Translations under genes and position numbers: made by a program
The notes under the pieces: model-generated
Databases searched by the model: none
What the model was told of the DNA's origin: nothing
The model's input: only the letters and a program-made list of their open reading frames with translations
In this document: in pieces, positions 1 to 64,000 of the stretch
Numbering within the stretch: the stretch's first letter is position 1
Layout: every line of letters starts with the position of its first letter
Source of the DNA: Bugula neritina
Lineage: Eukaryota > Bryozoa > Gymnolaemata > Cheilostomatida > Bugulidae
NCBI GenBank assembly: GCA_964035545.1
Contig: OZ037770.1
Span: forward strand, 5,065,662 to 5,129,661
DNA length: 64,000 nt
Reading direction: 5' to 3'

Positions 1-606
1 AGGGAGACAAAAAAGGTTTCTACAATTAAAGAGACATCTATCATACTACTCAGCATCATTGGCAAAGTATTTGCCGAAGTCATCCTGGCTCGCCTACAGA
101 TACTACTGAACGGGTCTACCCGAGTCGCAGTGTGGTTTCCGTGCCGCAATTGACATGATCTTCTCTTTGCGACAGCTCCAGGAAAAGTGTAAAGAGCAAA
201 AGATGCTTTTCTATGTTGCCTTTGTCAAATTGACAAAGGCTTTGTTCTGGTCAACAGAAAAGGGTTGCAAAAAAAATCCTTCCAGAGATCGTCTGCTTTT
301 CAAAGCTGCAAAGCACGATAGATTCTTTTCACAATAAGATGAAGGGGACAGCAATGTTTGACAGCAACCTTTCGGAACCCTCCGACATACGAAGTGGAGC
401 CAAACAAGGCTGCATTCTTGCACCAACACTCTTTGGTGTCTTCTTTGCCACGCTCTCAAAGCGCGCTTTCGATAATACATCAGAAGGTAGTTACCTACAA
501 ACTAAATTCAATAATAAACTCTTCAACGTTGCCTGACTCAGAGCCTCCAAAAAGGTTTTTCAAGTTGTCATCAAAGACATGCTGGTTGCTCATGATGCTG
601 CTTTGA
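1..606 (+). mobile_element. LINE reverse-transcriptase fragment (3' part, decayed)
   Basis: Three forward frames in turn carry pieces of a non-LTR retrotransposon RT. Bases 30-110 read YRGISLL-like then IIGKVFAEVILARLQ. Bases 155-240 read DMIFSLRQLQEKCKEQKM. Bases 375-440 carry the RT turn GAKQGCILAPTLFGVFFA (QGC-APTLF motif), and 570-600 end near the DML position, just before the catalytic DD box. Frame changes and stops show it is dead. It starts before the window and stops abruptly near 606. The matching 5' end of this LINE type sits at 50283-51345, in front of the duplicated block. Assignment as a LINE RT is firm; the clade is not resolved. Confidence 0.85.
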
Positions 607-1580
607 TTTGAATCATTGCTTGCAATATAAGATTTAATGACTGTTGACATATGCCATGTGTTTTGTCGGTGAAACTTCAGGTTTAGGAGTTGTTTTCTCT
701 CATAGCACTATTTATTTATTTATATATCAACTAACTAGTCTAAACTCTGTGGACATAAAATCAAATGAACAACTAATTGAGAATCATTCAACACTCTTTG
801 TTTAAAATATTATAATGCTGCTCACTAACACAGACTAACATGCATGATTGAATAACTTTTTAACAGACATTGAGTGTTTTTTTAAACAATAAAAATCCTA
901 GGTGGTATAAATTAGCAAATTGTTAAACCCCTTAAGGTATTCTGCAGTTATAATCAACTATGACGAAGCCTACAGTTGAACTTAATTCTATTTCCTGTAT
1001 TGTTCATCTAGAACCGAAACAGGCATATATGACAAGCTATGGGACTGTGTTTGAGGTAGGCAAGTGACCCCATGTCAATTGATACAACTTACACTATCTT
1101 AAAACTCAATATACACTTATCTAGATATAAGAATGCTTGATAAACAAACCAATATGTCACAAACATTACCAGATATGAATCAAAACCAGATAGTTTATCT
1201 CTCCAGGTCTGTTATTTTACCTTGTCTTCATGTTTGTAATGATTAGCTAAAGCATCAGTTCCAATATATAACTTTTTTATTTATCAAATATTATTAAACT
1301 TGCGTTAATGTTGATGAAATTATATATATATATATTTCAATGTATAATAATGTTTGTGAGAATTAGTAAAAAAATACATAACGTGGAACTTTCTTGCAAA
1401 AATATAAATAGTTATTGCAGACGAAAAATGGATTTCAGTGCATATAAAAAATATGTATATAGATCTTGTATATGCTTCGTATTTTCACAAATGATTATAA
1501 TCTACACTATGTGTCCAATACCAAAATATGAACGTGGTCAAACAATAACAGAGTATTCTAAAAAAAACATTTTTAACTTT
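607..1580. other. Non-coding 3' flank of the proline dehydrogenase gene
   Basis: No coding signal seen. From about 715 the sequence is shared with the flank starting near 51345. A stretch at about 917-1287 (roughly 370 bp) is present here and absent from the right-hand copy. Both edges lie at the short word AAAT followed by an ATTAAAC-like sequence, as expected for a microhomology deletion in the right copy. Confidence 0.7.
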
Positions 1581-4500
1581 TCACCCCATAATCCTGTATT
1601 TTAATTCAGAGTTGAGGAGTTGTCGTTCTTGTCTAGAGTTGGCTATCAGAGAGAAATTTTCATGAGAACGTCTAGACAGATATGGCAAAGACTCGCTGAT
1701 TGTCCCAACAGCCACTGATTTATACACAGGATATCCCTTTTGACCTAAATACAACAGGATACTGAGAATAAATATTTATTGACAAGCTTCTCGTATAGTT
1801 CGATGGAAGTTGTCTTCTTTTTGAAGAATATTTTTCCTGAAATAGGTATATATAGATGGCTGAGTATTATAGATTTAGATAGCTGTTAAGAGTTATTATC
1901 TACAGGTGAAGGTATATTTAAACTGGTCAAGTTCTGTTAGGTTTTGAATTTTTACTGAGTTTAAAACGGTGTGACTTTGAATTTTATTTATTCTCATCTG
2001 GATTGAAGAGTTTAAAGTTGATTTGTAACTTGACAAGTTTTCCGGGTTTATAGTCGCTAACCCTACGACAGTCCCAGATAGAAAAAGTAAACTACAATTT
2101 TCTCTTTTATGTTGTAAAAGAAAATTATGAGTGAGTACCCTTCTTCAACTCACCAGTGGCCTTTGTATAAGATAGAACTGCTGTCTATAATTATGTTTAC
2201 TGTGCCTGTGCTTTAACCACTAGATCATGCTGCAATAGTTACACTTACCTAGAGTATATGTTATGTGATCACACATTCCATAAACCTGAGCAAGTATCAC
2301 TTTCCTGTCTTCACTCGGAATACCATAACTTCTCATTCTACATGAGAATAATAATACTAGCTAACTTGAGTTTATATAATATATTATGCATGCACATGGA
2401 TATAATGTATATGCACTTTGCATCAGAGAGGGATGGATTATCCAAAGTTGTTAGTAATAAAACATTTGACCAGTTTCCACCACATAACCAGCTACAATTA
2501 AACTGGTAAAACTATATCTACCTTTCTACAGCCTGTTTGATAGAGTCTTGGTTATGAGAAGCGAGAACAAATCTGATTTGTCTCTCCTGGTTGCTGTTAT
2601 CACGGATCTTCTGCAGTAGCCAGTTGGCTGTAGAGTTGTAAGAGTTATGTGTAGCCTGTATTCCACCGTGTACAGGACAAGAATGACCTTGACTTTTAGC
2701 TTCATTTTCCTCAGCTACCATGTACGCCCCCCTTACCAATTTAGCTGAAATATCAAACACACAGTTTTTGGAACCTCAGCCTTTTGTTATATAAAAAACA
2801 TAAAATTAAAGAATTCTACATAATATATGTGTGAATCAGTCTAATGGAAGTAAAAATGAACATTCCCAAGCAATTAAACAAATATGATATTGTAATGGGA
2901 TTACGTAGTCTAATAATGGATTCGTCCCCTCCTGTATGGGAATACTTATAACTATATTCTACTATCCAATCAGAAGGACTGGAAGGCAAGGTTCCGGTCA
3001 AGTGACTGTTCGCGGGTTAGCTAGCAGAAACCATGTGTTGTTGAGAGCAGGGGCTCGTAGTAGTATAATGTGTTTATACTTGATTGATGTATTGTGGTTT
3101 TGATATACTGTTATAATTATGTTTATCGAGTTAAATAAAGGTTATCGTACGCAAGCTCTGTTAGTAGTTGCTAGTTAAATTGAAATTAAATACGCAGGCA
3201 ATCCACGCTTGATAATAGTGCTGAAACTCACAACAGTGGTAGCAGCGGTGGGATTTCGCATGTTTCAAGATGACAGAAAGAGGCACAGAGCTACCCATTT
3301 AGAGGAATGAAGGTGAGGAAGATAACGTTGCTATACCTATAAAACCAAAAGTGCGAGTGCATAGGGAATGTTACGAAGAGAAGTACTGGCTGAGGGTACC
3401 CACCTTCTCAGGTGAGGAGCCGGTGGAGCAATTCGTTCAGGAATTCCAAGATGTATTGGAGGCTGCACAATGGCCACCTAGAATAGCATTGCTCAAGCTC
3501 AGGATGGCGCTGTCAGACAAAGCCAAGCCGTACGGAGTGGGACCAGACATTGACGGCATCTTTGCTCCCCTGCGAGCCCGTTTTGGTATCTCCGCTGTGG
3601 ATGCGCGGGCCCGTCTCCAAAGACTTCGGCGTGATCCTCACACGCCGCTACAAGAGCACGCTACCACGGTAATGAGACTGGCGCAGATCGCGTTCCGCGA
3701 TCTGCCGCAAGTAAACCGTGAGAGGTACACCTATGATGCCTTCGTGCAGTCCATCAACGACTTGGGACTCCATCACCAACTCTTGGCGAGAGAAGTCACC
3801 ACGGTTGAAGGTGCGCTGGCAGAAGGGGAGGCTTACCTTCTGGCCAGCCAGCTGCATCGGAGCCGTGTGACTTCTTGTCAGGTGGACATGGAGCCCTCCG
3901 CTGTTCCTACCGCTTCTCACGCGGAAACTCCAGCGGTGGCCAAGGTGACGCAGATGACGGTGGCACCGAAGGTCGCACGAATGACTGACATGTTAGCCGA
4001 ACTGGTCTCTGCCTTGGCCCCTCTAAGCCAGCTAGACACCACCCGTGAGCTTGACGGGCCACCGGTGCAGTCGCCTGGTAGAGGACACCCCTCCTGCTGT
4101 GGAAGACCAGGAAACTTCCAGAAACACTGTCCCCAACTTCAACCAGGGTTAAACTACGACGGCCCGCGGATGCTCTCACATCCGGCGGGCCGTCGTAAAA
4201 ACCCCAAGGGAGGACACAGTGGCGTCCGCCACGCCAGACACCCGTCCGGGACCTCGCGGAACGGCCACCAGGACGGCAAGCAGGCTGTACAAGCCGCTCT
4301 CCGCCGGTGTTCTCAATGCCACCCCGCAACAGGTTCGACAAACGATGATCCGCAGAGTCTGCGAGAGGAAATGCCCAAACGTTGCAAGGCGTGGCGCCAC
4401 CCCCTCGACAGCTGGTCCCGAGTCCTCGTCGAGAACCTAACTCCTCCGCCAGGGCGAGGGAGATGAGGTCACCCAAGACACAACTACCTCCCCACGAGAG

Positions 4501-7500
4501 CAGCCTGTTTTTACCAGGACAGACACAGTTGGTTTAAGGTCATTACTTTCCAGATTCAGGCACTGCTTTATGTTACATATAAAAGGTTTCCAGGGGATAG
4601 CTCGAACAGTTTTTGTCTCACATTAACAAATTTTACATGAAAAGATAGCTCTTGCATTCCTCTTTCATATACTTTTTTAATTTTTCAACAAAAAATTTTT
4701 TGAGAAAGTTGTTGCATAATAAGTAAAATTTTACACCCTCCATGTTCCACTGCTGTAGCACAGGGGATTCATTTTATAAAGTCTAAAAGTTAAACTTGAC
4801 ATTCCTTGATATGTTTTCTCTAATATACTTTCTTTGTTTTTTGAAATTCTGTTTATGCTCTTCACAATTTGGTAAAAACATACACCATTTTGCAAGTTTC
4901 ACTGCAATTTTCTAAATTCTTCATATGGTGGTTCTAGCTACGCTCCTGTGACTAATTATAGCATTCCTTGTACGTTTGCCGCTCTGCGCTATCACAATAA
5001 CATATTATAGTACCCTCTCGCACAAATTGGCAATCTATTGGATTTCTGCCAATATAATGTTCCCTGTTTTACATTAGCACTTAGCTGAATCATCTCACTA
5101 TGTTACAATAATATATTGAAAATGCCTCAGCACAACATAATTCTTTGTTTGTTTGGCAGAGTTAATTTCAGCTAAATCACTTCACTTTGCAGTCTTGTCA
5201 GTAAAGGTCTGTCTATAGCACAGCAGGTGTACTTTCAGTTTCTCTAATTCACATGATTATTTTAAGTACATTGTATTCTATAAGATCAATTTAAGGTTTA
5301 GTCCAGTGTTCAGTATCTAATTATTATGCATGTATGTTGTCTTACTGTTGAACAAAAGTTAAAAAAAAACTTTACAATTATAGCCATATTTATTATACAT
5401 GCGTAGGATTTGCATAAGTTGACAAAAAAAAATGCAACAAAACAGGGTAGAACCATGACCAACCAACTCGTCGCTGACGCCACTAACCTCTGGACCACGC
5501 AGTCATCGTTAATGAGATGCGCACTATATGAGTGACTATCATTACATAAATATTTCGCGCGCGCAAATGGGTTATAATTATTAGGCTGTCAATTCATGTT
5601 GATAGCAGTCAACTGTTGCAATAGTCTCGGGTTACTAGCAAAGCTAATGGTTTTGAACAAATAACCCAAAAGTTTAAAAATAAGTAGCTTGCGTATTACT
5701 AGCTACAAAAACAGGTCTGAAATAGACTGGTAAAGCAAGCTCTTATTGTAGAGTTTGCAGATGTGCTCTAAAATAAAACTTAAACTGTATGCTATTACAT
5801 AAGTATTTGTATGCGAGAGATAAATGGACATTACTGAGTTTCTGGAAAACAACATACTTGAAGTTAACTTTGACAATGGTGTGTTATTTTCATCATAGCT
5901 AGCCTATAGCATAAATCTCTAATCATATGAATCTTTATGAAGCCCACAGCTCATGTAAGGGTGGCAATGTAATTTGAAATGAACAATTATGTTGCTGCAT
6001 TGTGTCTAAGGTATATTAGAGAGCAGAATTTGGTTTTACTAGCCTACCCCAACGGCATTCTACAATGCAGCTTATATGCTGGCAGTTGTAATAAGTACTG
6101 CCAATAGCAAGGTTACTATCACTGCTAGCTCTGTGCAGTATGTAACCTCTTGAATAATTGCGCCAATTTTAAACTCTTGGAAGTTGGCCAAGTTATCATA
6201 TCGCAGCCAGCCACCGGAGACAAAGCATCAGAGCTATTCATATAATATTATACTGATGCACTTGGTAGCAGAGTGGCTAATCTAATATAGTTCATAGTTC
6301 AACACCCTTTACTTTGGGAATACAGCCTCTTTTTTTAGGTTTACCTTACAAAGCATGAAAATATCTAAACTGACATTCTGATAATTTAGAGGTACATTTT
6401 GAAAACTAGGTTAATTGCACTTGTTTGCACAACAACAATAATAAAATAGATATTATGCAGTATAATAAAAACACACATAATACTATATAATATATTATAA
6501 TGATAATAATATAATATTATAAGTACCATTACTGCATTTTATAAATCACATGGTTGCCAAAAAAATGTATCACAAATTTTGTAATTATACATCAAAAATA
6601 GAACTAGCTAGGCAGCAGGTTAGAATAGAGTAAATTTTTAAAACATGAAATCATGATTTGACTATTGTTTTATTTAGGCCAACCAACCTAGGAATGCAAG
6701 ATTGGGTTTTAGCTGACAGTTTATAAAATTTAGCTTTTGAGCCAGCAGCACTGGCACTTGTGAAGTAAAGGCAAAGTTAGTGAAGCGAGACTAACAAGCA
6801 CTCAAATACAAGGCATATTGAGACACAATAACAAGTCAGGAGCGTATAAATTGAAAAGAATGTGGAAGGGGGACAATGTTTTTCAACAAGCTATAACTTA
6901 AACATGAATTGGCTTTTGAAAAAAATAAAAAAGTATATTGGAGAACATAAGTTTCTTTATCTTTTCATATTTTTTTTGTTCCTGTGACATTCAACCTGTT
7001 CGAGCTATCAGTGGAACATTGTTCATATAGAACATAAAGCACCTGGCAAAGAGCCAGAAAATGAAAAGTATGACCTTAAACCAACTGTGGATAGCCGACA
7101 AACCTGCCAGGTTTCTGTTGGACACGGGCTGCACCACCAACCTCCTGGGTCGTCGATTCTTCGACACACTCAGTGCTCAGATCCGAAGCAGGCTGGGACC
7201 GTATGAAGGCGATCATGGCACCCTGGCAGACGGGTCGTGCATCCCCTTTTATGGTATCATTGAACTCCCTGGGAGCGTCTGTGACCAGACCATCCAGGAG
7301 AGGTTCATAGTCAGACAACTCCAGGAGGACGCCATCTTTGGGATACCATTATTACAACGACACGGGTGCCGCATCAATTTTGGTAAGTCTGCGATGTTTA
7401 TGGGCGGCCGGGAGCTCGCCTGTGTCGATAAGTTTGGCCATCCCCTAAGGGGAGAAGAGCCGATAGTATGTACTTGTACTATGCCCGGCCACTCCCGGGA

Positions 7501-10500
7501 CACCCTCCACCGCCAGGTAGACGGTGGCCGTACCTCCAAGTCGGGAGCTGTAGAGAGCGCGCACCTGAACGTCACACCTGTCCGCAGCTCTAACCAGCTG
7601 GCACGGAAAGGAAAAACCTCGGTGCCATGCCTCCACTCCCCCTCAAGGACAGTGAGCCTACCACCCACCTCTCCACCAAGCTGTACTCCTTCTGTTCAAG
7701 ATGATAACAGCAGGCCATCGCAGGAAACCGCGATGAGAAGTCCTCTAGAGAGTTTGTCTCCAGGGCCAAGGACTACCCCACCCCGCGTCCCACACAGCCA
7801 GGGGACTCGTGAGAGAAAACCAGACGGTTGTGTAAATAACGAGAAGCGCCACGATACGGCCACGTTACTACACAAAACCGAGGCTGCACCTCACCTTGGG
7901 GACCCTGACATGCCCCCAGAGGTGGCACAGGACCCCCACACCAAACCCGCCTCAACCGATGGCGTCAAGGAGCTAGGACACCTCCAGAAACATATTCCGG
8001 GGGTGGTAGCCGACGTCTATCGAATGAAAAGAGAAGGGCGACGACCCAGTGACAAACAACGGAAGCAGGGCTGCGCCGAGTGGCAGCTGTACTGCCGACG
8101 TTGGAACGCACGGCGGATCGGGCCGGATGGTCTATTGACCATATCTTAGGCCGCCAATCACCACCAGCCAGACCAGGAGAGGACTCTCTGTCCTGCCGCC
8201 ATCCGCCAAGAATTGATAGAAGAGGTACACCAGCAGGCTCACGAGAGAGCCCAACAGGTGTTCACCGAACTACAACTCTGGTGGTATTGGCCTAACATGG
8301 AGCGTGATGTGCGACCCAGAGTTGGGCAGTGCGGAGTCTGCCGGGCCAGTAAGCACGGCCCCCCTCCTGACGAAATAGGGCGGCGAAGGCAAAGTGCAGA
8401 AAGACCCGGGCAGACGGAGACTGCTAACCTGGTTGACAAACCGCCTAGGATGCAACCCAAAGCAGTGGCGAGGCAGGAAAAGCCACACCCGTTCAGGGAA
8501 GTGCGCTCACCGCCATCAGCGTGCAAGCCGCCACTGACACTTTCTAAGTCAGGAACCGACCTAGAAGTGCAAAAACCCCCCAAGGGAGGGGCTCCGTGCG
8601 GAGATGCTGGGGAAGCTCCATTTGTCACCAATTGGCTGGAAGCACCACCTGTGAGACGTGACCGTCCACGGGTGCATAAACCGCCTTGGTTGGTGATGAC
8701 ACCTCGGAAACGGTGTTCTAGACCAGTCCCCGCGTATCGCAAGGGCTTACCACGTTCCGTTCAGGGCGCGGTTAAACGTCCTACGAGGCGCCGTAAGGGG
8801 AAGAGAGCAAAGCGTGGGAGTTGTGAGCACCACGAGAATATCAACTTTTGCCTCGGCGGAAATTCAAATAAGATTCATGCGCCGGAGGTAATAAGTCATA
8901 ATCACGTTTCACAACCACGCTGCTCGCTCTTTCATCACATTAATACAGCTTTGAGTAGACGTACATAGAAATCATAAACATACCACTCTCATTCACAATG
9001 GCTTGCCAAGAATCGAGAGACCACACTCGATCGACCAACTCTGGGTCACAGGATCTACACTCTCTCTCCTCCTTGGATAACGGACCGCAAATGGACAACG
9101 GACTGCCCGCGGTGCTGCGTCGAAGACACAGATGGGTGTCACGACGGACGGAGCGGCAAATTGAAGAAGCCTGGAGACCGAGTAAGTCACAACACACCTG
9201 CCATGTGTGTTACGAAGAGCTTCCCTCACACAAAGGACTACGGCTGCATGTGAATGCACACTTCCTGCTACGTTTCTGTCCGTGTGGATTTCAGGACGTA
9301 TACCCCTACCCCGTCGTGGCTCATATGATGGACTGTTTTGCGGGCGAGGGCTATGTAGTAGACGCGGACAACTACGATCAATACCTAGAAGCAGTCAAAC
9401 CAGTGGTTAAGAAGGCTTTAACCTGGGCCGCATTATCCTCCGGATTTTATACATTGCTAACGGCAGCCCCTCAGAAGTCCCCTATGGTGAAAACGGTCGC
9501 CGCAATCATACCGCGGCTAGACAATGCCCCCATGGAAGCATCAGACTCTCCAGAAGAAGCGATGCCGACCCCAACCAGGCCTACCCGCCTAGCAACCGCC
9601 GAAGAAAGACTCCTACGGCTGCAGGATGAATTCACCCAGTTGGCTCCTGACTTACTCAGTACTACAATGGGCCTTAGTGAATTGAAGGGCTCAGTAGGAC
9701 GCCTAAAGCGCAGGCTACGTGCACGGCAAGCACGACACCGGATCCAGTTCCTGCAAAACTAGGAGCTGGCAGTTGACAATTCCACCCCGCATGTCCTCGG
9801 GATACTACGTTGTGATCGTGTAATTGCTTGATCTGCTAACGACCTACGATCCAGGACTCTCTCTCTATAGCTGGCCAGCTGTACGCTGGCTGTCCGTTAT
9901 CTTACTTATATGTTTATATTTGTCGTACATTTGATGTTTCTCTTCTTTCTCTTTGTGGGTTTTCTTTACTTATGTTATTTTTGCATTATTATACTATTTT
10001 GTTTTATCAGAAAGTGGGGCTTTCTGCTGATGGGGGCGATGTAATGGGATTACGTAGTCTAATAATGGATTCGTCCCCTCCTGTATGGGAATACTTATAA
10101 CTATATTCTACTATCCAATCAGAAGGACCGGAAGGCAAGGTTCCGGTCAAGTGACTGTTCGCGGGTTAGCTAGCAGAAACCATGTGTTGTTGAGAGCAGG
10201 GGCTCGTAGTAGTGAGATGTGTTTATAATTGATTGATGTATTGTGGTTTTGATATACTGTTATAATTATGTTTATCGAGTTGAATAAAGGTTATCGTACG
10301 CAAGCTCTGTTAGTAGTTGCTAGTTAAATTGAAATTAAATACGCAGGCAATCCACGCTTGATAATTGTGCTAAAACTCACAACAATATTGAACCATACTC
10401 ATCTGTTGATAAAAATTTTAAATTAGCTGCATTTTGTCAAAGTTTATATTATAAACAAGCTCATTTTAATATGAGTTGAGAGTTTGTTTTTCTACAAGAA

Positions 10501-13500
10501 CCCAACATTGCAGAATCATTAGAGTACAATTGGATGCGTCAATAACTTTTAAAATGCATTTTGAGTTATGCCAATCAGCTGAATAAAGGACATTGGAAGG
10601 TCACATGGATCCACAACATAGAGTATAAACTGTAATAGATTATCTCAAATCAATCTTTAATCTAATATACAATATGTTTGTGATTGTGAAGCAGATTTTC
10701 CTCTCAATTATTTATGTGTTTGCTAGTTCAACCTATTGGGAATTTTAATTATTATTTATATACTTGGGAGTTGCCCTCTTAACATTTGGTGAAGGCCAGA
10801 ATATAGACAACTCCGTATGCTAATCAGGTAATCAACTGAAAAACTGAATGACTCACCCCATAGTAAAGGTTGTTCTTCTCGGCAAAATTGAATTCCCACT
10901 GCAAGGCCTCAAATAACTTCTACAATGTGCAAGAAACAACCAACATAGTGTGCACACATGCAGACATCTTTGTAGAATAGGTTATACAATTACTAAAATC
11001 ATATTTACATGGAGAAACAAAAACACACCTTCTGCACCTTGAGAACCAATTTGAATCAAGTTTAAATGTTTAATAGAAAAAATAATGAAAGAAATACAAC
11101 TTTTGGTTTGGTCTGTAAATTCACATTCTGAAACTTACTATCTGTAGCTAACAGCAGTCTAACCTTGAGGTAGCATTGTGTTGTGTTCCAAACAACAGCC
11201 TTGGACCTATTACACACTAGACTGAGAGCCATGGCCAAAGCTTTGAGAGCCGGGTTTGTGTTGGTATACTCAGCGTCTACCATCAACACGGTGTCCGTGG
11301 CAACAGCTTTCTGTCCTACTTCACCGAGCAGAATCAGCCCCGACAGCACTTCTGGGACGATGCCAAAAGCCCCAGGTGTCTCTGCTAGCCACCTCAGGGT
11401 GTCTACAGGTACAGCCTATGTGCTGTATAATGCAGTGAAAGTAGTTATGAATATCAGGACAGTTCTTAGTTGATATTTGGATTATTTGAAATGAGTCAAC
11501 AAACTTATCTAATATGACAAAACCTACAGAAGTTTAAAGTCACTATCCTTGATGGTATAAGGAACATTTTAAAAGCTGACTAAAAGCTTAAATTATTATG
11601 TGGCACAATAGTAAATCACACATGACCTTTACTGAGAATTGACCCCATCACCTTGGTGTTACTAAGTTAGAAATCTAACCCCTAAACCACTGCTGCTTCC
11701 TAACATATTTATAGGATAAGTAGAAGGTATAAAAATACGCAAATTTGGTGAGGTCTAAACATTTTTAAACTAATATCTTTGTGCTTTACAATTGGCACGT
11801 TGAATCTGCACTCCAAACCAAGACACATGGCTACAATATAGGAACTTGAGCTATATCTCATACAATCCATAGACCTAAAGGACTTATCACTTACACAGAT
11901 TACAGACTATAATCACTGCTTCTCACTGCTACAGGACTATCAGGACTATAAAGAGAAAAGATTTAATGTGAACCAGTTACAACTGGCTTCAACCAAAACA
12001 CTGGGATATGTAAATTCTTTTTCAATGATGGCTGTCACTGAGACATGAAAATATAATAGCTCATGATAAGCCGACTTACAGCACAATACTATGGAAACTG
12101 AAAAACTCATTTGCTATGAACTATAATATTTATTTTGTAACGAATCTAAAATCTGCCAGCCTACACTGCAAATGCTCTTATATAATTGAGAGCTCCTTCC
12201 CCCTCCCCCTACACTATGCCCTTTGTATAACCCCCTTTTCCCCTTCCTACACCACTTACGCTCACTGCATGTCCATCATTGGGTTAAGTGAATGAATTGT
12301 TCATTTGGTCAACATGCAGAAACAACTGCGTTGAATGAAACTAAAAACCATAAGTTATTACAAACTACAAGCACAATTTAATCTGTTATCATCATGGCAG
12401 CCAAGCTTTTTGATGTAGAATGTTCTGGAAATATAATGAATAAACTATGGGGTTGTTAAAGTACACAATGGCGTTGTTTCCATGACAACAAAGTCCATCT
12501 ACATTCACACTAAACATTACATTATCTTGATTGTTATTCTTAAACTTGTGTAAGTCTTGTAAGTTTATTTAAACTCGTGTAATTTTTATTTGTTTTTTTC
12601 AAATTCTCAAATAGAATTTACACTTTCTATATTAAGTGTATATATTTGCAGTTGAAATTGAAATTTATGATTTCTAGTTAAAAGTCTGGGTGCAGAGCGA
12701 AATTAGGTTACTGTTATAGTAATATAGGTGAAAACCAAAATATATAAAAAGAACTACAGCCTTAAAAATGAATCAAAACCTAAATTATAGCGCAAGTCCT
12801 AACAGACTAAAAGAAATATCAGATGTTATACCAGGGTTGTGGGTGCGCATGTACTCAGCTGAACTATAAATAACTTTCTCTCTCACTTCATCAGACAGTA
12901 GGGACAGGGACTTCTGTTCAAATACAATAATAATATATCTCATAAGTATATCAAGCCATTTCTTTGAACAGATGTCTTAAATTATAATTAGACAATTGAA
13001 ATTTTTACTGCTTTCATAAACATAACATACATATATTTTCACAGGATAAATCTAATTCCGTTGAACTAAATGCCAAGTTTTACCAATTAAAATACCAAAA
13101 CCATAACTCGTAGCTGAAACAACAAAGCAAGCAGTGAACTCACCAACAGGTGTGAAGTGAACATAGCAGAAAAACGAATTTGCATGTAGGAGCCATACGG
13201 AGTTATCTTTACAGTAATACCTTCCATCATTTTGATAATGTTTTTAGCATTGCCATTAGCTTCCTCCACCCTTTAAAGCAATATATTTCAATTACAAAAA
13301 TTGAGTGGAGCCAACAATCAAAAACTGAAAATGAAGTCATTTTCATTTTTAGTTTGCAGTCACAGTTGTCGTTTTGATAAAGATACAAAATATTGTTAAT
13401 AAAAAAACGTTTTTAATAAAAAGATGCTGATGTATCACTAATGATAAAGTACATTATATGACGTGTGTGGATCCCAAAAGTAACAGTTATAAGATAAAAG

Positions 13501-15237
13501 TTAAATATACTATATGAAATTGTATATGTTATATAACATTTGCTGATACCTTATGACACATTGTCAAGCATACGGTATTGGGCTGCATGCACTGCAAAAA
13601 ACTTTGATGTGAAACTTGCTATGTTAATTATAATCAGCAAAGTACTGAATCAGATCACCTCTCAGATCAAGTCACAGTTCAAGTCAATTATAGCAATGCA
13701 TGACTTTATAGCATTTAATGAATTGAAAATACAATATAACCAATGAATTGCTCTAACAGCATTTATCACAGTTTCTAAAATACATTTTTCTAATCGCAGT
13801 ACCGAAAACTCAAGCAACAGATAGTTTAAGTCCTTGCTATAAAGTTATTGAATACAATTTTACTGATTCCATATTCTATAAAACTATTGTCACCACTAGG
13901 ATCCGATCTCGACACCCGCCAGTTGCAAGTGCAGACGCAATAACCACTATACCATATTACACCATATTACACCAAAAGGTCTATTGGAAAATCGCAATAT
14001 ACCTAATGCGCACTTGCTCAAAACTTAACTCACTCCAGAACATTTTTGGAGACAAGTTGCATATAGTCAACACTCTAACTAAGTCCACAGGTGAGTTGAA
14101 AAAAATTAGCTTGAATAAACTCTGAGAATTAATAAGTCATTTAGCTGTCTCATGCATAAAGAAGGTAGACAACTTAAAAATAGTTCTTAGGTATTTCATG
14201 AACTACACATTGCTACGCTTCGGGCCGTCATATACCATCCCTCTAATCTACTTGAAAGAGAAGGGAAACTTACTTGTCTATGGCCTCCATTACCATCAGA
14301 ACAAATGTGCCACTGTTGGCTTTAGCCAGTTTATCAATATTATATCTAACATCGGCTATCATAGTCACACCCCCAACAAATTGGTCATAGAACAAAGGCT
14401 TTACAATGGCAGAAGACAGTCTTTTACCCAGAATTATCTGTGTCCTTTCAAATATCTGTAACAAAACATATGCTGCTCAATACTCTACAAACATTTTCCA
14501 ACTGAGACATAATATATGTACAGAACTATCAATTTATTCTATAACATTGTTCCACCTTCATATTATGTCTGTTTAAATTACTGAGTGAAGCACATCACCA
14601 ATTGATGTGATGGTATAGGTCACTGATATATTATTGACTTCCATAATATTGCTAAAGAATATTTTATTCACTTTTTCATTTACTCTGTTTTCTATAAAAA
14701 TGCATAATTATTGGCTAATTTCCCAGTCCTACTGGTTAAGAGTTGTATGCTCCTGCCACTTATCACAATATTATTATATTAAGTTATAAAAAGCACACTA
14801 AGATGTAAGTTATAATAAACTGTCATATCACATTGTGCAATTTTACAACTTCACTATAATAAGATAATGATGTGCAATATTATATAAAGTTGTAGTGTTT
14901 TGTAATACAATACCCTATATAATTTACATAATAAGTTTCAAAAGTAACGTAAAGCGAGACTTAGTATGTAACACATAACCTCTGCTGATCTGCTCACAAA
15001 CGTCCTGTTGGAACAGACTCTGAAGACTGTTAGAGCTCTCACAATCTCCCACAATGACTTCTCTTTGAAAGCTTGCTTGTGATCAGTGAAATCCAAATCT
15101 ACAACTGGAGATGTCGCTGTATCTTCTGCAACTGTTTCTTGGTTTATTAAAACTGAGTTTTGCTGACGGGGCAATTAGGCAGTTGAGAGATATTTCTCCT
15201 GCCGAAAATGTCGGGCAAAGAGCTTGAGAAAAGACAT
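1581..15237 (-). CDS. PRODH: Proline dehydrogenase family gene, nine exons, possibly disabled
   Basis: Exons, 5' to 3' on the minus strand: 15237-14980, 14455-14274, 13270-13144, 12913-12832, 11402-11164, 10919-10857, 2744-2522, 2328-2249, 1744-1581 (TGA at 1583-1581). Each has GT/AG edges and compatible phase except the sixth-to-seventh join. Family marks in order: LMVDAEYTN, VWNTTQCYLK, KLVRGAYM, ASHNQDS, YGMCDHITYTLG, GYPVYKS and the substrate-site helix YLSRRSHEN. The family is a mitochondrial FAD enzyme oxidising proline (or hydroxyproline, PRODH2) to the pyrroline carboxylate. Expected length is about 472 residues. Two oddities: exon 6 is 63 bp where the right copy has 64, losing one G at the donor and shifting frame; and the MSFLKLFARHF-like presequence meets an in-frame TAA at 15177-15175. 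An upstream start exon spliced at about 15160 could bypass that stop. The intron at 2745-10856 holds GypA. Confidence 0.88.
2140..2240 (-). repeat. tRNA-derived SINE fragment
   Basis: Read on the minus strand, an A-box-like stretch (ATCTAGTGGTTAAAGCAC) lies next to the exon. The right-hand duplicate at 52450-52512 keeps both this and a B-box-like GGTTTGATTCT, so the pair is best read as an old tRNA-headed SINE present before the duplication. Confidence 0.5.
2891..3235 (+). repeat. GypA 5' LTR
   Basis: 345 bp, starts TGTAATGGG and ends ACTCACAACA (TG...CA). It has an AATAAA signal at 3134-3139. By eye it differs from the 3' LTR at about 8 positions (~2.3%), so insertion is fairly recent. Confidence 0.95.
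3237..3252 (+). other. GypA primer-binding site
   Basis: TGGTAGCAGCGGTGGG starts one base after the 5' LTR, where a tRNA 3' end would prime minus-strand synthesis. GypB has nearly the same word, TGGTGGCAGCAGTGGG, at the same place. I do not assign the tRNA. Confidence 0.7.
3270..4466 (+). CDS. GypA gag-like capsid protein
   Basis: The open frame runs 3303-4466. The first in-frame ATG, at 3270, is followed by TAG at 3300-3302, so the bulk is open only after that stop. The capsid-like part (about 3380-3860) is rich in Leu and Arg and aligns with GypB gag: FSGEEPVEQFVQEFQDV against a YSGEGDVEQFITEFSDV-like stretch, then a shared LRARF and LQRLRRDP-type motif. A degenerate zinc knuckle, CCGRPGNFQKHCP at about 4098, lacks the usual CX2C spacing and has Asn for the knuckle His. 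Downstream, the frame is Pro/Arg/Gly-rich and ends at a TGA. Role by family: packaging of the element RNA. Confident as gag; the true start is uncertain. Confidence 0.85.
4597..7010. mobile_element. Non-autonomous TIR transposon nested in GypA
   Basis: Inverted ends over about 100 bp: GATAGCTCGAACAG leads at about 4597, and its reverse complement CTGTTCGAGCTATC ends at about 7009. Homology continues inward through CACA..AACAAA, ATGAAAAGATA and ATATACTTTTTTA on both sides. The insert is AT-rich, has no convincing transposase ORF, and separates gag from protease in a GC-rich element. The exact target duplication could not be fixed. A tRNA-SINE-like stretch at about 5410-5512 sits inside. Superfamily unknown. 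Confidence 0.75.
5410..5512 (-). repeat. tRNA-derived SINE-like stretch inside the TIR transposon
   Basis: On the minus strand GCGTGGTCCAGAGGTTAGTG looks like a tRNA A-box region. About 35 bases on, CATGGTTCTACCC resembles a B box, followed by a T/A-rich tail. No full tRNA cloverleaf is claimed. Confidence 0.5.
7061..8149 (+). CDS. GypA aspartic protease with pol linker
   Basis: Residues 15-27 read ARFLLDTGCTTNL, the retropepsin active-site DTG. Residues 104-112 read AIFGIPLLQ, the second conserved fold motif. Residues 140-290 are a Pro/Ser/Thr-rich linker without similarity to RT. The last part (GRRPSDKQRKQGCAEWQLYC, PDGLL) matches the region just before the GypB integrase finger. The frame ends at TAG 8147-8149 but continues in the same frame into the integrase finger, so this is one frame with a single stop. 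RT and RNase H should lie between protease and this region and are absent. A first ATG at 7061 is available, although a gag-pol fusion may have been original before the TIR insertion. Confidence 0.85.
   Translation: MKSMTLNQLWIADKPARFLLDTGCTTNLLGRRFFDTLSAQIRSRLGPYEGDHGTLADGSCIPFYGIIELPGSVCDQTIQERFIVRQLQEDAIFGIPLLQRHGCRINFGKSAMFMGGRELACVDKFGHPLRGEEPIVCTCTMPGHSRDTLHRQVDGGRTSKSGAVESAHLNVTPVRSSNQLARKGKTSVPCLHSPSRTVSLPPTSPPSCTPSVQDDNSRPSQETAMRSPLESLSPGPRTTPPRVPHSQGTRERKPDGCVNNEKRHDTATLLHKTEAAPHLGDPDMPPEVAQDPHTKPASTDGVKELGHLQKHIPGVVADVYRMKREGRRPSDKQRKQGCAEWQLYCRRWNARRIGPDGLLTIS
8150..8968 (+). CDS. GypA integrase zinc-binding domain and pol C-terminal tail
   Basis: In the same frame as the protease ORF, past one TAG. 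The HHCC finger is visible: VHQQAH (H-X3-H) and, after WWYWPNMERDV, the CGVC pair followed by SKHG. The catalytic DDE core should follow after an AGRPW-type motif. Here a core start resembling AERPG passes straight into a Pro/Lys/Arg-rich tail (KPPR, KPPKGG, KPPW), so the core is deleted. Near 8805-8860 the frame holds KRGSCEHHENI..FC.GG, also found in GypC. Ends at TAG 8966-8968, 29 bases before ORF3. Confidence 0.8.
   Translation, partial: AANHHQPDQERTLCPAAIRQELIEEVHQQAHERAQQVFTELQLWWYWPNMERDVRPRVGQCGVCRASKHGPPPDEIGRRRQSAERPGQTETANLVDKPPRMQPKAVARQEKPHPFREVRSPPSACKPPLTLSKSGTDLEVQKPPKGGAPCGDAGEAPFVTNWLEAPPVRRDRPRVHKPPWLVMTPRKRCSRPVPAYRKGLPRSVQGAVKRPTRRRKGKRAKRGSCEHHENINFCLGGNSNKIHAPEVISHNHVSQPRCSLFHHINTALSRRT
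8998..9762 (+). CDS. GypA ORF3: accessory zinc-finger/coiled-coil protein
   Basis: Intact 254-residue ORF downstream of pol, in a different frame, ending 277 bp before the 3' LTR. Residues about 68-88 form a C2H2-type finger (CHVCYEEL then LRLHVNAH: C-X2-C-X12-H-X3-H). Immediately after, FCPCG leads a second C-X-C-X12-H-X3-C set (residues about 93-113). A hydrophobic/helical middle follows, then a Leu/Arg-rich likely coiled coil at about 196-245 (LAPDLL, LSELKGSVGRLKRRL). The same finger pair is present in GypB (31063-32256) and GypC (39925-40374). I know no named family for it. Nucleic-acid binding is inferred from the fingers. Confidence 0.8.
   Translation: MACQESRDHTRSTNSGSQDLHSLSSLDNGPQMDNGLPAVLRRRHRWVSRRTERQIEEAWRPSKSQHTCHVCYEELPSHKGLRLHVNAHFLLRFCPCGFQDVYPYPVVAHMMDCFAGEGYVVDADNYDQYLEAVKPVVKKALTWAALSSGFYTLLTAAPQKSPMVKTVAAIIPRLDNAPMEASDSPEEAMPTPTRPTRLATAEERLLRLQDEFTQLAPDLLSTTMGLSELKGSVGRLKRRLRARQARHRIQFLQN
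10040..10384 (+). repeat. GypA 3' LTR
   Basis: 345 bp, same ends as the 5' LTR. It is followed by ATATTGAAC, which joins directly to the 53300 empty-site sequence after removal of one ATAT. Confidence 0.95.
11403..12831. other. PRODH introns and spacer with an old SINE fragment
   Basis: Intronic between PRODH exons 4 and 5. Homology with the right-hand copy ends near 11985. On the minus strand, 11625-11702 has a B-box-like GGGTCAATTCTC after a GTTAGATTTCTAAC stretch, with a twin at 54531-54603, suggesting a tRNA-derived SINE older than the duplication. Nothing else recognised. Confidence 0.6.
13891..13965 (-). repeat. tRNA-derived SINE fragment
   Basis: Minus strand reads ATAGTGGTTATTGCGTCTGC (A-box region), then GGTGTCGAGATCGGATCC (B-box-like). 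It lies in the intron between PRODH exons 2 and 3. No cloverleaf closes cleanly, so a SINE head is preferred over a tRNA gene. Confidence 0.5.
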
Positions 15238-15311
15238 TACTGAATGTTGTATTTACATCGAGGTTATATTATAATTTAAAGATTGTATATATATATATAT
15301 GTTTCCGGTCT

Positions 15312-15852
15312 CTGAGCTCAAGGGGTTCTTAGGTCTAGTGCAGTTAGTTGGTAGGTACGTCAAAAGGTTAGCTACAGTAGCAGCTCCTTGGTGGGACCTC
15401 ACCAAGCATAAAGCTGCTTTTGAGTGGACAGATGTGCATCAGAAGTCTGTTTAGCAGGTCAACGCTTTGATGGGGTCGACTCAGACTTTAGCTTACTATG
15501 ATAAAGATTCACCCACTACTGTGATTGCAGATGCTAGCCCTGTAGGTCTAGGCTGTGTTCTTTGTCAGATTCAAGAGGGTGTGACAAGAGTAGTTGCTTA
15601 TCGACATAGGCGACTATCTGATGTAGAGTCCAGATATTCACAAATAGAGCGTGAGGCACTAGGTCTCATGTGGGCCTGCGAACACTTCAAGATGTACTTG
15701 CTGGGTACAAAGTTTCGGTTAGTTACAGACCACAAGCCTCTAGTGAGTATATTTGGTAAGCCTACATCTAAACCGACACCTAGGTTAGAGAGATGGAGTC
15801 TGAGACTCCAAGTCTATGATTTATTTTGTTTGCTATCAGACAATGACTCTAA
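15312..15852 (+). mobile_element. Ty3/gypsy pol fragment (RT connection and RNase H)
   Basis: Translation opens with LKGFLGLVQLVGRYVKR and PWWDLTKHKAAFEW, the RT-to-RNase H connection. From 15467 follows RNase H: VIADASPVGLGCVL (first Asp), then SQIEREALGLMWACEHF (Glu), YLLGTKFRLVTDHKPL (Asp) and RLERW. One stop, TAG at about 15452, interrupts it. No gag, integrase or LTR is adjacent. It lies just upstream of the PRODH start, in a family distinct from GypA-C by sequence. Dead fragment. Confidence 0.85.
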
Positions 15853-16846
15853 ATAGTTTATAGCATTAATTATTTCTGCAGTAAGAATATTCTAGAAAGG
15901 TTCTAGAAGTCATACAAGCACAAGTGCAGCAAATTATGCTGAACCACATGCAAGCACAATTTGACCCGAGTAATAAAAAATATCAATTTCTACTAGTATT
16001 TGGTAGGCAGAATTTAAGGCTGGACACATACAGAGCAGTGAAAGCATGTAGATATATTGTAGATAGAAAGCAAGAACATAGGATCCTGTATTTATAGAAT
16101 TATAGCTATTTTATAATCACTTCACATACTTGTACTCTGTAAGTTGAAGTTTGGAACTTTTGAACAACAATTTACAAAGGCTTCAAATAAACAATTTACA
16201 TGAAGGGATGAGGTGTATTTTGCAGCTGAATTTGCACACTATGACTGCATGGTTCATGGTGGAATTGGTACACATTTCTAATTGGCCCATATTTGTATAA
16301 CAGCAATCACTTGGCATTGCCATTAACTGAGAGGAAGAAGCAGTGGTTTAATTTGGAAAACAATTCCAATTGAAGTCTCAACACTGCATTATAACCATGA
16401 AATTAAATAGGCTTACACTACTGAGCAAATTTGCAAAATTTTCTCGAGATTATTATACTTGTACATATATTTCATTAACTTTGTTGTATTTTTGACAATT
16501 AAGTTTTAATGATCATAATATAATTTGCATGACGTGAAGGATGGTAGTGGTAATTAAATGTGGGTGATAGTAACTCGGCCTAATTATTTGAAAACACGCT
16601 TCATTCCACGAGTAAAATTTTAAGAATTTATCAGTCATGATTCCTTTTCTTATCATGTCATCAGCAAAGAATTAAGCCAATTATATCTAACAGCTGACTA
16701 TTAGCAATACGCTTACAATATTTATCCAATCAGTTAGGTTCATATAATTATATAATAAATGGTTCCAGTCTGTTAGCAATTATTTCTAATTTGTGTCCCA
16801 CTGCTATAGTCTCAAGATGCTATAAGTTAATAGGCAACATCTCATA
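15853..16846. other. Non-coding AT-rich spacer
   Basis: No gene seen. A short word around 16770-16815 (AATTATTTCTAATTTGTGTCCCACTGC-like) recurs near 19965-20010, marking a dispersed repeat. Confidence 0.5.
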
Positions 16847-17190
16847 AGCCTAGGTCCACACTGTGGTGCAAAAATTAAAACCACGAGTATAGCAAAGGTG
16901 TCCACTGTTATATGCGTTGAAAAAACATTCGCACTTGTCGCTCAGCATTCTGAACGCAAGTGCGAATCGTCTCTGCCGTTGTCACCTAATTGGCTGGTAG
17001 TTATATAGCAGCCCGATTATTTTATTTTAGTACTATATTCCAGTAAATTGCGTTTTGGTGAAGGCGGGTGCAATTTAAAAATGACAGCTTGATTTGATTT
17101 ATTTCGCATCACTGACGCTAAAGTGGACACCTTTGCTACCTGTGGTTTCAATTTTCGCATGCGAAAATATGCACAGTGTGATCCTAGGCT
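16847..17190. mobile_element. Foldback MITE with ~60-bp imperfect TIRs
   Basis: The left end AGCCTAGGTCCACACTGTG mirrors the right end CACAGTGTGATCCTAGGCT. Inner arms AGCAAAGGTGTCCACT and AGTGGACACCTTTGCT also mirror. The left arm encloses a strong hairpin at 16927-16967: ATTCGCACTTG against CAAGTGCGAAT, with the loop itself nearly self-complementary. No ORF of note. Target duplication not resolved. The right half was later caught in the 17035/18185 tandem duplication. Confidence 0.75.
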
Positions 17191-18179
17191 AAGCGTAGTT
17201 AAACAAAAATCGAGACATCCTTTTTTTATAATTAAGTTGTTAGATTTCAGGCTAAATACAAGTGCAAAGTCTATAGTCATCTTAAGTGTTTAAAATATTC
17301 TCACTGCTCTCGTATAAAGGCAAAGGTCGCATATCAGTTCATCTTTGGTAACTTGTTGAATGTCAGTTTGAACTTATAATAAGTTAATAAAAGACTTCAT
17401 AAAAACTATTACTAACTAGTTTACTAATTAATAATATGAGCGATCATTGATAACACTCAAACATTACCTTTCAATAACAGATACAAGTGCCAATAAGTTA
17501 TGGGCAAACACTGCACCACCAGTTTCTCACAGTGATAGAGCCTTTAAACAAACAAGAGGTTTATTGACATATTCACTAGCAGAGATAAGAATCACCAGGG
17601 TAAAGCATGTCTCTATGACCAGTTGGTCTCAGCAACCAATCATTATCCTCGTCACTCAGCAGCTGGTCATATACCAATCACACCTCTCTGGGACGTTGAC
17701 AAGCAACCATTTTTGAATTCCAGTTTCAGTCAAACTCAACAATATGGACAAAGACTAAAAAAGCTGGTAAGACTTTTGCTTCAATTTGTAACATACATGT
17801 AATGTATTTTACTCAAAAATCAGAAAACAACATTCATAATGCATACTTCTGTATATGACAACACGTCTCATAAGTGTATATATGTCAATATGTTATTTAT
17901 AAGCTAAAAGCCTATTTTAGTAAGAAATATTCTTAAAGCTATCAGAGAATACTTGTCAAATTTAACTAATCAAAACTAACTTTTGTAGAACTCAATTGGT
18001 TGTTTTAAATTTTAACCTTAACTTATAGAAAATTGGTTTCAGTTTTAAAAAAGTTCCTTGACCATTGATTTTTTTAAATACAAAAGAGCATTATTCTGAA
18101 CTTTTACTCATACATAATATAACTTATAACTTATAGACTATATGTTGTTGTTTATATGTTTATGTAACCAGTATAATTA
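17035..18179. repeat. Tandem duplication, copy 1
   Basis: Begins at ATATTCCAGTAAATTGCG inside the MITE and ends at GTAACCAGTATAATTA. It matches 18185-19129 along its length except for about 190 bp (17873-18063) missing from copy 2. An ORF at 17447-17716 is not conserved in copy 2 as a frame, so I do not call a gene. Confidence 0.85.
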
Positions 18180-18184
18180 GTGCG

Positions 18185-19129
18185 ATATTCCAGTAAATTG
18201 CGTTTTGTTAAAAGCGGGTGCGATTTAAAAATGACAGCTTGATTTGATTTATCTCGCATCACTGACGCTAAAGTGGACACCTTTGCCACCTGTGGTTTCA
18301 ATTTTCGAATGCGAAAATAAGCACCGCGTGACCCTAGGCTTAGTGTAGTTAAACAACAATCCAGAGGTCCTATTTTTTTATAATTAAGTTGTTAGATTTT
18401 AGGCTAAATACAAGTGCAAAGTCTATAGTCATCTTAAGTGTTTGTAAATATTCTCACTGCTCTCGTAAAGATCGCATATCAGCTCATGTTTGGTAACTTG
18501 TTGAATGCCAGTTTGAACTTATAATAGATTAATAAAAGACTTCATAGCAACTATTACTAACTAGTTTATTAGTTATTTTTATTGATAACACTCAAATATA
18601 ACCTTTCAATAACAGATATATAAGTGCCAATAAGTTATGGGCAAACACTGCACCACCAGTTTCTCACAGTGATAGAGCCTCTAAACAAACAAGAGGTTTA
18701 TTGACATATCCACTAGCAGAGATAAGAATCATGAGGGTAAAGCATGTCTCTATGACCAGTTGGTCTCAACAACCAATCATTATCCTCACCACTCAGCAGC
18801 TGGTCATATACCAATCACACCTCTCTGGGACGTTGACAAGCAACCATTTCTAAATTCCAGTTTCAGCCAAACTCAACAATATGGACAAAGACTAAAAAGG
18901 CTGGTAAGACTTTTGCTTCAATTTGTAACATACATGTAATGTATTTTACTCAAAAATCAGAAAACAACATTTATAAAGCATACTTCTGATAATGACAACA
19001 CGTCTCATAAGTATTGATTTTTTTTAAATACAAAAGACCATAATTCTCAACTTTTATTCATGCATAATATAACTTATAACTTATAGACTATATATTGTTG
19101 TTTATATGTTTATGTAACCAGTATAATTA
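18185..19129. repeat. Tandem duplication, copy 2
   Basis: Direct copy of 17035-18179 starting only six bases after copy 1 ends. Divergence is small, with a ~190-bp internal deletion. Its left edge lies in MITE sequence, so the breakpoint used or lay beside the MITE right arm. Confidence 0.85.
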
Positions 19130-22100
19130 TTGTCTCAACTTAACAATTTAATTTTTTGAGAGGATATCTTTGCCATTACCGTAAGTTTTATTTGTAAATT
19201 ATTGTCAGTGCGCTCCAATACGTCCATCTTACAAACATAAATACAATAGTGATGGCTAGTAGCAATCTGTTTTGCTACTGCCTATTATAGCAGGTACAGT
19301 TTTCTATTGAATAGACCGCCTTATTTGCAAACTCCCTGTCTCTTTGCTTAATTCACCATTGTTTTTGAGTTGCAATACTGGCAATTATACTTTGTTTTTG
19401 TGCTGAACAATTCAAGTGACTCTGAGAATAAATTCAACAAAGCTGGACGTTTATTTCAACAAGCATTATTTACTTCACTATATTTAGATGTTTAAACACT
19501 GAAATAAGATTGAACTTTATTATTATTTGCTTTGAGAAAGAATGGAGACAAAGTTCTAAAGTTATTGTTATTAAGCAGCCTTTGCTTATCTATTTGCTGT
19601 AATTCATGTTTCGAGGTGCTTTGTATTTATAGTTGGGTTTTTCATATCAGTTAATAAGATAATATTATAATACATTAATCATTGAAAACATACAATTGCC
19701 CTAATAAATTACTTAGATTACATAGCTTATATAGAAGACTAGGCCTGAAATCACTTCATGGCTTCAAAACTTAGAGTGTATGTCATATTTCTTCCTATAA
19801 TATAAAAACCTTCTCATATCACGTAATTATTAGCACAGAAATAACTAATAAAGTGTAACAGCAAGTTATTAGTGCATGTATGCTTATTTACTCAGTAAAC
19901 TATTATATGTTTGTATGATTGACATACTATAGCGTTTATAGAGTGAATAGTTCTATAGCCTGCCAGCAATTATTATCGATATGTGTCCCACTGCTAGTCT
20001 CAAGATGGTGTTATATAGTTGACAGGCAAAATTTTACATTATATTGAGAAACTATTTGACAAACTTGCTCTAACATTTTAAATTATATTTTACATTCTAG
20101 TCTAAAAACTCTAATCTTTATTACATGCTTACATTATATTTACTGTGCTCATAAAAGCAGCATATCTGTATGTGATGGCATGTAAAATTTTAAGTGCTGT
20201 TTTGACATATTATGATCAGGGTAATAAACAATTCCATAGCAGCTATATAACCAACTAGTTTATTACTTACTGAGATAGGCAAAAATTTATATTACCCTGT
20301 AATAAAACCTTTAAATAATTGAAGGGAAGGTTTTTCTAGGATAAAAATTTAAAACAGTTTCTGAAGACATTCCATATTGCAACTTTGCTGCTCAAGACAA
20401 TACTTGTATTATTGATGTTATAATAATTTAAACAACACGTTTTTTGTAAACTGTTGGCTGAGAATATTGTACTTTTTTAGGGCAAAATTTTGGTGCAGAT
20501 GAGCGGAAAACAAAGCGGGAGTTACAATTTATTTTGTCAAACAAATTTAGATGAATTTACAACAACGTTTCAGAAGTTAATACACTTCATAGCAACTATA
20601 ATTACTAACTAGCATATTACCTATTGATTTTAACAAAATAAGTAGAGCTTACATCTAGACTTTCAAACTTTCAAGGTTATGCTTCATTAGGTTAAAGTGG
20701 TGAGTTTAAAATAACATTTCAAAAAAATACATTCACTTATTACATTTTAAGATTTAAATGAATTGTTCACTATGACATTTGGGTGCAGTGGTGGAGAAAA
20801 TTACATAGCCTAAGTTCTTAAAGTTTCTTTAAAAATTTTGTTTTAGGGCGAAAATTAAAATTTTTGCAAAAACATAACTTTTATTGTTACATTTTCAATT
20901 TAGAGTACACCAGCTTTTCTCTAGTTATCCAGTATACTGTACCTACCTCCACTATAATCTATGATTTATTTTTGCAACCTGAAAATTCTAACAAAGCTTA
21001 ATTCATCATTTAAAGCACAAATATGAATCAATAGTCAGAGGTGAAGACATGATGAATAAAAACATACAATCCTGCACTAGACCAGTTAGTAATAGGTTGG
21101 GTGTTTTCTACAAACATAGAGGTGATGGTAAATAACATACAATGTCACAGTAGAGGTTTACTGTTATCAATTTAATTAAAAGCACGATTCCTAACTCAGC
21201 TATGAGCAAGTTTCTTAAACCACTATGCAGTGTTCAAGCCTTTAAACAAACAAGGGTTTTATTGACATATTGACTATTAGAGATAAAAATCACAAGGGTA
21301 AAGCATGCTTCAACAATCAGTTAGCTTCAGCAACAGTAATTATCTTCACCACTTAGCAGCTGGTCACATCTCAATCACACCTGTCTAGTGATGCTGAATA
21401 TTATAGTTTTGAACTGGAGGTAGATACAAGTAGCAATAGCTTAGATCATTACATGTGGGACACCAATTGGAGTTAGTAATACTAAACCTAATTATTATCT
21501 CATACAAATTTATTATAAATAATTGATAATATTATTTCTATCCTCATTATTTACATATATTATTAATCATAAATGTGTGAATATTGGTATCATTATGAAC
21601 TTGATTGTTTATGGTATTTTGATGTAATATACTTGTATAGGAGTATCAGTATGTAAATTTCAGAAACATAATTTACCATTAATAATGGTGATAATTACTG
21701 ATTATAATACTATACTTTGTTGTCTATGGTATTCGGTAAAATTGCACATGTAAAAACACAGATAGTAAAAATCAACATCGCTTAAGTAACAATTAAAGAA
21801 GTAGGTAAAAGTTTGAGATTGAGATGGGGGCATTTAGTTTTGAGATTTGACTTTGTAATTGGAGCTTCGAGTTTGGAAGTTGAGTTTGGGTAACTTAAAC
21901 ATAGGTGTGCCATGTCTTTGTATTTTTTCATTTCTGCTATCATTACGTCTGCCATTATTATCCGTGCTATGATTACGTTAGCCATTAGCGGTAGCTTTGC
22001 TACTGTACCATCTTATCTAAAATATTAGTTTATACTAGGCCTAATGCCTATGCAGATTATTATATGTATAATCTGTACCATTGCAGTGCCATGAGTCATT

Positions 22101-22538
22101 GGTATATGCCGAATTGTTATACCATGTCATCTGCTATATAGGAATATAGGTAACTGAACAAGTGTCATCCACTGCATTTCCATGACTGCCATTATGTGAA
22201 TGGATGCTGGTATAGAATGATTTGTGCTCGCAGTTAGCATTAACTTGTGGTGGTGGTCGTTTCTGTCAATATAACTATTTTCATTAGGTTGATGGAAAAT
22301 CTACTTGTATAATGCAATGAGTGAACTACAGCAATAGATAAAGTGGAACGTTTTCATTTTTAATTTTTAATTTGTTAGCATTTTGTTATTTGTTCTTATG
22401 ATAACTAAGACGGCAATTAATATTGTATAGCAATAACAAATGTTGTTATAAAATAATGAACATGCAGACAATGTTTCAAGGCAATAAAATACTGATATAA
22501 CAAATAATGAATAAACTATTTTAGTAAATTAACAAATT
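19130..22538. other. Non-coding AT-rich region with a diverged repeat copy
   Basis: No coding signal. At about 21233-21400 a third, more diverged copy of the 17540-17700 segment is present (GCCTTTAAACAAACAAG, then AGCAGCTGGTCA..). The rest shows only short AT-rich repeats. Confidence 0.6.
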
Positions 22539-22654
<116 letters not shown>

Positions 22655-23100
22655 ACTTATCACTTATCACTTTTGACATATGCAATTTCTACCCATCAAT
22701 AACCGAAGACCTCCTTTACAAAGCCCTTTCCTTTGCGTCACACTTTACCAGCATACCAACTGAACACCAGGAAATAATTTTACACTCTAAAAAGTCCATC
22801 CTCAACTCCAATGGTAAACAATGGACAAAAAAACACGACAGTAATTTTGATGTCACTATGGGAAGCTATAATGACGGCGCCGAAACCTGCCAACTAATTG
22901 AAATATACTTGCTTAATCTATTAACTACTGAAACAAATATAGAATGTAATTTAGGCCTGTATATAGAGATGATGGACTCATAGTTTGTGAAGGAACACCT
23001 AGACATATAGAACAGAACAAACAACAAATTTGCAACTTTTTTAGAAAATTTAATCTCTAAATCACAATAGAAGCCAATAAGAAAGTCGTAAACTTCCTAG

Positions 23101-23299
<199 letters not shown>

Positions 23300-23453
23300 A
23301 TTTTCATCATAACATAGTGTTTTACAACTAGGATAATTTACAAGAGCAGAACAAGCAATTAGAAAAGAAACATAGTAACAAATAACAGTATATCAAAATA
23401 AGCTGTCGGAAATGATGATGAGGCCCAGTGCGAAATAGCAATTAACATTCAAT

Positions 23454-24190
23454 GTAACATTCAACTTGACTAACCAATCTTATAAACCCTATACAAAACC
23501 TGGAAACACTGTCCTCTATGTTTACAAACAAAACGACCACCCACCTGCAGTATTGAAAAACATACCAGAAAATATAAATAAAAGACTTAGCTCACTATCC
23601 TCCAATGAAAAAGAGTTTAACACCACCATACAACCGTACCAAGAAGCACTATCAAACAGTGGGAATGACTATAAATTAAAATATAACCCGACACCTAAAT
23701 CCAACAACAATAATAAAAATAGAAATAGAAACATATTGTGGTACAACCCACCTTTTAGTTCAACAGTAAAAACCAAAATAGGGAAGAAATTTCTTCAAAT
23801 CATCGACAAATGCTTTCCACCATCCAGCCAACTAAGTAAAATTTTCAATAGGAAAGCCATAAAAATTAGCTATTCATGCATGCCCAACATGAAAAATATT
23901 ATTGATGGCTCGAACCATCACAAACTTAAAACCGCACACACCCCTACTACCGCTACTAAACTAAATGACACACAATGTAACTGCAAACAACCTTCTCACT
24001 GTCCATTAAATGGTAAATGCTTATACAAAGACTTAATATACCAAGCAACTGTAACAAGACATGACAATAATTCCAGCCATTCATACATAGGACTCTGTTC
24101 GACTACCTTCAAAACCAGATTCAATAACCACAAAGCCTCTTTCCTACATGCAGATAAAGCCAACAGCACACAACTCAGCAGACACATCTA
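23454..24190 (+). pseudogene. Penelope-like RT thumb and GIY-YIG endonuclease remnant
   Basis: Open for about 245 codons. It carries NILWYNPPFSSTVKTKIGKK and IKISYSCMPNMKNII, a Cys cluster (CNCKQPSHCPLNGKC), then the nuclease core: LIYQATV, SHSYIGLCSTTFKTRFNNHK, FLHADKANSTQLSRHI. YIG with downstream R and H residues fits GIY-YIG nucleases, which nick target DNA in this element class. A TAG follows SRHI, and homologous sequence goes on (LKDNNTKFSLK), so the end is lost. Part of a dead element. Confidence 0.85.
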
Positions 24191-24486
24191 GAATTTAAAA
24201 GACAACAACACGAAATTCAGCTTAAAATGAAATATTTTAAAAATTTGCAAATCATACTCAATTCTAACAAACAGATGTAACCTATGCAACTATGAGAAGT
24301 ATGTTATTTTAAAACAACCGGAATTATCTTCCCTCAACAAACCAAAAAGAGCTTTCCACCACGTGTTGTAGGCATAAACGCAAATTTTTACTTGCGCACT
24401 TAACAGACGCTAGTTCAAACATTCCAGCGTAGTAATACACTAACAATACTATTTTCAAAACAAAATCATTCAAGCGTACACACAAC

Positions 24487-24531
24487 GACCTGATGATCGT
24501 AGCTCGCACTACGTGAAACAATATTGTAGTC
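24487..24531 (+). ncRNA. Hammerhead-ribozyme-like motif at the Penelope-like 3' end
   Basis: CTGATGA (24490-24496), a stem II of CGTAG/CTACG (24498-24502 with 24509-24513) closed by a CTCGCA loop, then GAAA (24515-24518). Stem III is ACAA/TTGT with a two-base loop, and the expected cleavage base A is at 24528. Stem I begins GAC/GTC on either side. Every core base of the type I hammerhead is present; a U-U pair opens stem II. Hammerheads are established in Penelope-like elements, which supports the call. Activity is unknown. Confidence 0.65.
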
Positions 24532-24581
24532 AATAAAATGAAGATCTAAGTTTATTTTTATATCCAAAATTGTATTAGTAC

Positions 24582-24584
<3 letters not shown>

Positions 24585-24643
<59 letters not shown>
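24585..24643. repeat. (TA)n microsatellite
   Basis: About 59 bp of TA repeats at the 3' boundary of the Penelope-like element, pairing with the tract at 22539-22651. Confidence 0.95.
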
Positions 24644-24652
<9 letters not shown>

Positions 24653-26459
24653 TACATAGGTCGATAATATATAGGTAGATAAATATAAAAAGTTTTCAAA
24701 AGCAAAAAAGTAAACATATTTCAGTGACTCTTTCAAAATATTACACATTTCTTACTATGTTACTCTAATTTTTTATCAACTTAGTAACTGAATCTATCAC
24801 TGGTCAGCTCAACTGTTGGACATGGACTGCTTATTTAAGAAAGGGTAGTTAGAGTACCTTGTAGCCATTTGAACAAGACCTTCACAGGATAGTTAAGGGC
24901 ATCCTCACTAACAATATCATAAATTTCTCTCAAAATGTAGTTTAGGTTCTTGAATAATATTGCTCTGCGGGTGGCATGCGTGTTGCCTACTTGCAATTGT
25001 TTAGTCTAAGATCAAACTGCAACCAATAAGCAGCAACCTTCATTAGGGCTGCGCTATCTATAAACATTCCATTATAGGCGCTACATAAACAAAGTACAAA
25101 GCAAGCTATTCATTATAGCCTGCCAACTAGCAAGCCTGTAATTAGCATGTACGCGCCAATATCTTCTCATCCCTATGTGCTCATTGAAGCGTGAAGTGCT
25201 GCGCACTGCAAATTATCTGTGAAAAAATATAGCATTTTCAGTGTATAAATTACCAATTTATGAGCAATCTAGAAGAGTTATTGGAAAAAAAAAAAACTTA
25301 CACTGGAGAAATATCTCAGGATTCCAGCAGTGCAATTTTTATTCAGATATCATGCTTTGCTGCTGAGATATTTTACTGGTACTGAAAAGTCAGCTTTTCT
25401 GGCAAAATTGGCCAAAATTGGGCAGTTTTTTGCCTATAACTTTGCAAAAAAATGAAAATTGAACTTTCCAAAAAAGTTACACTGGGGAAAAACAAGATCT
25501 ACAACATAGTTTTTAAATTTTGACTCTAGTACAATTAGGTGAGATTTTATTTTACTGGTACTGAATTCTTATATGATTACAATGCAAACCTCAGCAAGGC
25601 AGTTGCAGCTAAAAGGTTGCCCTTAACTATCCTGTGTTTCACTATTCTTCAAGGCAGTGGTAGCCCAGGCCTGTTCAATCCTATTCATGGTACCTGCAGT
25701 GATATAAGCTCTGGGTGCCATTGGAATAAAATTTAATTACAGATCTATAATAGCGATGTTGCATTTTTTGTAATTTATTATTTTACATGAATTTGATGTT
25801 AATTGTAATTTTGGCAACAACTAAACTCATAAACAAGGCCACATGTTGTTCATGTGATTGCTGGTTGTTTGTTGAACTTTTACTGGGTGTTATTGCAATC
25901 TAGTAACCTCAACACGCAACTTTTTACAGTTTTTCTTCACAATATTTAGCCCAATATGCAGCAGAATGTAAGCAAATTTCTTATGCACCTCAAATTACAT
26001 GGTGTGGCTAAATTGTGTAAATATTCCGTTTAAGATTATTGTGTGAACTTTTTCTGTAACCAAATTGTACTCATACAATTATTTTCACGGTATTAATAGC
26101 TTCATGTATCTTTTGCATGTTGTTTCGATGCACTTGCATGATATTTTGTTTTGCTTATTTCATTCATTGTGCTGTCCGATTCCGGACTGAAAATTCGAGA
26201 TTCGAGTGCTGAGCTGGCTGACTCGGAACCGAGACTCTGAGACATGCGATTGTAATGAACCCATTTTGGGCAGCCTCATATCTAAGTGAATTAAAAGTCC
26301 AATAAAGTCAGTGAACACACTTTTACCAACTACCAAGAGATATTTGCAACTGCTTCATATTTAGTATTGAGTACCATAGCATATTGTAAAGGGTTTTGTG
26401 TACAGAGTTATCTTATTAGGTGCATCAAAAGGACAACTCTCCTGCTCCTTCTGTGTTAT
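24644..26459. other. Non-coding spacer with short direct repeats
   Basis: No gene seen. Around 25295-25560 the words ACTTACACTGG..AAA and ATTTTACTGGTACTGAA each occur twice in order, a weak direct repeat of about 180 bp. The rest is AT-rich and unremarkable. Confidence 0.5.
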
Positions 26460-26778
26460 TGTAATGCGTAGCGTCCATCATCTACTCGGCCTTCTAGTAT
26501 CTGCCTACTACGCTACTAACATACGCTATAGACAACGGGAAGAGCCTAGTAATTAGAGCTGACAGCTATCACCCTTGAGTAGCCGGCAGTCAGCCAGTGG
26601 ATTAGTTATAGTTAGGTTATGTATGCTCTGTCTGATTTATGTAGTGTGTTTTTGTAGTTATTGTATAGTTTTATTTCTGTATCTTGGCACTAAATAAACA
26701 CATATAATCTACTTTAACTTGGCGGTGTTGCATTACTTCAAATACTCAAATAATTAGTGAATGCGCAGTTTCACAATA
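26460..26778 (+). repeat. GypB 5' LTR
   Basis: Starts TGTAATGCG and ends just before GTGGTGGCAGCAGTGGG, the primer site at 26780. An AATAAA signal lies near 26693. The right edge is placed by analogy with GypA. The terminal bases read AATA rather than CA, so the end may have mutated. Confidence 0.75.
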
Positions 26779-26810
26779 GTGGTGGCAGCAGTGGGAATAA
26801 TTTAAAACCA

Positions 26811-27383
26811 ATGCTCATAGCCAAAGAGTAGGAAAAGATTGCCAACAAAGAGGACATACCCCATCAGGAGCGAGTCAATCCGGCAGCTATGGAAGATGTC
26901 ATAGGAGTCCCAGCGCTGCCTATGGACAGGTATCAATTTCGGGCTCCCATATATTCAGGAGAAGGGGATGTGGAGCAATTTATTACTGAGTTCAGTGATG
27001 TGGCAGCCATCTGTCAATGGCCTGCCACGGTTACTCTGATACAGTTGTGGTTATCCCTGACGGGGCCAGACAAACCTTATGGGATGGGTCAGGATGTCGG
27101 CAACGTCTGTGATGCATTGAGAGCCCGGTTTTGGCTCACCGCTCGAGATGCGCGTGTGCAACTCCAAGGACTTAGGAGGAATCCTAAGACTACTTTGAAA
27201 GAACACGCGACCGTAGTTGAGCAGCGAGCACAAATCACCTATGGCGACTTGCCTGCAAATGGCCAGCAGAGTCTGGTACTGGATTTTTTCCTCCAGTCTA
27301 ATAACAACTTCGGTTTGAAGCAACACCTGCTGGTAGCTGAGGTTGAGACGATGGAGAGAGATCTCAGGCTTGGGAATGTTTAG
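26811..27383 (+). pseudogene. GypB gag-like, frameshifted
   Basis: The frame from ATG 26811 meets TAG at 26829-26831, then stays open from 26832 to 27383. Similarity to GypA gag is plain: YSGEGDVEQFITEFSDV, LRARFWLTARDARVQLQGLR, LKEHATVVEQRAQI. Near 27350 the coding frame shifts by one and goes on as a Thr/Ala-rich stretch to about 27639. No zinc knuckle seen. Confidence 0.8.
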
Positions 27384-27828
27384 TTTCAAGCCGATAGTAT
27401 GTGTCGACCTAGAGCGACAGTACAGCAAGCAAGTTGAGGCCGATGTCGACATTTCGACGTCGTCGGCCAAGTCGGCTGTACATGTCGCCACGGCGGCAGC
27501 CAACGAGCCAACTAGCTTGACCACAACCTTTGTTCGAGAGCTGCTAGCCGAGATCAGGCTTCTGCGCCAACAGTCGACAGCTGAGCAACCCACCAGGTTG
27601 ACGACAGCTGTCGCCGGAAAGCAAGCCCCAGTATGCTGAGCACTTTGTACAATGCTGCCTCCATGATATAAGGAGGCAGTTAAATGACAACGGCCTACCG
27701 TAGACTCCAGCAACCGTGGGCCTCAGTTTAACCCTCTGAGGCCGAGGCCAAAGCCCAAACCCAATAGGGTAAAGATGCCGCCTTTGCCAGAGTAGCAAGT
27801 CCCACGGAGAGTTAGCTGGCCGCAAGGC

Positions 27829-29057
27829 TTGCGGAAACCTCCGGCTTGGACACTCAAAAACTGCTTTGGAGGCCTGCCTGAGGCGGGGGTGTACGACGAG
27901 TGGAAGCATGACCCTTTTCCTAGCATCGATAAGTCACCAGATGCCTTAGCTGGTAGCAAGTTCTTCATTACGCTGGACTTGCTAAGCGGGCATTGGCAGG
28001 TGCCCCTGAGTCCCGATGCCCCGGACAAAGCAGCATTCATTACTCGCGACAGGCTCTGAAAGTGGAAATTACTGCCATTTAGACTAACATTCGCCCCGGC
28101 AACTTTCCAAAGGCTCATGGAGAAGGTCCTCAGTGGATTACACTGGAAGACCCTCCTCAGATATCTGGACGACGTCATTGTAATCTCCCCAGACTTTTCA
28201 ACTCATGTCAGTTGTCTGTGGGAGGTTTTTGACCGTCTCCGGACAGCTGGACAGAAGCTGAAGCCCTCCAAATCTGCACTCCTGCAGCCGGAAGTCATGT
28301 ACCTGGGCCATGTGGTTGGCCTGACGGGGTTGCTACTGACCCGGAGAAGGTACAGGAGGTAAAGGAGTGGGCTGTTCCCCGTGACCTCCCTGAGTTGCGA
28401 GCATTCCTGGGCCTAGTAGGGTACTACCGGCAGTACATACCTGGCTTTGCAGGGGTGGCTCAGCCGTTAAATCGGCTGACCACAAAGGGGGTCCGGTGGC
28501 AGTGGACACAGGAGGAGCAGCAGGCATTTGACCACCTCAGGCAAGGGCTAATGGAGGCGCCAATTCTGGCGTATCCTGATCCAGCCAAAGAATACATCCT
28601 GGACACCGACGCCAGCGACCACAGTGTGAGAGCTGTTCTGTCTCAAGTTTAGGGTAGAAGTGAGGTAGTCATGGCTTACTACAGCAAGACTCTCGCAGCC
28701 GCCGAGAAGAACTACTGCACCACTAGGAAGGAACTCCTAGCAGTAGTCAAGGCGGTCAAGCACTTTCGGCCATATCTGTATGGGAGATCGTCCCGGTTGC
28801 GAACAGACCATGCATCACTGATATGGCTGTGTAAACGTGCAGAGCCCTTTAGCCAGGGGGCTCGTTGGCTAGAAATTCTTGTTGAGTTCTCTTACCGGAT
28901 AAAGCACCGTGCAGGCCGGAAGCATGGGAATGCCGACGGCATGAGCCACCGGCCGGTAGAGGACTGTAAGCAATGCCTGCACATTAAGAAGCGGAATTGG
29001 GGACCAGCTCGCCTTGACGTGGAAACAAAGTTAGAGGAGGGCGCCGTCTACTGGTGA
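27829..29057 (+). pseudogene. GypB reverse transcriptase and RNase H
   Basis: RT: SPDALAGSKFFITLDLLSGH (motif A Asp), WQVPLSPDAPDKAAF, TGA at 28060, FAPATFQRLMEKVLSG, YLDDVIVI (intact catalytic box at about 28158-28181), YLGHVVG. After a frameshift near 28330: LRAFLGLVGYYRQYIPGF. RNase H: YILDTDASDHSVRAVL (first Asp), TAG at 28650-28652, CTTRKELLAVVKAVKHF (Glu), RTDHASLIWL (Asp), HGNADGMSHRP (His/Asp). The fingers before motif A are missing. RT copies element RNA to DNA; RNase H removes the template. Not functional here. Confidence 0.9.
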
Positions 29058-29149
29058 GAGCATAGCCATCATCAGACCGAAACCCACCTAGACGACGTCC
29101 AAGCGCTCCATGCCAACCCCACTTTGTACCAGAATGTCAAGGAGTTGTG

Positions 29150-30866
29150 CTGACCCCAGGAGACGCTACTGGGCGCGGTAGAGGACATATTCCGGGGCAA
29201 GAAGAAAGGCCGACAACCTAGCGAGGACCAGCAGCGGCAGGGAGACGCTGAGTTCCAACTCCTCTGTTGCCGCTGGGATTCCCTCAAGGTCAGTCCTGAT
29301 GGCCTCCTCATGATAATGCTAGCAGCAGACAACCGTCAGCAGGAGAGAGACCGCGTCATCTGCCCACGCGCCCTCCGACGGGAACTGATTTAAGACACCC
29401 ATAAACAGGCTCATTCTTGAGTCAGTCAAGTCATCAGGTGTCTGCAGCTGCGTTGGTATTGGCTTGAAATGACTCGAGACGTACGACTGGGGTTACGTCA
29501 ATGCAAGGTCTGCCAAACTAGCAAGCATGGCCGCCCCACAGAAACCACTGGTCAACGCCGGCTATACGCTGGTCGACCGTGGCAAGTAGTGGTGGTAGAC
29601 CTCGTCAGGCCTATGCCATTATTTGCCAAAGGCAACACCTGGATAGTGGTGCTCATGGACCACTTTACCCGGTGGTTAGATGCTCTAACTATTCCAGATG
29701 CAACAGCCCCTACGGTGGCCCGGATCCTGGATCAAAATGTGTTCTGTTACCCCGGGTTACCCAAGCAGATACATACGGACCAGGGTGCCCAGTTTTGGTC
29801 CCAGCTGATGGGAAACCTTTGCTGAATATGGGGGGTGAACCAGAGTCGGACCACCCCATATCACCAGCAAGAGAACGGATTCGTCGAGCGGAACAACAGA
29901 ATGTTGGGTGACGCCCTGAGGAGCCTGCTCCTCGGTCGGGGTCAGGAAGAATGGGACGTGGTGCTCCCGCAAATCATGCGGGCTTACCGCAGCACACCAC
30001 ACTCCGCCACGCAGGAGATCCCAAATTTTCTGATGCTGGGCCGAGAGACGGGAGTTCCGGAACACCTGACATACCATGTTCCCGCCCCTGAGTTACGGGT
30101 ACATGAAAAAGTGGGGGGTCTGATAAAAATCATTGGCAAAGCTCATGATGCACTGCGTGCCCAGCAGTGGCAGACCCGCACGGAAGACTCAGAAGCGCTC
30201 CTGTTGTACCAGGTGGGAATCTGGGTCTGGATGGCGAGCTATTGCAGGCGGCGCGGACAGTGGGCTAAACTCCAGCCCAAGTTCGTCGGCCCCTACTGCG
30301 TAGTGGAGGTGCTGCCCAACAACACGTACCGTGTGGAGCGCTCTGGACAGGTTTCAGTCCAGAGCAAGCAGCACCTGAAACCTTACTATGCCAGCCCAGA
30401 CGCGGTGGGTCAGACTCCACCCCTCCTGGAGCCCAACAGCCAGTCCAACCGTCGGGGACGGGCCACCCAGCCCCGAGAGGCGAAAATTGTTGCAGATCAG
30501 GAGTAGGCCGCCTTGCTGGAACAGCTGGAACAGCAGCAAAGAGAGGAGTGGCAGCAAGAGCAGCAACAGGCCCGAGGGCCACCACCCTTTCTGAAAGAGG
30601 ACAACCCCACCCACGTGATGGGTGAAGGCGGGGACCCCCCTACTATGGCAGCCGAGAAACCACTGGCACCATCAAGGCCTGCTTCGACTGATAGGAGCCA
30701 GCGGTCGCGAAGACCCCCCAGATACCTGACAGACTTTGCTGTAGGGCATCTAGAGTCACCCCCTCATGATGGTAATCTATCCAGTCTGAATGACTACCAT
30801 ATCTTAGTCGGAAATTCCCTCCATTACCCCGGAAAATTCCACCAAGAAGAAAAAATTTCAGACTGA
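29150..30866 (+). pseudogene. GypB integrase and pol C-terminal tail
   Basis: The zinc-binding part (THKQAHS then CKVCQTSKHG) is broken by TAA and TGA at 29391 and 29419. The DDE core follows: VVVVDLVRP (D), HTDQGAQFW (D), a frameshift near 29825, then TTPYHQQENGFVERNN (E). A C-terminal SH3-like stretch ends LQPKFVGPYCVVEVLPN. TAG at 30504-30506 precedes 120 more codons in the same frame, with a Gln-rich part and SRRPPRYLTDF, a motif typical of Ty3 pol ends. All three catalytic acids are visible, but the frame is broken. Confidence 0.88.
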
Positions 30867-31062
30867 ATTTCGGAGGGCATGCGATCGCACGAGTTGTCTT
30901 TTCGAAATCCGGTGGAAATTCCCAACAGGTCACGTAACACGGGCTTCGGCAAGTAATAACTCTGAAGCACGAGGTTCAGCCATTTCTACTTCTGACACCA
31001 CGCAGTTAGCACGCAATTCAAAAGTTAAATTAAATTCCAACTTTGACACTTCAAAAGTTAAT

Positions 31063-32256
31063 TTGAACTCCATTCTTAATACGCTATCATCAGTCATGGG
31101 AATTACGTTACCAGAAGCTCAATCAGGTACTCCTTTAAGGTTAGATCCTCCGTGTACGGAGTCTAATCGATCTGATATAGACTGGTCAATATTAGATTCA
31201 TTAGCATCTAATTTTTTGAAACCTGAGGCCGAGATAGATCTCGGAGATGACCCTGCCCTCGACTTCTTGTTAGATCGAGACGTGGGCTCGGTCACTCTCT
31301 GTGACTCTTCTCGACCCCCAGTTTGTAACTTGGCTACATACAAACGTATGCCAAATTTTGGCAATAGTGAGACCGGCTTATCACAGCCTCTACTATCTGT
31401 TTTAAAGAAACGTATGGAAACCGAGGAGGTCAGTCAAACCGACTCCTCTCCCCCACCGGTTTCTGTTCCGGCTCTCCGCAGCCAAAAGGACGCCACTTCC
31501 TCTTCCGAGGTGTGTTTCACCAGCGTTAGTGGCCCTGATCCCAAACCGGTCGAGCTCCAGCTCGCCGCCGGGGAGGAGCACGGCATTCTACACGGTGACC
31601 ACCCCACAGGCGGAGACGAAGAGGATGCCCCAATACTGGCTCTGCCTCGGGCCCTGGTCGCCCGCCAGTATTGGATATCCGGAGCTACCAATCTTAAGAT
31701 TGGTCAGGCATGCGATGAGCCGGGCAACCGCATCTGCCATCAGGGTCAGAAGAAATTTTCCTCCGCACTGCGATTGCGGGTTCACGCCCCTCAGCACTAC
31801 ATTAATGTGTTTTGCCCGTGTGGTGAGTTTTTGTACCAGCGGGATTATGTGCTAAGGCACCAGCGCATATCTCGCTCCTACATGGGCTACAAATTTGCTG
31901 TAGACCAGGCTGCCTTTCACGAATTTCGGGACCTGGTGTTGCCACACGTAGCGGATTCCCATATGCGAGCTGCTCTTGCCCAGGGATTTCCCGCGTGTCG
32001 GCCTGTTCAGGAAGAAGAGGGGGAGCCCGTCGCAACACCCCAACCGGCAGCCACCCAACCACTTCGGGTCGTGCTGGCACGGGTCCGATCAGACGCCAAG
32101 GCCGATTCCTCGGACCTGGTTCCCCGACCCTTGGCGACGGGCAAGAAGCAGAGGCGACAGACCAGCCGTAGTACTACTGACCGCCCCAGGCGTCAGACGA
32201 CGGCTCAGCTGGACGAGGAGGTGCATAACTATGTAACTAGCTGCCACAAATGCTGA
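31063..32256 (+). CDS. GypB ORF3: zinc-finger accessory protein
   Basis: Open for 397 codons in a frame different from pol. The N-terminal 190 residues are Ser/Asp/Pro-rich with no relation to the other ORF3s. From about residue 220 the shared domain begins: ICHQGQKKF then LRLRVHAPQHY (first finger, second Cys replaced by Gly), FCPCGEFLYQRDYVLRHQR (second set) and a helical stretch FHEFRDLVLPHV. The C-terminal 90 residues are Arg/Thr/Pro-rich. Unlike the rest of GypB, this ORF has no stop or frameshift over 1.2 kb. Function unknown; nucleic-acid binding is an inference. Confidence 0.75.
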   Translation: MNSILNTLSSVMGITLPEAQSGTPLRLDPPCTESNRSDIDWSILDSLASNFLKPEAEIDLGDDPALDFLLDRDVGSVTLCDSSRPPVCNLATYKRMPNFGNSETGLSQPLLSVLKKRMETEEVSQTDSSPPPVSVPALRSQKDATSSSEVCFTSVSGPDPKPVELQLAAGEEHGILHGDHPTGGDEEDAPILALPRALVARQYWISGATNLKIGQACDEPGNRICHQGQKKFSSALRLRVHAPQHYINVFCPCGEFLYQRDYVLRHQRISRSYMGYKFAVDQAAFHEFRDLVLPHVADSHMRAALAQGFPACRPVQEEEGEPVATPQPAATQPLRVVLARVRSDAKADSSDLVPRPLATGKKQRRQTSRSTTDRPRRQTTAQLDEEVHNYVTSCHKC

Positions 32257-32951
32257 TATCTGCCTCCGACACAATTGGTTTCATTCGATTTAACCGAAGG
32301 AACCATTTCCATAATGCGCATAACGCGAAGGAAATTTTTCATCGAAGGAACCGTTCGGTGTAATTTCCGGCTGCGGTTTTGCTTCGATGCAACTGGTTCC
32401 ATAGAGCGAATGAGAAAATCCATTCGCATAATGCGATAATGGAAACGCAGTGTGTGTGTTAAACCACTACTATTGAATGCTGTCACACTGTTATATTTAA
32501 TTACCTTTTTGTATACAATTATATATGTGGCTGTATCTAGCTTTGTTTATCCCACTATATAGGTGATTGAAATATTCCAAAAATTCCTTCGATATGAGTT
32601 CTTTGCATTTTCCAGAAACTGTATCAAGTCAAATAAAAACCATCACTATCTGTTTAAGTCACAACTTATTCAACTTTAAAGTGTTAGATGCAAAGAAATA
32701 ATTGTAATGAATATATATTTATATATAATAAATTATATAAATGCCTGAGAAAGTTATCAAAGCCCCTGAATTAAATATGGTGACTTGATGTTTTGTTCAG
32801 ACTTTTCTGAGAAAATTTATGTATACTACAATACTGAAAAATAACAGGTGACCATATTTTATTACTTCATGTATAATAAATGTTTTAGATGGAGTTGCTA
32901 CACCTTAGTTGATACTTATTACCAAGAAAGAGACTCTACTATTTGGTAACC
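32257..32951. other. Spacer and likely promoter/5'UTR of the LRR-Roc-COR-caspase gene
   Basis: Bases 32260-32445 hold a GC-richer patch with recurring GAAGGAACC, GGTTCCAT and CATAATGCG words, two imperfect units about 120 bp apart, perhaps GypB 3' sequence. The remainder is AT-rich. No clear TATA or initiator can be singled out. Confidence 0.4.
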
Positions 32952-35900
32952 ATGGCAACAGCTGGTGAGTGAAATTGAATACTATTTTATTCACTTATTT
33001 CTTGAAAAGTAGTAATATTTAAACTCTAAAGATATGTTGATATTATGCCACCACCATTTAATATAAATATATAAAACTATTTTATTATCACTACTTCCTA
33101 TAATACTGTTTTATGTCACCATGCAAATAAGCGTAATACTGTGTCACCTATTAGTGTATTACTTCGAAAATAATACAATAGATAAAATTATGCAAGCAGT
33201 TGGGTTGAAGTTGTTTTATCTCAACACAATAAACACTGAACTATAAGCTATACATAAAGTGATTGGTTAAAAAAAATATAAAGCTATCTAATAAAATATA
33301 TGTTAGTCATTGTTATGATTACTGAAATCCACCATATAATGAATCTATTCAATCAGTAGATGACAGGTGTCAGAATGATAGACACCACCTGCTAGCACTG
33401 TGTAATAATCACACTGTTACTGTATTATGTTACAGATAATATGAGAATATGGTTCAGACATTCTGGACAGCCTTCTAAGAGCTTGTCAGATGTAGACAAA
33501 GCTTATACCAAGCCATATACTACTGCTGAGGTGAAACGTGAAGTTGGGAGTTATCATATCACAGATCTGGAAGTGGAAGGGGAAATTCCAAGTAACATTG
33601 GAGAGATTGCTGGTAGAGCCCTGTGTCTATATGTTTTTAAACTGAGTGACGGAGCAAGTCTAGACAAGTGAGTGTCTATTAAAATAGCTGTGGAAATGAT
33701 AAATGAATTCAATTGTGTTATTTATTAAATGATAATTGATAATAGATGCTGAAGTTAAAGCATCTTTTTGCTCATAATATATTCATACAATATAATATAC
33801 ATCAACATAGTAATATGTGCAACATTGTATGTAATCCAATTAAGCTTATAGTTGTAGAAACTAGGAAATGTAAAACTGCCTCTACTGCTACTTCATAATA
33901 TTGAATAAGTCATGTTTTATGTATATATAGCTAAAAGCTGGAGTAATGTACAGTTTATAATATATTATACAGAAGACTATGTTATGTCATCAACTGCAAA
34001 TTTACAATCTTAAACATTAGTTAATATATTAATTTACAGAGCATTGTAGAGTGAGGCCTTATGTACTATAAACTAACAGCTAACCTTGTATAATGAAACT
34101 TCCTCTCCTCACCTACAACATAATATAACTGAAACTCTTTGGTGTTTTTTGCATCAATATATCTGTTTCCTGCATGTTTTATGTTGAATACACAAGTAGT
34201 CCGATATAATGGTATATATTATTTTGATATATGACACACTTTATATCATGGTAAAAAACCTAAATATGCATATTCTTTGAAGTTATCTAATAGCTTGTCC
34301 TAACGTATAAATAATACAGTTTAATGGCATGCCATTGTATATCCTCATATCACAGAACTTTTCATAATCAATAATAAAACAGCCATCGGCAGTTTACTGG
34401 CAATCATGATAATAATTGAATCCTTCTTAGCTTCTTGCATCAATCACTTTGATTATCCATTACTCGAATGAATTTGTTTTCTGCATTTTTTACCTGGCTG
34501 ACTGTGCTTAGCAATATAACATGTACAGCGTATATTAATATGACACAGGAGACTACATATATTACACACTTTATATTACAGTCTATGCCAGCTGACTCAG
34601 TTAGAGAAACTAAACTTAAGTGGGAATCCTCTCAAGACAGTACCAGAAGTTGTGTCATTATTAACATCACTTAAAGAGTTGTATATGTGGAGCTGTGATT
34701 TATCTACTCTACCTGAGAGGTTTGTGGAGCACAATCTTTTTTGTTTCTAACATTCAATGATTGACATGTTGATATAATGCTTGCCAAGTATTGCTAATTA
34801 GTATGTCACTATGTATTGTTGAAAAGCATAAAGTTAAGTTACATATTTCTTGAGGCTATATAATATTAGAGTTTCTGAAAACTTGAAAATAATTAATTTT
34901 CAGTTTTCTGGCATTACATTTCCTATTACTATGAAACCTTCTCCAACAAATACTATAGCACTCGCTTATAGTTTACTAGAATCTATTTCACATTAAATGC
35001 TTATTAGGTTTCGGTATTTCACTTTGAATTTGCTTTGTTGCAATAAATATGTTTCTTGGATATTTTACTTGATTGAATACACAAGTAGTATATACTATTA
35101 TCATGATACAGTGGTTTAAACACATAAAAAACTTTATATTACAGCCTGTGTAAGCTGACTCAGCTAGAGAAACTAAACATAGGATATAATCCTCTCAACA
35201 CAGTACCAGAAGTTGTGTCATCACTTACATCACTTAAAGAGTTGGATATGTGGAACTGTAAATTATCTACTCTACCTGAGAGGTTTGTGGAACACAGTCT
35301 TTCTTGTTTCAAACACTCAATAATTCACATTTTGATATAATGCTTACCGAGTATTGGTAATTAGTATGTCACTGTGTGTTGTTGAAAAGCATAGAGTTAA
35401 AAGTTACATATTTCTTGAGGCTATATGATATTAGAGTTTCTGAAAACTTGAAAATAAATAATATGTTTCAGTTATCTGGCATTACATTTCCTATTACTAT
35501 GAAATCTTCTTCAACAAACACTATAGCACTCGCTTGTAGCTTACTAGAATCTATTTCACATTAAATGCTTATTAGGTTTCGGTATTTCACTTTGAATTTG
35601 CTTTGTTGCTATAAATATGTTTTTTGGATATTTTACTTGATTGAATACACAAGTAGTATATACTATTATCATGATACAGTGGTTTAAACACATAACACAC
35701 TTTATGTTACAGCCTGTGTAAGCTGACTCAGTTAGAGAAACAATACATGGGATGGAATCCTCTCAACACAGTACCAGAAGTTGTGTCATCACTCACATCA
35801 ATTAAAGAGTTGGATATGTGGAGCTGTGAGTTATCTACTCTACCTGGGAGGTTTGTATTGCACAATATTATCTCTGTTTCAAACATTTAATATTTCACTT

Positions 35901-38900
35901 CTTTAATGCTTATCAAGTAGTGTTATGCTAATTTATTATATATTGCCAACGTATGTTAAAAAACCTAAATATGCATTTTCGAACTTGTCCAATAGTTTGT
36001 CCTAAGGTGGAAATAATACAGCCTTATGGTATGCTATTGTATATCCTTATATCACAAGAACCTTTTGTAATGAATAATAAAACAGCCATCTGCAGTTTAC
36101 TGGCAATCATGGTAATAATCGAATCTTTCTTAGCTTCTTGCGTCACGCATTTTGACTATCCATTACCGCAATGAATTTTTTTTTGCATTTTTTACCTGGC
36201 TGACTGTGCTTAGCAATATAACATGTATATTATCATGTGTATTATTATGACACAGTAGACTACATATATCATACCCTTTATAATTATTGCAGTCTATGCC
36301 AGCTGACTCAGTTAGAGAAACTAGACATAAGATGGAATCCTCTCAACACAATACCAGAAGTTGTGTCATCACTCACATCACTTAAAGAGTTGAATATGAA
36401 GCACTGTGAATTATCTACTCTACCTGAAAGGTTTGTGGAACACAGTCTTTCTTGTTTCAAACACTCAATAATTCACATGTTGATATAATGCTTACCAAAT
36501 ATTGCTATAATTAGTATGTCACTATGTATTGTTGAAAAGCATAAAGCTCTTAATCGCATATTCCTTGAGACTATATGATATTAGAATTTCTCAAAACTTA
36601 AAAATAAATATGTTTCAGTTTTCTGGCATTACATTTCCTATTGCTATAAAACCTTCTTCAACAAATACTATAGCACCCACTTGTAGTTCACTAGAATCTA
36701 GTTCATGTTAAATGCTTTTTAGCTTTTGGTATTCTACTTTGAATTTGCCTTGTTGCAATAAAGTTATTTCTTGGATATTTTACCTGATTGAATACACAAG
36801 TATGGTATAATATACAGTATATAATAATATCCTGATACAGTGGATTATATATATTATGCAGTCAATATTACAGTCTATGTCAGCTGACTCAGTTAGAGAA
36901 ACTATACATAGAAAAGAATCCTCTCAACACAGTACCAGAAGTTGTGTCATCACTCACATCACTTAAAGAGTTGGATATGAGGAACTGTGAATTATCTACT
37001 CTACCTGAGAGGTTTGTGGATCACAGTCTTTCTTGTTTCAAACACTCAATAATTCACATGTTGATAAAATGCTTACCAAGTATTGGGAATTAGTATGTCA
37101 CTATGTATTGTTGAAAAGCATAAAGTTATAAATTACATATTTCTTGAGGCTATATTGAATTAGAGTTTCTCATTACTTGAAAATAAATATGTTTCAGTTA
37201 TCTGTCATTACATTTCCTATCGCTATAAAACTTTTTTAACAAATATTATAGCATCCACTTGTAGTTTACTATAGTGTGTATTTCTCATTAAATGGTTATT
37301 AGAGCCTTCTGTACTTTACTATGAATATGCCTTAGCGTAATAAATTTGCTATTTGGATATTTTACTTGATTGAATATGCAGTGTTTGTTATGATACAATA
37401 AATTAAATATATCACATACTTCTTATTACAGTCTATGTCAGCTGACTCAGTTAGAGAAACTAGACATAGAAGGGAATCCTCTCAACACAGTACCAGAAGT
37501 TGTGTCATTACTCACATCACTTAAAGAGTTGAATATGGGGAGATGTAACTTATCTAATCTACCTGAGAGGTTTGTGTGCCACAACGAGTTTTATATATCA
37601 CTTTTAACATCCAATAATTGTTATTTTGAAGCAGATTTCAACACAGTAAATACTACATTAAGATGTTTATACTTTTTCTCTGCAAACCTACATATGAATC
37701 TCATCGTTTCTGGGGATATTGTCAATTAGCACACTATCTAGAAGTTTCCTCTGCTTCACAAGTTATTTTATAGTATTTCTATATCTTTTTGAATATTTCC
37801 CATGATAGGTTGACTGGGCTGTTTTTCAGAAATCGTTTTATTAACTCTTTTCATTATATTATAACTATAGCTACTTCTGTACACATAATATTATATTGTT
37901 ATGGTAACGCAGTTTCTTATCACTGTCTAATTGAATGCACAAGTGCTATATACAGTACATAATATTATCCTGATACAGTGGATTACATGTATTATGCACT
38001 TTATATTACAGTCTATGTCAGGTGACTCAGATAGAGAAACTAAACATAGGAGATAATCCTCTCTACACAGTACCAGAAGTTGTGTCATCACTCACATCAC
38101 TTAAAGAGTTGGATATGGAGAGCTGTGGATTACCTACTCTGCCTGAGAGGTTTGTGGAACACAGTCTTTTTTGTTTCAAAAACTGAATAATTCACATGTT
38201 TTTATAATGCTTACCAAGTGTTGTTAATTAATATGTCACTATGTATTGTTGAAAAGCATAAAGCTATAAATTGAAAAATTTTCTTGAGTCTATATGATAT
38301 TAGAGTTTCTAAACACTTGAAAATAAATATGTTTCAGTTATTAGGCATTACATTTCTCAATGCTATAAAGCCTTCTTCAACAAATACCATAGCATCCACT
38401 TGTAGTTTACTAGAATCTATTTCATGTTAAATGCTTATCAGCTTTCAGTATTTTACTTTGAATTTGCTTTATTGCAATAAGTTTGTTTCTTGGATATTTT
38501 ACCTGATTGAATACACAAGTATAGTATATACAGTATATAATAATATCCTGATACAGTAGATTACATATATTATGCACTTTATATTACAGTCTGTGTCAGC
38601 TGATTCAGTTAGAGAAACTAAACATAGCAAGGAATCTTCTCAAAACAGTACCAGAAGTTTTGTCATCACTCACATCACTTAAAGATTTGAATATGGGGAA
38701 GTGTAAATTATCTACTCTACCTGAGAGGTTTGTTTGTCACTACAAATTTTATATCATTTTCAACATTCAATAATTATTATTTTGTAGCAGAATTTCATCA
38801 CAGTAAATACTACATTAAGATGTTTATACTTTTTTTCTGCAAACCTCCATATGAATCTTACCGTTTCTGGGGATATTGTTAATTAGCACGCTATCTAGAA

Positions 38901-41900
38901 ATTTCCCGACTTCACAAATAAATTTTTAGTCTTCCAATATCTTTTCTGAAATGCTTCCCATAATAGGTTGACTGGGCTTTTCTTCAGAAATCGTTTTATC
39001 AACTCTTTTCATTATATTATAATGATAGCTACTTCTGTACACATAATTGGTATATATTGTAGTAATTTTGGTAATTACTGGTTTTGTGGGCTTCTAGCGA
39101 GCAATATATTTATATTATCTTCCAATAATATCACGGCTTGTAACAGGAATGAATGATTTATTTATACACAATAAAAGTAGTAGCAAAACGATAAATCCGG
39201 TATCACTGGTAAAAATATACATCTATCTTACACTAACTAGCCATCATACTCTGAGTATGGCTGCTATCTACATCCAGCGCCCTCTGCGCATCGCTGGGGC
39301 TCTCATGTGACAGATATATGATTGGCTGGGGAGCGCGTGGGATAACATACTACACTCCCCACTACACTGCCTCTCCCAGCAGGAAGCCCACCTTCCTGAT
39401 AATACCAAAATAAAAAATTAAAATAACAACAAAAAAACAATAAGATATCTGCATCACAAGATCAAAAAATGTATACTTAGGCCAACGGCCTATTAAAAAA
39501 AAAATCTTGTTAAAATATAAAAATTATGTACTATAAAACTAAGAGATTGTATATGTACCAAGAGCCTCTGGTCTGGCACCAAGAGATATGATGTGTAGAG
39601 AGACGGTAAGTGAGGCACAACCTGCGGCGCAGATCAGGAGGACAGCTGGATGGAGTTAGGGACGGGGAAATAGAAAGGGAAGGAGAACGTCATCCACGAC
39701 ACGTGTCGGGGCAATGTGGAGGGTAGACACTCAGTCTTCATCATCCCTCTTGAGCTGGGCCACAGAGTCCCGGAGAGCCTTGAGTTCAGAAGCGGCGGCT
39801 GATATCCTAGGCGCCAACCGCTTGATCTCCCTCTCTCTAGTTCATGCATCCGTTGCTCCATCTCTCTTAGATTTCTAGCAACAGAGGAGTGGCGGTCGGG
39901 GGATGAAGATTGCTAACGCCGGCGTCATCTCTGGGGGATTTCTATCCGTTGTACGACTACTACGGGTACGGTGTTGGAAAAGGGCACAGTGTGAGCAGGG
40001 GGTGACGGGCGAGGTATTGTGAGCTTCCTAAACCCAGGGGATTTGGGGCAGGGTCCTTGGGTAATGGTACGGGGAGCGGGGAATTTTTGGCTCAGCCGTT
40101 TGTAACGTGCAGGGTCTGAAATGAATGGCTTGGTGAGGCCTAGAAAAGTAGAGAAGGAAAGCTTGTTCACATTGTAGAGATGTCCAGTGTGACACTCCAT
40201 AGTCCTCTGGTAACGGAGGATGTAGTCCCTGTGGTAGCTGTACTCCCCACAGGGACAGAAGGTGGTGATGAAATGTTGAGGGATGTGTACTCGGAGGCGG
40301 CGAGGTGTGGTAAAATGCTGTTGACAAAGCCGGCAGGTGGTGCAGTCGTCGTCTCCTTTATTTTGTTGAATCATGTCCTCGGTATGTTGGGTAACCCAGC
40401 TAGACCGGGTTATGAGTATTTCTGGTAGTGTTGTGGAGGTAGGTTCCGTCTCCTAAGCCATCTCCAATGGTGGCATATCATTGTAGTTAGGAGAGCGAGT
40501 GGTACCTGAAAGAGCAGAATTATTGTTGGATCGAATTTGATCTTTACAGCATAATTCTGATGACAATCGACTGTTACTAGTCTGAGAGTCATGCATCTTT
40601 TTGTACGGCACTCGAGAGACTGTGTTTGGATGCCTAGACTGACTGAGAAACATAGTGACATGGCTGGAACTGTTTGCCCCGGGCGCATTAATTCCACCTA
40701 CTACTCCGCCCTCGCAAAAAATGATATTTTCGTGGTGTTTACAACTCCCACGTTTCGCTGCCAGTCTCTCCGTACGGCACTCAGCTTGGCCTTCATATCT
40801 GCCGCTTGTAACACAGTCACATACGAAGTCTTTCAAATATGCTGGGGGTTGCCTAGTACGTTGTCCACTTTCTAAGGGAAGTGGTGTGCTAGTTGGGGGA
40901 GATGGTGTAGTCACTGCTGGTGGGGGTGTACTCACTGGTGGACTTTTATGTTCCGCCGGTGGCGTTTTCGGCCTGCTATTGACTGTTGTATCATTTTCAA
41001 GATCTCCAGATGGAGCCCTCCCCTGGGGGGGTTATGCACTTCCGGAGCTGAAACAGGTTCCGGAAGTGGTGGCGTTAGACTTGGCGCTGGAGGTGGTGGG
41101 CGCACTTTTGGTAACGCAAGTGGCCTTTCCTGCCTCACCAAGTCTTCTGCCCGCGGCATGATCACTTCATACTCTGGTTCAGGTCGCCGCCGCCCGCGCG
41201 TTGCTGTCTGCCTCCTGGGCTCTAACAACGGGGGAGCTTTTCCTGCCGCACCTGGGCTAGTCCAATACGACTTCAAGCGAGCCTCATTTTAGATAGACAC
41301 CTGTCCTGAGCGCTCAAACTTGTAGGTGTGATTGGGCATCACTTCAACTACCGCGTAGGGTCTCACGAACTTAGGCTGTAGCTTAGCCGCCTGTTCTCGA
41401 TGCCTACGGCAGTTGACCATTCAGACCCAGTCTCCAACTTGGTAGAGGGGTGGTTCTTCGGAGTCTTCTTTTTGCACTTGCCACTGCTTTTTCCGCAGTA
41501 TTTCGTGTGCAACCTTCATTTGCTCTACCGATTTGCTGGCATACCCAAATCCCAAACCCCAAATCCTGGGGGGTAACCCAGTCTTCCACAGCTCGTACTC
41601 TTTCAGGATCAGTCGCCACGCCATGACGGCCGACGTGGTGCCCCAGGTACTTCACCTCCAGCTGCAAGAGAGCGCTCTTGGAAGGTTTGAGCTTCAGGCC
41701 GGCACCTCTGAGTCATTCGAACATCTCCTGCATATGACTGACGTGTGTCTGGAAATCCGGGAAAATCACAATGACAACATCGAGGTAGACTAGCAGTGTC
41801 TCCCAGTGGAGCCCACTGAGGACCTGTTCCATGAGCCTCTGAAACGTGGCGGGGGCGGAGGTCAACCCAAAGGGTAGTACTTTCCACTTCCACAGTCCGT

Positions 41901-44900
41901 TCCATGTGATGAACGCCGTCTTCTCCTGGGCGTCGGGAGTCAGAGGGACCTGCCAATAACCGCTCAGCAAGTTTAGTGTGCTAAAGTACTTGCTGCCGGC
42001 CAGGGCGTCCAGAGATTCATCAATCCGAGGTAGAGGGTAGGCGTCCTGTATGCTTACGCTATTTAGTTTGCGGTAATCCACACAGAACCACCAACTGCCG
42101 TTTTTCTTCCGGACCAGGACGACCGGCGAGCTCCACGCACTATGTGCTGGCTCTATGAGGCCGCGGTCCAAAAGATCCCGGACTTGTCGGCTGACCTCCT
42201 TTTCTTCATTAGTAAAAAATCACTTAGTAGATTATATAGTATGTTTGATTTAGGTAATTCAAGTTCTACTTTTATTTATTTTGAAATAAAAGATCTGCTT
42301 TTATATTGTAAACCAAAGAAGACAAAAAAAATTATTAAATATTGCAACTTTGTTTTTTTTTCATGCTCTTTTTTGGTTATCTATCTCCAATTCTCAGTGT
42401 AATAGAAACCAATTTTTATCCTATTCTTGTTCTTAAACAGCCTGTTAATATATTGTTTCATAATTACTTTACAATTCTAAATTTTGAATTAACTTGCCTT
42501 TAAAAATGTAACGTGTTCCTGCAAGATGATGACTTTCCAGAATTTTATTCTCTCGTAGTGAAATAATTCACAACTTCTATTTCCTGTCTAGAAACTATAA
42601 TACATTTATTAGAGCAATTAGTGAGAGGTTGTGGCAGAAGTATTTTATTCTACTTGAAATTACTTTAATGGCTTGTGTAGATGTTTCAGAGCTCTACTGT
42701 GTTCCTATTTGATGATAAATTGCATGTATTATGACACATATAAAACAATATTCCTTATAATTATAACATCCATATAGTAGAATATCAGTGTGAGTAGTTA
42801 CTCAGTGATCAGAAATGTCAGAAGTATTTTATTTTCACTTGACATAACTTTAATGCCTTATGCAGAATATGCCACAAAGCTGTAGCCTACCATGTTCATG
42901 TTTGCTGATAACTGTGTTATGGCACATACTAGGAATTTTCTACTCTGTAGTATAAAATATTACTCTCTCTAGTAGAACAGCAGTGTGAACAGTTACTCAG
43001 TTATCTGCCATATAGAAAAAGATGATAGTATTACATGTAGGTTGTTGTTTTTTATGACAGTACTTAGTACAGATGTAGCACTTTTCTTACCAAATATATA
43101 CTTACAATTATACTGTTATATTATATATCTTTATAAAATAATTAAAATGTTATGCATCGTATATATATAATATGGTACTTGTACATAATTGTAACTTAGA
43201 AATACTTGTTTTCTTTCCTTAATTAATGTACTAATTCAAAGTATTGTATATAAACTTGTTATAGTAACTGCCACTTGGTACTATATTATGTGTAATAATT
43301 GTTATACTAATATTGGGTATCTTTATGAAAACTATTATATCATTTACCTGTATAGCTAGGTCTAATAATAGAAATATTATATATTATTAGAATACAGAGA
43401 TTAAAGAAGTTACAGAAACTCACAATTTCAGAGAATAATTTCACCAGTCTACCTTCTTCAGTATGTGCATTGATTAATCTGCACACACTGGATATATCCA
43501 GCAACAGATCCATGACATCTTTGAACCCTGAGATACTACAGCTAACACATCTTGGATCCTTCGATACAGATGGATGTGATGCTCTTACATCTCCTCCACA
43601 AGAAGTCTGTGAGAGAGGACTGGAGTCTGTGCGACAATACTACACAGACTTGGCTAAAGGTGCAGGTAGAAATCTTCCATTTGCTACAATAGTGGTGTTG
43701 GGGAACACCATGGCAGGTAAAACCAGCCTAATCAAAACATTACAGAGCACTGACAGGAAGAGAGTTCTGACTGACAGAAGTCCTAATGCAGAGCATGATG
43801 AGACCACAAAGGTGTTTAATGTGGAAGAGGTGGAAGTGAATGGTACAACTCTTCGTCTCATAGATATGGGAGGCCAAGAGGTCTACCATATCACATACCA
43901 TTTGACACTAAGACAGAATTGTGTACCAGTAGTTGTAGTCAACATGGAGCAGTATGATCAGATTTCGAAAATGTCTACAGACAGAGAGGCTGTGAGAAAG
44001 TTGGCCTTTGACTTCATGTCTCACCTCTATCTCGCTCATCCATTTCTTGGCCCACCTAAGCTTGTCTTCACACACAAAGATAAGTTTCCGAGTGAAGTTT
44101 TTCAACAGCTTCGAAGAAATCTTCTTGAAGTGTCTGAGCAGTTTTGCAAAAATATTCTTGAAGAAGAGAAAGGTTTAGAAGGTGACTTTGCTCGAATTCA
44201 ACATTTCACTCAATCAAACGGAAAAGTGTTCTCCGACGACAACATATATGAAGTTGGAAAATTTGACGAGTACAAGATATTTGAATCGATTAAAAAATCT
44301 CTTCTTCAAAGTTGCCGACACTTTATCAAACCCCTTCCAAAAGTCTGGGAGGATGTCAACACAAAAGTGTTGTCCTTGCAGTCCGCACACAATACCTTTG
44401 ATGAAATCCTGGCAGAGATAAAGAAAGAACGGAATGATATTGATAGAAACCAATTGGATACCATCATCATGTACATGCATGATTGTGGAAAAGTTCTCTG
44501 GTATAAGAATGTTGATGCACTCAGGCCATACATATTTCACAAGATTACAGAAGTTACCAAACTGCTGTGTGTCTTGTATCACCATGATCCAAACATCTGG
44601 CAGAGCAGAGTAGATCAGTTCAAACCATATTTATCAAGAGGAGTGAGAATTGAGAAGCAGGACTTTGAAGAGTCTGTGAACTACTTCCAAGCAACTGGCC
44701 TAATGATGCAATCCCTTCTTGAATATCTGATAGCTCAGGAAACTTTATTTAGAAATCCGGGTGATGTTGAAATTGGGCTTTGTTTGCTCAGCACGTTCCG
44801 TTTGTTGTATGGCCCTAGGAATGATGAATCCTATGATTCCTACTTCATAATCCCTCAGTTTGCCAAAGAATCCTACAGCCTCTCCTACACTCAACAAAAG

Positions 44901-47900
44901 GAGTTACTGCTTCATACTGAGACTCAGTTTAATGGTCTGGCGTTACCGCAGCATGTCTACCATCAAATGACTGTTGGTTTGTTAGAGATGTTTTCTAAAG
45001 AGTTTGCTACAATGCAAGTGAAGAGGAATGGTGCTAACGTCTACCAAGATGAAATATACACACAACTGGTACACGATTACGCATTGAGAAGAGTTTTACT
45101 CTACGTTTCATCTGATGCGTCCAACATTTCCAGAATGTGGGAGAATCTCATTTCGGTCAACAACAACATCCTCAGACATGTTATGGAGACTTGGACTGCT
45201 AGTCGACCAGTCACTGCCTGCATTTGTGCTCACTGCTTGCTACTTGGGGTTTCCTGTCCTAAAAAACTCTTTCACCCCAAATGGTGTCTTCGATCCTTAA
45301 AAAACCTGCTGCCACCTAATGTCAAGAAGTGTGGTGGAGCTTCAAAGATGTTATGTAATGGAGAGGAGGTCCCTAGCGCTTTAATCCACCCATGTATGTT
45401 CACTCATAAAATTGAATTTCAACAGAAATATTTTCAATAATTGTTTCAACAGATAAATATTTACTACTTTGTGTTGCAAAAAACTTTTAGTAAAAATTTT
45501 GAGCAATTAGTTGAATATTTTGTCTTAATTATAAAATCGCAACTTAAAAGCATGAGCTCCTATTCACATGTCATTATCTCGTAAATTAAATTCTTTAAGG
45601 TTTAGTAATACAAATCTTGTTTGTTCTATTCAGGTGAGAAATTGTCAGAAACAGAATCAAATAAGTTGAAGAAGCTAGTTGCTGAGCTCAAACTGCGAGG
45701 AGATCAGAACAATTCAACTGGTAAATTTTTTTAGACTGAACTTGATGTGGGTCATTTTACTTAATTTAGTACAGGAGTATGACCTGTGTCATGAACACAC
45801 CTAAATAATCAAACCTACTCCTAATTTTGCTTGATTTCCCATGTTTTTTCCTAATTATTCAGCTACTTTTGACTGCAGACTGTCATGAAAAAACCATATT
45901 TCTCTGAAATCAAAAGTAGCTGAATAATTAGGAAAAAATATGGGAAATTAAGCAAAATTTAGAAGAACCTTGATTTTTTAGGTGTGTTCATTTAAGCTTT
46001 ACTACTTTTGGGCAAAACTCATGTTCATTAGCAGCTAAAATGTAAAAAAATAGCTAAAAACAAGTGTGTTCATCACTTTTGGGCAAAAACTTATGTTAAT
46101 TAGCAGTTAAATTGTAAAAAATAGCTAAAAACTGGAGATTTCCAGTGTGCACTAAATTAAGTAAAATGACCTATGTGTACAGCCACCACTTGATAAAACT
46201 CCTTGTTTTGCAAAGCTGGCCATACATGTAGATATCTAAGAGCTTTTTTATGCATGCGTTCATTGTAATCCATTGCTTTTTGCTGCTAGTGGTTGAGAAA
46301 AATTTTAATTGTATGGCTTTTAAATGATGAAAAAAATCAACTGTTCACATGACTGTCTAGAAATATTAGCTGATGATCTGAGTGATCTCTCTGAAGATGA
46401 TGACAATCTGTACCTTGATGGAGAGAATGGAGAAGGCCTGAAGCTGATACAACTTGAATTGAAGCCAACCACCAACCCAAAGATAAAGCAGCTGTTCTCA
46501 GATACTGACAAGGTGAATGTATCAGTTGATGAATATATTATGTCTATAGACTCTCTTTACTAGATAATCATGACTATAGTCGTTCAATTACTTTTAGAAA
46601 AAGTTCAGTCTGAACGCAATTTTTCCATTTACTTCAGTTAACTTTTAATTTTTAGCCATGTCTGTTTTTGGGCTGTGTCTGTTTGGTTAAGGTTTAATCT
46701 GTTGTCACACGGTTAGGAAATATTTGTAGTGTCGAGATTTCTGGCCCCTTTGATGTATTGATTTGTGCACCTGCATGCATGGTTGAATATTTTCTGCAAC
46801 ATATTCTGATTTTTTTGTGAAGAGTAGCAGTAGTATATAAACATTATTCCAAAAGATATTAAAGGTCAGATGTAAATAAAGACTAAAAGAGAGGTAGAGA
46901 GGTCCGTGGTGTCCTTAAGAAATAAACTGGATGTAGTGTTAAGATCGCCTATAAGTCTCTGTGGGATAATCTCAGTGGGACAAAATTGTTTTTCGCCTGG
47001 AACCTTAAACTTTTCTGTACCTTCACCATAGTTTGCTATTGCATTCTATGGTATCTTTAAAGTTAGTAAATACTTTGTTGAAGAGGTTTGGCTTTTGAAG
47101 TTTAGTTCACATATAATGGTTTAAATGTCAAAATTGATGGTATCTTGTCAGTATGGCCATGCATTGTCATTATTTACTTCCATAGCTTTACCAATTTATA
47201 TACTTGATTTAGAAAAATGTAGGATTATTTACAAGCTATTATCAACAAATCAGAATTAATATACTTGTAGCCTGCTATTGTTTTTTAAACCATACCTCAA
47301 GGATATTTTTTTATGCTTAACCGACTACCAAATGCAATGAACTATTTCGTTAGTAAAATTATCATTCGGTCTGATACATTGAAATTAATTTTATTCTAGT
47401 TTATGCTACCCAATTGGCTAATAAAATAAAATCTAAAATACAAAAAGCAATTGAGATATGAAATGTTTTTTTTCAAAAGTATGTTTGACTGGTTTTTTAC
47501 AAGACTTAAAAATTTAAGACCTGTTTGGAGTTTGAGAATTACTACTGTATGCAATCCTCTAACTATCTTTTTATCCAGGTGTTCAGTATGACCAGAAAGA
47601 GAGAAAAAGCTCTGATAATAAACAACAAGCATTTTGTTGAAAGACCAGACTTATGCAGGAAAGGTTCAGATGCTGATGTTGAAAACATGTCTGTCATGTT
47701 GAAATCTCTCAAGTTTGATGTTGAGACACACACAGACCTGACAGCAGAGGTATGTTGTTATGGTGGAAGTAATACGAGCACTATTTAACCATAACACCTT
47801 GCAAATTGATACAATGTTGCACTGTAACTGTTCAGTCTATTAATGCTTGAAAATTAGGACTGTATGGAAAACCAAAAGCATGTTTGCTGCTGGTCACAAT

Positions 47901-49531
47901 TTTGTTTTTTTGCAGGTTCAGAAATTATTATTTTATTCAGTCATCGTAACTTTGTATCGATTATTAAACATCGCTATTTTCAAACTTGTAGGAAATGCTG
48001 TCTGCTGTGAAGTCTGAGATAAGAAGAAAAAAAAGGAATGGCTTGGGCTGTCAAATACTGGTTATTATGACTCATGGTGGAGAAGATAACTGCATCTATG
48101 GAACTGACCTTGAGCAGGTCAACCTTACAGACTTCTATGATTTTCTCGCTCCTCTGAGTCTGAAGCCTAAACCTACAGTTGTCATCCTACAAGCTTGCAG
48201 TGGAGGTAATTACATTTTTGTATAGAAAACTTTCATTTTTAGTCAAGTAGTGAAAATAATACAGAGACCCTTGAAAAGTTTTTTCTGTACTGATCAAATT
48301 TCTTTTTTACTCATCACGGTGCAAGTTTGAATGCGTTTGTTTTTCTTGCAGCAAACATTGATGTTAATCGAGGCAGATCAGATCTTGCAGCAGCTCAAGA
48401 AGAAGAAACTGAAGCTGTCTCTTCTACACATTCTGAAGCTGATTATGATGATATTGTATATCCTGAAACACCCAGTGTGATAAGACCCATCAGACCTGTC
48501 TCACCACCAGAATATAGAGTAGAAGAACATATGACAAGACTGGATATTGATAATCTTCTTGTTCTGAAGAGTAACGTCTGCTGTAAGTATAATAAGAGAC
48601 AGTGATAGGCTGATATTTCTAAACTGTTGTACTTTGTCACCTATCTAAAAATTGTTCTTTGCCGTTTTCTTGCGTTACTTCCACATTTTTAATCTTGTTG
48701 ATTTGATAAGCTTCTAAACTGAGGTGACTAAAATGTTTTCTAGAACTTTGAGATTTAAATTGTGTTACAGTTTAGCTTAAAACATCTTATACTTTGTCTG
48801 ACTAGACCATGATTTTGGCTGCATTTAATATTATTATAGCATCAAAGAGACATCCTGAGTATGGATCTCCCATGATTAGAGTCCTAGTATCTTCAATCTA
48901 CAAACATGCCTGTCACCGTGATCTCCACACCATCTTTCAGCAGGTAAGTTGAAAGCTCAAAAGTGTTTTTGCTATTTTAACTTTTATTCAAGAAATAATT
49001 TCTCATCATGGCATCTCTTCCATCTCCATGTTCAAACCATTATGTCATTTGAAAGAAACAATTTAAACTGTTCTGAGTACAAGAGAAAGTCATTCAATGT
49101 TTTACTTGTTTAAATTGTAGAGTTTAGTTTCTGTTGTTTCAATTTCTTTAGAGTAATGGCTCAGTACTATATTGATAGTTTCTCTCCTTTTATAATAATA
49201 TGTTCTTGTAGTCTGCTATAACAACTAGTTTAATTTATTAAATGACATGACTGTAGTGGACAACTCCTAAAGTTTTACTACTCAGGATTGTTAAAGTATA
49301 TTCTAACAGCTGGGAGTTGTACCTTATTTCTTCTAGTAGTGAATTGATAAACAATCTTACTAGTTCTTACTTACTCTACAGGTACAGACTAAATTAGTGA
49401 AGAAACTCTATGCAGATGAAGATTCAGAAAGAAGCAGAAATTTGGTTGTAATCTGGAAGACTCTTCCTCCCCGTAAAAGACTTTACCTGTTTCCTGGCTT
49501 TGATGGGTTGAGTGAAGAGGCCAAATCCTAA
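32952..49531 (+). CDS. LRR-Roc-COR-caspase fusion protein (1486 aa, 17 exons)
   Basis: Exons: 32952-32964, 33436-33667, eight LRR exons (34582-34719, 35145-35282, 35713-35850, 36293-36430, 36874-37011, 37432-37569, 38012-38149, 38590-38727), 43391-45393, 45634-45720, 46361-46512, 47579-47749, 47992-48205, 48352-48582, 48840-48943, 49382-49531. Every intron is GT-AG, each join keeps phase, and the sum is 4461 bases, exactly 1487 codons with TAA. ATG 32952 has a good context (AACCATGG). Order: N-terminal domain (1-81), 16 LRRs (82-449), last LRRs, Roc and COR (450-1117), acidic linker (1118-1197), caspase p20/p10 (1198-1486). No membrane segment or signal peptide, so cytoplasmic. Roc-COR proteins are dimerising GTPases; caspases are Asp-directed cysteine proteases. 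Inferred role: ligand-gated cell death or immune signalling. The least certain edge is the 45393 donor; 45350 is a possible alternative. Confidence 0.9.
33436..33667 (+). CDS. N-terminal domain exon of the LRR-Roc-COR-caspase gene
   Basis: Exon 1 gives only MATA plus one base. Exon 2 gives about 77 residues starting DNMRIWFRHSGQPSKS and containing TTAEVKREVGSYHITDLEVE and LCLYVFKLSDG. The acceptor is TTACAG and the donor is GACAA|GTGAGT. The alternating beta-like pattern with one Lys/Glu-rich helix suggests a small folded domain, perhaps ubiquitin-like in size. I do not recognise the family. It sits where PIDD/NLR-type proteins often carry an adaptor module. Confidence 0.75.
34200..39138 (+). 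repeat. Tandem array of LRR exons with their introns
   Basis: Eight exon starts are spaced 563, 568, 580, 581, 558, 580 and 578 bp apart, and introns are conserved as well as exons. Introns fall into three types by sequence: A (after exons 1, 2, 4, 5, 7), B (before exon 1 and after 3) and C (after exons 6 and 8). The order B-1-A-2-A-3-B-4-A-5-A-6-C-7-A-8-C implies a three-exon block copied once (period 1711 bp) and a two-exon block copied once (1158 bp). Confidence 0.9.
34582..38727 (+). CDS. Eight LRR exons, two 23-residue repeats each
   Basis: Each exon is exactly 138 bp (46 codons), starts in phase 2 after a ...TTACAG/TGCAG acceptor and ends at ...CCTGAGAG|GTTTGTG. A unit reads LCQLTQLEKLDI, a variable pair, NPLNTVPEVVSSLTSLKEL, then variable residues and LSTLPE. 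Differences cluster at the concave-face positions: after EKL (NLSG, NIGY, YMGW, DIRW, YIEK, DIEG, NIGD, NIAR) and after KEL (YMWSC, DMWNC, NMKHC, DMRNC, NMGRC, DMESC). Equal phase lets any exon be skipped or duplicated without frame loss. LRRs usually bind ligands. No stop or frameshift in any exon. Confidence 0.92.
39139..39354 (-). repeat. GypC 3' LTR
   Basis: About 216 bp on the minus strand, from TGTAGTATG to CCTGTTACA. It is preceded by a purine-rich run (GTAGTGGGGAG), a likely polypurine tract. A GTATAAATAAATC stretch may hold the poly(A) signal. The partner LTR is absent. Confidence 0.7.
39730..40440 (-). pseudogene. GypC ORF3: zinc-finger accessory protein, broken
   Basis: The longest open piece is 40374-39925. 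It contains CRLCQQHF then LRVHIPQHF (complete C-X2-C-X12-H-X3-H finger), FCPCGEYSYHRDYILRYQR (second set) and a helical stretch. Codons upstream to 40440 are also open and similar to GypA (SWV..TE). After a stop, a Glu/Leu-rich coiled-coil-like stretch (MEQRMHELER, then a frame change to LAPRISAAASELKAL) parallels the GypA C-terminus. In the same frame as the pol tail, separated by a TAG at 40455-40453. Confidence 0.75.
40453..41410 (-). pseudogene. GypC integrase C-terminal end and pol tail
   Basis: Translations in shifting frames show LQPKFVRPYAVVEVMPN and YKFERSGQV (integrase C-terminal domain, matching GypB), KSYWTSPGAAGKAPPLLEP, a Pro-rich part, RQPPAYLKDFVC (Ty3 pol end motif) and KRGSCKHHENIIFCEGG, the block also found in GypA at 8805-8860. 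Several stops interrupt. Confidence 0.7.
41411..42210 (-). pseudogene. GypC reverse transcriptase fused by deletion to integrase end
   Basis: RT motifs: LLDRGLIEPAHSAWSSPVVL, VDYRKLNSVSIQDAYPLPRI, SLDALAGSKYFSTLNLLSGY (motif A Asp replaced by Asn), FGLTSAPATFQRLMEQVLSG, YLDVVIVI (second catalytic Asp replaced by Val), VKYLGHHVGRHG and ATDPERVRAVEDWVTPQD. Right after this the sequence jumps to KVAHEILRKKQWQVQKED, the start of the integrase C-terminal region, so RNase H and the integrase core were lost in one deletion. Dead. Confidence 0.88.
42214..43390. other. Intron before the Roc exon, with a ~190-bp tandem repeat
   Basis: Two imperfect units (about 42630-42815 and 42822-43010) share GCAGAAGTATTTTATT, ACTTTAATG and CAGTGTGA.TAGTTACTCAGT. 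No coding sequence and no further LRR exon is seen between GypC and 43390. Confidence 0.6.
43391..45393 (+). CDS. Roc GTPase and COR exon
   Basis: Starts after ATATTATTAG with the codon completing Arg, then IQRLKKLQKLTISENNFTSL (more LRR) and the pre-Roc motif SPPQEVCERGLESVRQYY. Roc: P-loop GNTMAGKTS (Gly554, Lys560), switch/G3 DMGGQ (Asp608) and G4 THKD (about 677-680). COR follows (about 770-1040) with IIMYMHDCGKVLWYKN, IFHKITEVTKLLCVLYHHDP and a long helical part. The end is Cys-rich (CICAHCLLLGVSC, KKCGGA). All GTP-binding motifs are present. The frame stays open to 45440, but the donor T|GTATGT at 45394 gives the phase the next exon needs. Confidence 0.9.
45634..46512 (+). CDS. Linker exons between COR and caspase
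   Basis: Exon 45634-45720 encodes EKLSETESNKLKKLVAELKL (amphipathic helix). Exon 46361-46512 encodes a strongly acidic stretch, DDLSDLSEDDDNLYLDG, ending LFSDTDK just before the caspase. Several Asp residues (DLSD, LYLD, SDTD) are candidate maturation sites, an inference only. Phases 1-1 and 1-0 agree with neighbours. A MITE occupies much of the intron between them. Confidence 0.82.
45750..46171. mobile_element. MITE, TIR GGTCATTTTACTTAATTTAG, intronic
   Basis: Ends are inverted copies (GGTCATTTTACTTAATTTAG, and CTAAATTAAGTAAAATGACC at 46152-46171). The centre has a long palindrome (AATTATTCAGCTACTTTTGA and its complement, about 45855-45930), and a ~100-bp unit (GGGCAAAA.CT.ATGTT.ATTAGCAG) is repeated. 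A relative with similar ends lies at 59917-60311. Confidence 0.82.
47579..49531 (+). CDS. Caspase domain exons (p20 and p10)
   Basis: Five exons. p20 begins VFSMTRKREKALIINNKHF. RKGSDADVENMSVMLKSLKF carries the Arg of the S1 pocket. MTHGGED has the catalytic His (about residue 1282) and ILQACSGG the catalytic Cys (about 1323). The spacing of 41 residues matches ordinary caspases (~42). QACRG is QACSG here, with Arg replaced by Ser. A long acidic, Pro-rich intersubunit linker (about 1327-1385, including ADYDDIVYPE) precedes LDIDNLLVLKS and p10: KRHPEYGSPMIRVLVSSIYK, DLHTIFQQVQTKLVKKL, LPPRKRLYLFPGF. Nothing essential seems missing. Fold is caspase C14A rather than metacaspase, by the QAC and GSP motifs. 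Confidence 0.9.
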
Positions 49532-50282
49532 CTCAATACATGACTCTATTTGTAATTTGCACAACACTCAGTTTAAGTTTGACTAAAATTCCGTGACCAT
49601 TAAACCTAAGCAGATAGTGAGTTTGTGTGAATGGGTAATGATTACTTGACAGTCAAATTATCTATCAAAGATTTTTAACTTTTGTATCTTATTCTGAGTA
49701 TAAAGCTATATACTGATAACATTTACTTTGGCAAATTAGCTTGTGATGTCTTTTTTTAATAAATAATCATATTATATGATATAAGCTGTACTGCCATATT
49801 ACAGGAATGATAAAAACAGCTCATTTGTGATTTTGTATGTTCTGCCTATATAGGTTACTATGTTATAGCATAATTAGTATAATATGGTTGCAGTTGATTT
49901 TATGTCCTGTAAAACATTAACCAATCCTGCTTATATGGTTTTTACTCAGCCAAATTTGTTATCATTTATATTTTGATGTGACACTAAGCACTGACTATGT
50001 TGTTTCATCCACATGTTCTAACTGCTATGCTAACATTATTATCATAATTGCAGTAGCTTGCTAGTATATATCGAAGTTTGCTTTTTATATTTTATCAATA
50101 AATTTATTCAAATATTTTATGTGAAAATTGTTTGCTGATATGATTTCAAGGTCTGAATATTTCACTTCAATAATCTGTGACTAAAGAAACACGTCCATTA
50201 TCTACAAATAATAGTCATGAAATCCGTCATTTTCTTATCTGCATCTGCAAACCAATCAATTATCAAATAACCTAATGAAATT
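49532..50282 (+). other. 3'UTR and downstream flank of the LRR-Roc-COR-caspase gene
   Basis: AT-rich, no ORF. Canonical AATAAA signals lie at 49758-49763 and 50097-50102, 230 and 570 bases after the stop. The nearer one is the likelier cleavage signal. Confidence 0.6.
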
Positions 50283-51345
50283 ATTTTTTATTGAATGCTA
50301 TTCAGACATTATGTGCAGGTGGGGCTCATTAGTCTGTGAAGACAGCTCATTTCTGAGAAGAAACGTTCTGATCTCAAACCTCTGCTGCCTTGCAGCAATA
50401 CCTAATCAAGGGAAAGACTTGGGGAGTAAACCCCAGGGATAAATCAGGTGCTGGAGCCCAAAGGCATTTCCTGGTTATTTATAACCTCGACCTGGCAGCT
50501 TCTACGGCGATCCTGGTGCCGAGCCATAATAGCCCTGCTGTTCCTTTGGGTACGCCAGTGACGTAGAGAGTTGGAACATGCTACATGAACAACAGCCTGT
50601 ACTTCATATAATCAATACCCAGGTATACACCCGCACACCATCTCCCTGAAGAGAACACTCCATCTTTGCCTTTTGTGTAGACACAACACTGGGAGCAGGA
50701 GATACCGGTTATAAGATGTCTCTCAATTGGTGTAGAGCAAAGCACCGGGGAAGGGGGGGTTTCAACAGTAGGAGAGGCTTTTATATCTCACTGGAAAGTA
50801 CCGCTGACTATAAGCTGGCCAGCTCCAAGCCAGTTAGGTGCTGTTCTGCTACAGTCTTCTTTCCTTATTGTGTGCCGGAGAAATAGGGGACAGCCAAACA
50901 GCAGGCCGCAATCTTTGTACCAGGCAACAAAAAACTGAAACTAAGAGACCAGCTTCTAAATTGGGATGTTTTGAACATCCGTACTTTGCTCAACGATTTA
51001 TTCACCAATTTACAGGACATCAGGGACACCTGAAAAACCACCATTATGAATGGCGAACTCAAAAGAGTAAGCAACGACATTAATACTACCCTTCAAGAAA
51101 CCTGGTTAGGTGGTTGTGGCACTCTAAAAGAAAAGCACTATACATTTTACCGGCAGAAAAAGAGTTCTAATCAGCCAAGAGTAGACGGAGTTGGCTTTGC
51201 ATTGAGGAACAGCCTCTTGAGTATGGTAGAACCATGTAGTAACAGCTTAGAGCAACTCTTGACACTTCATTTAGACACCACCAGTGGCCCTGTCAACCTT
51301 GTCACTGTATGTGCTTCGACACTATCCGCCACACAGGACGCCATA
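50283..51345 (+). mobile_element. LINE 5' end: 5'UTR and start of endonuclease
   Basis: A GC-richer block with LINE-like leader sequence. From about 50975 it translates as WDVLNIRTLLNDLF-like, then, after a stop, KTTIMNGELKRVSNDINTTL, QETWLGG, CGTLKEKHYTFYRQ, GVGFALRNSLL and SGPVNLVTVCASTLSAT, the APE-type endonuclease start of a non-LTR element. It is cut at about 51345, exactly where homology to the PRODH flank begins. It is the 5' counterpart of the RT fragment at 1-606. Confidence 0.85.
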
Positions 51346-54300
51346 TATATTTATATATCAACTAACTAGTCTACACTCTGTAGATATATAACTGAATGAA
51401 CATCTAATTGAGAATCACAATACTATAACTTGCATCTTCAGTCAACACTTTTTGTTTAAAATATTATAATGCTCCTCACTAATACAGACTGATATGCATG
51501 ATTGAATAACGATTTAGCAGACATTAAATGTTTCTTTGAAGAATAAAATCCCTAGGTGGTATAAATTAGCAAATATTATTAAACTAGCTTTGATATCGAT
51601 GAAATTATATATATATATTTCAATGTATAATAATGTTTGTGAGAATTGGTGAAAAAATACATAACGTGCCACTTTCTTGCAAAAATATAAATAGTTATTG
51701 CAGACAAAAAATGGATTCCAGTGCATATAAAAAATATGTATATAGATCTTGTATATGCTTCGTATTTTCATAAATGATAATATGCTGCACTATGTGTCCA
51801 ATACCAAAATATGAACGTGGTCAAACAATAACAGAGTGTTCTAAGAAAAACATTCTTAACTTTTCACCCTATAATCCTGTATTTTAATTCAGAGTTGAGG
51901 AGTTGTCGTTCTTGTCTGGAGTTGGCTATCAGAGAGGAATTTTCATGAGATCGTCTTGACAGATATGGCAAAGACTCGCTGATTGTACCAACAGCCACTG
52001 ATTTGTACACAGGATATCCCTTTTGACCTAAATACAACAGGATATTGAGAATAAATATTTATTAAAGAGTTTCTTTTATAACTCCATGGAAGTTTTCTTC
52101 TTTTTAAAGAATACTTTTCTTGAAATAGGTATATATAGTTGGCGGAGTAATATAGATTTAGATAGCTGTTAAGAGTTATCATCTACAGATGAAGGTATAT
52201 TTAAACTGGTCAAGTTCCGTTGGATTTTGTATTTTTATTCAGTTTTAAACGGTGTGACTTTGAATTTTATTGATTCTCATCTGGATTGAAGTGTTTAGAG
52301 TTGATTTGTAACTTAACAAAACTTCCAGGTTTATAGCCGCTAACCCTGCAACAGCCTCAGATAGAAGAGGTGAACTACAATTGTCTCTTTATTGTTGTAA
52401 AAGAAAAATATGACTGAATTCTCTTCTTCAGATCACCAGTGGCTTTTCTATAGAATCAAACCGTTGCCTTTGTGTTTGCTAAGTCTCTGCTCTAACTACT
52501 AAATCATGCTGCTTCAATGCTTTAATTTATTATTGAATCAGATGTTTCAACTCTCATTTTCTGATTACTGACTACCAGATCTACCAGTACCAGGGTGTGC
52601 TTATTGGTAACTCAGTAATCAACACAGTAATTCAGACATTAAAGCTGGCAATAGTTACACTTACCTAGAGTATATGTTATGTGGTCACACATCCCATAAA
52701 CCTGAGCAAGTATCACTTTCCTGTCTTCACTTGAAATACCATAACTTCTCATTCTACATGAGAATAATAATACTAGCTAACTTAAGTTTATATATTATAT
52801 TATGTGTGCACGCGTATATAATGGATATGCACATTGCATCAGAAGAAGGTGGATTATGCAAAGTTGGTAGTAATAAAACATTTGATCAGTTTCCACTACA
52901 TAACCAGCTACAATTTAACTGGTAAAACTATATCTACCTTTCTACAGCCTGTTTGATAGAGTCTTGGTTATGAGAAGCAAGAACAAATCTGATTTGTCTC
53001 CCCTGGTTGCTGTTATCACGGATCTTCTGCAGTAGCCAGTTGGCTGTAGAGTTGTAAGAGTTATGTGTAGCCTGTATTCCATCGTGTACAGGACAAGGAT
53101 GACCTTGACTTTTAGCTTCATTTTCCTCAGCTACCATGTACGCCCCCCTTACCAACTTAGCTCAAATATCAAACACACGGTTTTTAGAACCTCAGCCTTC
53201 TGTTATATAAACAGCATGAAATTAAATAATTCTACATAATATTTGTGTGAATCAGTCAAAAGGAAGTAAATGAACATTCTTAACTAATTAAACAAATATA
53301 ATATTGAACTATACTCATCTGTTGATAAAAATTTTAAATTAGCTGCATTTTGTCAAAGTTTATATTATGAACAAGCTCATTTTAATATAATTTAAGTGTT
53401 TTGTTTTTTACTAGAACCCAACATTGTAGAACCATTAGAGTACAATTGGATGCGTCAATAACTTTTAAAATGCATTTTGAGTTATGCCAATCAGCTGAAT
53501 GAAGGACATTGGAAGGTCACAAAATAGAGTAAAAACTGTAATAGATAATCTCAAATCAATCTTTAATCTAACATACAATATGTTTGTGATTGTGAAGCAG
53601 AATTTCCTATCAATTATTTATGTGTTTGCTAGTGCAACCTATTGTGAATTTTAAATATTATTTATATACTTAGAAGTTGTTCTCTAAAATGGTGTTGAGG
53701 GCCAATGTATAGACAACTCTGTATGCTAATTAGCTAATCAACTGGAAAACTGACTGACTCACCCCCATAGTGAAGGTTATTTTTCTCGGCAAAATTAAAT
53801 TCCCACTGCAAGGCCTCAAATGACTTCTACAATGTGCAAGAAACAACCGACATAGTGTGCACACATGCAGACATCTTTGTAGAATAAGTTATACAATTAC
53901 CAAAAATATATTTACATGGAGAAACAAAGACACATCTTCTGAACCTTGAGAACCAATTTGGATCAAGTTTAAATGTTTAATAGAAAAAATAATGAAAGAA
54001 AGACAACTTTTGTTTGGTCTGTAAATCCACATTCTGAAACTTACTATCTGTAGATAACAGCAGTCTAACCTTGAGGTAGCATTGTGTTGTGTTCCAAACA
54101 ACAGCCTTAGTCCTATTACACACTAGACTGAGAGCCATGGCCAAAGCTGTGAGAGCCGGGTCCGTGTTGGTATACTCAGCGTCCACCATCAACACGGTAT
54201 CCGTGACAACAGCTTTCTGTCCCACTTCACTGAGCAGAATCAGCCCCGACAGCAATTCTGGGACGATGCCAGAAGCCCCAGGTGTCTCTACTAGCCACCT

Positions 54301-54885
54301 CAGGGTGTCTACAGGTACAGCCTATGTGCTGTATAATGCAGTGAAAGTAGTTATGAATATCTGGACAGTTTTTAGTTAATATTTAGATTATTTGAAATGA
54401 GTCAACAAACTTATCTAATATGACAAAACCCACAGAAGTTTAGAGTCCTTATCCTAGATGGACAAGATATTTTAAAAGCTGACTAAAAACTTAAATTATT
54501 ATGTAGCACAAGAGTAACAACACGCATGACCTTTACTGGAAATTGACCCCATCACCTTGGTGTTACTAAGTCTGCAATTTAACCCCTAAACCTCACTGCT
54601 TCCTAACATATTTATAGGATAAGCAGAAGGTATAATAATATGCAGATTTGGTGAAGATCAAATCTTTTGCAGACTAACATCTTTGAGCTTCACAATTGGC
54701 ACGTTGAATCTGCACTCCAAACCAAGACACAAGATTACAATATTGGAACTTAAGCTATATCCGATACAATCCATAGATCTAAATGACTTCTCCCTTACAC
54801 AGATTACAGACTATCCCTGCTTCTCACTGCTACAGGACTATCAGGACTATCAAGAGAAAAAAATTCAGTATATATTTTCCTAGAA
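51345..54885. repeat. Right copy of the duplicated PRODH block
   Basis: Collinear with 715-2890 plus 10385-11985. It lacks GypA and the ~370 bp at 917-1287, and carries ~130 bp extra at about 52514-52650. Old SINE fragments at 52450-52512 and 54531-54603 have twins in the left copy. Confidence 0.9.
51864..54308 (-). pseudogene. PRODH: Partial proline dehydrogenase duplicate, last five exons
   Basis: Exons 54308-54070, 53826-53763, 53160-52938, 52744-52665 and 52027-51864 (TGA) match exons 5-9 of the left gene. Here all joins are in frame, including exon 6 (64 bp, TATGGGG|GTGAGT), and the conserved helix reads YLSRRSHENSS, closer to the family than the left copy's ENFS. No counterpart of exons 1-4 is found up to 62 kb, so FAD-site and presequence parts are missing. 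Reading frame has nevertheless been kept over ~770 coding bases, so either the duplication is young or another 5' end is used. Confidence 0.85.
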
Positions 54886-57800
54886 TGTTGTTTAGAGACA
54901 TAAAAAAACTGCCTATGCACAACATACTTTGCATCTGTTTAGTATCTTGTAATTAGACATAAAAAAATCAAAGCCAATTATAAGGCAAAAGACCATAATA
55001 CTGTACTATCATTGGATAGTTCTTCATCAATAAACAGGTAGTCGCCAGTGGTGGATATGAACCCCTCCTAGATGTTTCTCGTACTTCTTCCTCAAAAAAA
55101 ATTTTCATAAAGCCAAAAAGAAATAACAATAGACCTTTTTAGTTGACACTTTTTAATTTCTGACTGATATTTCACCTTATTTCCAATTATAATTAACTTT
55201 TAACCGGCACTTTTCTTTGTAGTAATTCCTACCCTTTAGACTGTGTACTTTGAAATGAGTCTGTTTTACTCGTTACATAAAGTATAGTTGCACTGGCTAC
55301 AGGTTGACACAAAAGCAAGCCTATCTTGATAAAATCATGCGCAAATGTAGAAACTACCGAGGAGTTTGTTCCTCATAAATAGAAATTGACAAATTATTTT
55401 TAATCCGTTTAAAAGCATCTGGTTAGGGAAGCATATGCCGTGTTCAATTTGTTATTCTAGCATTAACAATAACAGAATGCAATAATTATAAGTTTATGAA
55501 AGTAATTTGTTTTCTTTCTAATTACAAATATAATATTTTAGTATATATTGTAAATTTATAAGGCTTGCATTAGGAATAACGCAGCTAAAACATCATTTTC
55601 CTTAAAGTCTTAAAAATATATAAGTATAACATAATACACTATGCCAATAAACTTATTAAAGTACCAAGCAAGCTTAGCTAGTTTAAGAAAAATTACACTA
55701 GGTAAATTCCCATTATTTATAGAATGCTTGCTGATATTAGCTTTTGATGTAATTAAAGTAAATTATTATTTATCTTTCTAGCTAAGGATTTCTTGCCGTA
55801 AGTTTTGCTTTTATGCATGGAGAAATGTCGTAACAAACGAGTTAAATTTTTATAGCACATAAAAATGTAATCTATAAGTCGAAGATATTTAAACTTAGCC
55901 ATTAACTCATTTTAATTATAAATGTCTTGCAATGTAGCCTAAATCTAATACAATACAAAATATATACCAGTATATATAATATATTTTTACCATGCTGTTA
56001 ATTACAGTATTTGTAAAACAAATTTTATGCTCATTAATTAAATGCAACAAATATTTATAAAATACTAATAATGTTGAATAAATAAATTCAATAATTCCTT
56101 TTCTATTTAAATGGCTGCATAATTTCTTGCAAGGTTGTATAAAGGAGTTGTGGCCTACAACTTATTATGTGTTCAATTGCCACATATGTCTTAGGAAGAA
56201 GAAAACTCCCCAAAAATTCTTGGTTTGAAAATTCTAGTATAATTAAAATCACTTAATATATGTCTTTGAAATGCATTTTGCCACTCTGCAAAATTGCAGG
56301 AACAAATATTGCATGAAGTAATAAATGATTTATGAAGTAATTAACAAACCAATGTAAAAACTGTTGTTGTATATAGAACACAAAATATTGATTTTCTTCA
56401 ATTTCCACATCAAATCTATATATTCAATTATATCTAACCAATGCTAATAAACTAAACATGCATGCATACAAATATTTGCATCATATGCAAGTAATATATT
56501 AGCTAATTAGCAACTATAGCATTTTTTTCATTATCTTTATTGCTTGCATATGTCTAAGTATTATTAAAATAAGGTTTTTATTTGCAACTTTGCACCACAA
56601 ATTACATAAAATCTAAAAACTTGAGTTGTGACATGCATTAGGGCTACCTATACACAAATAGACCTTCATAAAACTCTCAATGATTTTATTCAACTCATGT
56701 ATGCAAAAGTTTTGCATTAAAACAATTCTTCTAAATCACTCTAGAGCAGGAAATTATTAAAAAACAGCTTCTCATATATAATTTTTCTCCAGATTAATTT
56801 TTTTTCCTGTATTTAAACTAACTTAGCAAGTGAAGATTGTGATATCACTCAGGTAATCACATATATATTATTCATAGCTGTAATACTTTAGCAATGAATA
56901 GATCATGTTTAATTTCCACTCTACCTAGCAGTTTTTCAGAATTATAGAGCTATGTATATCGTGAAATTGGAATAGCCTAATAGTTTTACATGTGTTTATA
57001 GCTAGACAAATTAACTTAAAAAGCTTACAATAATTAGATGATATTTGCATTCTTTTGAAGGTTATGGTGAAGCTACTGCAAAACTGGCCATTAGTTTAGC
57101 ATAATATGCAAAGCCACGCAAAAGCATGCCAAACAAGCAATGTTTATTTACCTTACCAGTGCAATTTTATCACCTTAAACACAAAAGCAAGTATAAAACA
57201 CACATCCATATTAGATTAACTGTCAAGTTAAAAAAAGACAACATATATTCATGAGCTGGTTCTGTTTGCACAAGTACAATTTAGACCAGCTTATTATTTA
57301 GATTGCCACAAAAATATGACGTAAAATATGTCTTTAATCATTATTTTGATATTCACTGGTTGAAGATATTTTTTATATCCTAATATGTAAATATTGTACA
57401 TCAATCTTAAAAATTAACTAGGTGAATAAGGAAAACTGCTAATTTTATGAAACTGTTATGTTAATAAAGACAATGGCTATCAACAAATCCCACCAGACCA
57501 CAAACTAATTGTAAATACTAAAGCAATTATATAGTGCTATGTGTTGATCTAGCCTAGTCAATACACCACAAATATGTATTATGACATACCACATTTTAAG
57601 TACTGGGTTACCATTTATTCTAATGGGTATTTGTTTAAACTGTTATATACAGCTTTTTGCACTACCAATATACAAGCCAGTTGTTATTCTGTCACTTTTT
57701 ATCTACATCTCTTTTTAATGCCAGTTACTTGTTAGCTTCAGTACAAACAGCTAAACATTCTACTCTACAGCCAATCTTACTGTTAACTCTTGTTTAACAA

Positions 57801-59916
57801 TATTACAAGAATCTAAAAATTTGAGTGTGTTTTAAGTATAATATTCTATCATTATAACTTTTAAATGAAACAATAATATGATAAATGCATTATAACTTTC
57901 TGAAAAGTTTGTTTGCAAAGTATATGTTTTTGGAAAATAGTTTTACAACATTTGCTAGGAGCATTATATTTATTCCTATCTAAAATAATTTTGTTTGAAC
58001 TGCTATGTTTGTAATCATGTAATCAGAAGTAAAGCATCAGTAAAATGAGTATAAGTAGAAGCTTGACAGCTACATTAGGCATTGCTACATAGTACATAAA
58101 TATATGGCCGTATTAAATACTTAGCTGCATTCACAGATAAATGCATGGCTTGGAATTACAATACCATGAATACATTATTTATTTAGCTGGGTAACTATAC
58201 AATTATGCCAAAGTGAAAAGCTTTTGGTTATTAATGCCTGAAATGTCTAACAATCTACTTGGGAGACCACCTTGTTGTTACAGAGTGAATGAGTTATTTG
58301 TTTGGCATTTGGATGATGGCACAAAGAAAGGCTATTTGGTTTGTTACTTGAGACTAGTAGCAAACTGCTACAGTCATAGCATCTTAGAAGATTTTGCATC
58401 ACTTGCTAGAATTGTACATTATTTTAATGTAGCTATTGAAATTAATATCGCACTGAAAACACAGTATTGCAAAATCTTAAGCTGTACATAATTATATTAT
58501 GCATCAAAAAGTACTTCTGCTATTCGACTATCCCAGGTTTATTTTAAACTAGCACTGCCAAAGTGCCTTGACTCTATTACAGTGTTTACTAGCTAATTTT
58601 GTTCTTCTCAATAGTGAAATAGATCTATTGCAAAAAATTAATGACTAGATATAACAATAATGATTTTTAGGCAAGACTTTCGCATCTATATTGCTCATCT
58701 GCTAGCTTGAAATACCCCTCTCCTTGGACTAATCTCAGGCTTTTCATTGTTGTTTAAACAGTTTTTAAACTCCTATTTCAATAAATCATTACCAACACTG
58801 CCTGCATGTATTAATATTCATTAGTGCCATCAATGCACTGTGGAGACAGCACCTGATGTTCTGTATATTACATTATAGTACAGAGATACTAAATCCAAAA
58901 CATCTAAAATAATTGATGCTTCTACCAGATTTTTAGCACACCTATAATATGTATTCCTGTAGTAAATATTAATAAGATGTTTTAACTGATAGTTTGATAC
59001 TATAACTACAACTTGAAACTCTTTAACCAGCACATTGGTTAGTAATATTGCTTCTTGATATTTAATTGCTGGTTCACAAACTATCAATAATAGGGATGCA
59101 TATCAAAACTTGACTGCATTCATAATATGATTTTAATGCTAGGTAATGACTAAGCATGTCTGGCTGATATGAGGTGACTATTTTGTACACTGTTTAACAA
59201 CATCAGCTTTTTGGGTTCATTTAAAGCATCTGCAAATCTGTATTATACATAATTACTGTTAGGGCCAATTAATTAAATTGTTAACCCTGAAATGCTTTTT
59301 ACACTGTAATACTAAGTAGTAAAAGATATGTATATATATATAAACTGATTGTAATTTATACATAACATTGTACATTTACAAAAAATCACAAAATACATAA
59401 TTTATTAGCTAAATTTCAAGGCGTTTTGTAGGTAGTGGGTTAATGTCAATAAAGTAGAATCCGGGAAGTTGAGTAGCTTTATTCAAGAGGAAGGCTCTCC
59501 AACAGTTCTACCAAAGCCTAAATAACATGTATAAAATAAAGGTTATATGCACAATTTTTTTTCCAAAACAGCCTGCAACTGTTTTGCTATTGCATATGCC
59601 CTATGCCATTCATCAAGTAGAACAATTTTAACCAGGATATCTAGAAAAGTTGACACAAGGGCTTTATAAACTATGTAACAGTAAAACTGTGAGTAGAAAT
59701 TAATTGACACTAATGAATAATGCTTTAGGTGCTGGCAACAACCATAAAAGAAAAGTTATATAACAAACAAATAGAAAAAGCACTAAACAAATCAACAGCA
59801 TTATATACAATTGGGGCACATACATGAAAACAGCAGCTAGTGTCATTTTCTTAAGACAGCACTATTTTAGGTATAAATTTAAGAAGTATTAGAAAATGCA
59901 GAAATTTACTGCAATT
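54886..59916. other. Gene-poor AT-rich region
   Basis: No exon, RNA gene or sizeable repeat is supported. Near 55040-55065 a reverse-strand GGGTTCATATCC looks like an isolated SINE B box. An ORF at 58213-58491 (92 codons) has no recognisable motif and no splice context that I can support. Confidence 0.6.
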
Positions 59917-60311
59917 GGTTCATTTTATTTAAGTTAGTACATACTGAAGATCTCAAGTTTTTGCTAATGAACATGAGTTTTGGCCCGAAACTAAAAAAAT
60001 ACCAATAAATACACCTAAATAATCAAGGCTCTTTTTAATTTTCTTTGATTTCCTATGCTTTTTTTCTAATTACAGCAACTTCTGACTGGGGATCGCCACG
60101 GTTAGTTTGTAACAGTAGGCAATCCAAATGAAATAAATAAATAGGAAAAAACATGAGAAATCATGCAAAATTAAGAAGAACCTTGATTATTTAGGTGTAT
60201 TTCTTGATGTCTCACTAATTTTAAGCAAAAAGCATTGTTCATTAGCAGCTAAAATGTAAAAATGGCTAAAAACTGCAGATTTCCAGTGTGTACTAAATTA
60301 AATAAAAGGAC
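59917..60311. mobile_element. MITE related to the one at 45750
   Basis: Ends GGTTCATTTTATTTAAGTTA and TAAATTAAATAAAAGGAC are degraded versions of the 45750 TIR. Inner words CACCTAAATAATCAA, AATTAAGAAGAACCTTGAT and TTCATTAGCAGCTAAAATG are shared in the same order. The central palindrome is eroded. Confidence 0.75.
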
Positions 60312-62430
60312 TCAATCACCTTTGCAACATAATTCAATAATTGCATGGTCAAGCAGAATAAACTACAATTAACAGCAACAACAGTGTAATAGTTGCGTAG
60401 AAAAGTTGTACTGCAAAAAACTAAAAGAATGCAAAATCTATAAATGTGTGCTACCAAGTAAATGCTGAACAGACATCATGAAATAGTGTACGAAATACAA
60501 ACTATTAAACTTACCTGTTGATCTAATGCAGCCAAAACCTTAAGCTTAGAGTAGTGGAATGGTGCTGTTCGATGTTGATATGCTACAAGTAGCTAAGATG
60601 ACTCAAATTCTTGCCTTTAGGAGTAAGAGGCCTCAGCTCAGTTTCAACAAAACTTCCAATAATCTCAACGGATGCGCTCAATTAGGAGCCACAACAAAGC
60701 ACACCCATGTCATTTTAGTAAACTCTAAAAAATGAACGGAAATAAAACTGTTAGAGAGTAAACAGAGAAACATATAGTGATGGGGGAAAAACCTGTCAGC
60801 AAAGGTTAGATACACTCATAGCCATAACACGAAGAAAAAGATAATGAATAACAACCTATTCAAGATGACACAAGAAACCAAACAAATTTCTTTGACTAAA
60901 AAATATAATTAAATACTATATTACTTGGCAAAAAATATTTGTTTTGAACAACGTATTATTGGGAAGAATTGCCAGTGTTTTAAATTTTGAGATTAAAATT
61001 TCTGCCTTATAGCGGAAATAGAGAGGCAATCAATAGTGTACAAAACATGTTTTCAGTCATTGGCTTTTGACTAAATTGACAAAGTTAAAGAAAGCTTCCA
61101 TATCATTATTTATTTTGTTCTCAAGTGTGTGGTTACAGTTTCATGAGTCAGAAATATAATTATTTGAGATATGAAATCAAATGTAGTCAAAAGAGTGTCA
61201 TACAATTTAAAATGTAGTAATAGAGCTTTGACAATAATTTCTTCTGCTAAGTAAAACAGGTACTATTATGTGCTACTTATCTTTTAGAGATGAACATCAA
61301 GGATGTTGAAAACAAAATAGTTGTAAATTACAGCAAATACCTTTCTACTTACCTAACCAGAGAAAATAAGTTTTCAACCTTGCATGCACTCAGCTGGTTT
61401 TCAATGTTTGGATCAGTGACATCTTTATAACTGATAGCAGCATTATGTGATAGCTTTAGGAATTGTTACCTTAAATCTAAATTATATAGAACAAGAAGTG
61501 CAAAAATATGGCATTAGTACTCATTGCACAATACACACTTGCTAGAGTAGCTAATCTAGCATCACATTAATTTAAGAAAGACAAAATTTTATTACTGTTC
61601 ACAAATGATGAATATTAAAATTTTAATAATTAGACAAATTAACAATGATATTGATGTTACTTCAAACATTACTAATGGTAAACACCAAAATACTAATAGG
61701 AATAGTCATGTTAACATCAATTAGAAAAGTAAAGATAATATGAAAATGAGACAGTTTATAGGTCTAACTCTTATAGTTGACAAGCAATTACAGGGCAGTC
61801 ATATTGATGTAGGCTACCCTCAAAATGTAGCACTTTAAAAATATTAAAAAGACAGCACATATAAGAACATAATCTTAAAAATAGGCATATGTGACACCTA
61901 TATTTTGATTAACAAAGAAATCTTCTTTACTTTATTAATCTAGCTCATATAATGGTATTCTGTCTTAGTATGTTATTTTAATACTTGAAATCTAATCAGC
62001 TACAGAAAAGTACTTCAATTCAAAGGCCTTCATAATTATTCTTTAGTTTGCTATTTAAATAGACAGTAAGGTTGATGAATAAAATAAAAGTTAGTAAAGT
62101 AAAAACTAAATAAATTGAGAATAATATCTCCACTCTAAGGTTATAATCCTTATAAATTAACATTTTAATACTCCTGTTATCCTTAGGTATAGTTGTTAGC
62201 AATTTAACTATGAGCTCAAAGCCAAATGTCAGTATCAGCATCCCCATTACATTGACTAAGACTGACTTTATAACCCTCAAGCTGTGGCACTCAATTTCTA
62301 TAAGTAGTAACTAATAACAAATATAAAATTATTTATTTGCTACTGATAGTGATAATAATAACAATTAAAAATAATAATATGATCCATTAAAATAGAACTA
62401 ATAAAGCCAACGACGTTAATGGTATGTCTA
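60312..62430. other. Non-coding AT-rich spacer
   Basis: No coding or repeat feature supported. A reverse ORF at 62280-62020 (86 codons, hydrophobic) has no recognisable motif and strongly AT-biased codons, so it is not called. Confidence 0.5.
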
Positions 62431-62439
62431 ACTAAACAT

Positions 62440-64000
62440 GGCATGTCTCATCTGGCAGTGGGTATGTGGAGGGCCAGGCAACCTACGGCCGTAAACCCGT
62501 TAATGGCACAACTAAAAGAAGATACTCAAGAGAAGACAACAAAGTTGTCATGAAATGCTACTTCAAAAGTACACCCAAATTGAGAGGTTATAGAAAAACA
62601 ATGTATGAGCTCTGTAGACCCGGATCAAAGAATTATTTAAAAAGAATGTGCAAACGCTGGAAAACAGAGGAGAGTTTAACATCAGCGAATAGAGACTAGC
62701 GGATTAAGCAAGAACTATGAAGAAACACAAGCATTTTATGGAAGAAGAACTCCATAAGATTGAAGAAGGAACCTTGCAAGAACTAGGCACATCAATTGGT
62801 GAAAAAGATAATGAAGAGCTAAATTTGCAAATAGAGGATGTTATAGTACATGAGATAGCATATAAATCAGCCATGAGAATTTTAAGAGTACCTAGTTCAG
62901 AGGTAGAAAAAGTGTTAGTAGAAAAATTATAAATGAGCATAACAAACTATCTAATGATCGACCAACACTAAGAGCCCTTAGGCACATCGAGAGGGTCAAA
63001 TTACTACAGGCAGTAAAACAGATTAATGATGTGCTAAACTGTGTTGAGATTATTAATACCATTGAGCTTAATAACACCACCATGGCTTGTGCGAAAAATA
63101 GTAACAGAACAAGTGTGTAACAAAAAGGAAAAAGAAAAACTGACAATGTACAAGTATGGAAAATACGACTGCAGAAGAAATAAAAAGAAATTAGATCAGA
63201 CTTAAGTAAAATAGCAGAGTGAAAAAGTAGAGCTTACAATGATTCATTGAGAAGAATGGTTGAAGAAAAATATAGGATAAAGAACAAAGAGTGTGGTGTA
63301 GTGATTGAAAAACTGAAGCAAAACCTGAGAGCTGTAAGCCAGAAGATAAACAGATATACAGAATGAGTTGATCAATATAATCAGAACACAATGTTTACAA
63401 TGATAAGCGCTTTTATCAAGAATTACGAGGAAATGAATACGTACATCTAAAGAGGCACCTGACAAGGAAATCAAAAGCATTCTGATAAAATATATGGGGT
63501 CAGCCAACTAAAAATAATACCAATGCAGAATGACTAAATAAAGTTAGCAACAAATTGGAGCATATGTAAAGACAAGGAAATTAGATCTTAGAAACGATGC
63601 AAACAACTGGAATAGCAATTAATGTCATAAGGTTGATAAGAAAAAGCATGAAACCTGGAAAACACAACTGAAATACCTGGAAGAAAAGATAGGAGAAATA
63701 AAGATCAAACTAAGAATTTTCCAAGGAGACTCTTTATCTCTATCCCTTTTCTCCAACTACTGATTCGCATGACAGAAGCGGCTTAATGACGCAAATTTCG
63801 ACGAGACAGAAAACAAACCATCTCCTATATGTGGATGACCTGAAGGTAAATAGGAAATCAAAATGGGAACTGGAAGCTTTGGTAAACACTGCCGGGATCT
63901 TCACAAGGAATATAGAAATGAAATTTGGATTAAAAAATGTGCCACACTGGTTATGAGAAAGGGAAAGAAAATTAAGGACACAGGAATCAGTTTGCCTGAT
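62440..64000 (+). mobile_element. Decayed non-LTR retrotransposon running off the window
   Basis: An N-terminal ORF piece at 62466-62699 reads KRRYSREDNKVVMKCYFKS, then LRGYRKTMYELCRPGS, a Myb-like/ORF start seen in several invertebrate LINEs. 62717-62940 is a Glu/Lys-rich continuation. After many stops and an apparent internal deletion, RT appears near 63720 onward: FQGDSLSLSLF, HLLYVDDLKV (catalytic DD) and NIEMKFGL then GISLPD. Clade uncertain. Continues past 64000. Confidence 0.78.

Follow-up and report, generated by a model that had tools for sequence, protein, structure and literature searches.

The window, a stretch of 64,000 nucleotides of Bugula neritina DNA, lies at C6:5065662-5129661, C6 being the contig that bears it in the searched genome (216 Mb, 295 contigs). 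It contains a long gene on the + strand whose 18 exons, joined from the sequence, run from an ATG at 32952 and are free of stops over 1486 codons. The TAA at 49529-49531 brings the count to 1487 codons. All 17 introns are GT-AG and phase-compatible. This exon-by-exon rebuild agrees with the coordinates, strand, reading frame and codon count (1487, stop included) of the first-pass annotation and corrects its exon number from 17 to 18: two N-terminal exons, eight leucine-rich repeat (LRR) exons of 138 nt, one exon of 2003 nt and seven more. ARAGORN and Rfam (gathering threshold) gave no match within the window.

Exon 1 (32952-32964, 13 nt) carries the predicted start ATG and is the weakest piece of the gene model; with one search pattern, no counterpart was found in L023, the sole other copy with enough upstream sequence. 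Exon 2 (33436-33667) precedes the LRRs and is 70% identical to its counterpart in L023 and 73% (partial) to that in L012. The eight LRR exons follow at 34582-34719, 35145-35282, 35713-35850, 36293-36430, 36874-37011, 37432-37569, 38012-38149 and 38590-38727. Exon 11 (43391-45393, 2003 nt) encodes the last LRRs, the Roc GTPase and COR, as assigned from the Pfam Roc match and the predicted fold, and ends on the donor CCAT/GTATGT (the slash marks the splice site). The linker is encoded by exon 12 (45634-45720), found with its acceptor AG/GTGA in 16 of 21 copies, and exon 13 (46361-46512), found in 20 of 21 and holding an acidic DLSDLS motif at 46375-46391. These 21 copies are the window and 20 loci fetched around other caspase matches. 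The caspase p20 is split between exon 14 (47579-47749; Pfam C14, present in 21/21 copies) and exon 15 (47992-48205), which carries the catalytic His (THGG) and Cys (QACSG). Exon 16 (48352-48582) encodes the p20/p10 intersubunit linker. The p10 begins in exon 17 (48840-48943), clear in 14 of 21 copies and weak in one, several fragments stopping short of the exon, and ends with the stop codon in exon 18 (49382-49531).

In Pfam searches the joined protein matches LRR_14 (E 2.5e-47), Roc (E 4.5e-07, 30.6 bits, cut-off 27) and, at residues 1205-1444, Peptidase_C14 (E 5.2e-29, profile positions 1-213 of 233), a match that takes in both p20 and p10. COR-A is weak by sequence: it scored E 0.0014 and 18.9 bits in the window against a cut-off of 35.3, and the joined protein has no COR-A match at E <= 0.001. 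The predicted structure of the Roc-COR exon nevertheless fits whole Roc-COR structures, those of LRRK2 and LRRK1 among them. Of the four domains named in the first-pass annotation, LRR, Roc and caspase are significant by profile, whereas COR stays below the cut-off by sequence and is recognized by the fold model. COR comes right after Roc in the window protein, the order of ROCO proteins. Across the family, Roc matched at E <= 0.001 in 22 of the 24 aligned members and COR-A in 6. This alignment consists of the window and 23 of 28 Roc-COR loci; it omits L004, L007 and L028, which are partial, and L009 and L026, which have a stop inside the stretch (that of L009 falls in the Roc-COR frame). The nucleotide-binding motifs of the window Roc are intact (P-loop GNTMAGKT and DMGGQE), and the P-loop and the D, GG and E positions are invariant or nearly so over the 24 copies, with L038 degenerate. 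At E <= 0.001 the joined protein has no protein kinase, ankyrin, death, CARD, DED or NACHT domain. As judged from its sequence features, the window product is a predicted ROCO protein with an animal-type caspase and, by the features tested, is not an NLR, LRRK, DAPK or CARD/DED caspase. A match to EAD8, a prokaryotic effector-associated domain, at residues 319-366 (29.2 bits, cut-off 27) overlaps the LRRs and is probably a by-product of the repeats.

The eight consecutive LRR exons are each exactly 138 nt long, are entered in phase 2 and encode two LRRs. Because all share this length and phase, the cassettes can duplicate, drop out or be skipped in frame, and such gain, loss and skipping would permit a repertoire of specificities. 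The window and 12 other loci together contain 41 LRR exons of 138 nt, no two alike; outside the window exons of exactly this length were sought, and the uniformity is partly by design. Codons of the exposed xxLxLxx positions in 38 of these exons (L026 and L038 left out) have a pN/pS of 1.55 (bootstrap 1.20-2.16), compared with 0.64 for the other codons, and in the eight window exons the values are 4.87 and 0.93. As a control, 10000 random sets of ten codons were drawn: for the 38 exons 299 of them reached the pN-pS of the exposed set, a modest outcome, and for the window 26 did; with pN alone as the measure, 1 and 28 sets did so. The exposed set follows the LRR consensus, yet it was chosen after the per-codon table had been inspected. 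With that qualification, the codon comparison shows an excess of amino-acid change at the predicted concave face of the LRRs.

The gene is one of many. The 20 loci fetched around other caspase matches lie on C6 (15), C1 (3), C4 (1) and C7 (1), and in 20/20 the caspase match shares its strand with a COR upstream; the caspase of L026 came from separate searches, and the Roc part of L028 is outside its fragment. Among the short loci with 1.5-kb flanks (L001-L008), COR is present in three of eight (L004, L007 and L008). Of 12 further loci, 5.8 kb each and taken from other regions, six have Roc-COR upstream of the caspase match (L031, L032, L033, L038, L039 and L040) and four have ankyrin repeats there instead (L029, L030, L035 and L036); L034 and L037 have neither within the 5.8-kb fragment.

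At a threshold of 59% identity, the genome has no fewer than 64 loci with the Roc-COR exon; a split copy brings the matches to 65, and the locus count is a minimum because 64 of the 159 candidates received a score. At 49 of the 64, the 150 caspase matches examined out of 176 include one on the same strand no more than 6 kb downstream; among the same 150, none of the 64 has a caspase neighbour downstream on the opposite strand or upstream on the same strand. A search with the caspase exon (79 matches) adds eight loci within 6 kb and raises the count to 57 of 64, against a naive uniform expectation of about 0.0014 per locus that ignores clustering. One further locus has its nearest caspase at 7.05 kb, and the remaining six have none among the 150 matches (within 6 kb) or the 59 caspase exons found at >= 59% identity (within 12 kb). 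In the reverse direction, Roc or Roc-COR precedes 50 of these 59 caspase exons by no more than 10 kb, and L027, one of the other nine, does carry a divergent Roc-COR. Caspase loci number at least 120 among the 150 of 176 matches; C6 holds 25 of them between 2.5 and 6.4 Mb, and another 29 lie at the end of C1. An artefact of a single locus is ruled out: the window gene belongs to a family of at least 57 members.

Several other observations were made in these searches. The Roc-COR match at C1:33884494-33886503 differs from the other copies in lying inside an open frame of 2363 aa. The four ankyrin loci, which lie on other contigs, have same-strand ankyrin-repeat frames of 508-982 aa upstream of caspase-like matches, and the linker resembles the ROCO-caspase linker by eye in L029 and by tblastn in L036; on sequence grounds the genome probably also has a parallel family of ankyrin-caspase genes. 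Roc-family matches with in-frame TAA and TAG and no TGA occur on small contigs (C58, C90, C99, C144, C186 and others), a pattern like that of a ciliate-type code, and these contigs may be contaminants or belong to symbionts.

The first-pass annotation held that LRR, Roc-COR and caspase are fused in one gene, and it named the case that would speak against this: a Roc-COR exon ending at the stop at 45440, followed by a separate caspase. Conservation of the splice junction, of the linker and of the order of parts among the paralogs supports the fusion, and the opposing case misfits the DNA. In 19 of 21 copies (L026 and L027 being the two without it) the conserved protein end '...PC' sits on a CCAT/GTATGT or CCAT/GTAAGT donor. 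Past this donor the reading differs from copy to copy and meets a stop after 9 to 81 nt. Linker exon 13 has a median pairwise dN/dS of 0.32 (26 loci), which indicates purifying selection; the medians of the two p20 exons are 0.21 (29 loci) and 0.25 (33 loci). The match to exon 13 and the caspase match are separated by 74-101 nt in six copies, which corresponds to an intron of about 80-107 nt because both matches overrun the splice sites by one codon. A wider gap, of at most 1657 nt, separates the two matches in the remaining 19 measured loci.

Two adjoining genes, the first (LRR-Roc-COR) closed by the 45440 stop and the second (caspase) opened by the ATG of exon 14 (VFSMTR), would account for the in-frame stop downstream of COR and for the exon 14 Met being kept in 21/21 copies. 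They would not account for a conserved donor followed by divergent sequence with scattered stops, for linker exons that are conserved coding sequence in a fixed order, or for so short a gap between linker and caspase matches. Moreover, solved caspases likewise have a Met at the beginning of their caspase domain, with which the exon 14 Met and its surroundings align; because it falls inside the caspase alignment, this ATG is rejected as a start codon. On the conserved donor, the dN/dS of the linker and the shortness of the gap we reject the two-gene arrangement, leaving it only a very slight probability.

The best PDB sequence match of the caspase is the ancestral effector caspase-3/6/7. Both catalytic residues are kept in 28 of 33 loci. 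The Cys is replaced by Ser in four (L011, L018, L022 and L023) and the His by Leu in one (L014), and these five copies are possible pseudo-caspases on sequence grounds. Such losses suggest that protease activity is dispensable in part of the family. The Gln that solved caspases have in QACxG is replaced by Glu in 22 of the 33 loci (EACSG, EVCSG, ETCSG), the window having QACSG. The Arg that precedes GSDAD aligns with an Arg of solved caspases. The acidic linker motif DLSDLS is found in 21 of 26 loci and includes a DxxD pattern that could serve as a caspase cleavage site.

Frames resembling retroelements, with raised G+C and reverse transcriptase/integrase words recognized by eye, occupy 3.3-9.8, 26.8-32.3 and 39.9-42.2 kb of the window. 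Those at 39.9-42.2 kb are on the - strand, within the intron that separates the LRR exons from the Roc exon. A retroelement in this intron would fit a decaying pseudogene; the gene's frame, however, is open throughout, its splice sites are all intact and its active-site residues are kept, and near copies of the 3' part, 95-99% identical, exist at C6:4738668 and C6:4807920, so that we consider decay of the window copy quite improbable. Both near copies correspond to window positions 42300-49700: C6:4738668-4745967 at 95% DNA identity (89% at the end) and C6:4807920-4815421 at 99-97%. Their first caspase exon is only 84% identical to that of the window at the protein level, which hints at local sequence exchange.

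Taken together, the window gene probably belongs to a large, lineage-expanded family of single-chain receptor-proteases, each composed of an LRR array, a Roc-COR GTPase, an acidic linker and an animal-type caspase. From this architecture we infer functions in sensing, switching and proteolysis and a role in immunity or cell death. In well-studied animal systems adaptors usually recruit a death or immune caspase to a separate sensor, and initiator caspases are activated by proximity. In the single-chain receptor-protease, the LRR array would bind a ligand. A bacterial Roco protein is a dimer without GTP and a monomer with GTP (PMC5714945), and ligand binding together with GTP turnover may likewise shift the monomer-dimer state of Roc-COR. 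This shift would draw two C-terminal caspase domains together, and the paired caspases would process themselves at the intersubunit linker and perhaps also in the linker after COR, where a DLSD site is conserved. The freed protease would then act in cell death or inflammation without a CARD/DED adaptor.

One gene need not make one product. The full chain could be accompanied by an LRR-Roc-COR form that retains intron 11, by LRR variants with skipped cassettes or by a caspase-only form. Retention of intron 11 would add only a few residues ahead of a stop, the LRR exons are frame-neutral cassettes, and the LRR exons of brown algal ROCO genes are described as alternatively spliced (PMC11378527). 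Set against this, the retained tail is unconserved among the 21 copies, and we regard multiple products as possible rather than expected. Less probable still is that the family serves colony self/non-self recognition or developmental cell death instead of antimicrobial defence: clustered genes with diversified receptors would suit allorecognition too, whereas prokaryotic proteins of the same layout are interpreted, in the account of PMC8195603, as systems that counter invaders. The boldest reading of the single-chain family is that of a germline repertoire of adaptor-free 'single-chain inflammasomes', in which dozens of LRR receptors diversified by cassettes carry a caspase gated by Roc-COR, catalytically dead members act as decoys or regulators, and an ankyrin-caspase family runs alongside; we find the arguments for and against it evenly balanced. 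If the single chain is true, sensor, switch and protease are united, and a single purified protein would allow ligand, nucleotide state and protease output to be followed together. How the Roc-COR dimer cycle affects a fused partner, an open question for ROCO proteins, LRRK2 included, would then become directly testable.

Caspases usually have a CARD, a DED or a short prodomain. The window protein shares p20, p10 and the catalytic His and Cys with animal caspases (C14A) and differs from them in the long LRR-Roc-COR region that replaces such prodomains. With the animal ROCO proteins LRRK1/2, DAPK1, MFHAS1 and those of Trichoplax it has LRR and Roc-COR in common, while a caspase takes the place of the kinase, ankyrin, death or CARD domains (at E <= 0.001). 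The generalization made at first pass, that metazoan Roc-COR proteins end in a kinase, a death domain or nothing, is too narrow, as Trichoplax ROCO proteins are reported to bear CARD, death, TIR and other domains (PMC4104024). A search of the literature by titles and abstract openings, with subscription papers mostly outside its reach, returned no animal LRR-Roc-COR-caspase protein; a figure legend in a paper on Dysidea avara NLRs carries the labels 'CASc' and 'COR' (PMC12909245). When prokaryotic genomes were scanned for just two short patterns from the Roc-COR alignment, 45 pattern matches resulted and no relative was confirmed, an outcome compatible with a prokaryotic origin that is old or even recent. 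The animal chain seems not to have been met in the literature searched, whereas its layout is known from prokaryotes. There, proteins of the type LRR-AP-GTPase(Roc)-COR have variable LRRs, and at least 24 kinds of domain, caspase included, are found at their C-terminus (PMC8195603). Because this account places a caspase at the effector position, the LRR-Roc-COR-effector layout itself is not new.

Brown algal ROCO genes, as described in PMC11378527, resemble the window gene in having phase-2 LRR exon cassettes and selected concave-face sites. Their LRR exons are 72 nt long and encode one LRR, whereas those found here are 138 nt long and encode two; in that description they are also plain LRR-ROC-COR genes without a C-terminal effector, where the present family has a caspase. 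The family would be a second case, beside brown algae, of LRR exon cassettes in ROCO genes. With the prokaryotic LRR-Roc-COR-effector proteins it shares domain order, variable LRRs and multiple copies per genome (PMC8195603). It differs from them in being intron-rich, with dozens of paralogs and LRR exon cassettes, and in having a caspase nearest to animal caspases, a single kind of effector in nearly all copies for which a neighbour was found. It is probably an animal counterpart of the prokaryotic LRR-Roc-COR-caspase proteins.
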